DNA from: Thiofilum flexile DSM 14609
GTDB taxonomy: Bacteria > Pseudomonadota > Gammaproteobacteria > Thiotrichales > Thiotrichaceae
DNA length: 64,000 nucleotides
Reading direction: 5' to 3'
NCBI RefSeq assembly: GCF_000380185.1
Contig: NZ_KB904751.1
Span: forward strand, 1-64,000
The translations under genes were made by a program, and so were the position numbers. Below are positions 1 to 64,000 of the stretch, piece by piece (positions within the stretch are counted from its first letter, which is position 1; every line of letters starts with the position of its first letter). The notes below the pieces were generated by a model, which saw nothing but the letters and a program-made list of their open reading frames with translations, searched no databases and was not told where the DNA came from.

Positions 1-1
1 G

Positions 2-229
2 AATATGAAACCCGTTGTGAGAAGCCTATGGGATCAGCTATTACTGCGTAAGCGGGCGATTATTGAGACCATCAATGATCAACTAAAAAATCAATCTCAA
101 GTCGAGCATTCTCGTCATCGTTCTTTGACGAATTATATGGCAGATGTGGTCGCGGGATTGATTGCTTATACCTATCAACCCCGAAAACCCTCGTTAAATC
201 TTAGTAGCTCTGCACTTATTGCATTGTAA
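2..229 (+). CDS. IS982-family transposase, C-terminal end (cut by window edge)
   Basis: The frame is open from the first bases of the window and ends at 229. The 74 visible residues match the conserved tail of IS982-family transposases: the motif LLRKRAIIETINDQLKN, then the pair IEHSRHRS-like (here VEHSRHRS) and the closing segment LIAYTYQPRKPSL. In that family this is the last part of the DDE catalytic domain. The N-terminal part lies outside the window, so whether the transposase is intact cannot be judged. The internal ATG at position 5 is not the real start. Confidence 0.85.
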   Translation, partial: NMKPVVRSLWDQLLLRKRAIIETINDQLKNQSQVEHSRHRSLTNYMADVVAGLIAYTYQPRKPSLNLSSSALIAL

Positions 230-250
230 TCAATGAATTAACAGATTTTC

Positions 251-268
251 TTATGTCGAACTCAGGTT
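251..268. mobile_element. putative right terminal sequence of the IS982 element
   Basis: About 20 bases after the transposase stop lies TTATGTCGAACTCAGGTT, where the outer inverted repeat of the element would be expected. The matching left end is outside the window, so the boundary is an inference from position. The downstream frame (269 to 344) then resumes unrelated coding-like sequence. Confidence 0.35.
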
Positions 269-344
269 AGAAAAGAAAATCATGGAAAGCACCCAGCGAC
301 ATAATGCCTTTTTAAAAGAGTTGGGTTTGCCATTATTGCCTTAA
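269..344 (+). pseudogene. possible C-terminal remnant of a gene interrupted by the IS
   Basis: Just outside the presumed IS end, a short frame ends in a stop at 342-344 and encodes a tail with the residues RHNAFLKELGLPLLP. It has an internal ATG at 282 but no ribosome binding site. It reads like the end of a longer protein rather than a stand-alone peptide, so the IS may have inserted into a gene whose front part lies left of the window. The family was not recognised. Confidence 0.25.
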
Positions 345-370
345 CGAGGTCATTAAACTTCTCTTGATAG

Positions 371-627
371 GAGAAAAGCTCAAATCAGTTCCCTCACCTT
401 TTCAAGGGGAGGGCTAGGGTGGGGTTATTGTAGTTAACACACCTCTCTCGATAGGAGAAAAGCTCAAATGCAGTTCCCTCACCTTTTCAAGGGGAGGGCT
501 AGGGTGGGGTTATTGTAGCTAGCGCATTTCAGGTGTTAGAAGAAAAGCTCAAATCGGCTCCTTCAGTTCCCTCACCTTTTCAAGGGGAGGGTTAGGGTGG
601 GGTTATTATGGCTAGCGCATTTCAGGC
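371..627. repeat. three near-identical intergenic repeats
   Basis: Three copies start at about 371, 455 and 541. Each contains the word AAAAGCTCAAAT, a spacer, and then the segment CCCTCACCTTTTCAAGGGGA followed by GGGCTAGGGTGGGGTTATT. Within each copy CCCTCACC and the later GGGTGGGG can partly pair, and CCTTTTCAAGG is a small palindrome. Copies 2 and 3 also share the downstream GCTAGCGCATTTCAGG, which in copy 3 runs into the 3' end of aat. The copies differ by small insertions. There are no regular spacers, so this is not a CRISPR. It resembles common dispersed REP-type intergenic repeats. Confidence 0.8.
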
Positions 628-1361
628 TGCCAATTAGATAATAGCTCATTATCAAACTCGACTTTCCAAGTCGCATTAGGCGGCGTATGGCGGCAGGTCT
701 GTAGGTAATGAATATAATCCGCCCGTGGAATCGTTTCGGCTCCCATCTCCAATAAATAAGGATTGGGCATTTGGCAATCGATGAGTCTAAAGCCCCACTG
801 TTGAGCCGAATAGCATAGGGCGGTGAGGGCAATTTTAGAGGTATTCGGCTCAATACTAAACATCGATTCACCATTAAATACACCGCCCGTGACCACCCCA
901 TATAAGCCACCCACTAACTCACCCTGTGGATTCCACACTTCAAAGGAATGAGCCAGATTCATTTGATGCAGGCGACCATAGGCTTTTTGCATAGCCGACG
1001 TGATCCATGTGTCATGGGAATAACGTCTAGGTAATGAGCAGCCAAAAATAACCGCATCAAACGCTTGGTCAATGGTGATTTTATAGCCTTTATTGCGGAT
1101 CACTTTACGCAGGCTGCGGGTGAGATTAATCCGCTCAGGAAATAATACCCCGCGTGGATTAGGACTCCACCAATAAATCGGCTCATCCTTATTAAACCAG
1201 GGGAAAATACCACTCTGATAAGCAGTCAGCAGGCGGACAGGGCTTAGATCTCCGCCCACTGCGATTAAACCATTGGGAAAATTACAAGCTAACTCAACCG
1301 GCGGAAAAGGCTCATCAGGACGGTGGGGATTTAGCCGAGTTAAGCTCATTTCTTGTGACAT
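612..1361 (-). CDS. aat: leucyl/phenylalanyl-tRNA--protein transferase
   Basis: Aat transfers Leu or Phe from aminoacyl-tRNA to proteins with N-terminal Arg or Lys, creating N-degrons for ClpS/ClpAP in the cytoplasm. The 249-residue product has the family hallmarks: FPNGLIAVGGDLSP near the N terminus, GIFPWF, WWSPNPRGVLFP, then GLYGV, GESMFS and DCQMPN, which carry the family's catalytic Glu and Gln. Length is close to the E. coli enzyme. The start giving MSQEMSLTRLNP is used; the Met five residues in is an alternative. Its 3' end overlaps the third copy of the left-edge repeat. It lies next to trxB on the same strand (77 bases apart), a neighbourhood shared with E. coli. Confidence 0.95.
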   Translation of the reverse strand: MSQEMSLTRLNPHRPDEPFPPVELACNFPNGLIAVGGDLSPVRLLTAYQSGIFPWFNKDEPIYWWSPNPRGVLFPERINLTRSLRKVIRNKGYKITIDQAFDAVIFGCSLPRRYSHDTWITSAMQKAYGRLHQMNLAHSFEVWNPQGELVGGLYGVVTGGVFNGESMFSIEPNTSKIALTALCYSAQQWGFRLIDCQMPNPYLLEMGAETIPRADYIHYLQTCRHTPPNATWKVEFDNELLSNWQPEMR

Positions 1362-1438
1362 AGCGCAATATTCCGAATGTTTTTAATAATCCTACACTCT
1401 CCTCCTCCTGCCATAGAAAGAGGAGAGTAGGTTAATTA

Positions 1439-2395
<957 letters not shown>

Positions 2396-2608
2396 TTACT
2401 CCTTTACACTAAATTTTTTTATCACTATTGGGCATCAGTGTATGCGTTATAGGACAATTTCAGCAATCCTATGCGAATATCATAGTTGGGGTAAAGAAGA
2501 GTCTTGACCCATAGGGCGAATGTCTGGAAGGGTACGAGTTTCTCTATCTTTCAGTGAATCTGACAGGCAGCGTTAGACACTAACCAGAACGGAATAAGGA
2601 ATTCTACT

Positions 2609-5272
2609 TTGAGTAAAGCCAAACTCAATGCGCAAAAACGCGCTAGCTTACAGCAGGCTAGTATCATTTTATCAGCAGGCGTGGCACTTATGTTTCTGCT
2701 GATGTTGATTAGCTATGACTCATCGGATCCGGGAGCATTTCATCGTAATGCCTCTTTTCAAGGAAATTGTCAAAATTTCATTGGCTGTAATGGTGCATGG
2801 CTTGCCGATTTAATGTTCGGCTTATTGGGCTATTTTGCTTATTTACTGCCTTTTGGCATCGTATTTTTTGGTTGGAATGCCTTTAGAGATAAGCCTAAGA
2901 CCAATGCCGCTCCGAGTTCGCCAGAAAATGGTGGCGTGAATACCGCTATCACGGTTGGGGGCGCTGTATTGACGGGGCTAACGGGTAGTGCGCTGGCTCA
3001 TGTTTTATTTACGCCTTATCCGCAAGGCATTGGTGGCGGGATTTTCGGTGCCATCATCGCCGGTTTCCTAGTAGAGAAAACTTTTTTCGGATTTCATGGC
3101 ACCGTCTTATTATTAACCGCCTTATTTTTAGTCGGTATTACCCTAGTCGCTGATATTCAGTGGGGTGAAGTAACCGAGCGGGTAGGGGACTGGGTCATTA
3201 AGATGTTTGGTAAAGTATCGACCCGTTTTGCCACTATGAACCTGCCGCTCACCGCGAATGCGCAAATGAGTACCGCAGGAGGTTATGCGAATCCTCGCTC
3301 GCGCTCAGGGCGTAACTCCGATACTTCCTTATTTGCTAGCACGCAAGACTGGATTAAAAATAGCACTAAACAAGCAGGGGGCGTGGTATCCGGTTTAGTG
3401 AGTCGTTGGGGGCGTAAAACACCTATTAGTGCGGTGGGTACTGTTGCTGCTAGGCGACCCTTCTCTAATCTAAGACGGAAAAATCCTTTAGATACAGTGT
3501 ACGGTGAGGAGCAAGATCCGCTCTTTAGTGAGACTAAGCGTACCGAGGATAGCCGTAATCAGGCACCTAAAACCCAAGGTCTACAAACGCCAGATCCCGA
3601 TTTTTTAAGAGCAGCAAGTACGCATAATACCGCTGCTAGTGCTCCGACAGTCGCAGCAGCGCCTAATCCCGCTCCTGTACCAGCGCCAGCGCCGAGTAGC
3701 TTGGTGGTGGAAGAAGTAGGGCAGGTTAAACGTCGCCCGCAAATACCTAAACCCGTTGCCAGTGCCGATAAGCTAGTACTGCCATCCTTAGATTTACTCA
3801 ATCTCCCTCCACCGGCACGCGAGCGGGTGACACAAAGTAAAGAAAGCCTCAAGCGCATGGCAGAGCAATTAGTGCTCTCTCTGAGTCATTATGGTTTGCG
3901 CGATGTGGAAGTGGTCGCGAGTGATCCAGGGCCGGTGATTACTCGTTTTGAACTGCAATTACCCGATGGGACTAAAGCCAGTAAAGTGTCTGGGTTAGCC
4001 AATGATTTAGCGCGTAATTTATGCGTATCCAGTGTGCGCGTAGTGGAGGTCATTCCGGGACGCCCAACCATTGGCATTGAGATTCCTAATGAAAAACGGG
4101 ATGTCGTCACCATTAGCGAAATGTTTGCCTCGGATGTGTATAAAAATAGCCGCTCCCCACTAACCTTGGCTTTGGGTAAGGATATTGCAGGTACACCCAT
4201 TGTGGCTGATTTAAGCAAAATGCCGCATCTACTGGTGGCAGGTACTACGGGTTCGGGTAAATCCGTTGCTGTTAATGCCATGCTCTTGAGCTTGCTATAC
4301 AAGTCTACACCAGAGCAAGTTCGCCTGATTATGATTGACCCCAAAATGTTGGAGTTAAGTAGCTACGAAAATATCCCTCATTTGTTAGCCCCGGTCGTCA
4401 CTGATATGAAAGAGGCAGCGAATGCGCTACGCTGGTGTGTGGCAGAAATGGAGCGCCGCTATTTATTAATGGCTAAGCTCAAGGTACGGAATATTGCAGG
4501 GTTTAATACCAAAATTCTGGAAGCCCAAGAGCGCGGCGAGCAAATTCCTGATCCCTTATTTGATCCTACCAAATCTTTAGATCCCCATCCTAAACCATTG
4601 ACTACCTTGCCCTTTATTGTGGTGGTGGTGGATGAGTTTGCTGATATGATGATGGTGGTGGGTAAAAAAGTGGAGGAGTTGATTGCTCGGCTAGCACAAA
4701 AAGCGCGTGCCTCAGGGATTCATTTGATTTTAGCTACCCAGCGCCCCTCCGTGGATGTGATCACCGGATTGATTAAAGCTAATATCCCCACCCGTATTGC
4801 CTTTCAGGTATCGACCAAAATTGACTCACGCACAATTTTAGATCAGGGGGGAGCGGAGCAATTATTAGGGTATGGTGATATGCTGTATATGCCTCCGGGG
4901 ATTTCTATGCCGCAACGGGTACATGGTGCATTAGTCACTGACCAAGAAGTTGAGGATGTGGCAACATTCCTCAAGCGGCAAATGGAACCGGATTATATTG
5001 AGGGGGTCTTAGAGGATGTTAGCACTGTAGTAGAAGGCTCTGGTGCTGATTTAGGGGAACAGGGCGAAGAAGCAGATCCATTATATGATGAGGCGGTTGC
5101 TGTGGTGACAGAATCGCGTCGCGCGTCCATTTCTTATTTGCAACGACGTTTAAAGGTCGGTTATAACCGTGCCGCGCGTATGATTGAGGATATGGAAGCT
5201 GCAGGCGTTGTCAGCCCAGTATTAGCCAATGGGACGCGCGAGGTTCTCGCCCCCCCACCCGTAAATGATTGA
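2609..5272 (+). CDS. ftsK: DNA translocase FtsK
   Basis: FtsK is a septal DNA pump that clears and aligns chromosome termini and activates XerCD recombination. The 887-residue protein has an N-terminal block of about four or five membrane segments (residues 20-190), a Pro/Ala-rich linker (to about 390), and the RecA-like motor. The motor has Walker [15 protein letters not shown] near residue 542 and Walker [11 protein letters not shown] near 670. A C-terminal winged-helix gamma domain (about 825-880, [20 protein letters not shown]) would read KOPS sites. The start is TTG at 2609, preceded by AATAAGGA. The linker is short compared with E. coli FtsK. lolA follows 8 bases after the stop. Confidence 0.96.
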
Positions 5273-5280
5273 GGTTATTA

Positions 5281-5910
5281 ATGAAAAAAATCTTATTAAA
5301 AACGTTGCTAGGTGTCAGTTTAGCGATCAGTAGTTTGGCTGCTTTGGCAGCAGATCGTAGCACATTGAATGATTTCTTTACCAAAGTAAACACCATGCAA
5401 GCGCAGTTTACTCAGGAAGTTTATGACGAAGGGGGACGATTACGCCAAAAATCCCAAGGCGTGGTCTTTTTAAGCCGTCCGGGTAGATTTAGCTGGGAGT
5501 ATCGCTCTCCTGAAGCTCATCGTATTGTGGCAGATGGCAGAAATGTATGGGTACATGATGTGGAGTTAGATCAAGTTACGGTCAAACCCATGTCTCAAGC
5601 CTTATCCGCCGCCCCCGTAGGTTTATTGCTGAATAAACAGCCGGTAGAAAAACAATTTAGAGTGACTGAGTTAGAACCTTCGGGCGGATTGGCTTGGTTT
5701 AATTTGATTCCTCACCGTCGCGATTCGGATTTTACGGCGATGGATCTAGGGGTTAGTGATCGTGGTATTCAAGAAATGATCTTAAGAGACAAATTTGGTC
5801 AAGAGACTAAAATTCGTTTCAATGGTATGAGTCTCAATCCTAATATTCCGCCTACACGTTTCCAGTTTAAACCACCTGCAGGTGTGGATGTGATTGGTAG
5901 ACCCTCTTAA
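5281..5910 (+). CDS. lolA: outer-membrane lipoprotein carrier protein
   Basis: LolA is a periplasmic chaperone that takes lipoproteins from LolCDE to LolB at the outer membrane. The ATG at 5281 is preferred: GAGG at 5271-5274 gives good spacing, and translation yields a clean signal peptide MKKILLKTLLGVSLAISS ending at ALA. A TTG twelve bases upstream would spoil this and overlap the ftsK stop. The mature part has LolA features: the TMQAQFTQEVYD segment, the motif GRFSWEYRSP, and late FNGMSLNPNIPPTRFQFKPP. It lies between ftsK and rarA as in E. coli, probably in one operon. Confidence 0.95.
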   Translation: MKKILLKTLLGVSLAISSLAALAADRSTLNDFFTKVNTMQAQFTQEVYDEGGRLRQKSQGVVFLSRPGRFSWEYRSPEAHRIVADGRNVWVHDVELDQVTVKPMSQALSAAPVGLLLNKQPVEKQFRVTELEPSGGLAWFNLIPHRRDSDFTAMDLGVSDRGIQEMILRDKFGQETKIRFNGMSLNPNIPPTRFQFKPPAGVDVIGRPS

Positions 5911-5928
5911 TCTACCCCTCATTGGCTC

Positions 5929-7236
5929 TTGAATACTACTAGCTATCAACCGCTTGCTGAAAGAATGCGCCCCACCACCTTAGAACAGTATGTGGGGCAG
6001 CAACATTTATTAGCCCCGAGTAAACCCCTACGTCGTGCGATTGAAGAGCAGCATTATCATTCTCTACTATTTTGGGGGCCACCCGGCACCGGAAAGACTA
6101 CTCTTGCCCGTTTAATCGCTCGCTATTGGCAAGCTCATTGGATTAATTTGTCGGCAGTATTGGCGGGGGTGAAAGAGATACGTGCCGCACTCGCCGAGGC
6201 TCAGCACTATGCTCCTCAGCCTACGGTAGTATTTGTGGATGAGGTACACCGTTTTAATAAAGCCCAGCAAGATGCCTTTTTGCCCGCGATTGAGAGTGGG
6301 CAGCTTATTTTTATTGGTGCGACTACTGAAAATCCCTCTTTTGCCTTGAATAATGCGTTGCTATCGCGCCTTAAGACCTATGTACTCAAAGTATTAACGG
6401 CAAATGACATTCAACAAGTACTCCAGCAAGCACTCACTACAGAGCAGGGACTCAATACGGATTTAGCTGTACCCATTAGCATGCAACCCGATGCCTTGGA
6501 GTATTTAGCGCATTGGGCGGATGGTGATGCGCGGCGTGCTTTAAATACCTTAGAAATGGCGGCTGACTTAGCCAGCAGTGATGAGCCGTCAAACCTCATT
6601 CAATTGAGTACCTTACAAGCCGTATTGGGTGAAAGTACGCGGCGTTTTGACAAAGACGGGGATGTATTTTATGAGCAAATCTCTGCTTTACATAAATCGG
6701 TGCGCGGTACAGACCCCGATGCTGCACTCTATTGGCTAGTACGTATGCTAGACGGTGGCTGTGATCCTTTTTATATTGCACGGCGCATTATTCGCATGGC
6801 GAGTGAGGATATTGGCAATGCAGATCCTAGAGCACTGACCTTAGCACTCAATGCGTGGGAATCCTATGAGCGTTTGGGGAGTCCAGAAGGTGAGTTAATG
6901 TTGGCTCAGGCAGTAGTGTATTTGGCCTGTGCACCTAAAAGTAATGCAGTATATCAAGCCTTAAAACTAGCTCAAGCCGATGTAGCTCAGTATGGTTCAC
7001 TCGAAGTACCGCTCCATTTACGCAATGCACCAACCGCTTTTATGAAAAAGCTCGATTATGGCAAAGATTATCACTATGCCCATGATGCACCCGATGCTTA
7101 TGTAGCAGGTGAGCACTATCTACCGGATGCGTTACAGGGTAAACACTACTATGAGCCGGTCGAGCGCGGTTTAGAAATCAAAATCCGTACTAAATTACAG
7201 CACTTGCGTAGCCTTCCAAAAACAACTACAAGTTGA
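5929..7236 (+). CDS. rarA: replication-associated recombination protein A (AAA+ ATPase)
   Basis: RarA/MgsA acts at stalled replication forks and interacts with SSB. The 435-residue protein has Walker A GPPGTGKTTLARL (residues 50-62), Walker B VVFVDEVHRFN (about 100-110), the sensor motif GATTENPSF, and a C-terminal MgsA domain with YWLVRMLDGGCDPFYIARR and HYLPDALQGKHYYEP. The TTG at 5929 is kept because family members have residues like YQPLAERMRP before the conserved core; the in-frame ATG at residue 13 would remove them. It is the last gene of the ftsK-lolA-rarA run, starting 18 bases after lolA. Confidence 0.95.
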   Translation: MNTTSYQPLAERMRPTTLEQYVGQQHLLAPSKPLRRAIEEQHYHSLLFWGPPGTGKTTLARLIARYWQAHWINLSAVLAGVKEIRAALAEAQHYAPQPTVVFVDEVHRFNKAQQDAFLPAIESGQLIFIGATTENPSFALNNALLSRLKTYVLKVLTANDIQQVLQQALTTEQGLNTDLAVPISMQPDALEYLAHWADGDARRALNTLEMAADLASSDEPSNLIQLSTLQAVLGESTRRFDKDGDVFYEQISALHKSVRGTDPDAALYWLVRMLDGGCDPFYIARRIIRMASEDIGNADPRALTLALNAWESYERLGSPEGELMLAQAVVYLACAPKSNAVYQALKLAQADVAQYGSLEVPLHLRNAPTAFMKKLDYGKDYHYAHDAPDAYVAGEHYLPDALQGKHYYEPVERGLEIKIRTKLQHLRSLPKTTTS

Positions 7237-7267
7237 TTCTGCTTTTTTTGTTAGGAAGGTACATCTT

Positions 7268-8929
7268 ATGTCCCTACAGTATGATTTTATTATTGTGGGT
7301 GCCGGTACAGCCGGTTGTTTATTAGCGAATCGACTCAGTGCGAGTGGTCAGTATTCGGTCTTACTGTTGGAGGCGGGGCCGCGTGATAACTATCCTTGGA
7401 TTCATATTCCGGTAGGCTATTTATATTGCATTGGCAATCCGCGCACCGACTGGCTGTATTTTACCGAGCCGGATCAGGGGCTAAATGGGCGCAACTTACG
7501 CTATCCACGCGGTAAAACCTTGGGTGGTTGTTCCTCGATTAATGGCATGATCTATATGCGTGGACAAGCCCGTGACTATGAGCAATGGGTCGCATTGAGC
7601 GGAAATCCTGCTTGGTCATGGGCGCAGGTATTACCCGATTTCAAACGTCACGAAAACCATTATCGCTTAGATCAAGGGGATTTTGAGCTAGGTACTCAAG
7701 GCCACTATGCAGATTGGCACGGACACGGCGGCGAGTGGCGCATTGAAAAACAGCGCCTACATTGGGATATCCTCGATGCGTTTGCTAAGGCCATGAATCA
7801 GTGGGGTATTCCCAATACCGACGACTTTAATCGTGGGGATAATTATGGCGTGGGCTATTTTGAGGTTAATCAAAAATCCGGTTGGCGCTGGAATGCTAGC
7901 AAAGCGTTTTTACGTCCGGCTTTAAAGCGCCCTAATCTTACCGTTTGGACCGAAGCGACGGCACAAAAACTGAATTTTAGCACGGAACAGGAGCAATTAC
8001 GTTGCACTGGTTTAACCGTATTACATCAAGGGCAAGTACAGTCGCTGCAAGCACGACGTGAGGTGATTCTAAGTGCGGGTGCGATTGGTTCCCCCCACTT
8101 ATTACAATTATCAGGTATAGGGGCCAGGGAGCTATTGCACGATAAGGGGATCGCTGTCGTACATGAATTACGCGGGGTAGGGGAAAACCTACAAGATCAT
8201 TTGCAAATTCGTGCAGTCTTCAAACTGCAACAGGCTAAAACTTTAAATACCCTCGCTAATAGTTGGCTAGGTAAGGCTAAAATCGGTTTGGAGTATGCGC
8301 TAAAACGTACCGGCTCCATGAGTATGTCACCTTCGCAATTGGGCGCGTTTACGCGCTCAAGCCCTGATCAACCCTATGCTAATTTAGAATATCATGTGCA
8401 GCCCCTAAGTCTTGATGCCTTTGGGCAGCCGTTACATAACTTTCCGGCTATGACGGCGAGTGTGTGTAATCTTAATCCGAGTAGTCGGGGCTATGTACAT
8501 ATTAAAACGCCGCATGCTCAGGATGCGCCCGCGATTGCACCTAACTATTTAAGCACGCCAGATGATCAACAAATTGCGGCGCAAAGTTTACGTCAAGTGC
8601 GTGAGATTGCGGCACAACCTGCTTTAGCAGCCTATCAACCCCAAGAGTGGAAGCCGGGCACACAGTTTCAAACCGATGAGGAGCTAATTCAATTAGCCGG
8701 TGATATTGCAACCACAATTTTTCACCCCGTTGGTACGTGTAAAATGGGTAAAAGGTCTGATCCTCTGGCGGTAGTTGATAGTGAATTAAAAGTATTCGGT
8801 GTCGAGGGTTTGCGTGTGGTGGATGCGAGCATTATGCCAACCATTACCAGTGGCAATACTAACTCACCCACTTTAATGATTGCGGAAAAAGCAGCCGCTT
8901 GGATTTTGCGTGCTAACACTAAGGTTTAA
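7268..8929 (+). CDS. GMC-family FAD-dependent oxidoreductase (choline-dehydrogenase-like)
   Basis: Glucose-methanol-choline oxidoreductases oxidise alcohols using FAD. The 553-residue product begins with the FAD dinucleotide motif VGAGTAGCLLANRL. It then has PRGKTLGGCSSINGMIYMRG (the GMC signature near residue 80-100), a second signature around GAIGSPHLLQLSGIG, and ends with the active-site regions HPVGTCKMG (catalytic His) and SGNTNSPTLMIAEKAA (catalytic Asn). The length is typical. It follows rarA after 31 bases with AGGAAGG upstream of the ATG. The substrate cannot be told from sequence; no betaine aldehyde dehydrogenase or BetI regulator lies nearby, which argues against a standard choline pathway role. 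Confidence 0.9.
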   Translation: MSLQYDFIIVGAGTAGCLLANRLSASGQYSVLLLEAGPRDNYPWIHIPVGYLYCIGNPRTDWLYFTEPDQGLNGRNLRYPRGKTLGGCSSINGMIYMRGQARDYEQWVALSGNPAWSWAQVLPDFKRHENHYRLDQGDFELGTQGHYADWHGHGGEWRIEKQRLHWDILDAFAKAMNQWGIPNTDDFNRGDNYGVGYFEVNQKSGWRWNASKAFLRPALKRPNLTVWTEATAQKLNFSTEQEQLRCTGLTVLHQGQVQSLQARREVILSAGAIGSPHLLQLSGIGARELLHDKGIAVVHELRGVGENLQDHLQIRAVFKLQQAKTLNTLANSWLGKAKIGLEYALKRTGSMSMSPSQLGAFTRSSPDQPYANLEYHVQPLSLDAFGQPLHNFPAMTASVCNLNPSSRGYVHIKTPHAQDAPAIAPNYLSTPDDQQIAAQSLRQVREIAAQPALAAYQPQEWKPGTQFQTDEELIQLAGDIATTIFHPVGTCKMGKRSDPLAVVDSELKVFGVEGLRVVDASIMPTITSGNTNSPTLMIAEKAAAWILRANTKV

Positions 8930-9022
8930 GCTTGCAAATGGGTAGTATTAGTGTGTCATTATTTTGTGGGTGTGCGCAGGTCACGTCACACCCATTTATG
9001 TGATGCTATCAATAGCTTAGGT

Positions 9023-9409
9023 TTAGAACGTAGGGGGGATAGTAGGGGTATTGGGTGTTGTGTGATTAAGGGGATGTGGGGGGCGTTTAGAGAAACGTTT
9101 ATAGCTATTGCTCATCAGGCGCTGTTCTCCCGTCTGCTGCTGCCAAAAGTAGCGTGCCATATCCTGCCATTTCATGAAATTTTCATTTTCTATGAGTGTA
9201 CTGTACCAGTTGGTGACTAGTATGATATGAGAGTTGGATGAGTGTTTTTCAGAGTTATATTGTTTTGCAACTAGTTGTTCTGTAGCACTGATGGTCGAGG
9301 TGGGTATTCTGACCCGATTAGAGGCCGCATAGACAATTTCAGCCGCTCCACAAGTAAGCATTAATAAGCCACAGGCTACGTAATAGCACGATTTAATAAT
9401 AGTTTTCAT
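9023..9409 (-). CDS. hypothetical secreted or periplasmic protein
   Basis: This is a product of about 128 residues that I do not recognise. The ATG at 9409 is preferred over an upstream one because GGGGGAG lies at a usable distance and the start gives a signal peptide (MKTIIKSCYYVACGLLMLTC, then GAAEIVYA). The mature part is short, rich in Asn, Ser and His, and ends in a Pro/Thr-rich tail. A frame on the other strand (8951-9220) overlaps it but has no signal or binding site. The gene converges on the GMC oxidoreductase gene. No operon partner. Confidence 0.5.
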   Translation of the reverse strand: MKTIIKSCYYVACGLLMLTCGAAEIVYAASNRVRIPTSTISATEQLVAKQYNSEKHSSNSHIILVTNWYSTLIENENFMKWQDMARYFWQQQTGEQRLMSNSYKRFSKRPPHPLNHTTPNTPTIPPTF

Positions 9410-9767
9410 CCTATGCTCCCCCAAAAAATAGATAAGAAATTGTTAGTTTTGCTCTTGTATTGAGCAGAGATCCGTAGTGATAGATCGGCTACCCTCACCT
9501 CCTATAGCTGCCCTTAACTTCATTAACCTTTATATTTAAATGAATACCTTACTGACTTGGTGTGGATATTCTTTGACGAAAGGTGTTATTTTTTTTGATA
9601 AACGAAATTAATATTAGGGGGATAGATTACCGCTTATAGCGACAGAAAACCTTCCAATTAATGAAATGTAATCTGCGATATTCAGCGACTAATTAGTGAT
9701 TAAAGCGTCAGTGCCTGTTGATGACGAGTAGATATATTATTTACCATACTATGAGTAGGATGTTGCC
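9410..9767. other. intergenic region between divergent genes
   Basis: This 358-base A/T-rich stretch separates the minus-strand secreted-protein gene from the plus-strand gene starting at 9768. It must hold both promoters. I see no clear palindrome, terminator, RNA gene or operator in it. Confidence 0.5.
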
Positions 9768-10898
9768 ATGAAAGAGTCTAAGCAGTCGCCAGCAGCGCCT
9801 GAGTCGAGCGATAGTTTTTGGGATAAATTAAGCCGTTTATTCAGCAGTCAATCCGAAGAACGTGCAGCGGATACAGTTCCGCCTAGTACTGAAATCGACT
9901 GTAAGGCGGATGCACCTGACTTACAACTTCAAGCACCACTAGAGAGCATTGCACGAGTACTGTATCAAACGGATCGCGTTCCGCCGCCTTGTGAGCAGTT
10001 GATTGACCAGCCTTTTAGCGAAGATGCCATTAATATCAAAGCCAATGGGCAATGTATTAAGGGTAATCGCATTATCGACACGGTTATAGGTTCGGCATTA
10101 GACCAACAGCAGGGGCTAGCCAAACGCGCACATCGGGATGGTGTACAGCTCATCCCAACCCAAGCTCAGGTGGGTAATTATCAGTTTATGGCGGGTGTTT
10201 TGCAGGATATTGTGATTGAGGATAATCACATTGAGTCTAAGGGCTTATTACAAGGTATCTTTGCCTCGGATGGGGTATTTCGCAATATCAGCATCGCGAA
10301 TAACTGCATTAATACCCAAGCCGAGCATAAGATCACCCTGAATGGGCTACTGTCAGGCCAGATTAGTAATAATCGCGATGCAGCAGGCAAATTATTGCCC
10401 ATTTATTTAGGTCCTTTGCGTATTGGCGGCAATTTAGCGACCGGTAATGTGTGGATTTTGTCATTTGCCGCTGATGAGGATCATCGTTATGCCCCTTTAA
10501 GTGAGATGATACCTGACAGTGATAAGGGGAGTGACCCCGCCAATCCTTATCCCCATGTACGAGATGAGCGTTATCAGCCCCAAAATCGCAGCGGTGCTAT
10601 TGGGGACACTAATCTCTATGCCTTTCCGCTGGAGCGTTTTAAACAGCATCTATCCGGTGTCACCATAGAGTATTTATTAGCCTTACAAACGAATTTAGAC
10701 AGCCTATTTCATGACTGGCTAGGACGCTTATGCCAAATATTGTCTGAAGCACAATTAAATGCACTCAAAGAGGCCTATCAAGCCGAGCGTAATGTGCCTA
10801 TTGGGCAAATTAAACATCAAGCTTTACGCCATTACTTTCTGCAAGCATTGGCTAAACAATTAGGCAGTTTAGAAGACCCTATGCGCAGCAAAGTATAA
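9768..10898 (+). CDS. unrecognised protein with a beta-helix-like middle region
   Basis: The 376-residue protein belongs to no family I can name. It has no signal peptide. The first 60 residues are acidic and Ser/Pro-rich. From about 85 to 220 there are short strand-like units with recurring Asn/Ile ladders (IKGNRIIDTVIG, DIVIEDNHIES, RNISIANNCINTQ, LSGQISNNRD, LRIGGNLATGN), as in right-handed parallel beta-helices. A helical C terminus (about 285-370) has Leu/Gln-rich segments. The ATG follows the word AGGATGTTGCC. recB starts 62 bases after its stop, so the two may be co-transcribed. A role as a tail-spike-like or surface-binding protein is only a guess from fold impression. Confidence 0.6.
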   Translation: MKESKQSPAAPESSDSFWDKLSRLFSSQSEERAADTVPPSTEIDCKADAPDLQLQAPLESIARVLYQTDRVPPPCEQLIDQPFSEDAINIKANGQCIKGNRIIDTVIGSALDQQQGLAKRAHRDGVQLIPTQAQVGNYQFMAGVLQDIVIEDNHIESKGLLQGIFASDGVFRNISIANNCINTQAEHKITLNGLLSGQISNNRDAAGKLLPIYLGPLRIGGNLATGNVWILSFAADEDHRYAPLSEMIPDSDKGSDPANPYPHVRDERYQPQNRSGAIGDTNLYAFPLERFKQHLSGVTIEYLLALQTNLDSLFHDWLGRLCQILSEAQLNALKEAYQAERNVPIGQIKHQALRHYFLQALAKQLGSLEDPMRSKV

Positions 10899-10960
10899 GG
10901 ATTGAGTGTCGGGGGCGGTTGGTGTAGTGTCACAGGATCGGGCTATTATTAGGATAATGG

Positions 10961-13900
10961 ATGAACCCCCTTAACCCCATGACAGTATCTCTAGATAAAC
11001 GTCTATTGATCGAAGCGAGTGCTGGTACGGGTAAAACCTATACTATCTCATTGTTATATTTACGTTTATTACTAGAGCACAGTTTAACCGTTGATCAAAT
11101 TCTAGTAGTAACCTATACCGATGCCGCCACGGCTGAATTGCGGGCGCGTATTTTATTGCGCTTAAAAGAGGCACTGAGTGCATATGAGCAACCAGAACAG
11201 GCCACCGCAGAATATGCCCGTTTATTAGAGCAATATCCGACTAGTGCAGAGTATATTTTAAGTTTAAAACGCGCCTTACTGAATTTTGACGAGGCTGCTA
11301 TTTATACTATTCACAGCTTTTGCCAACGCGCACTGAAAGAAAATGCGTTTGAAGTCGGCATGCCTTTTGAAAGTGAGTTAATTAGTGATGAGCAGGCTTT
11401 ATTAATTAGTTTAGCCGATAGTTTTTGGCATCGCTATTTACTGCATCCTGATCCATTACAAGAAGCCATTATTCGCCATAAAGGCTGTACACCTGATGAT
11501 CTATTGGCGGTGGTAAAACCTTATATTGGGCGGCCTTATTTAGATCGCCAACCTAAAGAGCTATTAACAGCACAAGAATATGTCGAGCGCCAAGCGAGCT
11601 TAGCTAATAATTGGCAGGCTATTAAACAGCAATGGCAAATAGCAGGCTCACAAGCCATAAAATTAATTATTCAAGCCATTCAGTCAGAGGCTTTAAGCAA
11701 AACTCATTATAAAACCATAGATACATTATTACATGCTGAAAGTATATTGCAAAAAGTACTGCAAGGTGAACGGCCTAATGGTTGGGCAAATAATTGTAAT
11801 TTATTTACAACTAGTAAGTTAATTCAAGGCACTAAAAAAAATAAAATAACCCCAGTACATGCTATTTTTAGCTTAATTGAAGCAGCTATTAATGAAGAAC
11901 TTGAGTTAACGAATGCTCTGGATAGAGGGTTTGATCAACTTTGTTATGATTTAATGCTATTCTTACGCGAAAAACTACCACAGCGTAAGTCGGCATTAGG
12001 GGTATTAGCGTTTGATGATTTATTAGTGAATTTACAACGCGCATTAAACGAACGTCCAATTTTAGCCAGTCAGCTCGCAAGTGATTATCCAGTTGCTCTA
12101 ATCGATGAGTTTCAAGATACCGACCCCATACAGTATGAGATATTTAACCGTATTTATGCTAATAGAGGCATATTAGTTTTTGTCGGTGATCCTAAACAAG
12201 CCATTTATGCATTTCGCGGAGCGGACATTCATACCTATTTACAAGCCGCTCAAGATATTGAAAAAAACCATCATTATACCCTAGATCGTAATTTTCGCTC
12301 TACAGCTCCTTTACTAGAAGCCTTTAATTGCTTTTTTAGTTGTTCAAACGATCCTTTTAGAAATAAGCTCAGTGTTGCTTATGAGGCCGTACAAGCAGGT
12401 AAAAATAATTTGATTTTTCAAGTGCCACTGCTGAATACGCCCTTACGCTTTTGGACATGGGAAGCTGAGGCACAAGAAGCTGAAGAGAAAATAAAATATT
12501 CAGCGCGGCAATTAGAGCAAATAATTGCTAAAGCCGTGGCCAGCGATATAGCCGAGCTATTAATGGCGGCTAAACGAGGTGAGGCAGTGATTGGTGAGGG
12601 GGAAGCAAAGCCTTTACAAAGCCGTGATATTGCTATTTTAGTGCGGAGTCATAAGCAAGGTAAATTAATGAGCGAGGCATTACAGGCACACCATATTGCC
12701 AGTTCTCAACGTTCTAAAGAGCCTATTTTTGCTACCCCAGAAGCTTATGAGTTACGTTTATTTTTAGAGGCTATTATTGAGCCTACGCATGAGGCAAAAC
12801 TACGCCGCGCTTTAACAACAGAATTGCTAGGCGGAACAGTAAAAACCCTACTTGATTTAGAGCTAAGTAAAGAAACGGATAATCGTTTATTAGAGAGTTG
12901 GGTTGAGCAGTTTACCCGCTGGCAATTATTATGGGCTAAGCAAGGTTTTATGGCAATGTTTCAGGATTGGCTGCAATCACCTAACTTACTAAATCAGAGC
13001 CTCACACAGCAGCAATATTTATTAGGCTTTATTGATGGTGAGCGCCGCTTAACGAATTTATGGCATTTAGCTGAGCTACTATATAATGAAATACGCCACG
13101 GCGCTAAAAGCATGCAGGCCTTAATCCGTTGGCTTATGGAGTGTTCTGAGCAAAGTAGTAATGAGGATAATGAGTTACGCTTAGAAAGCGATGAGGCCTT
13201 GGTGCAAATTGTTACTATTCATAAAAGTAAGGGATTACAATATCCCATAGTCTATTGTCCTTTTTTATGGAATGAGGGTAATAGCCGAGCGCATGATTGG
13301 TTTAATTATTATGATTTAGCCACTGGTAAAACCTCTCTTTTTGCCTCGCGCTTTAAAGATGATGAGCGTGATTCTGCTTATGCTGCTTATAAACAAGAGG
13401 CTCAACAAGAATCATTGCGCTTAATTTATGTGGCATTGACTCGTGCTATTTATCATTGCTCTATTGTAGTACCCATTGGTAAAATAGACGGTTTTAACTA
13501 TGATAGTGCTTTATATTGGTTGCTCTATGGGCATTTGCCTAATAGTGAGGCTTTACTAAGTGTAGCGTCCTCTGAAGCAGCTAAAAAAGCTAAAATCACT
13601 CCTGAAGATCGTACCCAACTCTTTAAACAGGGACTAATAGATTTAGTTAAAGCAAGTCATAATACTATTAGTTATACCGCCCTACCTGAAGAATTGAGTG
13701 ATTTAAAGGTCAGTTTAGGTCAAGAGAGCCTATTAAGATCAGCGCCCTATTTTAAGACCACGCTAGTTAGCCCCCAACGTTTTGAAAGTTTTAGTAGTTT
13801 AAGTGTAGGTAATCATTATGATGCCCCTGATTATGATAGTGAATGGGGTACTAGACCTGTGCCTATACCTGATTATACTCAGTTTCCGGCAGGTAAATTA

Positions 13901-14596
13901 GCCGGTGTTTGTCTACATAAAATATTTGAGGAATTGGACTTTAAAGCAAACCTTGAATCGCAAAAAGAATTAATAACTAGTACCTTATTAGCCTCTGGTT
14001 TTGAAGAGCCTTATTTCAATGCGGCTATGCAGTTAGTCAGTAATACATTAAATACACCGCTAAGAGCTAATAAAGAGCTAAAGCTAGCGAGTATTACTAA
14101 AGAGCAGCGCTTAGATGAATTGGAGTTTTATTTCCCTATTAAGTATTTAACTACTAAAAAGCTCCAGCAGGTATTAGAAGAATATATTTCCCCCAATAAA
14201 ATAGCTCAGCATCAGGCCATTAAACGTTTAAAGCCTCAAGTAGTGCAAGGTTTTATGAAGGGATTTATTGATTTAATATTTGAATATAAAGGAAAGTACT
14301 ATATCGTTGATTATAAGTCTAATAAGCTAGCCGATGATCCAGCGGGTTATAATCAAGAGCGTATGGAGGAGGCTATTGCCGAGTCACATTATTATTTACA
14401 GTATTTAATCTATAGTATTGCTTTGCAGCGTTATCTGCGCCTGTGTTTGTCTAATTATGATTATGATGCCCACTTTGGTGGAATATTTTATTTATTTATT
14501 CGTGGGATGCAGCCCTCCGCTGGGGGGGAGAGTGGCATTTATGCCACTCGACCTAAGGCAGAGTTTATTAATGCATTGGATCAGCTAATGAGTTAA
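10961..14596 (+). CDS. recB: exodeoxyribonuclease V beta subunit (RecB)
   Basis: RecB is the 3'-5' helicase and nuclease subunit of RecBCD, which processes double-strand ends and loads RecA at Chi. The 1211-residue protein starts with Walker A EASAGTGKTYTIS (residues 18-30) and has the UvrD-type motif II LIDEFQDTDPIQYEIF near 380. It continues with the motifs FVGDPKQAIYAFRGAD, VQIVTIHKSKGLQYPIV and LRLIYVALTRA, and a C-terminal RecB nuclease domain with GFIDLIFEYKG and YYIVDYKSNKL (about 1100-1120). The length fits full RecB rather than AddA. recD follows in the same orientation after a convergent lipoprotein gene. recC is not in the window. Confidence 0.95.
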   Translation: MNPLNPMTVSLDKRLLIEASAGTGKTYTISLLYLRLLLEHSLTVDQILVVTYTDAATAELRARILLRLKEALSAYEQPEQATAEYARLLEQYPTSAEYILSLKRALLNFDEAAIYTIHSFCQRALKENAFEVGMPFESELISDEQALLISLADSFWHRYLLHPDPLQEAIIRHKGCTPDDLLAVVKPYIGRPYLDRQPKELLTAQEYVERQASLANNWQAIKQQWQIAGSQAIKLIIQAIQSEALSKTHYKTIDTLLHAESILQKVLQGERPNGWANNCNLFTTSKLIQGTKKNKITPVHAIFSLIEAAINEELELTNALDRGFDQLCYDLMLFLREKLPQRKSALGVLAFDDLLVNLQRALNERPILASQLASDYPVALIDEFQDTDPIQYEIFNRIYANRGILVFVGDPKQAIYAFRGADIHTYLQAAQDIEKNHHYTLDRNFRSTAPLLEAFNCFFSCSNDPFRNKLSVAYEAVQAGKNNLIFQVPLLNTPLRFWTWEAEAQEAEEKIKYSARQLEQIIAKAVASDIAELLMAAKRGEAVIGEGEAKPLQSRDIAILVRSHKQGKLMSEALQAHHIASSQRSKEPIFATPEAYELRLFLEAIIEPTHEAKLRRALTTELLGGTVKTLLDLELSKETDNRLLESWVEQFTRWQLLWAKQGFMAMFQDWLQSPNLLNQSLTQQQYLLGFIDGERRLTNLWHLAELLYNEIRHGAKSMQALIRWLMECSEQSSNEDNELRLESDEALVQIVTIHKSKGLQYPIVYCPFLWNEGNSRAHDWFNYYDLATGKTSLFASRFKDDERDSAYAAYKQEAQQESLRLIYVALTRAIYHCSIVVPIGKIDGFNYDSALYWLLYGHLPNSEALLSVASSEAAKKAKITPEDRTQLFKQGLIDLVKASHNTISYTALPEELSDLKVSLGQESLLRSAPYFKTTLVSPQRFESFSSLSVGNHYDAPDYDSEWGTRPVPIPDYTQFPAGKLAGVCLHKIFEELDFKANLESQKELITSTLLASGFEEPYFNAAMQLVSNTLNTPLRANKELKLASITKEQRLDELEFYFPIKYLTTKKLQQVLEEYISPNKIAQHQAIKRLKPQVVQGFMKGFIDLIFEYKGKYYIVDYKSNKLADDPAGYNQERMEEAIAESHYYLQYLIYSIALQRYLRLCLSNYDYDAHFGGIFYLFIRGMQPSAGGESGIYATRPKAEFINALDQLMS

Positions 14597-14640
14597 GTTA
14601 CTCAAGAAAATACACGATTATTTTTCTCAGTTATTTATAA

Positions 14641-14744
14641 AAAGTAATCGAGTATTTCTGGAGCAGTCTTGGCGGCAGGGATGCCGCCTTGTAGCGTACA
14701 GGGATGTATTCATAGCGGCTGCGGAAGAAATACTCGATTACTTT
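14641..14744. repeat. palindromic intergenic element, copy A (inverted orientation)
   Basis: The ends are a perfect 18-bp inverted repeat: AAAGTAATCGAGTATTTC at 14641-14658 and its exact complement at 14727-14744. The 68-base core, read on the minus strand, is nearly identical to that of copies at 53528 and 62799. It contains an inner hairpin GGCGGCA-tccc-TGCCGCC. It lies between the converging 3' ends of recB and the lipoprotein gene, where it could end transcription from both sides. Confidence 0.85.
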
Positions 14745-14759
14745 GGCTTAAGTACTTAT

Positions 14760-15233
14760 CTAAGGAGCAGCATGTTTATAATCCGGTTCAGGTGGTGGTT
14801 TGGGCATAAACGTACTAACAATAATCGCACTCTGTGCGTTTTCTGGTATGGGATTGCTGCATAGTAATTTTAAATGCTGAGCCTTAGCTATAGACATAAC
14901 AGTTAATACTCGGCGTGGTTTTTTGGTTTTATTAACGACTACCCATAAATGCTCGTCCTTTTTGGTTCGGCGTTTAGCAATACCAGTTTGGCGATTATAA
15001 TAACGCGTGGTATTGGCAATAGAGTCGGTAGTGGTGGCACTAGCCCATTGAATGCTACCACGCTCTCCACTCACTTCACCGGCACATTGATTAGTTTGAT
15101 TCGGATAGCGTTGTGCTGAAAAACCGATCATCGGCGGTCGAATTTTGGGTTGGGGTAACTCGGTTGGAGCCGGATGGCTAGCAGCACAGCTACTGAGAGT
15201 CGTTAAACTGAGCATTAAAAGCACTAAACGCAC
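14760..15233 (-). CDS. hypothetical lipoprotein
   Basis: The 157-residue product has a lipoprotein signal peptide: MRLVLLMLSLTTLSSCAAS, with lipobox LSSC and Cys16 as the lipidated residue. After a Pro-rich stretch the mature part contains two further Cys (in TNQCAGEV and LLCSNPIP) that may pair. The middle (TRYYNRQTGIAKRRTKKDEHLWVVVNKT, here given in part) looks like a small beta domain. I do not recognise the family. It sits on the opposite strand between recB and recD, and ends next to palindromic element copy A. Its promoter must face that of recD in the 15234-15322 gap. Confidence 0.7.
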   Translation of the reverse strand: MRLVLLMLSLTTLSSCAASHPAPTELPQPKIRPPMIGFSAQRYPNQTNQCAGEVSGERGSIQWASATTTDSIANTTRYYNRQTGIAKRRTKKDEHLWVVVNKTKKPRRVLTVMSIAKAQHLKLLCSNPIPENAQSAIIVSTFMPKPPPEPDYKHAAP

Positions 15234-15322
15234 AGTACCTCCCTTATATGATTAAATGACACATAAATTTATCCTAAGTACTAACAGGTACTTATCACTA
15301 ATTGGGGTTATTGAAAACCATT

Positions 15323-17065
15323 ATGACAGTATTTGAGTCTTATGATCCATTTGCACGACAATTGGCAGATTTGCTGATACGTCTAATGCCGCCCGCTTCC
15401 CCTGATGTTGCACAGGAATTGCGCCGTTTGTTACATTTTCTCGTAGAGCAAACGCAAGCGGGAGTGATTGCGGCTCCTTTAAAGTATTTAACCCCTCCTT
15501 TAAATAGAGAGTTAATTGCAACCCTAACTTTAGTGGGTAAACCCTTTGAGCGGAAGCCATTAATTATTTCGGAGACTCATGCGTGGTTTTATCGTTATTG
15601 GCAATATGAGTATGAATTAGGGCAAGCCTTAAAAGAACTATTACAAGCAACAGAGCCGCCTACTCAATTAAAGGAAGCGATTAATAACTTATTTACCACT
15701 ACATCCGAAATAGACTGGCAAAAAATAGCAACGGTTTTGGCACTTAATCAGCGTTTTATGATTATATCAGGAGGGCCAGGAACGGGGAAAACGACAACCG
15801 TAACGCGCATTTTAGCCTTATTATTACAATTACCCTCGATTCATCCTAGCCGTATTCAACTCGCAGCACCAACGGGAAAGGCCGCTATGCGTTTGCAGGA
15901 GTCTATTAAGCTTGCTCAGCAGCGCTTGGATTTATCCAGTACCTTACAGCAGCAGCTCCAGATTCCGAGTCAGACTTTGCATCGCCTATTAGGCTATAAG
16001 CCGACGAGTAATACCTTTAGTTATCATCGTGAGCGTCCTTTGCCGGTGGATGTATTGGTGATTGATGAGGCATCAATGATGGATATTGCTTTAATGGCTA
16101 AGGTATTGGAGGCTTTACCAAAAACAGCACGTCTCATTTTATTGGGTGATAAAGATCAATTAGCGGCGGTTGAAACGGGTTCGGTATTTAGAGATTTATG
16201 TGCTCATGCGAATAATCATTTTTCATCTCCAGTAGCGGACAGGCTAAAGCTATTTGACATTGAGCTACCCAATGCATTAGGTAAAGCGGGCTTAAATGAT
16301 CATATTGTGGTTTTAGAGCAAAGTTATCGATTTAATACGAATTCGAGTATTGGTCAATTAGCACAGGCGATTAAAACGGCGCACTTTAAACAATTAAGCA
16401 CGGTATTAAAGCATCCTGATGCTGAATTAGAGTGGATCAATCAAACCTCTTTAGCGCATGATGAATTAATCGCAGGCTGGAGTGATTATTTTGCCGCAGT
16501 AGAGCAGGGTGATATTGAACAGTGTTTTCAGACGTTTAATCGCTATCGAATTTTAGCACCTATGCGCCAAGGTGGGCGTGGCACCGAACTATTGAATAGC
16601 AAAATCGAGCAATTAGCCAGTAAGCGTTTGCCAGCAGCCTCAGGAACCTTACGGGCGCAAGGTTGGTATGTGGGGCGTCCGGTGATGGTGACTAAAAATG
16701 ACTATGTGCAGCATTTATTTAATGGAGATATTGGTATTGCCTTAATGGATAGTAGCGGTCAATTACGGGTGTATTTTCCTGATGACAAGGCCGGGGAGTA
16801 TCGTTCGATTACTCCAGTACGTTTACCTCTCTATGAAAGTGCGTGGGCGATGACGATTCATAAGAGTCAGGGGTCTGAGTTTGATGAGGTATTATTGGTC
16901 ATGCCAGATAATACCGATAATGCTTTATTAGGACGAGAATTACTCTATACGGGGGTGACTCGTACCCGCAAGAAGCTGCGTTTAGTTGCTAGCTTAGAGG
17001 TGCTAGAGGTGGCCTTAAAGCGCTCAACCCCATCCTCATCCTGCATTTTAGATTGGTTGAATTAA
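15323..17065 (+). CDS. recD: exodeoxyribonuclease V alpha subunit (RecD)
   Basis: RecD is the 5'-3' SF1B helicase of RecBCD. The protein of about 580 residues has Walker A ISGGPGTGKTTTVTR near residue 148, Walker B VLVIDEASMMD near 243, and the motif III-type LLGDKDQLAAVETGSV. The late motifs AMTIHKSQGSEFDEVLLVMP and LYTGVTRTRKKLRL also fit. The ATG at 15323 is chosen, but TTG codons at 15302 and 15311 are in frame and GGGG at 15304 sits too far for the ATG and too near for 15311, so the start is uncertain. It is separated from recB by a gene on the other strand, so the two are not a simple operon. Confidence 0.93.
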   Translation: MTVFESYDPFARQLADLLIRLMPPASPDVAQELRRLLHFLVEQTQAGVIAAPLKYLTPPLNRELIATLTLVGKPFERKPLIISETHAWFYRYWQYEYELGQALKELLQATEPPTQLKEAINNLFTTTSEIDWQKIATVLALNQRFMIISGGPGTGKTTTVTRILALLLQLPSIHPSRIQLAAPTGKAAMRLQESIKLAQQRLDLSSTLQQQLQIPSQTLHRLLGYKPTSNTFSYHRERPLPVDVLVIDEASMMDIALMAKVLEALPKTARLILLGDKDQLAAVETGSVFRDLCAHANNHFSSPVADRLKLFDIELPNALGKAGLNDHIVVLEQSYRFNTNSSIGQLAQAIKTAHFKQLSTVLKHPDAELEWINQTSLAHDELIAGWSDYFAAVEQGDIEQCFQTFNRYRILAPMRQGGRGTELLNSKIEQLASKRLPAASGTLRAQGWYVGRPVMVTKNDYVQHLFNGDIGIALMDSSGQLRVYFPDDKAGEYRSITPVRLPLYESAWAMTIHKSQGSEFDEVLLVMPDNTDNALLGRELLYTGVTRTRKKLRLVASLEVLEVALKRSTPSSSCILDWLN

Positions 17066-17074
17066 GTCGCTGAG

Positions 17075-17113
17075 CAACCGTAATCTTGCTCCAGAAAGAC
17101 CCGATTACGGTTG
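17075..17113. repeat. remnant of the palindromic intergenic element, copy E
   Basis: The 11-base arm CAACCGTAATC at 17075-17085 pairs exactly with GATTACGGTTG at 17103-17113. The right part (TGCTCCAGAAAGACCCGATTACGG) matches the right end of the full copies at 14.6 and 62.8 kb, while nearly all of the core is missing. It lies just after the recD stop, so it can also serve as a stem-loop at the recD 3' end. Confidence 0.65.
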
Positions 17114-17203
17114 AGTGCCAATTTAAAAAGGGTGTTATTGGTATCTTGCAGTCAATTCGATTAAATTCCCCCTCTAGGATTAATCACTGATGAGGAGTGA
17201 GTT

Positions 17204-17653
17204 ATGTTGAAGTGGAGTGATATTTTACAGTTTGCCCGCACTGGCAATCCTATTCCTGACCACAAAGTTGTCAAAACCCCAGAAGAATGGCGGGCGCAAT
17301 TAACGCGCGAGCAGTATCATGTGACACGCCAACATGGCACAGAACATCCCTTTAGTTCGGAAATGTGTTCATTATTTGAGCCGGGATTATATGCATGTGT
17401 GTGTTGTGGGACTTTATTATTTGATGCTTCACAAAAATTCGAGTCTGGTACGGGTTGGCCTTCCTTTACCCAGCCGATTCAGGAAAATGCCGTTTCGTAT
17501 CATGAAGATAATTCCCACCGGATGCAGCGAGTGGAGACGCTTTGCAATACTTGTGATGCCCATTTAGGACATGTATTTCCCGATGGGCCCGCTCCGAGTG
17601 GTTTACGCTATTGTATGAATGCGGTGGCATTAGAGAAAGTCAAAGCCTCATAA
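17204..17653 (+). CDS. msrB: peptide-methionine (R)-S-oxide reductase
   Basis: MsrB repairs methionine-R-sulfoxide in proteins. The 149-residue protein has the structural zinc pairs C65-x-x-C68 and C114-x-x-C117, the conserved SGTGWPSF and the catalytic Cys137 in GLRYCMNAVAL. An N-terminal extension of about 25 residues carries no secretion signal, so it acts in the cytoplasm. GAGGAGTGAG precedes the ATG at good spacing. It is monocistronic: recD and element E end upstream, and a strong stem-loop follows at 17668-17700. No msrA nearby. Confidence 0.96.
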   Translation: MLKWSDILQFARTGNPIPDHKVVKTPEEWRAQLTREQYHVTRQHGTEHPFSSEMCSLFEPGLYACVCCGTLLFDASQKFESGTGWPSFTQPIQENAVSYHEDNSHRMQRVETLCNTCDAHLGHVFPDGPAPSGLRYCMNAVALEKVKAS

Positions 17654-17667
17654 CTTAGCAAGAACTC

Positions 17668-17700
17668 AGTCGTTCAAATTATAATCACATTTGAACGACT
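17668..17700 (+). terminator. stem-loop after msrB
   Basis: AGTCGTTCAAAT at 17668-17679 pairs perfectly with ATTTGAACGACT at 17689-17700 across a 9-base loop. The run after it (CATTTAAAAC) is only weakly T-rich, so termination is likely but not certain. Confidence 0.6.
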
Positions 17701-18061
17701 CATTTAAAACAACATCCCTGCTCACGATATACACTCATCACCCAAACTAAATAGGTTGCGTGATCATATAGTTTTTAGGTGAGAGTGTAACTATTACAGC
17801 TCTTGCTATTTTCCTAACAGTCTCCTACGATAGCCGCCCGCATTTCATTCCAAGTGGATGGATAGGGATCACCACCATATATCCTAAATTTGTAAACGTT
17901 AATAGTTGTAATCGAGCTAGGTCGTCCTTTGGTCGACCTTTATTTTGGATATGTGTTTAGGGTTAGCTACACTTTGGTTTAAATAGTCATCGGTTGATTT
18001 ATTCAATAACGATGTTACTTAATAAACCATAAGCAATAAATATATTATCTAGGAGTCCATT
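17701..18061. other. intergenic region before the small ORF
   Basis: It holds a short hairpin, AGGTCG at 17919-17924 with CGACCT at 17934-17939, followed by TTATTTTGG, which could be a weak terminator. From 18001 it turns very A/T-rich, consistent with a promoter for the small ORF at 18062. No other gene or RNA was recognised. Confidence 0.4.
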
Positions 18062-18217
18062 GTGACATTACCATTATCTCAACAAGCCCAGAAAATTTTA
18101 CCTCCTTTGGTTTATACTCATCGCTTACTAACAGCGCATCATATTGAAAACAAAACAATTTATGCTCAAGATGGGCGAGCTTTAGCGTTTAGACAAGTCA
18201 TTCGTCTAAAGAAATAA
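18062..18217 (+). CDS. small hypothetical protein (51 residues)
   Basis: A GTG at 18062 is preceded by a strong AGGAG at 18051-18055 with six bases of spacing. The frame encodes 51 residues: a start MTLPLSQQAQKILPPLVYTH, then HRLLTAHHIEN, and a basic end RQVIRLKK. There is no signal peptide or membrane segment. I know no family for it. The good ribosome binding site and clean upstream A/T-rich promoter-like stretch argue that it is translated. It stands alone between msrB and the DUF1624 gene. Confidence 0.5.
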   Translation: MTLPLSQQAQKILPPLVYTHRLLTAHHIENKTIYAQDGRALAFRQVIRLKK

Positions 18218-18479
18218 TAGCTATATTCAGGCTATAATCATTTTAAATCTCACAGTTAATTAATGATAGAGTAAGAAATGCTGTTGATTAATAAATTTAG
18301 TAACAGTATTGCGGCTAATTTTTTTGATTAGCCTAGGCTTAAAATAAGCTAAATTTTTGTAAAAGGAGCTTCTTATTAATTATAAGCTCCTTAGTGATAG
18401 CAGATTTTCTGCTGGCCTATTGGAATTGCTTACTAACTAAGCATAATAGGGGCATTGTTCTAATTGATGTCTCTTATCC
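18218..18479. other. intergenic region with a stem-loop
   Basis: AAGGAGCTT at 18363-18371 pairs with AAGCTCCTT at 18384-18392 around an A/T-rich loop. It lies about 150 bases after the small ORF and could end its transcript. It lacks a T-run. Confidence 0.4.
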
Positions 18480-19184
18480 ATGTCTAATCTTCGTTATCCC
18501 CTACTAGATGCCTTGCGCGGCCTTGCGGTTGTCCTGATGATCGCCTTTCACTTTTGCTATGACCTAAATTATTTTGGTTTCGCTACATTTGAGCTATATA
18601 CCGCCCCGTTTTGGTTACATAGTCGTACCTTGATTGTGGCTATGTTTGTCATCATTGCTGGGATGAGCTTGTATTGCGCTAATCATCAGGGAGTAGGGCG
18701 CGGATTTTGGAAGCGTGAGGGATTATTACTGATCTGTAGTAGCCTCATTAGTATTGGAACTTGGTTTTTATTTAAAGACACTTGGATCTTTTTTGGCGTA
18801 CTCCATTTTATGCTGCTAGGTAGTGTACTGGCATTACCCTTTATTCATGCCGGAAAAGTTAATATTATACTGGGTATCTTATTGATTATTATTGGTAATT
18901 TTTTAAGCTTCCCCTTCTTCGATCAGCAGTCGTGGCAGTTTATTGGGCTGATGACTCATAAGCCTTTTACCGAGGACTATGTACCCTTATTGCCTTGGTT
19001 TGGTGTCTTATTAATCGGCATCAGCTTAGGAGCGCAATGGGGAAAAATAACCTATTTACAGCGTCCATTGACACATGCTGCGTGGAAACCCTTGCTCTGG
19101 TTAGGGCAGCATAGCCTTATTGTTTACATGCTGCATCAGCCGTTATTATTTACCCTATTTTGGGTGAGCTTCAGCTTACGTTAG
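18480..19184 (+). CDS. DUF1624 / HGSNAT-like membrane protein
   Basis: The 234-residue protein starts with RYPLLDALRGLAVVLMIAFH, the hallmark of the acyltransferase-like DUF1624 family (heparan-alpha-glucosaminide N-acetyltransferase catalytic-like). It contains about seven membrane segments. Conserved features include the early His in FHFCYDLNYFGF, the segment VGRGFWKREG, LPWFGVLLIGISLG, and the closing GQHSLIVYMLHQPLL. By analogy it may move acetyl groups across the inner membrane onto an envelope sugar. The substrate is unknown. The ATG has no good Shine-Dalgarno sequence. The desaturase follows on the same strand after about 110 bases. Confidence 0.85.
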   Translation: MSNLRYPLLDALRGLAVVLMIAFHFCYDLNYFGFATFELYTAPFWLHSRTLIVAMFVIIAGMSLYCANHQGVGRGFWKREGLLLICSSLISIGTWFLFKDTWIFFGVLHFMLLGSVLALPFIHAGKVNIILGILLIIIGNFLSFPFFDQQSWQFIGLMTHKPFTEDYVPLLPWFGVLLIGISLGAQWGKITYLQRPLTHAAWKPLLWLGQHSLIVYMLHQPLLFTLFWVSFSLR

Positions 19185-19293
19185 TGCGTTTTGATTCAGG
19201 CAACTATGGTAACATTCTGCTACTCCTAAGCCCATGTGGAGGCTAAGCACTCTGAAATCTTAGGAGAATTTTGTAGTAGTAAAGAGAATGCAT

Positions 19294-20478
19294 ATGGGAT
19301 TATTAGCAGATTTGACGGGCTGGCAATTAGTGTTAATCACTTTGGTCATGACCCATATTACGATTGTAGCGGTAACGGTTTATCTTCACCGGCATCAGGC
19401 GCATCGAGCGGTGGAGTTAAACGCTATTCCCGCTCACTTTTTCCGCTTTTGGTTGTGGCTTACTACAGGTATGGTGACGCGGGAGTGGGTAGCGATTCAT
19501 CGTAAACATCACCACAAATGCGAAACCCCCGACGATCCTCACAGCCCGCAAACCCGTGGTTTAAATAAAGTATTATGGGGTGGTGCATTACTTTACCGTC
19601 AAGAAGCTAAAAATCTACAAACTATTCAACAATATAGTCAAGGCACCCCGAATGATTGGCTTGAAACCCATCTGTATTCTCGTTTTCCTTGGTTAGGTAT
19701 TACGCTCATGCTACTCATTGATCTGGCACTCTTTGGCGGGGCGGGGCTGATTATCTGGGGTGTGCAAATGATCTGGATTCCGTTTTGGGCAGCGGGGGTG
19801 ATTAATGGCTTGGCGCATTTTTGGGGCTATCGCAATTGGAATACTGCTGATGCATCGAGCAATATTTCCCCTATCGGTATTATTATTGGGGGTGAGGAGC
19901 TGCATAATAATCACCATGCTTTTGCAGCCTCAGCCCGCTTTTCGACCCAATGGTATGAGTTTGATATTGGTTGGTTTTATATTCGCCTGTTGGAAGTATT
20001 AAAACTAGCACAAGTGAAACGAGTTGCACCGCGCATTAAAGTGGATTTAAAAACTAAAGTGGTTGATTTAGAAACCTTAAGTGCTGTGATTGGTAATCGG
20101 TTGCAAGTGCTATCCAATTTTGCCCGTCAAGTCGTGCATCCGGTGATTAAACAAGAGCTAGGTCAATCCAGTGGTGACTACAAAGAAAAGTCACGTTTAG
20201 TGCGTCAGTTATTAGGTCAACCGCATTTAGATGAGAGCGCTCGTGAACGCTTACAAGTATTACTATCTGAAAGCCAAGTGTTGACTACGGTCTATCAATT
20301 CCAGCAAAACTTGCATCATTTATGGGAGCGTACCGCTAATAACCAAGAGGCACGTTTAGCGGCGCTACAAGAATGGATAGCCAACGCCGAGCAAACGGGT
20401 ATTCAACGCCTTGAGGAGTTTGCTCAACGCCTAAAAGGCTATCGGGTCAGTGTATTAGCGAATACCCAACCCGCTTAA
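19294..20478 (+). CDS. membrane fatty acid (acyl) desaturase
   Basis: The protein has the three histidine boxes of membrane di-iron desaturases: HRHQAH at residues 32-37, HRKHHH at 69-74 and HNNHH near 205. Hydrophobic segments flank them. The order and spacing fit delta-9 acyl-CoA/acyl-lipid desaturases (DesA/OLE1 type), which put a double bond in saturated acyl chains in the inner membrane. A helical C-terminal extension of about 150 residues (from about 245) is polar and Gln/Glu-rich. The start at 19294 (MGLLADLT) is preferred over an ATG six bases upstream because AAAGAGA then has proper spacing and family members begin MGLL. Confidence 0.9.
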   Translation: MGLLADLTGWQLVLITLVMTHITIVAVTVYLHRHQAHRAVELNAIPAHFFRFWLWLTTGMVTREWVAIHRKHHHKCETPDDPHSPQTRGLNKVLWGGALLYRQEAKNLQTIQQYSQGTPNDWLETHLYSRFPWLGITLMLLIDLALFGGAGLIIWGVQMIWIPFWAAGVINGLAHFWGYRNWNTADASSNISPIGIIIGGEELHNNHHAFAASARFSTQWYEFDIGWFYIRLLEVLKLAQVKRVAPRIKVDLKTKVVDLETLSAVIGNRLQVLSNFARQVVHPVIKQELGQSSGDYKEKSRLVRQLLGQPHLDESARERLQVLLSESQVLTTVYQFQQNLHHLWERTANNQEARLAALQEWIANAEQTGIQRLEEFAQRLKGYRVSVLANTQPA

Positions 20479-21440
20479 GCCACCTGATTTAGCACCTCAC
20501 CTGTGTTAATAAAGGTGCTAATAATCTGGGCGAGTTGTTCAATAAGGCGTTGCCGTGCGGTGCGGCTCGCCCAGGCAATGTGGGGAGTGACAATTAAGTT
20601 CGGTAGTTGAGCCTCTAAGAGAGGATTACCCTGAATCGGTGGTTCTTGTGGCAAAACATCAATCCCTGCTCCCCCTATTTGACCTTGTCTTAAAGCGGCT
20701 AACAGCGCTGTTTCATCCACAATGCCACCCCGCGCGGTATTGATTAATAAAGCATGGGATTGCATGAGTGCTAGGCGCTCAGCATTGATTAAATGGGTGG
20801 TTTCAGGCGTGAGAGGGCAGTGTAAGGATACCACATCGGCTTGTTGTAAACCGGCTTCTAACGCAATTTTACCGGCACGAGTGGGGGCATGGGGGCGTTC
20901 AGCAAATAATATTTTCATGCCTAAGGCTTGTCCTAAACGGGCGGTGGCTTGGCCTAGTGTACCCCCTCCAATAATGAGCAGGGTGTTACCGGCTAATTCA
21001 CGAATAGGATGATTCAGGAGGCAAAATTGCTCCGCGCGTTGCCAAGCGCCTTGGTTTAATTCTTGCTGGTAGGCAGGTAAACTACGGCTCAAGGCAAAAA
21101 TCAGGCTAAATACATGTTCTGCCACCGATTGTGAGCCATAATCACGGACATTGGTCACGGGTATATTGAGCTGGCGTGCAGCGTTTAAATCAATGTTATT
21201 GGTTCCCGTAGCCGCAACACAAATAAGCTTTAAAGTGTCTCGTTGTGAGTGCATTAAGGCTGCATCTATGGGGACTTTATTACTAATCACTATACTGGCA
21301 GTCCCAATATGTTCTTGGATTTGAGCGGCTGGGGTATGAGGCCATAGGGTAAGCTGTCCCTGACAGGCTGTGGATAAAGGGGTTAAATCTAAATCACCTG
21401 CTTGAGTACTAGCAGTGTCTAAAAATACTACTGTGGGCAT
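20475..21440 (-). CDS. D-2-hydroxyacid dehydrogenase (glycerate/hydroxypyruvate type)
   Basis: The protein of about 321 residues has the NAD-binding motif IIGGGTLGQATARLG, the active-site Arg in NTARGGIVDE, the Glu in DVLPQEPP and the catalytic His in TPHIAWAS. This is the full catalytic set of NAD-dependent 2-hydroxyacid dehydrogenases, closest in style to HprA-type hydroxypyruvate/glycerate reductases. The Met giving MPTVVFLDT (21440) is chosen; the longer frame to 21521 adds 27 residues of unusual composition and would abut the divergent transglycosylase start. Its stop overlaps the desaturase stop by four bases (convergent). Exact substrate is not certain. Confidence 0.88.
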   Translation of the reverse strand: MPTVVFLDTASTQAGDLDLTPLSTACQGQLTLWPHTPAAQIQEHIGTASIVISNKVPIDAALMHSQRDTLKLICVAATGTNNIDLNAARQLNIPVTNVRDYGSQSVAEHVFSLIFALSRSLPAYQQELNQGAWQRAEQFCLLNHPIRELAGNTLLIIGGGTLGQATARLGQALGMKILFAERPHAPTRAGKIALEAGLQQADVVSLHCPLTPETTHLINAERLALMQSHALLINTARGGIVDETALLAALRQGQIGGAGIDVLPQEPPIQGNPLLEAQLPNLIVTPHIAWASRTARQRLIEQLAQIISTFINTGEVLNQVA

Positions 21441-21520
21441 TTGCTTTTCACCGAGGGTAGCGTGGTTTGATATACTGGCACAATGGCGGTGTGACCTAGC
21501 ACTAACTAAATTGGAATTCA

Positions 21521-22741
21521 ATGATTCGGAAGATAGTTCGTAGTATACAACTGACGCTGTTATTTGTAGTGGCTTTATTTGGTTATAGCTTCTTTGCCGA
21601 TCCTGATTTTGATCAGTGGAAGCTGGAGTTTAGCCAATATGCTGAGCAACAAGGTATCAAAGCCGAGGTGTTACATTTAGCCTTTGCGGGATTATTGCCG
21701 GATCGTAAGGTATTGCGTTTGGATGCACACCAACCCGAATTTAGCCGTCCGATTTGGGATTATCTCGATAGTGCCGCGTCGACCGCACGAGTCGCGAAGG
21801 GGCGGCGTTTATTGGCGGAGTATGGCGAGCTACTAGAGCGCATTCACCAAGCCTATCATATACCCCCAGAGTATATTTTAGCGATTTGGGGTGTGGAGAC
21901 AGACTATGGTAATTTCATGGGCGGCTATTCCACCATTCGTTCCTTAGCAACGTTAGCTTATCAAGGGCGCGTGGTACGGCGCGAGTTTTGGCGCGAGCAA
22001 TTAGTCGCAGCGCTGCGTATTGTGCAAAATAATGATATGGGCATTAATAGCCTAATTGGCTCATGGGCGGGGGCGTTTGGGCATACGCAATTTATTCCCA
22101 CCACCTTTGAGCGCTATGCGGTGGATTTTGATGGTAATGGTAAGCGCGATTTGGTTAATAGCATTCCCGATGCGCTGGCCTCTACGGCGAATTATTTAGC
22201 GCAATCCGGCTGGATAGATGGTGAGCATTGGGCGCAAGAAGTAAAACTCCCTAGCACCTTTGAGTGGTCACGTGCCGATCCGACCTACTGGTTACCTGTA
22301 CGTTTATGGGTAGATCAGGAGCTAGTCAGTAGTGCCTCGAATCAACCTTTACCTTTGGATAATCAAGGCTTTATTTTTCTCCCTGCTGGATATCGTGGCC
22401 CCTCATTATTGGCCTACCATAATTTTAATGTATTGCTCAAATATAATAATGCCTATAGCTATGTCATGGCAGTAGGAACGCTAGCCGATCAAATTCGGGG
22501 CGAGCCTGCACTGCAAGCCACCTGGCCTCGCGATATGCGAGAATTAAGCTTTGCCGAAAAAGCCGAATTACAAGAGCTACTGACTATAGCAGGCTATAGC
22601 ACTGACGGAATTGACGGACGTTTAGGCCCTAATAGTCGTGCCGCTCTACGGCGTTGGCAAATGGATGTAGGCTATCCTGCGGATGGGTTTGCTATCTATG
22701 AGCACTTGGAAAAACTGCGCCTGCAAGTACCGATGGTTTAA
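21521..22741 (+). CDS. lytic murein transglycosylase, MltB type with peptidoglycan-binding domain
   Basis: The 406-residue protein cleaves peptidoglycan glycan strands, forming 1,6-anhydro ends. An N-terminal hydrophobic segment (residues 8-24) is a signal anchor without a lipobox. The catalytic domain has AIWGVETDYGNFMGGYSTIR, with the catalytic Glu in GVETDYG, then SWAGAFGHTQFIPTTFERYA and the calcium-loop-like DFDGNGKRDL. A C-terminal PG_binding_1 domain (about 335-400) carries AGYSTDGIDGRLGPNSRAAL. This layout is that of the soluble MltB/SltB group in proteobacteria. It is divergent from the dehydrogenase gene across about 80 bases. Confidence 0.93.
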   Translation: MIRKIVRSIQLTLLFVVALFGYSFFADPDFDQWKLEFSQYAEQQGIKAEVLHLAFAGLLPDRKVLRLDAHQPEFSRPIWDYLDSAASTARVAKGRRLLAEYGELLERIHQAYHIPPEYILAIWGVETDYGNFMGGYSTIRSLATLAYQGRVVRREFWREQLVAALRIVQNNDMGINSLIGSWAGAFGHTQFIPTTFERYAVDFDGNGKRDLVNSIPDALASTANYLAQSGWIDGEHWAQEVKLPSTFEWSRADPTYWLPVRLWVDQELVSSASNQPLPLDNQGFIFLPAGYRGPSLLAYHNFNVLLKYNNAYSYVMAVGTLADQIRGEPALQATWPRDMRELSFAEKAELQELLTIAGYSTDGIDGRLGPNSRAALRRWQMDVGYPADGFAIYEHLEKLRLQVPMV

Positions 22742-22759
22742 TATTTATCCTTCAATAGT

Positions 22760-22787
22760 TTGACCCTATTACACAGGCATTTATGCT
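22760..22787 (+). promoter_or_regulatory. possible sigma-70 promoter of the toxin-antitoxin pair
   Basis: TTGACC at 22760-22765 and TATGCT at 22782-22787 are 16 bases apart, upstream of the antitoxin start at 22828. The stretch after it, TGTGCCATAGTGTCACA, is an imperfect palindrome that could be an operator for the antitoxin. Inferred by eye only. Confidence 0.4.
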
Positions 22788-22827
22788 ATACTCGTGTGCC
22801 ATAGTGTCACATGATATTGAGGTTGTT

Positions 22828-23103
22828 ATGGCTAGTCTATTACCACGTATTACCGCACGAGTAGATGATGAAACCCAAGGATTGTTAGCAAAGGCAGCAT
22901 TTTTATCCGGTATGACCAGCATTAATTCGTTTGTACTCAATGCAGCGATTGAGAAAGCTAAACAAATTATTGAGCGTGAGCAGATGCTAATGCTTAGTAA
23001 ACGTGATGCTATGCGTTTAGTGGAAGCATTAGATGCGCCTCCTAAAGTTCACCCACGTTTACAACAGGCGGCGCAACGCTATGCAGCTAAGACTCCTGTA
23101 TGA
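22828..23103 (+). CDS. DUF1778 (TacA-type) antitoxin
   Basis: The 91-residue protein begins with a ribbon-helix-helix DNA-binding segment (ITARVDDETQGLLAKAAFLSGMT, here cited in outline) and ends with a basic toxin-wrapping tail. That layout is the DUF1778 antitoxin family that neutralises GNAT toxins and represses its own operon. The ATG at 22828 has GAGG five bases upstream; the longer frame from 22783 lacks this. The stop overlaps the toxin start (ATGA at 23100), a sign of translational coupling. Confidence 0.9.
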   Translation: MASLLPRITARVDDETQGLLAKAAFLSGMTSINSFVLNAAIEKAKQIIEREQMLMLSKRDAMRLVEALDAPPKVHPRLQQAAQRYAAKTPV

Positions 23104-23594
23104 TCACTGTCAGGTTAGACAAAGCTAAGCACAATCGAGATCAGTTTGATTGTGGCGTAGTGGTATTGAATAACTACCTGAAAACCATGGCGAGTCAACA
23201 AGCTCAAAAAGATAATACCAGAACGTTTGTTTTAGAGGATGAAACATATGCTAGTGTTATTATTGGTTTTTACACCTTAACGATGATCTCCGTTGACCTA
23301 AAGAATTTACCTGAAAAATTACAAGAAAAGCATCACACGGCTAATACGGCCGGATTAATAGCTCGTTTGGCAGTCGATAAGCGTTATACTGGAAAAGGTT
23401 TTGGTGAGTTATTACTAATTGATGCTTTAAAGCGTTTGTTAGAGGCTAGTGAGTTAGTCGCTTTTCCTTTAGTGGTTGTCGATGCTAAAGATGGCGCTAT
23501 AGGGTTTTATGAAAAATTTGGTTTCACATCATTTATAGATAGTTTAAATAAACTCTATTTAACCATTAACGACATTAGAGTAAGCATAGAGTAA
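23100..23594 (+). CDS. GNAT-family toxin (TacT type)
   Basis: The 164-residue N-acetyltransferase has the acetyl-CoA loop in LIARLAVDKRYTGKGFGELL, preceded by DCGVVVLNNYLKTMASQQ and followed by VVDAKDGAIGFYEKFGF. The family's catalytic Tyr position is present in the last motif. In characterised members, such toxins acetylate the amino acid on charged tRNAs and stop translation. It is coupled by a four-base overlap to the DUF1778 antitoxin gene, which makes a type II toxin-antitoxin reading firm. The exact tRNA target is unknown. Confidence 0.92.
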   Translation: MITVRLDKAKHNRDQFDCGVVVLNNYLKTMASQQAQKDNTRTFVLEDETYASVIIGFYTLTMISVDLKNLPEKLQEKHHTANTAGLIARLAVDKRYTGKGFGELLLIDALKRLLEASELVAFPLVVVDAKDGAIGFYEKFGFTSFIDSLNKLYLTINDIRVSIE

Positions 23595-23600
23595 AAATTA

Positions 23601-24494
23601 TTACCAAACCTCATCTAAGTGTTTTGCTTTTAGTAGCTTCGCGTATTGAGCATAGCGGGGTGATTGCATATTAATTTTGCTAGTTGATAGACGTGGTATA
23701 TTATTAATATGTTGAGCAGGTTCTTTAAAATACACCATATATCTACCTGTGTCCTCGTGCGGCTTAATACTCGCGATAGAGGCGATATGAGTAATGGCGG
23801 CTATAGGAGATACTTGATAAGCGGCAATATATTTGATCTTGGGAATGTTGGCTTCTTTAATCCGAATAGCAAACCAACGCTGATTTTCTAGAAACTCACT
23901 GATAAAGCCGCCTTGTTGTGCAGGAACTACTATTGTGTCGAAGTCTATGATTTGATTGAGACTAGGTTCTTGAACATTACTTTGATCATCATTTAAAGAT
24001 TGCTCAGTAAAAGCATTAATACTCAGCATAGGTAGGATTTGTAACATACTGCTCAGAAAGGTAGTAGCCATTGCATGGCTCGCAGGAGACATACTAGGAT
24101 GGGTAGCTTTGTTTTTATTGGTGAGTATGGCGCGATTCGTTTTTTTAGCACGTTGTATTAATTCAGCCTCTAGAAATTGCACTTCAGTTTTACCAATTTT
24201 TTTGTTCTGATCAAAGAAATAAACACCCCACTCCCAATCTTTGCGCTTAGCCACATGATGCTTTAGGCGCTCTCCTACAGGATCACCTTCACCAATATAA
24301 ATAGTTTCCTGAGCAGCATTACCTACAAGAATATAAACACCTGCTTGGTCAAAGCCTTTTTCGGTTTTAAGGTTTTTAAACAATGCCTTAGTGAATACTA
24401 CGCCAAAGCCTGACCAGTTGGATTTATCAACATGGCGTATACCATGAGGATCACCTGTAGTGGCGAATAGGGTAATAGAAAAGGGTTCAGTCAT
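23601..24494 (-). CDS. GIY-YIG nuclease-family protein with C-terminal PUA-like domain
   Basis: The 297-residue protein has a GIY-YIG-type core at about residues 50-115: GVYILVGN, then ETIYIGEGDPVGERLKHH, and a Glu in VQFLEAELIQRA that matches the metal-binding Glu of the fold. The first motif is GVY rather than GIY. The C-terminal part (about 190-290) contains RWFAIRIKEANIPKIKYIAA and AITHIASIASIKPHEDTGRY, which resembles PUA/EVE-like domains attached to defence-type nucleases. It ends six bases from the TacT stop, in the opposite direction. Its own target (DNA or RNA) is unknown. Confidence 0.75.
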   Translation of the reverse strand: MTEPFSITLFATTGDPHGIRHVDKSNWSGFGVVFTKALFKNLKTEKGFDQAGVYILVGNAAQETIYIGEGDPVGERLKHHVAKRKDWEWGVYFFDQNKKIGKTEVQFLEAELIQRAKKTNRAILTNKNKATHPSMSPASHAMATTFLSSMLQILPMLSINAFTEQSLNDDQSNVQEPSLNQIIDFDTIVVPAQQGGFISEFLENQRWFAIRIKEANIPKIKYIAAYQVSPIAAITHIASIASIKPHEDTGRYMVYFKEPAQHINNIPRLSTSKINMQSPRYAQYAKLLKAKHLDEVW

Positions 24495-24693
24495 GGGGTT
24501 ATGCTTCTCCTAAAATAATACGTTCTATCTGAGTTATTGCATTTTTTACTATTTGGTTAGCTTCTTTCTGTCATTGTCGAGCCGCGAATGGGGTGGGTAC
24601 TGGGTAGATTTATATTAAATGTGTTCAAGGCGTCTTTGCTTGATTAGATTAGAATAATTTAATTGGGTAGTCATGTGAATTTGTTTAATGAGT

Positions 24694-24725
24694 GAAAAAG
24701 GGCATTACTAATAATGCCCTTTTTC
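24694..24725 (-). terminator. terminator after pyruvate carboxylase
   Basis: GAAAAAGGGCATTA at 24694-24707 and its perfect complement at 24712-24725 form a 14-bp stem with a four-base loop. It has A and T runs on both sides, so it can work on either strand. It lies 12 bases past the pyc stop. Confidence 0.85.
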
Positions 24726-24737
24726 CAGTATGGCTAG

Positions 24738-27700
24738 TTACTCAAACTCCACCACTAAATCACCTTGCTCCACCAATTCACCGGCTTTTAGGTGAACAGC
24801 TTTCACCTTGCCAGCAATCGGTGCAGTAATTGTGGTTTCCATTTTCATGGCCTCGATGACAAATAAAGGTGTATTGATATCCACCTCATCGCCTACTCGT
24901 ACCGCTACAGAAGCTAAGCGACCTTGTAATGATGTGCCAATTTCTTTCGATCCTGCGGCTTTACGATTACTCGCTTTAGTCGGTTTTACGGCTAAATCAC
25001 GAATTAATACCGAGCGAATCTGACCATTAAAATCAAAAGTCACCGTACACATACCATTTTCATCAGCCGGAGAGCGATATAACATCCGGATAATTAGCAT
25101 TTTCCCCTGACCTAGCTCAATCATGACTTCTTCATTAAGCTTTAGGCCATAGAAAAATACCGGAGTCGGAATATGACTGACGGAATCATATTCTTGCTGG
25201 TGTTTGTAAAACTCTCGGAAAACGGAGGGGTACATTTTATAAGATAGGAAATCTAAATAACTTTGTTGCTCATTAAACTCTTGTTTAAAGGCTTCATATT
25301 CAGCGTCTAAATCAACCGGCTTTAAATGATCATTAGGGCGACCTTCATTAGGCTTTTCACCTTTCAGAATAATATTGCTTAAGGCAGGAGGAAAACCACC
25401 CGGAACCTGACCTAAACCGCCTTTGAATAAATCAATGACGGAATCTGGAAACGCTAAGGTACGACCACGCTCCATGACATCTTCTTCGGTGAGGCCATTA
25501 GAGGTCATGTAAATGGCCATATCCCCCACGACTTTTGAGGAAGGGGTGACTTTAACAATATCGCCAAACATACAATTCACGACCGCATAATTCGCTTTAA
25601 CTTCCTCGAATTTATGCTCTAAGCCTAATGCAATCGCTTGTGGGCGTAAATTCGAGTATTGACCCCCCGGAATTTCGTGATTATAGACTTCCGCTGTACC
25701 GGCTTTTAAACCCGATTCAAACGGATAGTACATTTCACGTACATCTTCCCAGTAATTGGCATAGTCATTTAATGACTTGAGATTAAAGGGTTGCTCGCGC
25801 GGTTGTCCTTCCATGGCGGCAATTAAGGAGTTTAAATTCACTTGTGAGGTTAAACCCGACATAGAGCTTAATGCACCGTCTACAATATCCACACCGGCTT
25901 CAATCGCATTTAATAGGGTAGCGGCTTGAATCGAGGCGGTATCATGAGTGTGTAGATGAATGGGGATATTGACAGCTTCTTTTAAAGCGGTAATCAGTTT
26001 AGTAGCTGCATAAGGTTTTAATAGGCCAGCCATATCTTTTACAGCGAGCATATGTGCCCCAGCATCCTCTAATTGCCGTGCTAAATCTAAATAATATTGC
26101 AGATTATATTTATAACCCGGCTCGGTGCGTAATACATCTCCTGTATAACAAATCGTACCCTCGGCAATACCTCCGGTTCTTTCGCGTACCACTTGAATCG
26201 ATTTCCGCATGCCTTCGATCCAGTTCAAGGAATCGAAAATACGGAATACATCAATACCTTGTTCCCATGATTTTTCAATAAAGGATTCAATCACATTATC
26301 AGGGTAGGCAGTATAACCGACGGCATTTGCGCCCCTAAATAACATTTGGAATAAAATGTTCGGAATAGCTTCACGTAATAAGCGTAAACGTTCCCACGGG
26401 CACTCGTGTAAAAAGCGCATGGATACGTCAAAGGTCGCACCGCCCCACATTTCCAAAGAAAAGAGTTGCGGATGGTTTTTGGCGAGTCCTTCAGCTACTT
26501 TGAGCATATCTTCAGTACGTACCCGCGTGGCTAAGAGCGACTGATGCGCATCCCGCATGGTGGTATCGGTATAGAAAACAGTGGGTTGCTCTTTAACCCA
26601 TTGGCTAAATTTCTCCGCTCCCATTTCGGTGAGTAAGTCTTTAGTACCTTTAGGGTAAGGCGCGAGCCGGTCAAAGGTAGGAATAATAGGTTTACGGAAA
26701 TGTTTATGCGGGTCGATGTATTTAACATCGGGATTACCATTAACCGTAATATTACCGATGAATTTTAAGGTTTTAGTTCCCCGGTCAAACCGCTGAGTAA
26801 TATTAAATAGCTCAGGGTGATTATCAATAAAGGTAACCGTTGCATCTCCGGCTACGAAAATAGGATGTTCGAGGACGTTTTCTAAAAAGCCAATATTAGT
26901 TTTCACCCCGCGAATACGGAATTCGGTGAGGCCACGTAAATTCCGCCCAATCGCATCTTCTAAGGTGCGTCCCCAAGAGGTTACCTTGACGAGCATGGAG
27001 TCAAAGAAGGGTGATACTTTCGCGCCCGGATAAGCCGCACCCACATCCAGACGAATACCAAAACCGCCGGTCGAGCGATACGCAATAATAGTCCCATAAT
27101 CAGGCTTAAAGCCGTTCATAGGGTCTTCGGTGGTAATCCGGCATTGCACCGCATAGCCATTACAGCGAATAGACTCTTGATTAGGAATATTAATTTCCGG
27201 GTCGGTCAGGCGTGCGCCACCCGCGATGAGGATTTGACTGCGAACAATATCAATACCCGTGATTTGTTCGGTAATGGTGTGTTCGACTTGCACCCGTGGG
27301 TTGACTTCGATGAAATAGATATTTTCATCTTTATCGATTAAAAACTCGACCGTACCCGCGCAGGAGTAGTCCACATAACGGGTAATCGCAAGGGCATATT
27401 TATAAAGATTTTCGCGGGTTTCAGCTTTTAGGCCGGTGCTAGGCGCAACCTCAACCACTTTTTGAAAGCGGCGTTGTACCGAACAATCCCGTTCATAGAG
27501 GTGGACTAAATTACCGTGTTCATCGCCTAGGATTTGCACCTCTAGATGTTTGGGCGAATCGATATATTTTTCAAGGAAAACGGTAGCATCACCAAACGCC
27601 TTGAGTGCTTCATTACGTGCATCGTGATAAGCCCGCTCTAATTCCTCTGCCTTGCGAATCACCCGCATGCCACGACCGCCACCGCCCGCTGCGGCTTTCA

Positions 27701-28181
27701 TCATGAGCGGAAAACCAATTCGCGCTGCTTCGGCTTTAGCAATGTCTAATGTCGTGAGTGGGATTTTGCTGTCTTCAATAATTGGCAAGCCCGCTGCAAT
27801 GGCAATGGCCTTAGCCGCCACTTTATCCCCTAAGTTTTCCATCGCCTCTGGTGATGGGCCAATAAACTTAATCCCTTCCTCGCGACAGCGACGGGCAAAG
27901 GTGACGTTTTCAGATAAAAAACCATAACCCGGATGGATAGCATCGACATGATAGCGCTTAGCGATCTCAATAATGCCTTCAATATCAAGGTAGGGTTTCA
28001 AGGGTTCATCATCACGACCGATTTGATAGGCTTCATCCGCTTTATAACGGTGGGGTGAGAAGCGATCTTCATGGGTGTAAATGGAAACGGTATTGAGTCG
28101 TAACTCAGTAGCAGCCCGCAGAATGCGGATAGCGATTTCGCCACGATTGGCGACTAGGAGTTTCTTGATTTGCCGTGACAT
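24738..28181 (-). CDS. pyc: pyruvate carboxylase, single-chain
   Basis: The enzyme makes oxaloacetate from pyruvate and bicarbonate using ATP and biotin. The protein of about 1147 residues has all domains in order. Biotin carboxylase (residues 1-450) shows KKLLVANRGEIAIRI, KAAAGGGGRGMR and FIEVNPRVQVEHTITE. Carboxyltransferase (about 530-830) shows TTMRDAHQSLLATRVRTEDM. A tetramerisation-type linker follows, then biotin carboxyl carrier with the biotinyl Lys in VIEAMKMETT. The Met at 28181 (MSRQIKKLL) has GGGAT upstream. The longer frame to 28265 is rejected because its extra 28 residues come from intergenic repeat-like sequence. It is monocistronic. Confidence 0.96.
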   Translation of the reverse strand: MSRQIKKLLVANRGEIAIRILRAATELRLNTVSIYTHEDRFSPHRYKADEAYQIGRDDEPLKPYLDIEGIIEIAKRYHVDAIHPGYGFLSENVTFARRCREEGIKFIGPSPEAMENLGDKVAAKAIAIAAGLPIIEDSKIPLTTLDIAKAEAARIGFPLMMKAAAGGGGRGMRVIRKAEELERAYHDARNEALKAFGDATVFLEKYIDSPKHLEVQILGDEHGNLVHLYERDCSVQRRFQKVVEVAPSTGLKAETRENLYKYALAITRYVDYSCAGTVEFLIDKDENIYFIEVNPRVQVEHTITEQITGIDIVRSQILIAGGARLTDPEINIPNQESIRCNGYAVQCRITTEDPMNGFKPDYGTIIAYRSTGGFGIRLDVGAAYPGAKVSPFFDSMLVKVTSWGRTLEDAIGRNLRGLTEFRIRGVKTNIGFLENVLEHPIFVAGDATVTFIDNHPELFNITQRFDRGTKTLKFIGNITVNGNPDVKYIDPHKHFRKPIIPTFDRLAPYPKGTKDLLTEMGAEKFSQWVKEQPTVFYTDTTMRDAHQSLLATRVRTEDMLKVAEGLAKNHPQLFSLEMWGGATFDVSMRFLHECPWERLRLLREAIPNILFQMLFRGANAVGYTAYPDNVIESFIEKSWEQGIDVFRIFDSLNWIEGMRKSIQVVRERTGGIAEGTICYTGDVLRTEPGYKYNLQYYLDLARQLEDAGAHMLAVKDMAGLLKPYAATKLITALKEAVNIPIHLHTHDTASIQAATLLNAIEAGVDIVDGALSSMSGLTSQVNLNSLIAAMEGQPREQPFNLKSLNDYANYWEDVREMYYPFESGLKAGTAEVYNHEIPGGQYSNLRPQAIALGLEHKFEEVKANYAVVNCMFGDIVKVTPSSKVVGDMAIYMTSNGLTEEDVMERGRTLAFPDSVIDLFKGGLGQVPGGFPPALSNIILKGEKPNEGRPNDHLKPVDLDAEYEAFKQEFNEQQSYLDFLSYKMYPSVFREFYKHQQEYDSVSHIPTPVFFYGLKLNEEVMIELGQGKMLIIRMLYRSPADENGMCTVTFDFNGQIRSVLIRDLAVKPTKASNRKAAGSKEIGTSLQGRLASVAVRVGDEVDINTPLFVIEAMKMETTITAPIAGKVKAVHLKAGELVEQGDLVVEFE

Positions 28182-28194
28182 AGATCGATCCCAG

Positions 28195-28260
28195 GGTAGA
28201 AACAAAGGTTTGAGTTTACCATTTGTCCCCCCCTTGTGAAGGGGAACTGACTGAGAGATT
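28195..28260. repeat. degenerate palindromic sequence upstream of pyc
   Basis: The stretch holds a C-run then CCTTGTGAAGGGG, a short palindrome recalling the CCTTTTCAAGGGG core of the left-edge repeats at 371-627. It is in the leader of pyc. The similarity is short and may be chance. Confidence 0.3.
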
Positions 28261-28326
28261 AACAAAAATATTGCAATTGTGGGTTAGTGTTAGCTAGTAG
28301 CCACCCTATTAGGACTACTAGTGGGG

Positions 28327-29877
28327 CTATGGGGCGACGCACTCCACCGCAAAACCCTCGATATTTCGTGATGATTTACTAAACTCTACCGCGATCAAAT
28401 AAATAGGTTGCCCTAGTGCGCGATATTTATCAGCATAGCGTTTGGCTTTTAGCTGCTCCATAGCGGCTTCGGGGCTACTGTTTTCGATGACTTTAAATTC
28501 AAACAGGTAAATAGCTCCATTGAATTGCACCGTCATATCAATACGCCCTAAATTAGTAGCGTCTTCAACAGTAACATTTAAGCCCAATGAGGCAAAATAA
28601 GAATAAAATACACTCGCATAATAGCCTTCATAGTTTTGAATATCATTATTGCTATACCAGTTATAGGGAATACTAGCAAAGAAACTATGAAATAGCGTTT
28701 TTAAGCCCAGTAAGTCATTAGCTTTTAATAAGTCATATAAACGTAAGGTCTGAATGCCTTGCGCCTTTTGGTTTTTTACCCAAGCGGATAAGAGAATCTC
28801 ATTAAGACTTTGATAAACTTCTTGATTAGGATAGCCTAAGGTATAAAACTCCTTATCGCCTGCCCAAAGAGTATTTTTAATGGTTAAATAGCCGGTTTGA
28901 AATAATAAAGCATCGGTTTCTATATCATCTACGTCAAATTTAGAGAGGACAGTCGCACTACTAATACTATTGTCTAATGAGATGGAGGTCACTTTGCGCT
29001 TAAGTAGCAAATCTACTAAAAAGGTAGGTGTGCCGGTTTCAAACCAGTAGTTTTTAAATTTTCCGGTATCAAAAAGTTGCAGAACATCAAAGGGATTATA
29101 AACACCGTCACCTAGCCAGTGATAGCCATTATACCATCTACGAATTTCATCTCGATCAAATCTTGATAGTTCTGGCATAAATACCTGATCTACATCAGTA
29201 TCAGTATAGCCACATAAGGCAGAATAACGTTCATCTAAAGTAATATCTTTTAAATTGTTGAGTCCAGAAAATAGACTAACCTTAGAAAACTTGGTAACAC
29301 CCGTCAAAAAGCTAAACTTAATATAAGCGTCATAATCTTTAATCGTACTATAAAAACCGCGTAGAAAATCACGATTGATACGTGCCACTTCAGGGTAGTG
29401 CAAAGCATCTAAAATGGGTTTGTCATATTCATCGATTAGCACAACTACGGGGGATTGCGTTTTGGCGCTAATGGTTTCAAGTAGATCGGCAAAGCGGCTA
29501 CCGACATCATTAAATGTTTGTTGTACTTCAAAGTTGCGCTCTAATTGAGTTAGTTGCTGATGCAAAGATTCTTCTAGGCTTTGTTGTAGGCTATAGTTTT
29601 TGCGCCCGAAACTAAAACGCAGTACCGGATAGCGTACTTGCCAATTCCAGTGCTCATGTATCGCCAAGCCTTGAAACAGCGTTTCATTGCCTTCAAATAA
29701 CTCTTTGAGGGTATCGAGAAATAAACTTTTACCAAAGCGACGCGGACGCGACAGAAAGTAGTGTTTGCCTTCATTAATGAGTTGATAGGCCAGTGCCGTC
29801 TTATCAACATAGTAATAACCCCCTTGGCGGATTTCGGAAAAGGTTTGAATACCAATAGGGAGCTTTTTACGGATCAT
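28327..29877 (-). CDS. AAA-ATPase-like / PD-(D/E)XK nuclease-domain protein
   Basis: The 516-residue protein fits the AAA-ATPase-like plus DUF1703 family. It opens with LPIGIQTFSEIRQGGYYYVD and has a P-loop variant SRPRRFGKSLFLDTL (about residues 43-57) and Walker B VVLIDEYDKPIL (about 143-155). It ends with a PD-(D/E)XK-type core: GRIDMTVQFNGAIYLFEFKV, with the Asp and Glu-x-Lys in place. Such genes are common, often multicopy, in accessory regions and are of unknown function; links to mobile elements or defence have been suggested for the fold. It stands alone, divergent from gloA. Confidence 0.88.
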   Translation of the reverse strand: MIRKKLPIGIQTFSEIRQGGYYYVDKTALAYQLINEGKHYFLSRPRRFGKSLFLDTLKELFEGNETLFQGLAIHEHWNWQVRYPVLRFSFGRKNYSLQQSLEESLHQQLTQLERNFEVQQTFNDVGSRFADLLETISAKTQSPVVVLIDEYDKPILDALHYPEVARINRDFLRGFYSTIKDYDAYIKFSFLTGVTKFSKVSLFSGLNNLKDITLDERYSALCGYTDTDVDQVFMPELSRFDRDEIRRWYNGYHWLGDGVYNPFDVLQLFDTGKFKNYWFETGTPTFLVDLLLKRKVTSISLDNSISSATVLSKFDVDDIETDALLFQTGYLTIKNTLWAGDKEFYTLGYPNQEVYQSLNEILLSAWVKNQKAQGIQTLRLYDLLKANDLLGLKTLFHSFFASIPYNWYSNNDIQNYEGYYASVFYSYFASLGLNVTVEDATNLGRIDMTVQFNGAIYLFEFKVIENSSPEAAMEQLKAKRYADKYRALGQPIYLIAVEFSKSSRNIEGFAVECVAP

Positions 29878-30004
29878 GGCGGTTCACTGCTTGAGGAAAA
29901 GAGGTAGTCATGGCTCGATAATAGCATAGGGCAGATTAGAGCTTTAGTCCTTAGGATGTTATCTTAGGCCGCTATAGTTGATGGGTTTAGAGGGAGACAA
30001 CCTT

Positions 30005-30391
30005 ATGCGTATTTTACACACTATGTTACGAGTGGGTGACTTAGATCGTTCGGTAAATTTTTATACTCAAGTGCTAGGTATGAGGGAGTTACGCCGTAAC
30101 GACTATCCTGCAGGTGAGTTTACGCTTGCTTTCTTAGGCTATGGCGCGGAATCCGAACATACGGCGCTAGAGCTGACCTATAACTACGGCGTGAGTAGCT
30201 ATGAAAAGGGTACAGCCTATGGGCATATGGCGTTTGAAGTGGATGATGTCTATGCCGCCTGTGAGCAAATGAAAGCGCAGGGTGTCAAGATTCTACGTGA
30301 TGCAGGACCTATGAATGCGGGTAAGACCATTATTGCTTTTATTGAAGACCCCGATGGTTATGCTATTGAGCTGATTGGTAAAAAATATTAG
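30005..30391 (+). CDS. gloA: lactoylglutathione lyase (glyoxalase I)
   Basis: GloA isomerises the methylglyoxal-glutathione hemithioacetal to lactoylglutathione. The 128-residue protein has the four metal ligands in the expected places: His5 in RILHTMLRVGDL, a Glu in TALELTYNYG, a His in AYGHMAFEVDD and a Glu in DPDGYAIELIG. The Met at 30005 is chosen because GAGGGAGA lies at proper spacing and the catalytic His is at residue 5 as in E. coli; the longer frame adds nine non-family residues. thiP follows eight bases after the stop. Confidence 0.96.
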   Translation: MRILHTMLRVGDLDRSVNFYTQVLGMRELRRNDYPAGEFTLAFLGYGAESEHTALELTYNYGVSSYEKGTAYGHMAFEVDDVYAACEQMKAQGVKILRDAGPMNAGKTIIAFIEDPDGYAIELIGKKY

Positions 30392-30399
30392 TACCACCT

Positions 30400-31983
30400 A
30401 TGCCACGTTTGTTCATTGGGTTAGGCCTATTAGCACTATTGAGTTTAGTAGGCCTCACAGTATTAGCCTTTTATGGTTTATTGCGCTTTAGCTCTGATAT
30501 TACCCTTAACTCCTTAGCCGATCCCTATATTCATGGGATTGTCTGGTTTTCGATTAAACAGGCCGCTTTAAGTGCTTTGTTGTCGGTAGTGTTGGGCTAT
30601 CTAATTGCTAGAGCGCTGTATTACTCGCCACAATTGCGCGGGCGAGCAGCGTTTTTGAGCCTATGCTTACTCGCCTTTGTGATGCCGACTTTGGTATTGG
30701 TAACAGGTTTAGTCGCACTCTTAGGGCGTAATGGTTGGCTAAGCCCCTTCTTAGGGGCGGATTGGAATTTATACGGCTTGCAAGGGATTTTATTAGCGCA
30801 TTTATATCTCAATATTCCCTTTGTGATTCGCGCCATTGTGCTGCAATTGCAGGCCATACCAGAGAGTAGTTGGCGCTTAGCGTTGCAATTAAAGCTCAGC
30901 CCGTGGCAGCGTTGGCGTTATATGGAGCTGCCTAGTGTGGGGGGGCGTTTAATTGTATTGGCGGGCTTTGTCTTTGTGCTGTGTTTTAATAGCTTTGCGG
31001 TGGTATTAGCCCTAGGGGGTGGGCCACAAGCTACTACGCTAGAGGTCGCCATTTATCAAGCGCTGAAGTACGACTTTAATATTAGTGAGGCATTAGTCTT
31101 AGCATGGTTGCAGTTTGGTATCGCGGGGGTGTTATTTGCGGTATTAGCGCGTTTTAGTTCGGGGGCGTGGCTGTCACCTGATACGGGGACGCAGCGTTAT
31201 TTGCCCACGCCTAGTCCTTGGGTACGTGGCGTTTATGTCTTACTGTATGGTGGGGCGTGGGTGCTGCTGGTATTGCCGATTTTGACCTTGATAGTGGAGG
31301 TGTGGGGGTTAGGATCAGGGCATTGGCAATCTATGCAACTCTTAAAACCTACCCTAGTCACTTTGGGTTTAGCCTTAGCGAGTGCGGTTAGTACGGTAGT
31401 GATGGCCTATTTAGTTTTGATTCCGGTACGTCAAGCAGTGCTAGCGCGGCAGCGAGTTTATTGGTTGTGGGAATGGCTTAGCTTACATAATCTAGTTGCA
31501 CCCGCTATGGTGTTATCGGTAGGTATTTATATTGTCGTGTTACGGGTGATGGATTTAGAACATTGGGGGCTAGTCTGGGTGGGGATAATTAATACCGCCT
31601 TATTAGTGCCGTTTGCCGTACAACAGCTTAAGCCGCAAGTATTACAATTTGATGCCCAGTATGAAAACCTCGTTTTGACCTTAAAGTTATCGTGGCGGGC
31701 GCGTTTGAGTGTGGAGCTACCGTGGTTACGAGATACTTTAGGCGCAGCGGGGGTATTGGTATTGCTATTAGCGATGGGTGAGGTGTCTATCTTTGCCATT
31801 TTTGGTACTGAACAAGCAACGAGTTTACCTTGGTTGATTTACAGTTATGCGAGTACGTACCGCTTGCCTGAAGCGGCTTTGGCTTCCTTAGTCTTATTGG
31901 TTCTATGCGGCGGGATTGTGGGGTTATGGGAATATATGCAGGTACGCAATACTAAAGTTAGGTCTATTCATGTTAGCCATTAA
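30400..31983 (+). CDS. thiP: thiamine ABC transporter permease ThiP
   Basis: The 527-residue inner-membrane protein has two homologous halves with about 12 membrane segments in all, and two EAA-type loops (around LALQLKLSPWQRWRYMELP and LVLTLKLSWRARLSVELP). The stretch YGLQGILLAHLYLNIPF and the motif LALGGGPQATTLEVAIYQAL are nearly those of ThiP from enterobacteria, which sets it apart from the related ferric-iron permeases. It overlaps thiQ by 14 bases. No thiB binding-protein gene is present in the window, and I see no TPP riboswitch in front of gloA-thiP. The nearest binding protein (33164, minus strand) is of the iron type. Confidence 0.85.
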   Translation: MPRLFIGLGLLALLSLVGLTVLAFYGLLRFSSDITLNSLADPYIHGIVWFSIKQAALSALLSVVLGYLIARALYYSPQLRGRAAFLSLCLLAFVMPTLVLVTGLVALLGRNGWLSPFLGADWNLYGLQGILLAHLYLNIPFVIRAIVLQLQAIPESSWRLALQLKLSPWQRWRYMELPSVGGRLIVLAGFVFVLCFNSFAVVLALGGGPQATTLEVAIYQALKYDFNISEALVLAWLQFGIAGVLFAVLARFSSGAWLSPDTGTQRYLPTPSPWVRGVYVLLYGGAWVLLVLPILTLIVEVWGLGSGHWQSMQLLKPTLVTLGLALASAVSTVVMAYLVLIPVRQAVLARQRVYWLWEWLSLHNLVAPAMVLSVGIYIVVLRVMDLEHWGLVWVGIINTALLVPFAVQQLKPQVLQFDAQYENLVLTLKLSWRARLSVELPWLRDTLGAAGVLVLLLAMGEVSIFAIFGTEQATSLPWLIYSYASTYRLPEAALASLVLLVLCGGIVGLWEYMQVRNTKVRSIHVSH

Positions 31984-32593
31984 ACAACTACAAGTGCAGC
32001 GCGGTAAGACACTTTTGCACTATGACCTGACTATTCCGAGTGGCAAAATCATCACTCTACAAGGGCGCAGTGGTGTGGGAAAAACGACGCTATTATTAAC
32101 CATTGCCGGATTTGAGCAACCCTTGAGTGGCGATATTGTCTGGCAAGGCGAGTCCTTAGTAAGGCTGCCTATTATTAAGCGCCCGGTCGCGATGTTATTT
32201 CAGGAACATAATCTATTTGAGCATGTAAGTATTGATAAAAACTTAGCGCTAGGTTTACCCTTACAAGATAATCAGTGTCTAGAGCAACGTTTAGAGCAGG
32301 CACTCATGCAGTTAGAAGTGCAGGAGCAGCGTTATAAAATGCCCGCGCAATTATCCGGTGGGCAGCGTCAACGTATGGCTTTAATTCGTACTTTATTAAG
32401 ACCCGAACCCTTGGTGTTATTAGATGAGCCTTTCGCGGAGCTGGATGCTAAAAGCCGAGTTTTAGCGGCGGATTGGGTACGTGAACAAGCGTTGGCTCAG
32501 GGTAAAACGGTATTGCTAGTGACCCATCAACAAGAAGATGTGGAGCGTATGGGGGGCGAAACCATTATTTTAGGGGATTTGATTGATAACTAA
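31970..32593 (+). CDS. thiQ: thiamine ABC transporter ATPase ThiQ
   Basis: The 207-residue ATP-binding subunit has Walker A GRSGVGKTTLLL, the signature LSGGQRQRMALIRTLL and Walker B PLVLLDEPFAELD, followed by the switch His in LLVTHQQEDVER. The stretch RPVAMLFQEHNLFEH closely matches ThiQ. The Met at 31970 (MLAIKQLQV) is used: the longer frame from 31916 only overlaps thiP. It is shorter than many ABC ATPases, lacking any C-terminal regulatory domain, as in ThiQ. Confidence 0.87.
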   Translation: MLAIKQLQVQRGKTLLHYDLTIPSGKIITLQGRSGVGKTTLLLTIAGFEQPLSGDIVWQGESLVRLPIIKRPVAMLFQEHNLFEHVSIDKNLALGLPLQDNQCLEQRLEQALMQLEVQEQRYKMPAQLSGGQRQRMALIRTLLRPEPLVLLDEPFAELDAKSRVLAADWVREQALAQGKTVLLVTHQQEDVERMGGETIILGDLIDN

Positions 32594-32687
32594 GCAGTAG
32601 CACAGTCGGTAGGGCTATGTTAAGATGCGCCCACCATTATTAAATTGATAACACTATAAACTGAATTAAAAAGGGTCTGAAATAACG

Positions 32688-33113
32688 ATGAAAAAGTACT
32701 TATTAGTCGCTTTAATGTTGGGGACTACTACTTTAGTAGCTTGTGGGGGATCATCAGACGCGCCTAAAGCACCAGAGACTAAACCTGCTGCTAGTGCTCC
32801 AGCACCTACACCCGCTGCATCCACTCCAGCGCCTACTCCAGCACCCGCTGCTGCAGTTCAGGCACCGACTCCTGCTCCAGTAGCAGCACCTGCCGCCGCT
32901 ACAGGGCCCTTAGCAGATTTGATCAAATCCGCTTGTGCTTGTACGGCTCCTGAGTGTGGTACTAAAGCGATGGGCGATTTAGTGGCGCTAGCTACCTCTG
33001 GTACAGCGATTGATTTACAAGGTCCCGATGTGGCGCAACTCAGTCAATGCATTATGGCTACCGGCATTGATAAAAACGAATTTATTAGCAAAATGCGCCA
33101 ATTACGTCAGTAA
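32688..33113 (+). CDS. hypothetical lipoprotein with Pro/Ala linker
   Basis: The 141-residue product has a lipoprotein signal (MKKYLLVALMLGTTTLVACG, lipobox LVAC, Cys19). It is followed by a Pro/Ala/Thr-rich spacer of about 50 residues made of APTPA-like units. The compact end (about 75-141) has four Cys (SACACTAPECGT and LSQCIM), probably two disulfides. I do not recognise the end domain. It has its own upstream A/T-rich region and ends in a convergent stem-loop. Confidence 0.8.
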   Translation: MKKYLLVALMLGTTTLVACGGSSDAPKAPETKPAASAPAPTPAASTPAPTPAPAAAVQAPTPAPVAAPAAATGPLADLIKSACACTAPECGTKAMGDLVALATSGTAIDLQGPDVAQLSQCIMATGIDKNEFISKMRQLRQ

Positions 33114-33122
33114 TAGGCATCT

Positions 33123-33146
33123 GGGGCAGTCACTATAGATTGCCCC
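33123..33146. terminator. convergent stem-loop
   Basis: GGGGCAGTC at 33123-33131 pairs with GATTGCCCC at 33138-33146 with one G-T pair. It lies between the lipoprotein gene and the convergent iron-binding-protein gene. Confidence 0.5.
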
Positions 33147-33163
33147 CATACTCAAATTCACCG

Positions 33164-34171
33164 CTACCGCCAACCCGCCTGATCCATTAATTTCACCGCC
33201 GCTCGATTATATTGACCTAGTGCGCTTAAATTCAGCGTATCTGCTTTAAAGTTCCCCCATGATCTTAGTTGCTCGCTTGTAAGGCTTTTATTGGTTACTG
33301 GATACTCACCATTTACTGTTGAATACCAGCGTTGAGCATCGTCTAGCGTCATATATTCCAATAGCTTAATGGCATTCGCTTTATTAGGAGCAGACGCTGT
33401 GATACCAGCACCACTAATATTAATATGGACACCGGTACTCGTTTGATTAGGCCAAAGCAGTCCCACTTTAGTGGCAGCTGCTTTTTGACTGCTGTCACCC
33501 CCAAATAGCATTTGAGCATAATAATAGGTGTTGCCTAGGGCTATATCACACTCACCGGCTGCTAGTGCCTTAATTTGATCTCTATCACCTCCTGATGGGG
33601 TGCGAGCTAAGTTGGCTACTAAACCTTTTGCCCACTCACCCGCTTTAGCTTCACCATAATTTGCAATCATTGCAGCGACTAAGGATTGATTGTAAATGCT
33701 GTTAGAGGAGCGCACACAAATACGACCTCTCCATTGGGGGAGTATCAAATCCTCATAGCTACGAATGTCATTAGGATTAATCCGCCCCTTCGCATAAAAG
33801 ATCACTCGTGCCCGTGAAGTTAGCCCAAACCAGCGTTGTTGAGGATCGCGCAAATGAGCAGGAATAACTTGTTGTAAACGTGATGAAGAGATGGGTTGTA
33901 AGACACCATATTGAGCGGCGCGTGCTAGGCGTCCGGCATCCGCCATGATCAATACATCCGCATTAGAGTTGGCACCTTCCCGTTTTAAACGCTCTAGTAA
34001 AGGATCATCATCACTGGTAATAAGATTGACTTTAATACCAGTATCTTTACTAAACGCGATGAGTAAGGGTTTGATTAAGGGTTCTTCACGAGCAGAATAC
34101 ACATTCACTTCATTAGCTAAAGCGGTAGAGCTAAGCAAGGTACTTGCTAGCAGTAAATAGATAAAGCGCAT
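33164..34171 (-). CDS. ferric-iron ABC transporter substrate-binding protein
   Basis: The 335-residue periplasmic protein has a signal peptide (MRFIYLLLASTLLSSTALA) and then EVNVYSAREEPLIKPLL, the start of the FutA/AfuA/FbpA iron-binding family. Later come the motif RGRICVRSSNSIYNQSLVAA and ALGNTYYYAQML, whose tyrosines are the iron ligands in this family. No iron-type permease or ATPase gene is adjacent. It lies 12 bases after the PiuC gene on the same strand, in the iron region, so it is probably Fur-controlled. Confidence 0.9.
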   Translation of the reverse strand: MRFIYLLLASTLLSSTALANEVNVYSAREEPLIKPLLIAFSKDTGIKVNLITSDDDPLLERLKREGANSNADVLIMADAGRLARAAQYGVLQPISSSRLQQVIPAHLRDPQQRWFGLTSRARVIFYAKGRINPNDIRSYEDLILPQWRGRICVRSSNSIYNQSLVAAMIANYGEAKAGEWAKGLVANLARTPSGGDRDQIKALAAGECDIALGNTYYYAQMLFGGDSSQKAAATKVGLLWPNQTSTGVHINISGAGITASAPNKANAIKLLEYMTLDDAQRWYSTVNGEYPVTNKSLTSEQLRSWGNFKADTLNLSALGQYNRAAVKLMDQAGWR

Positions 34172-34183
34172 ACTTAAAATCCT

Positions 34184-34867
34184 TTAGGTATTGGCCCAGC
34201 GGCGCATTAGATTGTGATAGACCCCTGAGAGACGCACGACATTAGGATGATTAAGTCCGACCTCGGAGGCTAGGGTTTGAATACTTTGATCAAGGTCATA
34301 TAAGAGGGCACGCTCACCATCATCACGTACCATACTTTGTAACCAAAAAAAGGCGCTAATACGTGCGCCCTGTGTTACCGGCATGACCTGATGTAAGCTA
34401 GTAGAGGGGTATAACACCATATCGCCCGTCTGGAGTTTGACGCTTTGATTGCCATAGGTGTCTTCAATGATTAATTCGCCGCCCTCGTAATCCTCCGGTG
34501 GGGTTAAGAATAGGGTGCAAGATAAATCGGTACGCATACGTACTATAGTGCCTGGAATATGGCGAATAGCATTATCGACATGAGTGCCAAAATGCCCCCC
34601 ATCTTGGTAGCAATTAAATAAGGGTGGGAAGATTTTTAAGGGTAAGGCGGCGGCAACAAAGGTCGGGCATTTGACCAACGCATCCAAAATAAAATCACCT
34701 AACGCACGAGCGACCGGATTCGATTCGGAGAGCTGACTATTATACTTGGCTTGCGCTGATTGTAGTCCGGCAGTGACTTTGCCGTCGACCCATTCGGTAC
34801 TTAAAAGCTGACTACGACAATAAGCAACCGCATCAGGACTGAGTACTTGAGGAATGGCGAGTAACAT
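34184..34867 (-). CDS. piuC: PKHD-type hydroxylase (PiuC/YbiX family)
   Basis: This Fe(II)/2-oxoglutarate-dependent dioxygenase family is linked to siderophore receptors. The 227-residue protein has the metal triad His96-x-Asp98 in FGTHVDNAIRH and His159 in TSLHQVMPV, with Arg169 in ARISAFFW for 2-oxoglutarate. It lies between the siderophore receptor gene and the iron-binding protein gene, as in piuA-piuC and fiu-ybiX pairs. Its reaction is not established in known members. Confidence 0.93.
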   Translation of the reverse strand: MLLAIPQVLSPDAVAYCRSQLLSTEWVDGKVTAGLQSAQAKYNSQLSESNPVARALGDFILDALVKCPTFVAAALPLKIFPPLFNCYQDGGHFGTHVDNAIRHIPGTIVRMRTDLSCTLFLTPPEDYEGGELIIEDTYGNQSVKLQTGDMVLYPSTSLHQVMPVTQGARISAFFWLQSMVRDDGERALLYDLDQSIQTLASEVGLNHPNVVRLSGVYHNLMRRWANT

Positions 34868-34983
34868 AGTTTTTATCCTTAAAATACTCTCTTATCCTAG
34901 GACAAGAGAGTAAACCAGTCCGGTGATACCGAACTCTGTGGAGCCAAACAACAGAGCACTGAATCCGGGACATATGATGAGGG

Positions 34984-37299
34984 TTAGAAATCGTAATTAA
35001 AGGTCACATTAATCGAGCGACCGGGGGCGACATAGGTAAAGGGGGCAGAGCTGCGATAAAACGCTTCATAAATCGTTTTATTTTCTACATTGTTAATGTT
35101 CAGTTGTGTCGTTAATTTTTTGGATACTTTATATTGTGCCATTAAGTCAAGGCGGGTAGATGAGGGGAGCATGACCTCATTACCATTCGCATCTTTAACG
35201 CTTGCGGCAAAGGTTCCGGCCTTGATTTTGTCCTTATAGGTGACAGCTCCACCCACCGCGAGCTTAGGTGTTACTTGATATTTGGTCTGGATATAGGCAC
35301 TTTTAGGTGCTACATTGGCTAGTTCTAGGCCAATATTAGAGGCTGTTGCGGAGTTCGTCACTTCGGTATCCAGATAGGCAACGCCACCTGTGACACTGAG
35401 TTTAGGCGTGATATTACCGGAAGCATTAAGCTCTACCCCTTGTACACGCACCTCACCCGATTGATGCGCTTCTTGACTCGTACCCGTCCCCGTAACTTCG
35501 ATTTTATTTTTCTTATCGGTTTGGAAAATAGCCGCTCCCACCGCGAGATTATCGCCGCGAATATTCCATTTAGTACCGACCTCTACGGTTTTATTTTCCT
35601 CAGGCTTTTTGAGTGCAACGGTTAATGGTGTGATACCACCATACTCCACACCGCCAGAGTCAAACATTTCGCCTGGTAAGTTCGCCGAGGTGCTCGCCGA
35701 GGCATAAAAGCTGGCATTTTCGCGCGGTTTATATATTAATCCGACGTGTCCACTGCTAAAGTTTGTACTATCAGATGAGTCTGAGTTGGAGTCATAAGTC
35801 CCCTCGCGGGCTTGGCGGGTAATATCAAATTGCTCATAGCGTAACCCCCCGAAGACTTGCCATTTTTTCCCGAATTTTACCGTATCCATCACATAGAAAG
35901 ATTTAACATCCGCCTCGACTAAAGAGGTGCTGTCACTGCGACTTTTAATACCCGGCGCAATAGCATGATTATCAGGGTCTTTGACGTTTATATTAGGCGG
36001 GACAACCCCTGTTGGGTTAGTGCTGGCATTATAGGTATCTAATACATAGCCCTGATTCGTCACCTTTTCTTTACTGAACTCGACACCACCGACTAGGGTA
36101 TGCTCCGTATTGCCCTTATGTAGTTCATGAGTAATTTGTGAGTTAATACCTTGAAATTTATTGGTAAAGCTAGCCGTCGAGGCACGATTAGTAATAGTGG
36201 TGCTATCGGTTAAACCATTAATACTAGACGGTGTTGAAACGATATAGTCATTGGTGGTTTCCCCTTTACGCACTTTTGTTGTCCAACGGGTGTTGGCGGT
36301 AAAGTCCACATCTATAGTGGAGGTGAAAATATCGGCTGAGGTATCTTGGAAATCGCGCCCGACTATGCCATAGAAATTATTACGATCGACTGCTGCTGGA
36401 GCATTGGTAGCACGATCCCATGGATGCCCACGATCGGGCATTTGCTCCCCTTTGAGATGATAGTAATCGGTGAGGATTTTAACTTTATCAGTTGCTTTGT
36501 AATCGGCAGATAAGGCTATGCCTTTGCGTTTATCATATACCTCATCACGTCCAGCAATATCCGAGTCTTGTACCATCACATTGGCGCGAACCTTGAGCTT
36601 ATCGTTAATAACGCGGTTAGCATCTAAGGTGGCACGTTTGTCATCACCTAAAGTCAGAGAGCCTTTAGTAAAATTAGTATTTTGCGGTTTTTTAGTAATA
36701 CTATTGATGGCTCCACCCGTTGTACCGCGACCTGCAAAGGTAGAACTGGCTCCTTTGGCAATTTCAATTTGTTCAGCAGCAAACACTTCGCGGGTAGTAA
36801 CCCCTGGATCACGCATACCGTCTACAAATACATCACCCCGTGCTTCAAAGCCACGAATAATAAAACGGTCGCCTTGTGCATTACCACCTTCCCCGGTGCC
36901 TAAGGTGATAGCGGGCTGTGTCCGCATTAAATCGCGTAGAGCAGTTGTACCAGTATCGGCTAATTGCTCTTTTCCTATGACGGTAATGGTTTTAGAGACA
37001 TTGAGTAATGGCTCAGTGAATTTATTATTACCGGACTTATCAATTTTATATGGTGCTTCATGATCGGCATTAGGGTTGGCGGCTGGTGCAGTCGCAGGCT
37101 TACGCTTTGCGGTAACAGTTACGCCTTCGAGAGTCGTTTCGTTAGTAACGGTGGTAGCGGCTGTTTCCGCCGCATAGCTAATAGGCATGAGTAGGGTACT
37201 GCCTAGGGCTAATAAAGTACCAGAGGCTAATGAGGCGTGACGCGTAGTTAATTGTGTAGTCGAACGTAAAGACAAGGGTTTGTAATCCAAACTCACCAT
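34984..37299 (-). CDS. TonB-dependent siderophore receptor (Fiu/PiuA type)
   Basis: The outer-membrane receptor of about 771 residues starts with a long signal region (ending MPISYAAETA), then the TonB box-like LEGVTVTAKRK. The plug domain has KTITVIGKEQLADTGTTALR and GDRFIIRGFEARGDVFVDGM. The beta-barrel ends in RSINVTFNYDF with a terminal Phe. The Met at 37299 (MVSLDYKPLSLRS) is chosen: GGGAG stands eight bases upstream, while the longer frame would start inside the Fur boxes. It pairs with piuC downstream and with exbB-exbD-tonB divergently, suggesting catecholate-type siderophore uptake. Confidence 0.93.
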   Translation of the reverse strand: MVSLDYKPLSLRSTTQLTTRHASLASGTLLALGSTLLMPISYAAETAATTVTNETTLEGVTVTAKRKPATAPAANPNADHEAPYKIDKSGNNKFTEPLLNVSKTITVIGKEQLADTGTTALRDLMRTQPAITLGTGEGGNAQGDRFIIRGFEARGDVFVDGMRDPGVTTREVFAAEQIEIAKGASSTFAGRGTTGGAINSITKKPQNTNFTKGSLTLGDDKRATLDANRVINDKLKVRANVMVQDSDIAGRDEVYDKRKGIALSADYKATDKVKILTDYYHLKGEQMPDRGHPWDRATNAPAAVDRNNFYGIVGRDFQDTSADIFTSTIDVDFTANTRWTTKVRKGETTNDYIVSTPSSINGLTDSTTITNRASTASFTNKFQGINSQITHELHKGNTEHTLVGGVEFSKEKVTNQGYVLDTYNASTNPTGVVPPNINVKDPDNHAIAPGIKSRSDSTSLVEADVKSFYVMDTVKFGKKWQVFGGLRYEQFDITRQAREGTYDSNSDSSDSTNFSSGHVGLIYKPRENASFYASASTSANLPGEMFDSGGVEYGGITPLTVALKKPEENKTVEVGTKWNIRGDNLAVGAAIFQTDKKNKIEVTGTGTSQEAHQSGEVRVQGVELNASGNITPKLSVTGGVAYLDTEVTNSATASNIGLELANVAPKSAYIQTKYQVTPKLAVGGAVTYKDKIKAGTFAASVKDANGNEVMLPSSTRLDLMAQYKVSKKLTTQLNINNVENKTIYEAFYRSSAPFTYVAPGRSINVTFNYDF

Positions 37300-37340
37300 A
37301 AAAACTCCCAAAATTTTTCTGACTGACTTAGTTGGTTTTA

Positions 37341-37393
37341 TAATGAGAATGATTCTTATTAATGTCAATATTGAAATGAGAATTATTTTCAAT
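37341..37393. promoter_or_regulatory. two Fur-box-like palindromes in the divergent promoter
   Basis: AATGAGAATGATTCTTATT at 37342-37360 and TTGAAATGAGAATTATTTTC at 37371-37390 both resemble the Fur consensus GATAATGATAATCATTATC. They lie between the receptor (minus) and exbB (plus), so iron-bound Fur could repress both transcripts. Confidence 0.8.
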
Positions 37394-37456
37394 TAGAGTG
37401 CGGCCCACAGTATTGACTGTGCTGTATCCATCTGTGGAACCTCTAGGAGTATTTTA

Positions 37457-37891
37457 ATGGAATTACTGAAACTCTACTTAGATCATGCGGTATTAGGTAT
37501 TTTGGGTTTAATGAGCTTTGTTATGTTGGCGCTAGTAATTGAGCGCTATATCTATTTTATTCGCGTGAAATTAGAAAACTTTCAGCATATTGAGTTACTT
37601 AAAGTCACACTGACACGCAATCTCACCACTATTTCATCGGTGGGTTCTAATGCGCCCTATATTGGTTTATTAGGTACTGTTTTAGGTATCTTAGTGACGT
37701 TTTATGAAATGGGGCAGGGCGGTAAGATTGATGTGAATAGCATTATGGTAGGTCTTGCGATGGCACTTAAAGCTACTGCTGCAGGTCTTGTGGTCGCTAT
37801 TCCAGCCATGTTGTTTTATAACGGTTTATTACGCAAAGTGGATGTATTAGTCGGGCGTTGGACTGCATTACAAGATGGGGTCAAGGCATGA
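37457..37891 (+). CDS. exbB: ExbB/TolQ-type proton channel
   Basis: The 144-residue inner-membrane protein has three membrane segments and the MotA/TolQ/ExbB core: NAPYIGLLGTVLGILVTFYE and AMALKATAAGLVVAIPAML. It energises TonB together with ExbD. It is a short ExbB, about 100 residues less than E. coli ExbB, lacking the periplasmic N terminus. AGGAG stands before the ATG. It is the first gene of exbB-exbD-tonB, with overlapping stops and starts. Confidence 0.94.
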   Translation: MELLKLYLDHAVLGILGLMSFVMLALVIERYIYFIRVKLENFQHIELLKVTLTRNLTTISSVGSNAPYIGLLGTVLGILVTFYEMGQGGKIDVNSIMVGLAMALKATAAGLVVAIPAMLFYNGLLRKVDVLVGRWTALQDGVKA

Positions 37892-38265
37892 AGCGTTTTG
37901 ACCAGATTAATATGATTCCGTTTATCGACATTATGCTAGTGCTATTGGCTATCGTGCTGACAACGGCGACGTTTGTATCACAGGGTCTGATTGAAGTGAA
38001 TTTGCCTGATGCGGAGCGTGTCACCGCCACACAGGGCGATAAAGTTCCGGTACAACTGGCTATTAATGAACAACGCCAGCTCTTTATACAAGAAGAAGCG
38101 ATTGCCTTTGATCAATTAATTGAGCGCTTAAGTCGTTATCAAGATGATGAGCTGATTGTACTACGCATTGATAAAGGTGTTCCCTTTGAGCAATTTGTGA
38201 AAGTACTAGACGCGCTAAAAAGCCGTCCTTTTAAAAACGTATCCATTCAAGCGCAGCAACCATGA
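37888..38265 (+). CDS. exbD: ExbD/TolR-type protein
   Basis: The 125-residue protein has a cytoplasmic N terminus and one membrane segment (INMIPFIDIMLVLLAIVLTT) with the essential Asp in PFIDIMLVLL. A periplasmic domain follows. The ATG at 37888 overlaps the exbB stop by ATGA; the longer frame upstream is only overlap. It works with ExbB to couple the proton gradient to TonB. Confidence 0.94.
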   Translation: MKRFDQINMIPFIDIMLVLLAIVLTTATFVSQGLIEVNLPDAERVTATQGDKVPVQLAINEQRQLFIQEEAIAFDQLIERLSRYQDDELIVLRIDKGVPFEQFVKVLDALKSRPFKNVSIQAQQP

Positions 38266-39695
38266 AATGGAATCAAGTCACAGGCTATGGATTATCCGCC
38301 GCGATTCATGCCGCTTTAGTGCTAGTGGTGGTGCCTTTGGTACTAGCCCAAAAACCCCCTGAACCCGAGCCAGAATTAGTCCCCATTGATCTTGCTATGT
38401 TCCAGCCCCCTCCGCCGGAACCGGAGCCTATTCCAGAGCCGGAACCACCCAAGCCAGAACCGATTCTAGAGCCGGAGCCACCCAAACCAGAACCGATTCC
38501 AGAGCCACCTAAACCGGAGCCGAAAAAGCCAGAGCCGCCCAAGCCGAAACCGGAGCCGAAAAAGCCAGAGCCACCCAAGCCGGAGCCAAAAAAGGTAGAG
38601 CCACCCAAACCAGAACCGAAAAAAGCGGAACCGCCTAAGCCCGATCCAAAAAAGGTAGAGCCGAAAAAAGCGGAACCGCCCAAGCCGGAACCAAAAAAGG
38701 CTGAACCGCCTAAACCGGAACCGAAAAAAGTGGAACCGCCTAAGCCCGATCGTTCGGCTGAATTACAGCAGCAAGCGGCTCGACAAAAAGCCGAACAAGA
38801 GCGTATTAAACAGGAATCCTTAAAACGCTGGGAAACGGAACAAGTTCGCAAACAACATGAAGCCGAGCAACGTGCGGAACAAGTTCGCCAAAAGGCGGAA
38901 CAAGAGCGTGTTCAAGCCGATGCGCGTAAGAAATGGGAAGCAGATCAAGCACGTAAACAACGTGAAGCAGAGGCTACTCGCCAAAAGCTAGAAAAAGAAC
39001 GTGCTCAAGCCGACGCACGTAAGAAATGGGAAGCGGATCAAGCACGTAAACAACGTGAAGCCGAAAAAGAGCGTGCTCAAGCTGATGCGCGTAAGAAATG
39101 GGAAGCAGATCTGGCACGTAAACAGCGTGAGGCTGATAGTGCGCGTCAAAAGGCGGAAAAAGAACGTATTCAGGCTGATGCGCGTAAGAAATGGGAAGCC
39201 GATCAGGCACGTAAACAGCGTGAGGCCGAGCAAGCGGCTGCCCAAGCAAAAGCACAGGCACAGCAAGCGCGTCAACAAGCCGAGGCACGCAAAAAATGGG
39301 AAGCGGATCAAGCCGCAAAAGCAGCCAAAGCGGTACAAACTGCAAAAGCCGCCACACCTGCTACTAAGCCTAGTACAGCAAAGATAGCAGGTGAATCGGA
39401 TACATTGGATAGTAATCCATTGGTTAGTAGTCCGCGTTATCGTGTACCACCCACTCAACCCCCCTATCCGCGTCGTGCGCAAGAGGAGGGGTATGAAGGT
39501 ACAGCGATCATTGAGGCGCAATTAGATGCGAATGGTAATGTGGCCGTGGTTAAAGTCCACCGGTCTTCAGGACATAGTATGCTAGATAGTGCTGCATTGA
39601 GCGCAGTAAGAGCATGGAAATTTGAGCCAGCACGCAAAAATGGTCAGGCAATCCGTTCACGCATCCGTGTTCCAGTACATTTCAACTTGACCTAG
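38262..39695 (+). CDS. tonB: TonB with extra-long Pro-rich and coiled-coil periplasmic spacer
   Basis: The 477-residue protein has an N-terminal anchor (residues 8-28), then PPEPEPELVPIDLAMFQPPP. A Pro/Glu/Lys region follows (about 35-165, units PKPEPKKPEPPK), then a charged helical region (about 165-360) with repeats of KKWEADQARKQREAE, and a C-terminal TonB domain (about 389-477: YPRRAQEEGYEGTAIIEAQL and ALSAVRAWKFEPARKN). Most TonB proteins are about half this length; the charged helix resembles TolA. The ATG overlaps the exbD stop. DNA repeats in both middle regions may slip and change length. Confidence 0.94.
   Translation: MKWNQVTGYGLSAAIHAALVLVVVPLVLAQKPPEPEPELVPIDLAMFQPPPPEPEPIPEPEPPKPEPILEPEPPKPEPIPEPPKPEPKKPEPPKPKPEPKKPEPPKPEPKKVEPPKPEPKKAEPPKPDPKKVEPKKAEPPKPEPKKAEPPKPEPKKVEPPKPDRSAELQQQAARQKAEQERIKQESLKRWETEQVRKQHEAEQRAEQVRQKAEQERVQADARKKWEADQARKQREAEATRQKLEKERAQADARKKWEADQARKQREAEKERAQADARKKWEADLARKQREADSARQKAEKERIQADARKKWEADQARKQREAEQAAAQAKAQAQQARQQAEARKKWEADQAAKAAKAVQTAKAATPATKPSTAKIAGESDTLDSNPLVSSPRYRVPPTQPPYPRRAQEEGYEGTAIIEAQLDANGNVAVVKVHRSSGHSMLDSAALSAVRAWKFEPARKNGQAIRSRIRVPVHFNLT
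38400..38755 (+). repeat. Pro-Glu-Lys codon repeats within tonB
   Basis: This stretch is built from imperfect copies of an AAACCAGAACCGAAAAAAG-type unit, encoding PKPEPKK. A second set of imperfect 60- to 70-base units (KKWEADQARKQREAE) covers about 38870-39300. The reverse strand of the first set gives a long open frame rich in Gly and Ser, which is a shadow. Confidence 0.8.
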
Positions 39696-39722
39696 GGGCT
39701 ATTAATATTAATACTTTGATAA

Positions 39723-39740
39723 GGAGTACATCTGTACTCC
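39723..39740. terminator. small stem-loop between tonB and bfd
   Basis: GGAGTAC at 39723-39729 pairs with GTACTCC at 39734-39740 around ATCT. It lies between converging genes. It has no T-run, so function is uncertain. Confidence 0.4.
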
Positions 39741-39754
39741 CTAAGTATGGGTAA

Positions 39755-39964
39755 TTAGGCGAATGCGACACCTAGCTCGGTTGCAGGTAGAATGGTTTGC
39801 TCTTGTTGAGCTTCATCAATAATTTGCCGTGCCATAAATTGACAGCGCCCACAGCAAGAGCCAACTTTTAGCTGACAGCTTACTTTGTCAAAAGTATCAT
39901 GGCCTTGAGCCACAGCTTTTTTAATATCACGGTCAGTCACCGCATTACAAACGCACACATACAT
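39755..39964 (-). CDS. bfd: bacterioferritin-associated ferredoxin
   Basis: The 69-residue [2Fe-2S] protein has the four cluster Cys in MYVCVCNAVTD and GSCCGRCQFMAR, the Bfd/BFD-like fold. Known Bfd binds bacterioferritin and gives electrons to release stored iron. It is divergent from the two bacterioferritin genes, with a Fur-box-like site between them. Confidence 0.95.
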   Translation of the reverse strand: MYVCVCNAVTDRDIKKAVAQGHDTFDKVSCQLKVGSCCGRCQFMARQIIDEAQQEQTILPATELGVAFA

Positions 39965-39981
39965 GATAGGTTGTTACCTGT

Positions 39982-40000
39982 AAATGAGATTGATTCGTAT
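39982..40000. promoter_or_regulatory. Fur-box-like site between bfd and bfr
   Basis: AAATGAGATTGATTCGTAT resembles the Fur consensus, close upstream of the bfd start on the minus strand. Iron repression of bfd would fit its iron-release role. Confidence 0.6.
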
Positions 40001-40135
40001 TTATATAACGATCATATAAACTCTTAGTGTCTAAATCAAGTTAATGCGATATATGTCCCTATTTGACAGCTAAGCGTTGACTGCATAGCATTCTAACTAT
40101 TTCTATCCCCTTTGTTTCAGCTACAGGAGCCGACT

Positions 40136-40600
40136 ATGCGAGGTAACCCCGCTCTTAATCAGGTACTCAATCAAGTACTACGCAGTCAATTGACTGCCAT
40201 TAATCAATACTTTCTCCATGCACGCATGTGTGGCAATTGGGGCTTAGATAAGCTCAATGACAAAGAGTATCACCGCTCTATTAAAGCCATGAAACAGGCC
40301 GATACACTGATTGCACGGATACTGTTTTTAGAAGGACTACCTAACCTACAAGATCTAGGCAAACTCTATATTGGCGAAGATGTGCCGGAAATCATGGTCA
40401 ATGATTTACGTTTAACGACGGAAATTATTGCCGAATTACGCAGTGCTATTGCCAAATGTGAGCAAGAGCAAGATTACGTATCGCGCGATTTATTAGAGGA
40501 ATTGCTCGAAACCGAAGAAGAGTATGTCGATTGGTTAGAAAGCCAAGAATGGGCCATTGCTAATATGGGTCTACCAAATTATTTACAATCCATGATGTAA
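40136..40600 (+). CDS. bfr: bacterioferritin subunit, haem-binding type (ferroxidase residues missing)
   Basis: The 154-residue ferritin-like protein starts [11 protein letters not shown]; the ATG at 40136 has AGGAG before it. Counting from this Met, the haem-ligand Met52 is present (SIKAMKQAD). Several ferroxidase ligands found in E. coli Bfr are replaced: Glu18 by Gln, Glu51 by Ala, His54 by Gln, and His130 by Tyr (in EEEYVDWLE). Tyr25 remains. So this chain should bind haem at the subunit interface but not oxidise iron on its own. It is followed after 11 bases by the complementary subunit gene. Confidence 0.92.
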
Positions 40601-40611
40601 GGAGAATGGCT

Positions 40612-41079
40612 ATGCAAGGTAGTCAACGAGTGATTGATGAACTCAAAAAATTACTCGCCGGTGAGTTAGCGGCGCGTGATCAATACTTTATCCATTCGCG
40701 CATGTACGAGGATTGGGGCTTGAGCAAGCTCTATGAGCGTTTAGATCACGAGCGTGTAGAAGAGACGGAGCATGCCGATGCGATTATTAAGCGTTTATTA
40801 TTTTTAGGCGCTGTACCCGATTTAAATAATCAAGATAGTTTAAATGTAGGCAGTGATGTGATTAGTATGCTAAAAAATGATTTAGCATTAGAGTACCATG
40901 TAGTAGGCGCATTGAAGGCGGGGATTCAATTGTGTGAAGCCGAGCAAGATTATGTGACCCGTGATATGCTAAAAGCCCAACTCTTTGATACCGAAGAGGA
41001 TCATGCCTATTGGCTAGAGAAGCAATTAGGTTTGATTGATAAAATAGGCTTGCAGAATTACCTACAGGCGCAAATGTAA
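40612..41079 (+). CDS. bfr: bacterioferritin subunit, ferroxidase type (haem Met missing)
   Basis: The 155-residue partner starts [11 protein letters not shown]. The ATG at 40612 is seven bases after GGAG; the ATG at 40606 is too close. It keeps Glu18, Tyr25, Glu51, His54 and the later pair in [10 protein letters not shown], so the di-iron ferroxidase site is complete. Position 52 is Thr, so the haem-ligand Met is lost. The two subunits together supply both functions, as known for two-gene bacterioferritins in Neisseria and magnetospirilla. Confidence 0.93.
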
Positions 41080-41251
41080 GTCATTATGCAAAACATTTTC
41101 ACCTAAATATAATAGTCGATATTATCTCACTCTATCTTTGAGTTTTCTTTCCTGTTGAGTACACCGTTGCCCCAACACGGTTAAGCTAAAAGATCGTGAG
41201 GGGAGCAGCGTATTACCAGCAGGATAAGGGGCTTTGACGTGGAGCAGGGAT

Positions 41252-44083
41252 ATGACATTAGTGGATTTTAACTTACCGGTGGTGGTGCTATTACCTTTTT
41301 TAGGGGCACTATTAGCCACGCAAGCAGCACGATTTAATCGCCTTGCCGCAGCAGGAACCGCTGCTGTTATTACGATTCTTGCACTTATACTATTATTGCC
41401 AGCCCTACCATTACCCTTTGCAGGGCAGACTTTAATCCAACGCTGGGAATGGGTTCCTAGCCTAGGTTTAGAGTTTGCCTTTCGCTTAGATGGTTTGGGC
41501 TTATTATTTGCCTTATTAATCTTGGTCATTGGCTTATTAGTCATTATCTATGCCCGCTACTATCTCTCACCACAAGACTCCATGGGGCGCTTTTTTGCCT
41601 TTTTACTCAGTTTTATGGGGTCTATGCTGGGTATTGTGCTCTCGGAAAATCTGATTCAATTAGTTATTTTTTGGGAGCTAACTTCATTAAGTTCCTTTTT
41701 GTTAATTAGCTATTGGTATACCCGTTCGGATGCGCGGCAAGGGGCGCGAATGGCGCTCACCATTACAGGCATGGGAGGCTTGGCTTTATTCGGCGGGGTG
41801 CTGATACTAGGGCATATAGTAGGCAGTTTTAATCTCACTGAAGTACTTGCAGCAAGCTCGCTCATTCATGCGAGTCCTTGGTATACCCCTATGCTGGTGT
41901 TGATTTTATTGGGTGCTTTTACCAAGTCGGCACAATTTCCCTTTCATTTTTGGTTGCCCCATGCGATGGCAGCACCGACACCCGTTTCAGCCTATCTACA
42001 CTCGGCGACGATGGTAAAGGCGGGTATTTTTTTATTAGTGCGGTTATTTCCGGTGCTTTCCGGTACACCTGAATGGCATTGGCTCGTGGGGACAGCGGGG
42101 ATGTTGACCCTATTGCTAGGAGCCTTTACAGCCTTATTTAAGCACGATATTAAAGGCTTATTGGCCTATTCAACTATTAGCCATTTGGGACTCATTACCT
42201 TATTACTGGGGATAGGTTCGCCTCTGGCGGTGGTTGCGGCTTTGTTTCATATTATTAATCATGCCACTTTTAAAGCTTCCCTATTTATGGTGGCGGGCAT
42301 TGTGGATCATGAAACCGGAACGCGCGATATGCGCCGGGTGAATGGTCTGATGAAGTATATGCCGCAAGTGGGGATACTCGCGATTATTGCCTCGGCTGCC
42401 ATGGCGGGCGTGCCTTTACTCAATGGCTTTTTGAGTAAGGAAATGTTTTTTGATCAAACGGTTTCTGTCTCCGCCATTTCACCGCTGGCTTGGGTGATTC
42501 CGGTATTAGCGACCTTGGCGGGGGTATTCTCCGTCGCTTACTCCGCCCGTTTTGTCCATGACATATTTTTTAATGGCGAGCCAATTAATTTACCCAAAAA
42601 ACCTCATGAGCCACCACTCTATATGAAAATCCCGGTGGGCTTATTGGTACTTGCGTGCATTGCGGTGGGGGTGTTTCCGGTCTATACCATTGCTGGAGTC
42701 CTGTATGTAGCCATTGCGGGGGCGTTGCAAACGACGCCACCGGAGTATAGTTTAGCGCTTTGGCATGGTTTTAGTGCGCCTTTGTTAATGAGTTTTATTG
42801 CCCTAGTAGTGGGTCTTATTGTGTATTTGATACGTAAGCCCTTATTTGCTTGGTATGACCGTGGGCTTAGTCAATGGGATGCGCGTATAGTCTATCAAGC
42901 GCTAGTCAATGGCCTGATTCACTGGGCGCAAAGTGTGACACGGCGTTTAGATCGTGGCACCTTTCGCAATATGTTGATATGGTTTTTTGGAGTGACCTTA
43001 TTAGCAGGTGTTGTGGGCTTTTGGGACGAGGCTTTATTGGGTACGCGTGAATTAATGCCAGTGGATGGGATCACCGCCATGGCTATCGCGGGCTTGATAT
43101 TAAGTAGCTTACTCACCGTACTCAAACACCGTTCACGCCTGATCTCTTTGGTGATGCTAGGGGTCGTGGGGTTGGTCGTGTCATTAGGATTTGCTAAATT
43201 TTCTGCCCCTGACTTGGCCTTAACCCAGCTCTCTGTGGAAATTGTAACCGTAGTATTACTGATGTTGGCCTTGTATTTCTTACCGCAATACACCCACATG
43301 CTGAGTTCGCATAAACGCCATTATCAAGATATTGCTTGGGCAATGGGATTAGGTTTCAGCGCTGCTTTATTGACCCTCGCTGTTTTGACCCGCGATTTAC
43401 AATCGATCTCTGGCTACTTCCTAGCGCATAGTAAAACCGGCGGTGGCGGAACCAATGTCGTCAATGTGATTTTAGTCGACTTCCGGGGTTTTGATACCTT
43501 AGGCGAAATTGTAGTGCTTGCCCTAGCTGGTTTAGGCATTGTGGCACTGTTACAAGGGATTAAACTCTATGCGCCGAAACGTAATGCCGAAGGAGTGCCT
43601 TGGAGTCAAGAATCACATCCACTGATTTTACAAGTGCAAGCCCGTATTCTATTTCCCATGATGCTGATGGTGGCAATTTTTATTTTCCTGCGCGGGCATA
43701 ATCTGCCGGGTGGGGGCTTTATTGCCGGTTTGATTGCGGCCTTAGCCATAGTCTTGCAAAACCTAGCTAATGGTATTGTTTGGACAGCCGCGCGTATTCG
43801 TTGGGATATGCACAGTGTATTAGCCGCAGGTATTGGTATTGCGACCTTTACCGGATTAGGCGCTATGTTAATGCATTACCCCTTCTTAACTTCCACCTTT
43901 ACCTATTTAAAGTGGCCTATTGTGGGTAAGTTTGAAATAGCCAGCGCGATGGGATTTGATACCGGCGTCTTTTTAGTAGTGGTGGGCGCTACCGTGATGA
44001 TTCTAGTGCAATTAGGACGTTTGAATTATATTGAAACCGAAGATACCGGCGATTTACAACCAGCAAAAGGATCTACCCCATGA
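41252..44083 (+). CDS. mrpA: Mrp-type Na+/H+ antiporter subunit A with fused B-type domain
   Basis: The protein of about 943 residues is the large subunit of the multi-subunit cation/proton antiporter (Mrp/Mnh/Pha). Residues 1-800 are the NuoL-like MrpA part with many membrane helices, including FWELTSLSSFLLISYW, KSAQFPFHFWLPHAMAAPTP and HLGLITLLLGIGSPLAVVAA. The end (about 805-930) is an MrpB-like domain with ARILFPMMLMVAIFIFLRGH and GGGFIAGLIAALA, fused as in PhaAB. The ATG at 41252 with GGAGCAGGGA upstream is preferred over a TTG at 41234. First of six overlapping genes. Confidence 0.94.
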   Translation: MTLVDFNLPVVVLLPFLGALLATQAARFNRLAAAGTAAVITILALILLLPALPLPFAGQTLIQRWEWVPSLGLEFAFRLDGLGLLFALLILVIGLLVIIYARYYLSPQDSMGRFFAFLLSFMGSMLGIVLSENLIQLVIFWELTSLSSFLLISYWYTRSDARQGARMALTITGMGGLALFGGVLILGHIVGSFNLTEVLAASSLIHASPWYTPMLVLILLGAFTKSAQFPFHFWLPHAMAAPTPVSAYLHSATMVKAGIFLLVRLFPVLSGTPEWHWLVGTAGMLTLLLGAFTALFKHDIKGLLAYSTISHLGLITLLLGIGSPLAVVAALFHIINHATFKASLFMVAGIVDHETGTRDMRRVNGLMKYMPQVGILAIIASAAMAGVPLLNGFLSKEMFFDQTVSVSAISPLAWVIPVLATLAGVFSVAYSARFVHDIFFNGEPINLPKKPHEPPLYMKIPVGLLVLACIAVGVFPVYTIAGVLYVAIAGALQTTPPEYSLALWHGFSAPLLMSFIALVVGLIVYLIRKPLFAWYDRGLSQWDARIVYQALVNGLIHWAQSVTRRLDRGTFRNMLIWFFGVTLLAGVVGFWDEALLGTRELMPVDGITAMAIAGLILSSLLTVLKHRSRLISLVMLGVVGLVVSLGFAKFSAPDLALTQLSVEIVTVVLLMLALYFLPQYTHMLSSHKRHYQDIAWAMGLGFSAALLTLAVLTRDLQSISGYFLAHSKTGGGGTNVVNVILVDFRGFDTLGEIVVLALAGLGIVALLQGIKLYAPKRNAEGVPWSQESHPLILQVQARILFPMMLMVAIFIFLRGHNLPGGGFIAGLIAALAIVLQNLANGIVWTAARIRWDMHSVLAAGIGIATFTGLGAMLMHYPFLTSTFTYLKWPIVGKFEIASAMGFDTGVFLVVVGATVMILVQLGRLNYIETEDTGDLQPAKGSTP

Positions 44084-44520
44084 GTACTGAACTATTAATT
44101 GCGCTGAGTATTGGTATTATGGTGTCTTGTGGCGTGTATTTGATTCTAAGACCCAATACCTTTCCCGTGGTAGTAGGATTAACCTTTTTATCCTATGCCG
44201 TAAATGTATTTTTATTTGCTATGGGCGGTTTAAAGGTGGGTATGCCACCGATTTTAGATGAAAAAGTTACTACCTATACCGATCCATTACCACAGGCATT
44301 GGTTTTAACAGCGATTGTAATTTCTTTTGGTATGACCGCCTTTTTAATTGTCTTGTCATTAAGAGCACGGGATAATTTAAATACCGACCATATTGATGGT
44401 AAAATTTACTTATCTAATTTTACCGATAATAAGCTAATAGAGCCTACTGAAGGCAGCTCAAAAGACCAGCCTGAAAGAGTTGAATCGACGACAACCTCCC
44501 AGCAGGATATTTTAAAATGA
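44080..44520 (+). CDS. mrpC: Mrp antiporter subunit C
   Basis: The 146-residue NuoK-like protein has three membrane segments, with GVYLILRPNTFPVVVGLTFL and TYTDPLPQALVLTAIVISFG, the usual MrpC motifs. It has a polar tail of about 50 residues. It overlaps mrpA by ATGA. Confidence 0.94.
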   Translation: MSTELLIALSIGIMVSCGVYLILRPNTFPVVVGLTFLSYAVNVFLFAMGGLKVGMPPILDEKVTTYTDPLPQALVLTAIVISFGMTAFLIVLSLRARDNLNTDHIDGKIYLSNFTDNKLIEPTEGSSKDQPERVESTTTSQQDILK

Positions 44521-46040
44521 ATTATCTTCCTATTTGGGCTATTTTATTTCCTTTACTAGGTGGACTACTACAGCTTTTAATACGTAATAAAGCGGGGGTA
44601 GCAGCACAGCGTGGTTTATCACTGATATTGCTAAGTGGTTTAGTCTTACTGGCCTTATGGATGTTTATAGTTGCCTTACAAGGCGAGCGTTATGTTTATT
44701 ATTTAGGTAATTGGCCTGCTCCCTTTGGCATTGTATTAGTACTAGATCAACTTTCTGCCATGATGGTATTACTCACGGCTGTATTAGCCTTAATGGCAAT
44801 GAGTTATGCCATGCTCAGACAAATAGACCAGCTAGGGTTGCATTTCCATGTATTATTTCAAATTCAGTTATTTGGCTTAAATGGGGCTTTTTTAACAGGC
44901 GATATTTTTAATCTCTTTGTTTTTTTCGAGGTATTATTACTAGCCTCTTATGGCCTGATGTTACACGGTTTAGGGCAGGAGCGTACTAAAGCAGGTTTGC
45001 ATTATGTAACACTGAATTTAGTCGGCTCAATCTTGTTTTTATTTGCCCTCGGTGCCGTTTATGGCTCCTTAGGTACGCTGAATTTAGCCGACTTAGCTCT
45101 GAAAGTCGGACAAGCACCGTTAGAACGGCAGGGTTTGATTAAGACCGCTGGGCTATTGTTATTAGTGGTATTTGGCTTAAAAGCGGCAATGTTTCCGTTA
45201 TATATGTGGCTACCGGCGACCTATGCCAGCACATCGGCTCCGGTTGCGGCATTATTTGCGATTATGACTAAGGTGGGCATTTATGCACTGATTCGTGTGC
45301 ATGGCACTATGTTTGGAGCCGAAGCACAGGGCTTGGCTTATTTCTATCAGCCTTGGGTATTAAGTGCTGGACTAGTGACCTTATTTGTGGCTGCTTTAGG
45401 GGTAGTGGCGGCGCAAGAGTTACGCCGTTTGGTTACTTATGGGGTATTAGCTTCAGTGGCAACTTTATTAATTGCAGTAGGAATTAATACGCCCGCCTCA
45501 TTAGCTGCCGCCTTATTTTATTTAGTTCACTCTACCTTATTAGCTGCCACTTTTTTCTTATTGGCGGATTTAATTAGCGAAGGCAGAGAGGATATAGGAG
45601 ATCGCTTAGAAAAAGCCCCTATCATGCCGGGAGCTAAATATTTAGGGATAGTTTATTTTGCCGTAGTGGTGGGTATGGTGGGTTTACCCCCCTTATCTGG
45701 CTTTTTAGGGAAAGCTTTAATTTTGCAATCCGCGCTCGCTCATCCTTGGTATGGATGGATTTTCGCAGTGGTACTCGGATCTAGTTTAATTATGTTAGTG
45801 AGTATGGTCAGAGCGGGCACTTTATTATTTTATCGTTTACCCCCTCGTGATGGCAGGGCAATAATACCGCTCCAAAAAACAGCGCTATTACCCATCTATG
45901 CCTTACTTTTCATTAGCCCACTTTTAGTCCTATTGGCTCACCCTATTACCGAGTTTACGCAGCAAATGGCACAACAATTACTTGATTTGAGTCATTATAC
46001 CCAAGCCGTATTAGCGAATCCTATGCAAGGAGGTCACTAA
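44517..46040 (+). CDS. mrpD: Mrp antiporter subunit D
   Basis: The 507-residue NuoM/N-like membrane protein shows FFEVLLLASYGLMLHG, KAAMFPLYMWLPATYASTSA and VHSTLLAATFFLLADL. It has the conserved Glu and Lys of proton-channel subunits. It overlaps mrpC by four bases and mrpE by one (TAATG). Confidence 0.95.
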   Translation: MNYLPIWAILFPLLGGLLQLLIRNKAGVAAQRGLSLILLSGLVLLALWMFIVALQGERYVYYLGNWPAPFGIVLVLDQLSAMMVLLTAVLALMAMSYAMLRQIDQLGLHFHVLFQIQLFGLNGAFLTGDIFNLFVFFEVLLLASYGLMLHGLGQERTKAGLHYVTLNLVGSILFLFALGAVYGSLGTLNLADLALKVGQAPLERQGLIKTAGLLLLVVFGLKAAMFPLYMWLPATYASTSAPVAALFAIMTKVGIYALIRVHGTMFGAEAQGLAYFYQPWVLSAGLVTLFVAALGVVAAQELRRLVTYGVLASVATLLIAVGINTPASLAAALFYLVHSTLLAATFFLLADLISEGREDIGDRLEKAPIMPGAKYLGIVYFAVVVGMVGLPPLSGFLGKALILQSALAHPWYGWIFAVVLGSSLIMLVSMVRAGTLLFYRLPPRDGRAIIPLQKTALLPIYALLFISPLLVLLAHPITEFTQQMAQQLLDLSHYTQAVLANPMQGGH

Positions 46041-46528
46041 TGTTTAAAAAGCTCATTCCTCATCCTATCTTAAGCGTGATGCTGATTATTATTTGGTTGT
46101 TGTTAAATAATGATTTTTCTGTTGGGCAGATGGTTCTAGGTGCTATTTTAGGCGTGGTTATACCTATTATTACTACTGGTTTCTGGCCTGATCAGGTTGA
46201 TGCCCAAAAGCCTTGGCTTTGGGTCAAATTTTTTGGTGTGGTTATTTATGATATTATAGCAGCGAATATTTTAGTGGCACGTTGGATATTAGGGCGTAGT
46301 CAGACCTTAAGACCAGCATTTATGGAGTTAACAATAGAACTCACCTCCCCTTTAGCGATTAGTATTTTAGCTAGCACCATTTCACTCACGCCGGGAACTG
46401 TATCCTGCAGCCTTTCAGCCGATAAGCGCCGCTTACTGATTCACTCACTACATGTAGAAAACATCAGCATTGCTTTAGTTCAAATGCATGAGCGTTATCA
46501 AAAGCCACTCTTGGAGATGATTAAATAA
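46040..46528 (+). CDS. mrpE: Mrp antiporter subunit E
   Basis: The 162-residue protein has two or three membrane segments and a cytoplasmic part with LTSPLAISILASTISLTPGT, the family's central motif, followed by HSLHVENIS. It overlaps mrpF by one base (TAATG). Confidence 0.94.
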   Translation: MFKKLIPHPILSVMLIIIWLLLNNDFSVGQMVLGAILGVVIPIITTGFWPDQVDAQKPWLWVKFFGVVIYDIIAANILVARWILGRSQTLRPAFMELTIELTSPLAISILASTISLTPGTVSCSLSADKRRLLIHSLHVENISIALVQMHERYQKPLLEMIK

Positions 46529-46797
46529 TGTTAAATATTGCCTTAGTGTTGGGTTTTATTTTGGTCAGTGGGGCGTGCTTTTTGAGCTTAGTTAGGCTGT
46601 TAATTGGCCCTGATTTGCCGGATCGAATTTTAGCGCTGGATACTTTATATGTTAACTCCATTGCTTTACTGATCTTATTTGGGATTACAGAAGGCTCAAC
46701 ATTATATTTTGAGTCGGCTTTATTAATTGCAGTCATGGGATTTGTAGGTACTTTGGCATTGAGTAAGTACTTATTACGCGGCGATATTATGGAGTAA
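46528..46797 (+). CDS. mrpF: Mrp antiporter subunit F
   Basis: The 89-residue small membrane protein has three segments and LLIGPDLPDRILALDTLYVN, the MrpF signature (DRxxALD). The stop is five bases before mrpG. Confidence 0.94.
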   Translation: MLNIALVLGFILVSGACFLSLVRLLIGPDLPDRILALDTLYVNSIALLILFGITEGSTLYFESALLIAVMGFVGTLALSKYLLRGDIME

Positions 46798-46802
46798 AAT
46801 CA

Positions 46803-47150
46803 ATGTCAGGCTTTATGGAAGTGGTTATTTCTTTATTAATTATTATCGGTGCGATATTTACCTTATTAGGTTCTTTGTCCTTGCTAAAATTACCCGATTT
46901 TTTTATGCGCCTGCATGGCCCTACGAAAGCGTCAACCTTAGGGACGGGGGCTATTTTAGTGGCGTCTGCGCTTTATTTCTCACTCACTAAAGGTGAGATT
47001 AGTGTGCATGAAATTCTGATTACGGTATTTTTATTTATTACCGCACCAGTAAGTGCCTATATGTTGGCGAAAGCCGCATTACATTTAAAACTTAAACAAC
47101 AAGCCCAAACACAAGGGCAAACATTAAGCCAACAAGAAGGCGAAGGGTAG
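46803..47150 (+). CDS. mrpG: Mrp antiporter subunit G
   Basis: The 115-residue protein has three membrane segments and the motifs LPDFFMRLHGPTKASTLGTG and FLFITAPVSAYMLAKAA, typical of MrpG. A Gln-rich tail ends it. It is the last gene of the operon. Confidence 0.94.
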   Translation: MSGFMEVVISLLIIIGAIFTLLGSLSLLKLPDFFMRLHGPTKASTLGTGAILVASALYFSLTKGEISVHEILITVFLFITAPVSAYMLAKAALHLKLKQQAQTQGQTLSQQEGEG

Positions 47151-47151
47151 A

Positions 47152-47172
47152 GCGGTATAGGGTAGATACCGC
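47152..47172. terminator. stem-loop after mrpG
   Basis: GCGGTAT at 47152-47158 pairs with ATACCGC at 47166-47172, with a 7-base loop. It is followed by CCTTATCT. It separates convergent mrpG and the DUF1269 gene. Confidence 0.55.
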
Positions 47173-47187
47173 CCTTATCTTAGTGAA

Positions 47188-47766
47188 TTAGGGGGTAAAC
47201 GTGGCGGGCGTACTCGGTTGAGTATTGTCAGCAGGTTTATCTAGTGTGACACTTTCCCCTTGTTTCATGGCTTCTTGAACACCGGGCGCTGCCAGTACTT
47301 CACGCAATTGCTCTTCTTGGTCTTTTGTCAGAGAGGTTTTCAGCACGGTGCCACCGTAGCCTTTAATGCCCTCTAGTACTTTATCAGGTGTTGCTGAGCG
47401 TATTAAGACAAATAATACGGAGCCACCATTAGCAATAGAAGAACCTAAATCTTTCATAAAGTCATCATTAATACCAATATCTGACAGTGCGCCCGACAGT
47501 GCGCCTGCTCCTGCGCCGACCACCGCGCCTAATAATGGATTAAGAAATAGCATACCGATTAACATACCCCAGAAGCTTCCGCCTATAGCACCAGCGGCAG
47601 TGAGGTTGACGGCTTGATGTAGTTTCACTTTTCCATCAGCATTTTTAGTAACAACCACCGCATCTTCTAAGTTAATGAGATACTCTTTTTGCATATTGAC
47701 TAGCTTGTCACGTAATTCAAATGCGGTTTTTTCGTCCTTAAAAGCGATAGCAACTAATGCACTCAT
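47188..47766 (-). CDS. DUF1269-family membrane protein
   Basis: The 192-residue protein starts MSALVAIAFKDEKTAFELRD and has a central Gly/Ala-rich double hydrophobic region (GAIGGSFWGMLIGMLFLNPL and AVVGAGAGALSGALSDIGI), then DDFMKDLGSSIANGGSVLFV, the DUF1269 hallmark. Role unknown; members are often stress-linked. The tail (from about 150) is polar and Pro/Thr-rich. GAGGGAGAATAGG precedes the ATG. Confidence 0.9.
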   Translation of the reverse strand: MSALVAIAFKDEKTAFELRDKLVNMQKEYLINLEDAVVVTKNADGKVKLHQAVNLTAAGAIGGSFWGMLIGMLFLNPLLGAVVGAGAGALSGALSDIGINDDFMKDLGSSIANGGSVLFVLIRSATPDKVLEGIKGYGGTVLKTSLTKDQEEQLREVLAAPGVQEAMKQGESVTLDKPADNTQPSTPATFTP

Positions 47767-47837
47767 CCTATTCTCCCTCTTAAATTAACAGTTAACAGAC
47801 TCTGACAAAGCCGAGCCTATGATTGTATATAGCTTGA

Positions 47838-49046
47838 CATCCTCCCCGACCTAAAGGACGGGGATTCCTGCTGCCAGACGCTCATGTCCGAGCGCGAGAA
47901 TGTTCTTAGCTGCATTGATATCTCTATCATGCGTTGCTCCACACTCAGAGCAAGACCATTCTCTTATTCGCAAGCCTGTTCTACCTTTTGGACTATTGGA
48001 GCCTATGCAGCCACAACACGAACAGGCTTGGGTAGTGTACGATTCATTGACCTCTAAACACACACCTGACCGCGCACTCGCTTTGTATTTCAGTTGTGTC
48101 TTGAGTATGTGCCACCCTGCATCCAAGACGGATTTAGCCATCTTGGTTTTGGCTAGGGCTGAACTACTGACATTGCCAATGATGATTAAGCTGTTATTTT
48201 TAACGACTTGGGTCGTGAATTGGTGAATGGAGTTTAGGCGGCGATTCTTGATTTTGGCATGAATCGCTTTCACCCGTTTTTTCTGTTTAGCTCTTTGAGC
48301 TACACCCAATTTAGATTCCAGCTCTCGATAGAACTGTTTGGACTCCAGTTTTAATCCATTGCTACACGTTGCCGTGTCTTTGAGTCCTAGATCAATGCCG
48401 ATTTGCCCTTGAGCTATCGACTCTATAACAGGGACTGCTACGACCACATTGAAGTACCAGCGACCTCTAGCATCCTGAGAGAATGAGCCGAAGCGGAACT
48501 CGTATTGAGCTAGTCCATAGCTATCCCATACCTTGAAATAGTGACCCGCATAGCGAACTTGTCCACTCTTCCAAACGGCTGCACCTTTTTTGAAGGGTAT
48601 CCAACCTAAGGAACGCTTAGAACCACTAGAAATACGCCAGCGCAATTTACTTTTCTTAAACTGTTTACGCGCGCGCTCATGTGCTTCCGTCACTTCTTGA
48701 ACTGTTTGAGAGTGAATCAGAAACCCCCGTTCTTTGCGTAAAGCCGCTTGAGATTTGGCAAGATCAAAAGCGCTCAGGTATACATGAAGCCAACCAACCT
48801 CAGGAATCGGTAAATGTGCATAATAGGCCGTTTCTTCATTGGCCGCATTCCAGACCTGATTCACCTCAAAGGCCATACGTTCAAGGATAGATTTGTGCTT
48901 ATCCTTGACACGTACCTTTAGGGTTTTGAGAACCGTCACTAGGGGATATGTCATGCTACTATTCTAACTCAAGTGAACGACCGAATCATCGGTTTCCAAC
49001 CGATTCGCCTGATATCCCCGCCGTGAACGGACGGGGTTTTACGGCG
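47838..49046 (-). mobile_element. IS200/IS605-group element carrying only tnpB
   Basis: No inverted or direct repeats bound the unit; instead each end has subterminal hairpins, as in this group. At the tnpB 3' side is TCCCCG/CGGGGA at 47843-47864, overlapping the stop codon, where the guide-RNA scaffold of such elements normally ends. At the 5' side are ATCGGTT/AACCGAT at 48988-49004 and a CCCCG/CGGGG stem at 49016-49036. There is no tnpA, so it would need a transposase supplied elsewhere. Outer limits are approximate. It lies directly upstream of a truncated gene copy (49171). Confidence 0.75.
47851..48954 (-). CDS. tnpB: TnpB, RNA-guided endonuclease of an IS605-type element
   Basis: The 367-residue protein has the RuvC-I Asp188 in GQIGIDLGLKDT, a zinc ribbon with Cys311/314 and Cys335/338, and the RuvC-III Asp345 in THDRDINAAKNIL. 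In the middle RuvC motif, where most TnpB have Glu in an IxxEDL stretch, this has LIIIGNVSSSALAKT with no Glu. A Glu stands instead at 301 or 304 in LEVNESYTTQACS. This matches a known TnpB subgroup with a moved catalytic Glu. Nuclease activity is therefore likely but not shown. An omega-RNA would be expected from the 3' end of the gene and just beyond (about 47.84-47.95 kb). Confidence 0.9.
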   Translation of the reverse strand: MTYPLVTVLKTLKVRVKDKHKSILERMAFEVNQVWNAANEETAYYAHLPIPEVGWLHVYLSAFDLAKSQAALRKERGFLIHSQTVQEVTEAHERARKQFKKSKLRWRISSGSKRSLGWIPFKKGAAVWKSGQVRYAGHYFKVWDSYGLAQYEFRFGSFSQDARGRWYFNVVVAVPVIESIAQGQIGIDLGLKDTATCSNGLKLESKQFYRELESKLGVAQRAKQKKRVKAIHAKIKNRRLNSIHQFTTQVVKNNSLIIIGNVSSSALAKTKMAKSVLDAGWHILKTQLKYKASARSGVCLEVNESYTTQACSCCGCIGSNSPKGRTGLRIREWSCSECGATHDRDINAAKNILALGHERLAAGIPVL

Positions 49047-49110
49047 AAACTGATAAATTAAGCAGATTTTTGCAGGCAGGGAGATTGATAAGGGGGAGTG
49101 CCGCAAAGAT

Positions 49111-49314
49111 GTGGGGGGTAGCTTCGAGCAGCAAGACCCTGCGTCAAAGGTGCAAATAATAAAATCAGCCGCTTGGTTGGTCGCAACCCTTTGGAATCTA
49201 AACACGGGTTTAGCACACGACTACACTCTAGCCGAAGAATTACCCACCCAGTTGATATTGTTTGGTGTTCTGGTTGCAGCTTATTGGTTGTCTGTTTGGT
49301 TTAAACATAGCTAA
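49111..49314 (+). pseudogene. 5'-truncated copy of the small membrane-protein gene at 53686
   Basis: From about 49171 the frame reads AAWLVATLWNLNTGLAHDYT and so on to the end, about three-quarters identical to the last 49 residues of the 83-residue protein encoded at 53686. The first 20 codons from the GTG at 49111 are unrelated and lack a binding site. The membrane N terminus is lost. The break lies about 120 bases from the tnpB element. Confidence 0.75.
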
Positions 49315-49385
49315 TGGCTGGAAATTACCTAAAAACTAACAGGTTGAGCTGGAGGAGCTGGCACAACCTGTTAAACCAAACAAAA

Positions 49386-49634
49386 TTAACGTCTGGGTAT
49401 GTTGTTCAATTGATCTATTTTTGGGGTAATGATTTTAGGATCAATGACTTTGCCCTTAATCTTGCTTTGATCAAGTGTTGGACAACTTAAGCAGGTCGGG
49501 GGAATAGGAAGTTTAAATTTTGGTTTGATAATAGTTTTGCCCTCGATAAGCTCAGGGGGTACACGCTTAGCACTTGCTATACTCATACCTCCTACTAAGG
49601 CCATAGCTATCAAACCTATTAAGATGCTTTTCAT
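49386..49634 (-). CDS. hypothetical small secreted protein
   Basis: The 82-residue product has a signal peptide (MKSILIGLIAMALVGGMS, then IASA) and a mature part rich in Lys, Ile and Pro (KPKFKLPIPPTCLSCP, with a Cys pair). GAGGGC lies eight bases before the ATG. I do not recognise it. It sits between the truncated gene copy and the Sel1 gene. Confidence 0.6.
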   Translation of the reverse strand: MKSILIGLIAMALVGGMSIASAKRVPPELIEGKTIIKPKFKLPIPPTCLSCPTLDQSKIKGKVIDPKIITPKIDQLNNIPRR

Positions 49635-50160
49635 TTCAGTGCCCTCGCATGGTTTGGTATTATTTCTACCCTTTTTTAAACAGACTACAGTTTTAAAATA
49701 CGCTCCCTAGGAACGGAAGACGGTGATTTAATAAGTGCTTAAAAGGTGAATAATTCACTGCAACTTATAAATTCACTAAAGATTACCTTATAAATAGCCG
49801 TTTAAGAGTGAGCCTACAAAAAGAGCATGACACTCAGAAAACACTAGGCATTTGCTGCTGTGTGTGGTCTTTTGCCAATACAACTAGCAAGAGTGGGAAT
49901 AAGCGTCGCCATTACTAACTACTTTGTAACATACGGTAGGGGAGGGGGATTATAAAGAATAGATAATTTCTATACTAAAAAAAACGACTAAACACCCAAT
50001 TAAAATAGAACCTATTGATCGAAGCAGAGCAGGGTATCTACCCTTAGCTTAACTGATTAGATTCGTCATGATTTAAAGCGATAGGTTTTTACGCGATTTT
50101 TATAGCTCATAGTCTATTCTTTTAAGCTATGAATTTTATTTTATGAAAGAGGTGAAGGTC
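49635..50160. other. intergenic region upstream of the Sel1 gene
   Basis: The 526-base stretch holds ACAAAAAGAGCATGACAC at 49816-49833, which recurs at 54098-54115 after the intact copy of the duplicated gene. It suggests that the duplicated segment extends past the gene. The rest is A/T-rich; no gene, hairpin or RNA was recognised. The last 120 bases must contain the Sel1-gene promoter. Confidence 0.5.
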
Positions 50161-51732
50161 ATGCGTTTTTTACCTGCTTTAGTCTTTAGTTTGGCATTGA
50201 GCAGCTCGGTGTTATGGGCTGATGTTAATCATGAGAAACAAGATTATACCACTGCCTTGAAAATAACTAAGTCGCTAACTGATTCAGGTAGCACGGAGCT
50301 TAATCTTGGGCTGATGTATTTCAGGGGAGAGGGGGCGAAAGAGGATAAGAGTGAAGCTGCTAAGTGGTTTACCAAAGCGGCCGAGCAAGGCAATGTTAAT
50401 GCTCAACTCTACCTCGCACTGATGTATAGAACAGGGATGGGTGTAAAGCGGGATGTGAATGAGGCTATTAATTGGTATATCAAGGTGGCTGAGCAGGGCA
50501 ATGTTGATGTTCAGCGCTATCTTGGGTGGATGTATGGTTACGGAGAAGAGGTAAGAGAGGATAAGCGAGAGGCAATCAAGTGGTATGCCAAAGCAGCCGA
50601 GCAAGGTAATGTTGCGGCTCAATATTACCTTGGATTAATGTATAAAACGGGGGGAGGGGTAAAAGAGGATAAAAATGAGGCGGTCAAATGGCTTACCAAA
50701 GCAGCCGAGCAAGGTGATGTTGAGGCTCAACGCCTTCTTGGACAGACATATGATTTTTCTTATGATGAAAAGAATGCATTGGCAAAATATGAAGCAATCA
50801 AGTGGTATACCAAAGCAGCGGAACAAGGAGATACTGAAACTCAATTTTACCTTGGATTGATATATGACTTTGGAAAGAATGTGAAGCAAGATAAGCAAGA
50901 GGCAATCAAGTGGTATACCAAAGCAGCCGAGCAAGGTAGTAATTCCGCTCAATACAAACTGGGGCAAATGCACGACAAAGGCGAGGGGGTGAAGCAAGAT
51001 AAGCAAGAGGCAATCAAGTGGTATACCAAAGCAGCGGAGCAAGGCCATGCTGATGCTCAATTCAGTCTTGCTCAGGTGTATGACAAAGGAATAGGTGTAA
51101 CACAGAATAAGAGAGAGGCTGCTAAGTGGTTTGACCAAGCACAAATCCGTACGGAGGATCAACGTTTAATTAAATTAAAACATGAAATTGATGAGAGCTT
51201 AAAGAGCGGTAAGAGTGTGCTTATTATGAGATTGTACACCCAGGCGACTGAGCAAAATGATGCAAGTGCTCAATTCAGTCTTGCTCAGATGTATGATAGA
51301 GGATTGGATGTGAAGGAAGATAAAAGTGAGGCTGCTAAGTGGTATACCAAAGCGGCCGAGCAGGGTGAAACGGATGCCCAACTCAATCTTGGGCGGATGT
51401 ATGAAATGGGTTTGGGGTTGAGGGAGGATAAGGGAGAGGCTGTTAAGTGGTATACCAAAGCGGCTGAACAAGGTAATGATAAAGCACAATTTGCTCTTGG
51501 GAAAATGTATGCTTATGGCGAAGGGGTAAAAGAGGATAAGGGAGAGGCTATTAAATGGTTTACCAAAGCAAAAGACTATATGAATGCCCAAATTTTCCTT
51601 GGGGTAATGTATGAAATGGGGCAAGGGGTGAAGCTGAATAGGCAAGAGGCTATCAAATGGTTTAGCAAAGCCGCTGAACAAGGCCATCCAGATGCTAAAA
51701 AAGCATTAGAGCTACTGAAACAGGCTCACTGA
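50161..51732 (+). CDS. Sel1-repeat protein, secreted
   Basis: The protein of about 523 residues starts with a signal peptide (MRFLPALVFSLALSSSVLWA) and then about a dozen Sel1-like repeats of 36 residues (consensus AIKWYTKAAEQGNADAQFYL, then GxMYxxGxGVKxDKxE). A break at about 330-355 carries DQRLIKLKHEIDESLKSG, a helical non-repeat insert. Sel1 arrays form superhelices for protein contacts, often in envelope or exported signalling proteins. The ATG at 50161 is used because GAGG precedes it and gives the signal; the upstream ATG at 50143 lacks a site. Function unknown. Confidence 0.9.
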   Translation: MRFLPALVFSLALSSSVLWADVNHEKQDYTTALKITKSLTDSGSTELNLGLMYFRGEGAKEDKSEAAKWFTKAAEQGNVNAQLYLALMYRTGMGVKRDVNEAINWYIKVAEQGNVDVQRYLGWMYGYGEEVREDKREAIKWYAKAAEQGNVAAQYYLGLMYKTGGGVKEDKNEAVKWLTKAAEQGDVEAQRLLGQTYDFSYDEKNALAKYEAIKWYTKAAEQGDTETQFYLGLIYDFGKNVKQDKQEAIKWYTKAAEQGSNSAQYKLGQMHDKGEGVKQDKQEAIKWYTKAAEQGHADAQFSLAQVYDKGIGVTQNKREAAKWFDQAQIRTEDQRLIKLKHEIDESLKSGKSVLIMRLYTQATEQNDASAQFSLAQMYDRGLDVKEDKSEAAKWYTKAAEQGETDAQLNLGRMYEMGLGLREDKGEAVKWYTKAAEQGNDKAQFALGKMYAYGEGVKEDKGEAIKWFTKAKDYMNAQIFLGVMYEMGQGVKLNRQEAIKWFSKAAEQGHPDAKKALELLKQAH

Positions 51733-52628
51733 TTAGGAATTAAAGCCTGTTGCAAAATTTGTCTCATGAATTGGATAAATACTTGTGTGCGTTCAGATAG
51801 GTATTTGCGATGCGGATAAAGGGCATAAACAGGCATCGGTGGAGCGGCAAATTGCGGCAAAATACTCACTAATTGACCACTCGATAAATACTGCTGAGCA
51901 TCATAAGCGGGCACTTGAATCAAACCCAGCCCTGCCAAGGCACAGGCAATATACGACTCCGTATCGGTTACCGCTATTTGGGTTCTAAGGGTAAATTGGC
52001 CTGCCTCACTGCCATGGAGATACTCCCATTGCTCAAGCTGTGGGGTTTGGCTGGTATACCCGACCATATAGTGTTGTGCTAAATCGGTTAAGGTCTTTGG
52101 TGTGCCATAGCGCTCTAAATAAGCAGGGCTGGCACAATTCATCATGGCACACTGACCTAAGGGTTGAGCAATTAAACTACTATCTGCCAAAGCCCCAAAG
52201 CGAATGACACAATCAATACCTTCTTTAATCAAGTCGCTGATTTGATCAGCCGCTTTGAGTTCGATATAGAGCTTGGGGTGTTCTTGTAATAAGCTGGGTA
52301 AGTGAGGCGCTATGAGCTGGGTAACGAGACGGCTGGGCGCTGCAACGCGGAGTTGCCCTGTGAGTGTGGTGGAGGGCTGAAAGAGTTGCTCAAGCTCTTC
52401 TAATTGCTGCAAAAGTGCGGTGCTACGCTCTAGTAATTTTTCCCCTTCATGAGTCAGGCGTACGGTACGGGTGGTGCGAAAAAATAGCCTAACCCCTAAG
52501 TGGTGTTCTAGTTGTTGAATCAGTGCGGACACACTAGAGCGCGGATATTGCAATAAATCAGCCGCTTTAGTGAAGCTATGTTGTTGTGCGACGGTATTAA
52601 ATACTTGTAAAGCCTCTATTTTATCCAT
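51726..52628 (-). CDS. LysR-family transcriptional regulator
   Basis: The protein of about 300 residues has the N-terminal winged helix (MDKIEALQVFNTVAQQHSF, TKAADLLQYPRSSVSALIQQ) and a type-2 periplasmic-binding effector domain. The Met at 52628 fits the family better than one four codons upstream. It lies back to back with the SDR gene across about 110 bases, the usual layout for a LysR regulator and its target. The 3' end overlaps the Sel1 gene stop by seven bases. No effector can be named. Confidence 0.93.
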   Translation of the reverse strand: MDKIEALQVFNTVAQQHSFTKAADLLQYPRSSVSALIQQLEHHLGVRLFFRTTRTVRLTHEGEKLLERSTALLQQLEELEQLFQPSTTLTGQLRVAAPSRLVTQLIAPHLPSLLQEHPKLYIELKAADQISDLIKEGIDCVIRFGALADSSLIAQPLGQCAMMNCASPAYLERYGTPKTLTDLAQHYMVGYTSQTPQLEQWEYLHGSEAGQFTLRTQIAVTDTESYIACALAGLGLIQVPAYDAQQYLSSGQLVSILPQFAAPPMPVYALYPHRKYLSERTQVFIQFMRQILQQALIPNQ

Positions 52629-52742
52629 GTCTTGATCCATTGTTCGTTTATCATGGATAGTTTATCCACTATTCAGGGTATTATCTAATCATTAAAAACA
52701 GTTAGACTGTTTGGTCAAATAATGAGTAGGGAGTGGTATGAG

Positions 52743-53516
52743 ATGGCTAACCACAGTTTAAAAGATAAAGTTGTATTGATTGCCGGTGGTGCTAAAAACC
52801 TAGGTGGTTTACTAGCGCGTGATCTGGCTGAACACGGTGCTCGTGCGATTGTAGTGCATTACAATAGTGCATCAAGTAAAGCCGATGCAGACAAGACTGT
52901 CGCTGCTATTAAAGCCTTAGGCGCGGATGCCATCGCTATACAAGGTGATTTGACTAAGGGCGCGGTGGTTGAGCAAGTATTTGCGGCAGCTAAAGCACAA
53001 TTTGGTCAGCTTGATATTGCCATTAACACCATAGGCAAAGTGATTAAAAAACCTATGCTGGAAACTAGCGAGGCAGAATTTGATGAAATGGACGCGGTCA
53101 ATAATAAAAGCGCGTTTTTATTCCTCAAAGAGTCTGGTAAGCAGCTAGCCGATAATGGCAAAGTGGTTACTATTGTAACCTCATTATTAGGTGCCTTTAC
53201 TCCCTTTTATTCCACCTATGCAGGCAACAAAGCACCCGTTGAACATTATACTCGTGCGGCAGCAAAAGAATTTGGCGCTCGTGGTATATCGGTGACTGCC
53301 GTGGGACCGGGTCCCATGGATACCCCATTCTTTTATCCGGCTGAAGGAGCTGAGGCGGTGGCTTATCATAAAACTGCTGCGGCACTATCGGCTTTTAGCC
53401 CTACGGGTTTAACCCATATTGAGGATGTAGTGCCTTTCATTCGTCATTTAGTTACTGATGGCTGGTGGATTACCGGACAAACTATTTTGATTAATGGTGG
53501 CTATACCACTAAATAA
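52743..53516 (+). CDS. short-chain dehydrogenase/reductase
   Basis: The 257-residue NAD(P)-dependent oxidoreductase has the cofactor motif VLIAGGAKNLGGLLARDLAE, the NNAG-like NTIGKV, Ser in VTSLLGAF and the catalytic Tyr and Lys in YSTYAGNKAPVEHY. The end is ITGQTILINGGYTTK. The Met at 52743 (MANHSLKDK) is preferred; a Met seven codons earlier also has a weak site. The substrate is unknown. Probably controlled by the divergent LysR gene. Confidence 0.93.
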   Translation: MANHSLKDKVVLIAGGAKNLGGLLARDLAEHGARAIVVHYNSASSKADADKTVAAIKALGADAIAIQGDLTKGAVVEQVFAAAKAQFGQLDIAINTIGKVIKKPMLETSEAEFDEMDAVNNKSAFLFLKESGKQLADNGKVVTIVTSLLGAFTPFYSTYAGNKAPVEHYTRAAAKEFGARGISVTAVGPGPMDTPFFYPAEGAEAVAYHKTAAALSAFSPTGLTHIEDVVPFIRHLVTDGWWITGQTILINGGYTTK

Positions 53517-53527
53517 GTAGGTCTATC

Positions 53528-53631
53528 AAAGTAATCGAGTATTTCCTCCGCAGCCGCTGTGAATACCTCCCTGTATGCTACAAGGAGGCATCCCTGCCGC
53601 CAAGACTGCTTAAGAAATACCCGCTTACTTT
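53528..53631. repeat. palindromic intergenic element, copy B
   Basis: It has the same 104-base length as copy A, with arms AAAGTAATCGAGTATTTC at 53528-53545 and GAAATACCCGCTTACTTT at 53614-53631, pairing at 16 of 18 positions. The core GCAGCCGCTGTGAATAC and the later CATCCCTGCCGCCAAGACTG match copies A and C. It follows the SDR stop by 11 bases and precedes the small membrane-protein gene. Confidence 0.85.
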
Positions 53632-53685
53632 GACTCAAGTACTGAACATCATAGTGACATTTCAAAGTATTAGGAGAGGACGCCC

Positions 53686-53937
53686 TTGCGTACTTTAATC
53701 ATTATCTGCATTGGTTTAGCGCTTGCAGCACTGACCCTCTGGTTCACACCAGCCGCTAAGCGTTTGCTATTTGGTGCTGTGTTTACCGTGGGTTGGTTGC
53801 TAGCAACACTTTGGAACCTAAACACAGGTTTATCACACGGTTACACCTTAGCGGAGGAATTACCCATTCATTTGATGCTATTTGGTGTTCCGGTTGCTGC
53901 TTATTGGTTATATGTTTGGTTTAAACAGAATAGCTGA
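53686..53937 (+). CDS. small hypothetical membrane protein (intact copy)
   Basis: The 83-residue product starts at TTG 53686, five bases after TAGGAGAGGA. It has about three hydrophobic segments: LIIICIGLALAALTLWF, LLFGAVFTVGWLLATLW and LMLFGVPVAAYWLYVWF. Between the last two is NTGLSHGYTLAEELP. A truncated relative lies at 49111. No family recognised. It is flanked by palindromic elements on both sides (B and D). Confidence 0.7.
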   Translation: MRTLIIICIGLALAALTLWFTPAAKRLLFGAVFTVGWLLATLWNLNTGLSHGYTLAEELPIHLMLFGVPVAAYWLYVWFKQNS

Positions 53938-53946
53938 TGAGCTGAT

Positions 53947-54077
53947 AAAGGTAAGCAGGTATTTCTAACATACAAGGAAGTATCATTCGGTGCACCCACT
54001 GCGCTTCCTGAGCCACTGTGAAAAGGCGTTCTTGACGATTTTCACAGTGACTGAGGAGGAAATGCCTGCTTACCTTT
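53947..54077. repeat. palindromic intergenic element, copy D (different core)
   Basis: Arms AAAGGTAAGCAGGTATTT at 53947-53964 and AAATGCCTGCTTACCTTT at 54060-54077 pair at 17 of 18 positions. They resemble the A/B arms, but the core is different. It contains a second stem CACTGTGAAAA with TTTTCACAGTG and the word AGGAAG with CTTCCT. It begins ten bases after the stop of the small membrane-protein gene and ends about 95 bases before the transporter gene. Confidence 0.75.
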
Positions 54078-54171
54078 GTTTCACCTACCACTCAGCCACA
54101 AAAAGAGCATGACACCCGGAAAAAATTAAGCTTATGATGCAAGGCATTCATAGGTTTAAAGAGGGGGTTAT

Positions 54172-55431
54172 ATGAATCCATTAGTGCCGCACTCGTGGCG
54201 TGAGCGTTGGGCGTGGGCGTTTTATGACTGGGCCAATTCAGTCTTTATTACCACCGTCGTGGTGGCTTTATTTCCTATCTTCTTCCGTAATTATTGGGCA
54301 AAAGACTTACCCTCCGAGCAAGTCACCTTTTATCTAGGTAATGCCAACTCTCTAGCGAGCTTAACTATTACCATACTAGCGCCTTTTCTAGGAGCCATAG
54401 CGGATCGCAGTGGTAAGAAAAAAGGCTTATTAGCCAGCTTTTTACTCCTTGGGGTAGTCGCTACCTTTGCTTTAGCAACGCTAGGGGAAAACCAATGGCA
54501 ATTCGCGTTGTTTGCGTTTGCGCTAGGTATGATCGGGTTTCTGGGGGGGAATATTTTTTATGATTCGCTCTTAGTGGATGTGGCGGCGGAGCCAGCCTTT
54601 AATCGGGTGTCAGCCTTGGGATATAGCCTAGGGTATTTAGGGGGCGGATTATTTTTAATTCTGAGTATCTTATTGTCGCTACATCCAGAATGGTTTGGTT
54701 TGGCGGATAAAGCCACCGGAGTGAAGGTCGCCTTTGCTTTAACCGCTTTATGGTGGGCTATTTTTTCTATCCCCTTATTCCTCTATGTGCGTGAGCATAA
54801 AGTGGCTAGTGATAAACTCCCTTTTTTTGCGTTATTAAAATCAGCCGTCGTTGATTTTATCGCCACCTTCCGCGAAATTCGCCAGCATCGCACTGTGGCC
54901 TTATTTTTATTAGCCTATTGGTTTTATATAGATGGTGTTGACACCATTGTGGTGATGGCGGTGGATTATGGGCAAAGTTTAGGCTTACCGGCGGATAGTC
55001 TGATTACCGCCTTACTCGTGACGCAATTTACGGCTTTCCCTGCCGCCTTATTATTTGGTTGGATCGGGACAAAATATAGTGCTAAAAATGGTATTTTAAT
55101 CGCTATTGTTGGGTATGCTCTGATTACTATTGGGGCGAGTCAAATGGAAACGGTACGCGGATTTTATGGACTAGCCTTTAGTGTGGGGTTATTCCAAGGG
55201 GGAATTCAGGCCTTAAGTCGCTCGTATTTCGCTAGTCTGATTCCTGCCGATGAGGCGGCTAAGTTTTTTGGTTTTTATAATATGCTCGGCAAATTTGCAG
55301 CGGTATTAGGCCCTGCTTTAGTCGGTTGGGTGGGATTATGGACAGGTTCCTCACGGATTGGTTTATTAGCCTTATTAATTTTATTCGTGCTGGGGGGACT
55401 TATTTTGTGGCGAGTGCCTAAGTCAAACTAA
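54172..55431 (+). CDS. MFS transporter, UMF1 (Atg22-like) family
   Basis: The 419-residue protein has about 12 membrane segments and the family start RERWAWAFYDWANSVFITTV, then LAPFLGAIADRSGKKK and DSLLVDVAAEPAFNRVSALG. UMF1 members are relatives of the yeast vacuolar amino-acid exporter Atg22; bacterial substrates are unknown. The ATG follows AGAGGGGG. A clear stem-loop follows the stop. Confidence 0.93.
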   Translation: MNPLVPHSWRERWAWAFYDWANSVFITTVVVALFPIFFRNYWAKDLPSEQVTFYLGNANSLASLTITILAPFLGAIADRSGKKKGLLASFLLLGVVATFALATLGENQWQFALFAFALGMIGFLGGNIFYDSLLVDVAAEPAFNRVSALGYSLGYLGGGLFLILSILLSLHPEWFGLADKATGVKVAFALTALWWAIFSIPLFLYVREHKVASDKLPFFALLKSAVVDFIATFREIRQHRTVALFLLAYWFYIDGVDTIVVMAVDYGQSLGLPADSLITALLVTQFTAFPAALLFGWIGTKYSAKNGILIAIVGYALITIGASQMETVRGFYGLAFSVGLFQGGIQALSRSYFASLIPADEAAKFFGFYNMLGKFAAVLGPALVGWVGLWTGSSRIGLLALLILFVLGGLILWRVPKSN

Positions 55432-55445
55432 AACCCCATAATAAA

Positions 55446-55471
55446 AACCTACTGGTATAAACCAGTAGGTT
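55446..55471 (+). terminator. terminator after the UMF1 transporter
   Basis: AACCTACTGGT at 55446-55456 pairs perfectly with ACCAGTAGGTT at 55461-55471 around ATAA. It lies 15 bases past the stop. Confidence 0.75.
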
Positions 55472-55536
55472 AAGGGGGATTATTAAGAATTTTTTATATT
55501 ATCTGGGTCAATCAATTTAAGGTCAATCAAAAGGGT

Positions 55537-56037
55537 CTAGGCCATCATATGATTCGATTCCACCACTAAACTCGCATGATGAGCGGGAAACATATTCGCA
55601 ATCATATTCGCAGTTTGTCCCATACGCGGTTTTAGACGCGGTTTTTCCTGATGAGCTAATACGGCTAGTGACATACCAGAGAGCAGGGCGTTAAGTTTGT
55701 TATTAAGGTCTTGCCATACCTGTTTGGCTAACGCCCGCTCTGTTTCAGTGCCAGTATTTAACCACGCAAACCCATGTTCTGACGGTTCCACCGCACTGAC
55801 AATATCGGCGAGGTTGATCTTATAAGCCGCACGCTTGAGGTAATAACCGCCACCTGTGCCACGAATACCTTCGACCAAACCAGCTTCACGTAGCCGCGCC
55901 ATAATCAATTCCATCTGTGGGCGCGATACACCTAAATGAGCTTGTAAGTCTTTGAGACGTAAGGCTTGTGGCTCATCGTGATTAGCTAGTAACACCATGC
56001 TCATAATAGCGTTCCAGCTTTGCTCAGATAGTGTCAT
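55537..56037 (-). CDS. Rrf2-family regulator lacking all cysteines
   Basis: The 166-residue protein has the Rrf2 winged helix: LKDLQAHLGVSRPQMELIMA and then GLVEGIRGTGGGYYLKRA and INLADIVSAVEP. IscR and NsrR hold an iron-sulphur cluster with three Cys after this; here that stretch (SEHGFAWLNTGTETERALAK) has none, and the whole protein contains no Cys. The end (VWQDLNNKLNALLSGMSLAVLA) otherwise keeps the Rrf2 helix. It may be cluster-free and sense something else. It stands alone; GGAGATTAG precedes the ATG. Confidence 0.9.
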   Translation of the reverse strand: MTLSEQSWNAIMSMVLLANHDEPQALRLKDLQAHLGVSRPQMELIMARLREAGLVEGIRGTGGGYYLKRAAYKINLADIVSAVEPSEHGFAWLNTGTETERALAKQVWQDLNNKLNALLSGMSLAVLAHQEKPRLKPRMGQTANMIANMFPAHHASLVVESNHMMA

Positions 56038-56454
56038 AACTAATCTCCTTGTGGTTAATGTCTTGTATGGAGTTAACTATAGAGGAGAATGAGTGGTAAA
56101 AAAATTCGATTTTTCTATGCTTTCAATTCAAAAAAATTGAATATAAAAGTATGATTTATACTAGATTATAAAAAATAATGGATAGCTATGACTAACTGTA
56201 ACGTCCAAAGGTATTGCTATCCACTAAACCATTAAATTGAGGTATTTGCTTGTTCTATGAAGCGGGTGAGGCCTGTCACTGCTAATACAGATCAAAACTA
56301 AAAGAGTTTTGTAAAACCGAGGCTGGTGAGGGAGGGGAGGTAGGCTAACTGTTTGTGTTATAGCCATACTCCTGATGGAGGATGGCTATATGTAGCATGA
56401 GTTAATAGGAGAGCTATTAGGTCGGTGCCCGTTATGTAGTACTGAATAGGCTTT
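56038..56454. other. intergenic region with two hairpins
   Basis: TGGATAGC at 56179-56186 pairs with GCTATCCA at 56216-56223. ATAGCCATACTCC at 56360-56372 pairs with GGAGGATGGCTAT at 56377-56389 (one mismatch, four-base loop). The second lies downstream of the Rhs-linked ORFs on the minus strand and may end their transcript, though no T-run follows. TTCAATTC and AATTGAA also form a small A/T-rich palindrome near the Rrf2 start and could be its operator. Confidence 0.5.
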
Positions 56455-56634
56455 TTATAAAACACAAACTACTTCTGCCAGCTTTTCTTGGTTATCAGGC
56501 GATATTTTAGGATCAATAGTAAAACTCCCAGAGGCTAAATACTTGCCACTGGGACACTCTTTTGTAATCAAAGTACCTTCTTCTACTAGATTAGAAATAT
56601 CATAGTTCCACCTTACCTCAACACCACCCACCAT
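56455..56634 (-). CDS. small ORF coupled to the putative immunity gene (59 residues)
   Basis: Its ATG (56634-56632) overlaps the stop of the gene upstream by one base (TAATG), which is typical for translational coupling. It encodes 59 residues, MVGGVEVRWNYDISNLVEEG and on to EKLAEVVCVL, with no signal or membrane segment. It may be a second immunity or accessory protein, or the remnant of a larger Rhs-linked gene. Family not known. Confidence 0.5.
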   Translation of the reverse strand: MVGGVEVRWNYDISNLVEEGTLITKECPSGKYLASGSFTIDPKISPDNQEKLAEVVCVL

Positions 56635-56942
56635 TATTGATGATTTTTATTTAAAAATACAACATAACTAAATTTATAAATCCAATATACTAGACCAAGC
56701 AATAATAATACTGCTGAAATAGGATTTTCTATATTAATTCCTATTTTCTTTGCAACATTCTTTTCCTGTAGTAAAAAAAGGTAAGGATAAACTCCTGTAA
56801 CCATAACCAATACGTTTAAACAATTTAATGACCATGCCCCTAATAATTTTAGTTTACTACTATAACTAGATATTAATCTATGTAATTTATACAAACTATA
56901 GCTAATAAAAAATAAACCAATTACCGCTATTATGAATAACAT
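56634..56942 (-). CDS. putative membrane immunity protein of the Rhs module
   Basis: The 102-residue protein has three hydrophobic segments (LFIIAVIGLFFISYSLY, LNCLNVLVMVTGVYPYLFLL and AVLLLLGLVYWIYKFSYVVF) and a basic/polar linker. Its start overlaps the 3' end of the Rhs frame by 13 bases on the same strand, the place and linkage expected for the immunity gene of a polymorphic toxin. The A/T-rich composition differs from core neighbours. No family recognised. Confidence 0.6.
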   Translation of the reverse strand: MLFIIAVIGLFFISYSLYKLHRLISSYSSKLKLLGAWSLNCLNVLVMVTGVYPYLFLLQEKNVAKKIGINIENPISAVLLLLGLVYWIYKFSYVVFLNKNHQ

Positions 56943-58219
56943 AAACCAGCCTTCATTGTCATTCTATTATAAGCATCACGAATTGCGTCTGAAGAAAATA
57001 CTACCTCAGAAGAAAAACCGATTCGTGATACTTGTCTTATTGCCATTTCATAATCTCCAGGAAAGCTATTTCTCCCATTAATAGATCTCATATAAGGATA
57101 ATTATTTAAAGTATTTTGACGTAGAACCGGCCTAGCTAGTCCGCCACCTATATTAACCCCTGCATAGGCCAAATCGCCATACTCTTTTCCAACAACAGTA
57201 TAAGTCAGCTTTCTGGCTGGTCCATCTTCTGTGGTATATGCTTCATACATATTGCTAGCTCCTAATCCAATAATAGGAGCACCTAATACACAGCCCGCAA
57301 CAGTAGAACATAAGGCTCCACCTAATCCTGCTTGTGCTGCTCCGCCTACAAAGCCAAGTGTTCGTAACCCATAGCTTATAGTCTTATCCAACAATCCCTT
57401 TTCCTCATTAAACAAATGAGTAAGCGCCGCACTCAAAGCTCCATCCTGAAAACTCCCACCTGTAGCCTCTGCTGCTAGCCCGCCAAATACTGTAGCCGTG
57501 ACCGTGCGTAGGGTGATCGCCATACCACTTGAGCCACCCATGCCGTCCGTTGCTACACCTGAGAGCTTGCCTATAACAGCTCCTACAAAACCCGACTTAA
57601 AGCTCCCGCTGCGTAGATTAGAAATGACTCCTTGTGCCACTCCATGCGCCAAACCTTGACTAAACAGGGTTTTGAACACACCACCATGCCCAATAAAGCC
57701 AGCCACCCCCGCACTCAACCCACCATAGAAGGCATTTTGTAAGGCTCCTTTCAAGGTTCCCGTCGTGGCATAACCCTGCACAAAAGAGGCTGCCACCGCA
57801 TTACCAATACCCTTAGCAGCAAATAAGCTATGCCCAAACGCTCCCCCCATCAACGCCATACCCGCTGCCATGCCAATGGCTTGAATCAGCTTATTACTGC
57901 TATTCGAGGCGGCAATGGCAATAATGGCACCTATAATGAAATTGAAGAAATACCCACTCGGATCCGTGTATTTGAGGGGATTATTCATCACATACACATA
58001 GCGATTATAATTCTGGCTTTGAGTGGGGGCTTGAATAAAGGTATCGGGACTGATAAAGCGCCCTATCTCTGGATCATAGAGCCGTGCATTCATATGCACT
58101 AACCCTAAGCCTTCGAGATGTTCGTGTCCGGTAAAGCCTCGACTGGTCCACGCCTTTTTGTCGGGGTCGGTGCCATAAGTGACGGTGCGATTACCAATAA
58201 CCCGCGTTATACTCCTCAC
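56930..58219 (-). CDS. truncated Rhs core plus C-terminal (likely toxin) module
   Basis: The 429-residue frame begins inside an Rhs repeat: VIGNRTVTYGTDPDKKAW, then RGFTGHEHLEGLGLVHMNAR and RFISPDTF, the RHS-associated core. A Gly/Ala-rich hydrophobic part (80-270) and a variable tail follow. The tail (about 320-429) has NMYEAYTTEDGPARKLTYTV and GDLAYAGVNIGGGLARPV, recalling DUF4225-type Rhs ends (low certainty). The large Rhs shell upstream is absent, and a stop (TAG) stands right before the GTG start at 58219. It may be a silent reserve tip that needs recombination with a full rhs gene, or a pseudogene. Confidence 0.75.
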   Translation of the reverse strand: MRSITRVIGNRTVTYGTDPDKKAWTSRGFTGHEHLEGLGLVHMNARLYDPEIGRFISPDTFIQAPTQSQNYNRYVYVMNNPLKYTDPSGYFFNFIIGAIIAIAASNSSNKLIQAIGMAAGMALMGGAFGHSLFAAKGIGNAVAASFVQGYATTGTLKGALQNAFYGGLSAGVAGFIGHGGVFKTLFSQGLAHGVAQGVISNLRSGSFKSGFVGAVIGKLSGVATDGMGGSSGMAITLRTVTATVFGGLAAEATGGSFQDGALSAALTHLFNEEKGLLDKTISYGLRTLGFVGGAAQAGLGGALCSTVAGCVLGAPIIGLGASNMYEAYTTEDGPARKLTYTVVGKEYGDLAYAGVNIGGGLARPVLRQNTLNNYPYMRSINGRNSFPGDYEMAIRQVSRIGFSSEVVFSSDAIRDAYNRMTMKAGLCYS

Positions 58220-58246
58220 CTAATCAAGCACGGATAGCAAAACACC

Positions 58247-59131
58247 ATGGCAGAAAAAGATATAGTCAGCAAAGAAGTCCTACAACACCTCGCCGCCGAT
58301 ATTGCCAATATTTTACTCCATCTTGATGTGGAGCAGGATTCGGTAGAGTTATTACAAACCGAACAGCAGCGCGTGGAAATGCGCCGTGCGGATATGATCG
58401 CTCGCATGCGCCGTCGCCAAACGGGGGAAAAATTTATCCTGCATATCGAAATTCAAAATGCGAATGACCACAGTATGCCCATTCGTATGCTGCGCTACTT
58501 GACTGATATTTTGCTACAATATCCCAATGAACCGGTTTATCAATATCTGGTCTATATTGGACAACGCGGTTTAGGCATGCAACATCAATTGCTCTTACCT
58601 AATCTGGATTATCGTTACCACGTGCTGGATATGTACACAGTAGATTGCAGTTTATTGCTCGCACAAGATACGCCAGAGGCCTTAGTGCTCGCCATTTTAT
58701 GCGATTTTAAGCAACGTCCGGTGCAGGAAGTGGTCAATTATATTGTGATGCGTTTGCGCGAATTGACGGGGGATGATGAGAAAGCGTTTCGCAATTATTA
58801 TGAAATGTTGGAAACACTCGCCGATAATCGTAACCTACAAGCTAATTTAGATGAGGCCAAACATATGTTAACACAAGTTGATATTACACGTTTTTCTACT
58901 TATCGCTGGGGCTTTGAGAAGGGCATTGAGCGAGGCATTGAACAAGGTATTGAGCAGGCTCGTGGGGAGCTTCAGCCTTTGTTAGATACCGAAAAACAGC
59001 GTCTCTTGCAGGGGGTTAAGCAATTGATTCAGATGAACACGATGAGCCATCAGGCCATTGCGGATTTATTTCAGTTATCGCTCACTGAAGTGGAACAAAT
59101 AGCAGCTTCTATTACTCCCACTCAGCATTAA
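58247..59131 (+). CDS. Rpn-type PD-(D/E)XK nuclease/transposase-family protein
   Basis: The 294-residue protein has the family pattern EMRRADMIARM and then KFILHIEIQNAND, a PD-(D/E)XK core with Asp and Glu-x-Gln, followed by RMLRYLTDILLQYPNEPVYQ. The C terminus carries EKGIERGIEQGIEQARGEL, a charged helix seen in Rpn proteins. In E. coli, Rpn proteins promote RecA-independent recombination. It is divergent from the truncated Rhs frame, only 27 bases away, exactly where the Rhs homology ends. Confidence 0.85.
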   Translation: MAEKDIVSKEVLQHLAADIANILLHLDVEQDSVELLQTEQQRVEMRRADMIARMRRRQTGEKFILHIEIQNANDHSMPIRMLRYLTDILLQYPNEPVYQYLVYIGQRGLGMQHQLLLPNLDYRYHVLDMYTVDCSLLLAQDTPEALVLAILCDFKQRPVQEVVNYIVMRLRELTGDDEKAFRNYYEMLETLADNRNLQANLDEAKHMLTQVDITRFSTYRWGFEKGIERGIEQGIEQARGELQPLLDTEKQRLLQGVKQLIQMNTMSHQAIADLFQLSLTEVEQIAASITPTQH

Positions 59132-59195
59132 GGAGGTAGGGGGATACTTTCTGACCTACCCCGTGTTAATAGTCAGTTAGGGTTTTGAGCGTTTG

Positions 59196-59222
59196 GGGAT
59201 ACTAGAAAACGGCTAGTATCCC
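59196..59222 (+). terminator. stem-loop after the Rpn gene
   Basis: GGGATACTAG at 59196-59205 pairs with CTAGTATCCC at 59213-59222. It lies about 65 bases after the stop, followed by TAAGTTTG. Confidence 0.5.
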
Positions 59223-59298
59223 TAAGTTTGTTGAATAAAGAGTTATATGGTTTTTCTGGCAATTTTTTACGCAAACACTTGGCTCTAATGATAATTAA

Positions 59299-59688
59299 TC
59301 AAAAATTACCATTCATACAGCACTCATAGCCGTCGCGTTTACAAGTATTTATGTAAATACTAATAATAATTTTATCATTCATATAACTATCAACTAGATA
59401 AAAGAAAAATTTTTTACTATATTTTTTATGAGCCTCAATTTTAGTAAAAGTTGATTTTTCTTTAAAAAAATCCCTATTTATCCAATATGAAACTGTTTCT
59501 TTGATATGAGATCGATGATTATCAATACAGTCTACATAATCATTTGAATCTACTATTCTTGCAATAGGACTATCATAATAGTTAATAAAAAAGTTGACTC
59601 TACTAATTAGCCACCAAGACAGCAGTAAGACAATAATTAATGCAATCATAACCAACGGCCTATAACTCCACCTTAAAAAAATAGCCAT
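59299..59688 (-). CDS. hypothetical single-pass membrane protein
   Basis: The 129-residue protein has one membrane helix (LVMIALIIVLLLSWWLI) near the N terminus and a periplasmic part rich in Asn, Lys, Tyr and Ile with four Cys (in VDCIDNH, NTCKRDGYECC). It is markedly A/T-rich against its surroundings, suggesting transfer. It starts four bases after the ankyrin gene stop. No family recognised. Confidence 0.65.
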   Translation of the reverse strand: MAIFLRWSYRPLVMIALIIVLLLSWWLISRVNFFINYYDSPIARIVDSNDYVDCIDNHRSHIKETVSYWINRDFFKEKSTFTKIEAHKKYSKKFFFYLVDSYMNDKIIISIYINTCKRDGYECCMNGNF

Positions 59689-59692
59689 TTGT

Positions 59693-60397
59693 TTACTCCA
59701 TTAAATTATCAGACAAAGGGTAGTATGTTAGATGTGTTGAGGTTTCAGCTATAGATGAATTTGGTTTTGTAGTTAATACTTTCTCTCTAAAGAAATCATC
59801 ATACTTGCGGCACTTTTCATTTGAAAGCGGATTATTTAGAATAGGCTCTCGATTTAATACGCTATCAATAGCTGTTCGACCATCTTTATCCTTCCTATAG
59901 GGATCAGCCCCTGCCTGTAGCAAAATCTGTGTATGCTCCAAATAACAATAACTAGCACTCATCATTAAGGGCGTAGTACCGTCCTTGGCTGTAGCATTAA
60001 CATCTGCTCCTTGCTCAACTAAAAACTGGAGAATCTCAGCAGGGGAATTAACCATTGCCTTGGTTAAAATCGTATAATGCCCACTACGTTGGTGAATATC
60101 TTGTTTTTTCTCTATGACTAAATACTTGATTACTGGCAAATTAGGGTTACAGGCTAACTCTAGATTTAAATATACTGGGTTATACTTCTCAGAGCCACGA
60201 ACTGCCTCTAAACTACCGGCTTGTGCTATAGCTTGTTTCACTCCCTCTAAATCTCCAGAGCATACCGCTGCCACTAGTTGTTGAGATGGGCTCGGTATTT
60301 GGTTTTCTTGTTTATCCCATAAGCCTAAAGCAATGCTTGCCCATAGGATCAGACCTAAAGCCATCGCAATCAATATATGATTAGGGGATATTTTCAC
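59693..60397 (-). CDS. ankyrin-repeat protein with N-terminal membrane anchor
   Basis: The 234-residue protein has an anchor (HILIAMALGLILWASIALGL) and then ankyrin repeats, the clearest being EILQFLVEQGADVNATAKDG and HTQILLQAGADPYRKDKDGR. Ankyrin proteins of this kind often accompany Rhs and other toxins as immunity or adaptor proteins; that role is inference from the nearby Rhs module. It is the first gene of a two-gene unit with the membrane protein at 59299. Confidence 0.82.
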   Translation of the reverse strand: MKISPNHILIAMALGLILWASIALGLWDKQENQIPSPSQQLVAAVCSGDLEGVKQAIAQAGSLEAVRGSEKYNPVYLNLELACNPNLPVIKYLVIEKKQDIHQRSGHYTILTKAMVNSPAEILQFLVEQGADVNATAKDGTTPLMMSASYCYLEHTQILLQAGADPYRKDKDGRTAIDSVLNREPILNNPLSNEKCRKYDDFFREKVLTTKPNSSIAETSTHLTYYPLSDNLME

Positions 60398-60705
60398 TTA
60401 TTACTCTCCAAAATCAGTTGAACCAAAAGCTTAATTTGTTATAACTTGGACGATTATGTCTTATAAACCCTACAGAGAATATTAACCATTCTTGCAAGCG
60501 CCCTGGTTGAGTTAGGTTGTATTAGAAAGAGGGGATTGTTTTTTATGTTTTGCTGAATAAAGCTTTTTTTGTCAACATTACCTCTGTTTACTAAGATAGA
60601 AATCAAAAATAATAGATTCATTGTCGACAATCTGGGGTGGTATCGGTATGATTCGCTCGCCTTACAGGGCATTTTTACCATCACAAACGGTCGGAGGCAG
60701 AGTCA
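60398..60705. other. intergenic region between divergent genes
   Basis: The 308-base stretch separates the ankyrin gene from the dehydrogenase gene. It has no clear stem-loop. A minus-strand frame (60454-60684) lies in it, but it has no binding site or recognisable motif. Just before 60706 is GGAGG, the binding site of the next gene. Confidence 0.4.
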
Positions 60706-61749
60706 ATGAGCTCTATTAAGATTACCGAATTATTAGGCGATGGCATTGGCCCAGAATTGGCCAAATCAATACATGCCATTGCGGATGCATTACCCGTAGA
60801 TATTGAATTTGAACCGATTGACTGGTCAGTAGAGACGCGTGAAAAAAAAGGCCTACTGTCTATTGATGAGGCGGAAGCCTCCATGCGTGCTACAAAGCTG
60901 GCCTTAAAGTACCCAACGGAAACCCGTACCCGCAGCCCCAACGCTTTAATTCGTCGCCGCTTAGATTTTAGCGTGATTTATCGCCCCGCTATCTCAATTA
61001 AAGGGATTAACTCTAATTTTAAAGAAAACGTTAATCTGCACATTATACGGGTGGCAACCGGCGGGACTTATGATGATCCGGGGCAAAGAATTGGTTTAGA
61101 TAGTGCGATTTCAGTACGGATGGTGGAAACCCGTCCTTGCATGCACGCGGCTAATTTTGCCTTTGATTTAGCACGTAAAAAAGGCAATATCTACGGTGGG
61201 CGCAATTACAGCGTAACCTCATCCTCTAAATACACCATTCAAAAAGTCACCGATGGTCTATTCGAGTCTATCGTTAAGAAAGTGGCCTCAGATTATAGCG
61301 ATGTAAAGCATAATGTTGAATTATTCGACGCCTTACTCGCTAAAGTAATCATGAAGCCGCAAGATTTTGAGGTCGTCGTGACCCTGAATGAATATGGCGA
61401 TTTCTTGTCTGACATGGCTTCCGGTTTAGTTGGTAGTTTAGGTACAGGGGCGAGTGGTAACTACTCCTTCACCGATGACTATAAAGTGGATATTGCTATG
61501 TTTGACCCTGCCGGTGGCACAGCCCCCGATATTGCAGGCAAAAATGTAGCGAACCCATCCGCCGTACTTTTAGCCTTTGGTATGTTACTCGATCATGTGG
61601 ATCGTTATGATTTAGGTCATGCCTTACGTCTGGCATTATTAGGCGCGATTGAAGATGGCGAATGTACTCGTGATCTGAAAGGCAAACTCAATACCGATGA
61701 ATTCACTCAAGTGGTGATTGATCGTATGCAGGATCACCTACCAAAATAA
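60706..61749 (+). CDS. isocitrate/isopropylmalate dehydrogenase-family protein, divergent
   Basis: The 347-residue protein keeps much of the family's core: LLGDGIGPEL at the start, SPNALIRRRLDF (substrate Ser/Asn/Arg pattern as in isocitrate dehydrogenase), the Lys in QKVTDGLFES, and the metal Asp pair in NEYGDFLSDMASGLVG. The coenzyme loop, usually HGTAP or HGSAP, is here FDPAGGTAPDIAGK: the His is replaced by Gly. The region before the SPNA motif also lacks the usual GPxxTP. It could be an isocitrate dehydrogenase of unusual cofactor use or an enzyme for another 3-substituted malate. GGAGGCAGAG precedes the ATG. Confidence 0.8.
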   Translation: MSSIKITELLGDGIGPELAKSIHAIADALPVDIEFEPIDWSVETREKKGLLSIDEAEASMRATKLALKYPTETRTRSPNALIRRRLDFSVIYRPAISIKGINSNFKENVNLHIIRVATGGTYDDPGQRIGLDSAISVRMVETRPCMHAANFAFDLARKKGNIYGGRNYSVTSSSKYTIQKVTDGLFESIVKKVASDYSDVKHNVELFDALLAKVIMKPQDFEVVVTLNEYGDFLSDMASGLVGSLGTGASGNYSFTDDYKVDIAMFDPAGGTAPDIAGKNVANPSAVLLAFGMLLDHVDRYDLGHALRLALLGAIEDGECTRDLKGKLNTDEFTQVVIDRMQDHLPK

Positions 61750-61906
61750 ATATTTTTGGCAGGTTTTATTAAGGCAAAGTAGGCAGATTTTTCTGGTTCT
61801 ACTTTGCCTTATAGTCGCCTCACTTCCTCGTTTATTCAGTGCTTGGTGCCCGCTGCACTATCCTCTACACTGTGCCCACCTTTTCCTATGCAGGGCTTAC
61901 TCTTTT

Positions 61907-62782
61907 ATGTCTACTGTCCAACGTGCCACCGCGATTGGGGCCATTTCTATTGGTTTATGGGGTTCATTGGCATTATTAACCAGCCTAACCGAGGGGCAGA
62001 TTCCACCCTTTCAATTATTAGCCATGACCTTCACCATTGCCTTTGGTGTCATGCTGATTCACTGGCGCTATAAGGGTGTGAGTGGATTACAGTATTTAAA
62101 GCAACCTTGGCTAGCGTGGGCCTTGGGGATTGGTGGTTTATTTGGTTACCATTTTTTATATTTTGTCGCCTTGGCTCATGCCCCCGTCGCTGAGGCAAAT
62201 TTGCTGAATTATCTTTGGCCTTTGTTAATTGTGGTCTTTGCCTCGTTCTTACCCAATGAACGTTTACGTGCGACTCAAGTTTTGGGTTCCTGTATAGCCA
62301 TTGTGGGATGTTGGTTATTAATCGGTGGTGGTGCTGAGGGTTTTAAGGCCAATTATTTAATGGGCTATTTAGCCGCGATTGGTGCTGCTATTATTTGGGC
62401 AACCTATTCCGTAGCTAGCCGTTTAGTAAAACAGGTGCCAACGGATGCTGTCGGCTGGTTTTGCGGGGTGACGGCCTTACTCGGTTGGCTGTGTCATTTC
62501 TTATGGGAACCTACGGTCTGGCCTCAGAGTGGGGTGCAATGGCTGAGTGTCTTAGGAGCAGGGTTAGGGCCCGTGGGTATAGCATTTTTTACTTGGGATT
62601 ATGGGGTAAAGCATGGCAATCTACCCTTATTAGGGGTGCTATCTTATTTTATCCCTTTAATTTCAACCTTATTGCTGATTGTGTTTGGACAGGCTACGTT
62701 TACTTGGCAGGTAGGGGTTGCGTGTGGAGCGATTATCTTAGGCGCTTGGGTCGCGAGTTATAAAAAACGCGCGATTGCTTGA
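61907..62782 (+). CDS. DMT-superfamily (EamA) transporter
   Basis: The 291-residue inner-membrane protein has about ten segments in two EamA halves (AISIGLWGSLALLTSLTEGQ, GIGGLFGYHFLYFVALAHAP, EANLLNYLWPLLIVVFA, then ATYSVASRLVKQVP and LPLLGVLSYFIPLISTLLLI). Members export amino acids or other metabolites; YddG-like aromatic export is possible but not sure. The ATG at 61907 is used, since the longer frame overlaps the dehydrogenase gene and adds non-family residues. Confidence 0.88.
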   Translation: MSTVQRATAIGAISIGLWGSLALLTSLTEGQIPPFQLLAMTFTIAFGVMLIHWRYKGVSGLQYLKQPWLAWALGIGGLFGYHFLYFVALAHAPVAEANLLNYLWPLLIVVFASFLPNERLRATQVLGSCIAIVGCWLLIGGGAEGFKANYLMGYLAAIGAAIIWATYSVASRLVKQVPTDAVGWFCGVTALLGWLCHFLWEPTVWPQSGVQWLSVLGAGLGPVGIAFFTWDYGVKHGNLPLLGVLSYFIPLISTLLLIVFGQATFTWQVGVACGAIILGAWVASYKKRAIA

Positions 62783-62798
62783 TTGATAAAGTAAGGTG

Positions 62799-62906
62799 TA
62801 AACGTAATCGGGTCTTTCTTCCGCAGCCGCTGTGAATACATCCATGTACGCTACAAGGCGGCATCCTTGCCGCCAAGACTGCTACAGAAAGACCCGATTA
62901 CGTTTA
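62799..62906. repeat. palindromic intergenic element, copy C
   Basis: The ends are a perfect 21-bp inverted repeat: TAAACGTAATCGGGTCTTTCT at 62799-62819 (20 bases of it resemble copy A with compensated changes) and its complement at 62886-62906. The core matches copies A and B with a few changes and the inner GGCGGCA/TGCCGCC hairpin. It lies between the EamA gene stop and gspD. Confidence 0.88.
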
Positions 62907-63022
62907 CTTAGCTACTTACCTTATAATTTTCTCTCAAAACCGTCTCTCTGTTTAGAGCCGTTAAATTAGACGGTATTTTTGTCATAACACTAAAACTATT
63001 GCACAGAAACTGATTATTACTT

Positions 63023-64000
63023 ATGAAGTCTCCAGTATTGAAGTCGACCTTAATGCATCGCTTAGGTGTATTACCACTAATCATTTCCTTAGCGGTATCG
63101 AATTATCCCGCTTTAGCGGCGGAGAATGATCCTGCCATTAATATTCAAGGGGGGGATATTCGTGCTTTAGTGGAGTTAGTGTCTAAACGTACGGGGCGTA
63201 ACTTTGTGATTGATCCCTCAGTTCGGGCAGAGGTCACTTTTATTTCGGGGCGTGGCATTACCGATTCCGAACTCTATGATGCTTTTATTTCGATTTTACA
63301 AGTGCATAACTTATCGGCTGTTGATACTGGCAATATTACTAAAATCGTTCCTATCAATCGCTCGGTACAAAATGTGGCTCCCATTATAGGCGGGAGTGCT
63401 AATTCTAAAACCAATCAAACCGCCCATTCACGCAAGTCAAGTGCTCCAGATCCTGCACCCAATACTACTCCAGCTCCCCCTTCGATGGCAGGGCCTAATC
63501 TGGATTTTGGTGCCTATCCAGAGGCTACGCCATCGATTGTGCCGGAGCAAAGTCGCTTACAAGGCGAAACCCCTCCTGTTGAGATTGATGCGAATTTACC
63601 CCCCGGATTAATCCAGCCCACAACTCCCGCGAATATTATTCCGCCCGTGCCAGAGGAGAATGGTTTACCCCGTTTGGCACCTGATGAAGTGGTGACACAA
63701 GTGTTGCGCTTGCAATATGTACCGGCTATTACTGCCAATGCCACGTTGGTGCCTTTAGCAGGGCAAGGTGATACCCGTGTACAAATGAATCAAACTAGTA
63801 ATTCACTCATTGTCACCGGACGCGCTCAAAACGTGGCACGGGTGATTGAGTTAGCCAAAAGTATTGATCGCCCGAATAATGATGGCTTTGATTTAATTAA
63901 TCTAAAATATGCGGTCGCTACCCAAATTGCACAAACCTTACAGCAGTTAATTGGTGCTGGTGGGGTGCAGTTACCTGATGGTGGGGTATTACCAGGGGGA
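63023..64000 (+). CDS. gspD: type II secretion secretin GspD, 5' part (cut by window edge)
   Basis: The frame is open to the end of the window (326 codons). A signal peptide (MKSPVLKSTLMHRLGVLPLI, ending PALAA) is followed by the N0 domain: INIQGGDIRALVELVSKRTG, RNFVIDPSVRAEVTFI, ITDSELYDAFISILQVHNL. Then comes a Pro/Ser-rich linker of about 100 residues (125-220), and an N1 domain with TQVLRLQYVPAITANATLVP, SNSLIVTGRAQNVARVIELA and a beginning N2 domain (FDLINLKYAVATQIAQTLQQ). Outer-membrane secretin for folded proteins. The long linker between N0 and N1 is unusual, as in E. coli it is short. Other gsp genes should follow right of the window. Confidence 0.92.
   Translation, partial: MKSPVLKSTLMHRLGVLPLIISLAVSNYPALAAENDPAINIQGGDIRALVELVSKRTGRNFVIDPSVRAEVTFISGRGITDSELYDAFISILQVHNLSAVDTGNITKIVPINRSVQNVAPIIGGSANSKTNQTAHSRKSSAPDPAPNTTPAPPSMAGPNLDFGAYPEATPSIVPEQSRLQGETPPVEIDANLPPGLIQPTTPANIIPPVPEENGLPRLAPDEVVTQVLRLQYVPAITANATLVPLAGQGDTRVQMNQTSNSLIVTGRAQNVARVIELAKSIDRPNNDGFDLINLKYAVATQIAQTLQQLIGAGGVQLPDGGVLPGG

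Follow-up and report, generated by a model that had tools for sequence, protein, structure and literature searches.

What does a rhs reading frame that lacks its beginning represent: a toxin tip kept in reserve, or a relic of a gene that has been lost? The question is raised by a locus in a 64,000-nucleotide stretch of Thiofilum flexile DSM 14609 DNA (contig NZ_KB904751.1; hereafter, the window), where a rhs frame opens inside the Rhs core and is followed by two small overlapping ORFs (Table 1). The initial annotation read it as a stored toxin tip. According to the analysis described here, the locus is likely an orphan remnant comprising the 3′ end of a lost DUF4225-type Rhs toxin gene, the gene of a candidate immunity protein of the membrane, and a third, short ORF.

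Table 1. Features of the rhs locus and the adjacent gene (positions in the window).
Feature	Position	Strand	Remarks
Headless rhs frame, 429 codons	56930..58219	(-)	nominal GTG start directly after TAG
RHS-associated core TIGR03696, residues 15-89	57953..58177	(-)	69.8 bits, cut-off 32.5
Hydrophobic Gly/Ala-rich spacer, residues ~90-273	57401..57952	(-)	kept in relatives' Rhs proteins
Variable toxin tip, residues ~274-429, diverged DUF4225 domain	56933..57400	(-)	profile matches and partner change at residue 273
102-aa protein, three hydrophobic helices, candidate immunity protein	56634..56942	(-)	overlaps rhs by 13 bases; GAAGG 7 bases before ATG
59-aa ORF, soluble, coding-like	56455..56634	(-)	TAATG overlap with the 102-aa ORF
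Divergent Rpn-type nuclease/transposase-like gene	58247..59131	(+)	borders the feature, outside the toxin unit

Anatomy of the Headless rhs Frame

The rhs frame is a fragment of a Rhs gene and not a complete gene. The initial annotation had correctly placed its opening in the middle of the core directly after an in-frame stop, leaving the strand unstated: on the minus strand, TAG at 58222-58220 abuts the GTG at 58219. No ribosome-binding site is seen before this GTG, and both the N-terminal delivery part and the RHS repeats are absent from the frame. By the codon usage of the window, it is the top scorer of the six frames and hence coding-like. The RHS-associated core motif, also noted earlier, is found well above the cut-off of its family and reaches 74.4 bits in the genome scan, while a sub-threshold Pfam match to DUF637 lies in the spacer (residues 136-214).

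The variable tail described in the initial annotation is real, but its boundary lies near residue 274-277 and not at residue 320. Residues ~27-273 (also given as 25-273) align to three relatives from the same bacterial family with 39-46% identity, a range that refers to the three longest matches among these relatives, and beyond residue 273 the relatives carry unrelated C-termini. Since the alignment runs up to residue 273 and then breaks off, the end of the core and the hydrophobic spacer are, judged by sequence, the constant part, behind which a variable C-terminal tip starts, as in Rhs toxins. The GC step from 50% in the core and spacer to 40% in the tip agrees with this boundary; the GC content of the 102-codon ORF is 24%. 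The full-length proteins of the relatives contain SpvB, FG-GAP, and RHS-repeat domains, and one of them starts with an apparent signal peptide (by eye). Two such proteins (in G015 and G019) have residues ~27-273 in common with the rhs frame but extend to 2330-2458 aa and end in other, unrelated tips, whereas only a headless fragment is present here.

The Tip Resembles a Diverged DUF4225 Domain

In Vibrio parahaemolyticus, a DUF4225 protein serves as an antibacterial effector of the T6SS. E. coli cells lyse when it is in their periplasm but not when it is in their cytoplasm, and an 89-aa protein with three helices, encoded immediately downstream, neutralises it; the target of the effector is not known, peptidoglycan being another possibility, and the DUF4225 domain has also been found on RHS-repeat proteins (PMC9765294). 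In the tip of the rhs frame, Pfam detects DUF4225 (PF13988) with E values of 0.0008-0.001 (18.8 bits for the whole protein and 19.4 for the tip alone), which does not reach the gathering score of 25.9. A profile built from 13 aligned DUF4225 proteins encoded elsewhere in the phylum scores 27.5 bits against the tip, with a shuffle maximum of 6.1 (0/3000 above). The yardstick is the right one, since one of the 13 proteins, used as a query, retrieves proteins annotated as DUF4225, some of them encoded beside hcp/tssD. The hydrophobic N-terminal half of the tip taken separately reaches 25.1 bits against a shuffle maximum of 10.1 (0/3000), and an hhalign comparison of the tip with DUF4225, colinear over the toxin domain, gives a probability of 97.1% and an E value of 5.9e-11 over 132 columns.

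Residues ~277-424 thus make up a diverged DUF4225 domain. Of the residues shared by 10 or more of the 13 members, 15 are kept in the tip (among others, G289, Q296, G300, G313, G320, E326, G333, G348, Y352, and D389), and 19 are not kept or absent. The PDAWRLF motif is missing, as is the Asp of the AxxDL motif, in whose place the tip has Asn356; with these residues lost, the tip may be inactive or act otherwise. Relatives of the tip were found neither in 63 genomes of the family and 369 genomes of the class nor in plasmids or viral contigs; a first PF13988 scan of the class, which gave zero matches, is not counted as absence. An AlphaFold model of the tip alone (pLDDT 31) was unusable.

It could be argued that the likeness to DUF4225 reflects nothing but a shared Gly-rich hydrophobic composition and that the tip belongs to some other, undescribed toxin family, given that the Pfam score is sub-threshold, that its best stretch falls in the hydrophobic part, and that conserved motif residues are missing. 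This explanation appears improbable, as the polar C-terminal half matches by itself (14.8 bits against a shuffle maximum of 8.1; 0/3000) and the order of the DUF4225 motifs is retained. Moreover, the same profile gives no score above 4.3 bits on the 472 ORFs of ten rhs loci from relatives and from the other two rhs contigs of this genome, Gly-rich Rhs spacers included.

The Two Downstream ORFs

The 102-aa ORF occupies the position of an immunity gene, directly downstream of the tip and overlapping it at 56930-56942, and it encodes three hydrophobic helices, so that the membrane protein gene of the initial annotation is confirmed in both respects. Its frame is the top scorer of the six by the codon usage of the window, and none of 2000 dinucleotide shuffles gave an ORF as long from its ATG. 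AlphaFold predicts three helices for the protein alone (pLDDT 70), and at a pTM as low as 0.32, the helix count alone was used. Two other DUF4225 genes are likewise overlapped or abutted by three-helix ORFs (101 and 109 aa). In size, place, and its three helices, the protein fits an Imm4225-like role and is probably the immunity protein of this tip. The earlier proposal of a toxin tip acting in the envelope and paired with a membrane immunity candidate is thereby strengthened, the tip matching a domain that is lytic from the periplasm and countered by a three-helix product of the downstream gene (PMC9765294). When the 102-aa protein was compared with four ORFs next to other DUF4225 genes, the scores fell below those of shuffles and homology was rejected; no relatives were found in the 63 genomes of the family or in plasmids. 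A study of CDI ionophores describes the immunity proteins of one toxin group as often highly polymorphic (PMC11630599).

The 59-codon ORF shares one base with the 102-codon ORF, at 56634, just as first described. It is coding-like, its frame being the top scorer of the six by the same codon usage, and an ORF as long from its ATG appears in 0.65% of dinucleotide shuffles. Its suggested role as a small third partner is unproven: no ribosome site of its own is seen, and neither a family match nor a homologue was found. A weak match (E=0.005) to part of an RHS protein locus was put down to chance.

The Truncation Point and the Neighbouring Genes

The rhs frame breaks off 27 bases from the start of the divergent Rpn-type gene. 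The latter matches TIGR01784 with 34.2 bits, below the cut-off of 52.1, as well as the transposase family phrog_3300, and six further copies or fragments of it are present in the genome (seven in total). The DNA common to these copies is restricted to the ORF, the best copy being 80% alike. A mobile element with shared flanks was therefore rejected as the cause of the truncation, and the data do not establish that a defined element inserted there. At the rhs loci of the relatives, no Rpn homologue was found.

Further along the window, at 59299-60397 on the rhs strand, two AT-rich ORFs are possibly a further pair that remains of a toxin locus: a 129-aa ORF with one N-terminal hydrophobic helix in a region of 23-31% GC and, 4 bases upstream of it, the gene of a 234-aa ankyrin-repeat protein. 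At 50143-51732, the window also encodes a 529-aa protein with many repeats resembling Sel1-like repeats (by eye).

Stored Tip or Decayed Remnant

In Salmonella, tip exchange by core recombination has been shown for an orphan rhs fragment (PMC3967940), and for enterobacteria, Jackson et al. proposed exchange by the same route and described arrays of displaced tips (PMC2935791). The locus under study is similar to these orphans in its fragmented rhs frame, in the lack of the start and export parts, and in the linked immunity candidate; it differs from them in that the main rhs gene is neither adjacent nor, with a similar core, present elsewhere in the draft genome. The assembly comprises 71 contigs and is rated 100% complete, but as a draft it may lack an intact rhs gene that the strain has. 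Neither a complete rhs gene of this type nor a DNA-similar core was found in the 71 contigs; therefore, a main rhs gene with a homologous core, the recombination partner that tip storage calls for, is not seen in the assembly. The other rhs cores of the genome match in protein at E values of 1e-4 to 2e-3 only, and a query with the head of one relative's full-length protein retrieved RHS repeats on contig C45 alone. The T6SS sheath protein VipB/TssC (PF05943), expected alongside a T6SS effector, has no match in the genome, the E. coli control being positive.

Two other rhs loci exist in the genome (contigs C19 and C45), and both are headless. On C19, between genes reading as metG and leuA, a second headless rhs end lies at L061 7595-9865 (G000 contig C19, about 19594-21864); it consists of an end of ~250 aa with a frame-shifted core fragment (118 and 252 aa), a 142-aa ORF that overlaps it and encodes three helices, and further tip-like fragments, and another rhs core remnant is located near L061 10774. 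On C45, a headless rhs frame of ~1179 codons (L062 5828-9738, G000 contig C45) bears 13 RHS repeats and a Pretoxin HINT domain. Its repeats start directly after stops, close to the contig end, and a 126-aa ORF, possibly the immunity gene of this frame, overlaps it on the downstream side.

Could the tip nevertheless be a functional reserve, silent now but brought into use at times by recombination with a full rhs gene, as in Salmonella? Its frame is intact and coding-like with the immunity candidate linked, the missing start and export parts are exactly those missing from the Salmonella orphan (PMC3967940), arrays of displaced tips have a precedent (PMC2935791), and a draft assembly leaves room for it. 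All the same, we regard this as unlikely: the genome offers neither a DNA-similar core nor a complete head, the protein-level matches of its other cores are faint, and the headless state of both other loci points to decay. The claim that the tip is stored for reuse is therefore not upheld. The initial annotation had named as adverse evidence the lack of a complete rhs gene in the genome combined with decayed homologues in relatives; the former is what was found, while the homologues in G015 and G019 are intact and full length. Far less probable still is that the real gene is complete and was misassembled at the Rpn repeat. Copies of the Rpn-type gene do recur in the genome, and rhs repeats often break assemblies. 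However, the best copy, being 80% alike in DNA, differs too much to confuse an assembler, the shared DNA stops 27 bases short of the junction, and the remaining rhs loci are headless as well. The most economical reading is that the remnant is silent and its immunity gene possibly still live.

Comparison with Known Toxin Systems and a Possible Mechanism

A close parallel is DUF4225/Imm4225 of V. parahaemolyticus (PMC9765294), to which the locus is similar both in a tip homologous over the toxin domain and in a small three-helix membrane protein directly downstream. The Vibrio protein, in contrast, is a T6SS cargo encoded beside hcp, whereas the tip described here forms one frame with an Rhs core and spacer, is devoid of PDAWRLF, and belongs to a genome without a T6SS sheath. 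The 102-aa protein is likened to Imm4225 by architecture and place, although it is unlike the four ORFs beside other DUF4225 genes. By inference, there is also a likeness to Tse5/Tsi5 of Pseudomonas aeruginosa, an inner-membrane Rhs C-terminal tip with a small integral-membrane immunity protein; Tse5, however, belongs to the PAAR-type T6SS effectors, and Tsi5 has two helices (PMC9637101) as against three in the present candidate. When P0001 was compared with PDB sequences, no chain named Tse5 was among the matches listed, which were Rhs core regions. Tse5/Tsi5 may thus serve as a working analogue, with no relatedness to the tip being claimed.

In the favoured reading, the tip, as part of the full protein, would have reached the periplasm of rival cells, where its Gly-rich hydrophobic helical hairpin (residues ~287-325) would have disrupted the inner membrane, and the three-helix protein would sit in the inner membrane and block the tip. 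The loss of the 5′ part probably means that the toxin is at present neither produced nor exported; the immunity gene, having its own ribosome site, may still protect the cell. A bolder and rather doubtful idea is that the tip stands for a distinct DUF4225 subfamily that lacks PDAWRLF, resides on SpvB/FG-GAP/RHS-type proteins instead of T6SS components, and is guarded by a new three-helix immunity family together with a second small soluble partner.

The locus is otherwise a relic of an ordinary kind, and what the analysis adds is the name of a toxin family for a tip that would have been anonymous. The assignment extends DUF4225 to a lineage whose genome shows no T6SS sheath and whose relatives possess SpvB/FG-GAP/RHS proteins, and the missing PDAWRLF motif offers a natural way to find out which residues are required for toxicity. 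Finally, the headless state of every rhs locus found in the genome bears on how rhs genes decay and on whether immunity genes persist after their toxins are lost.
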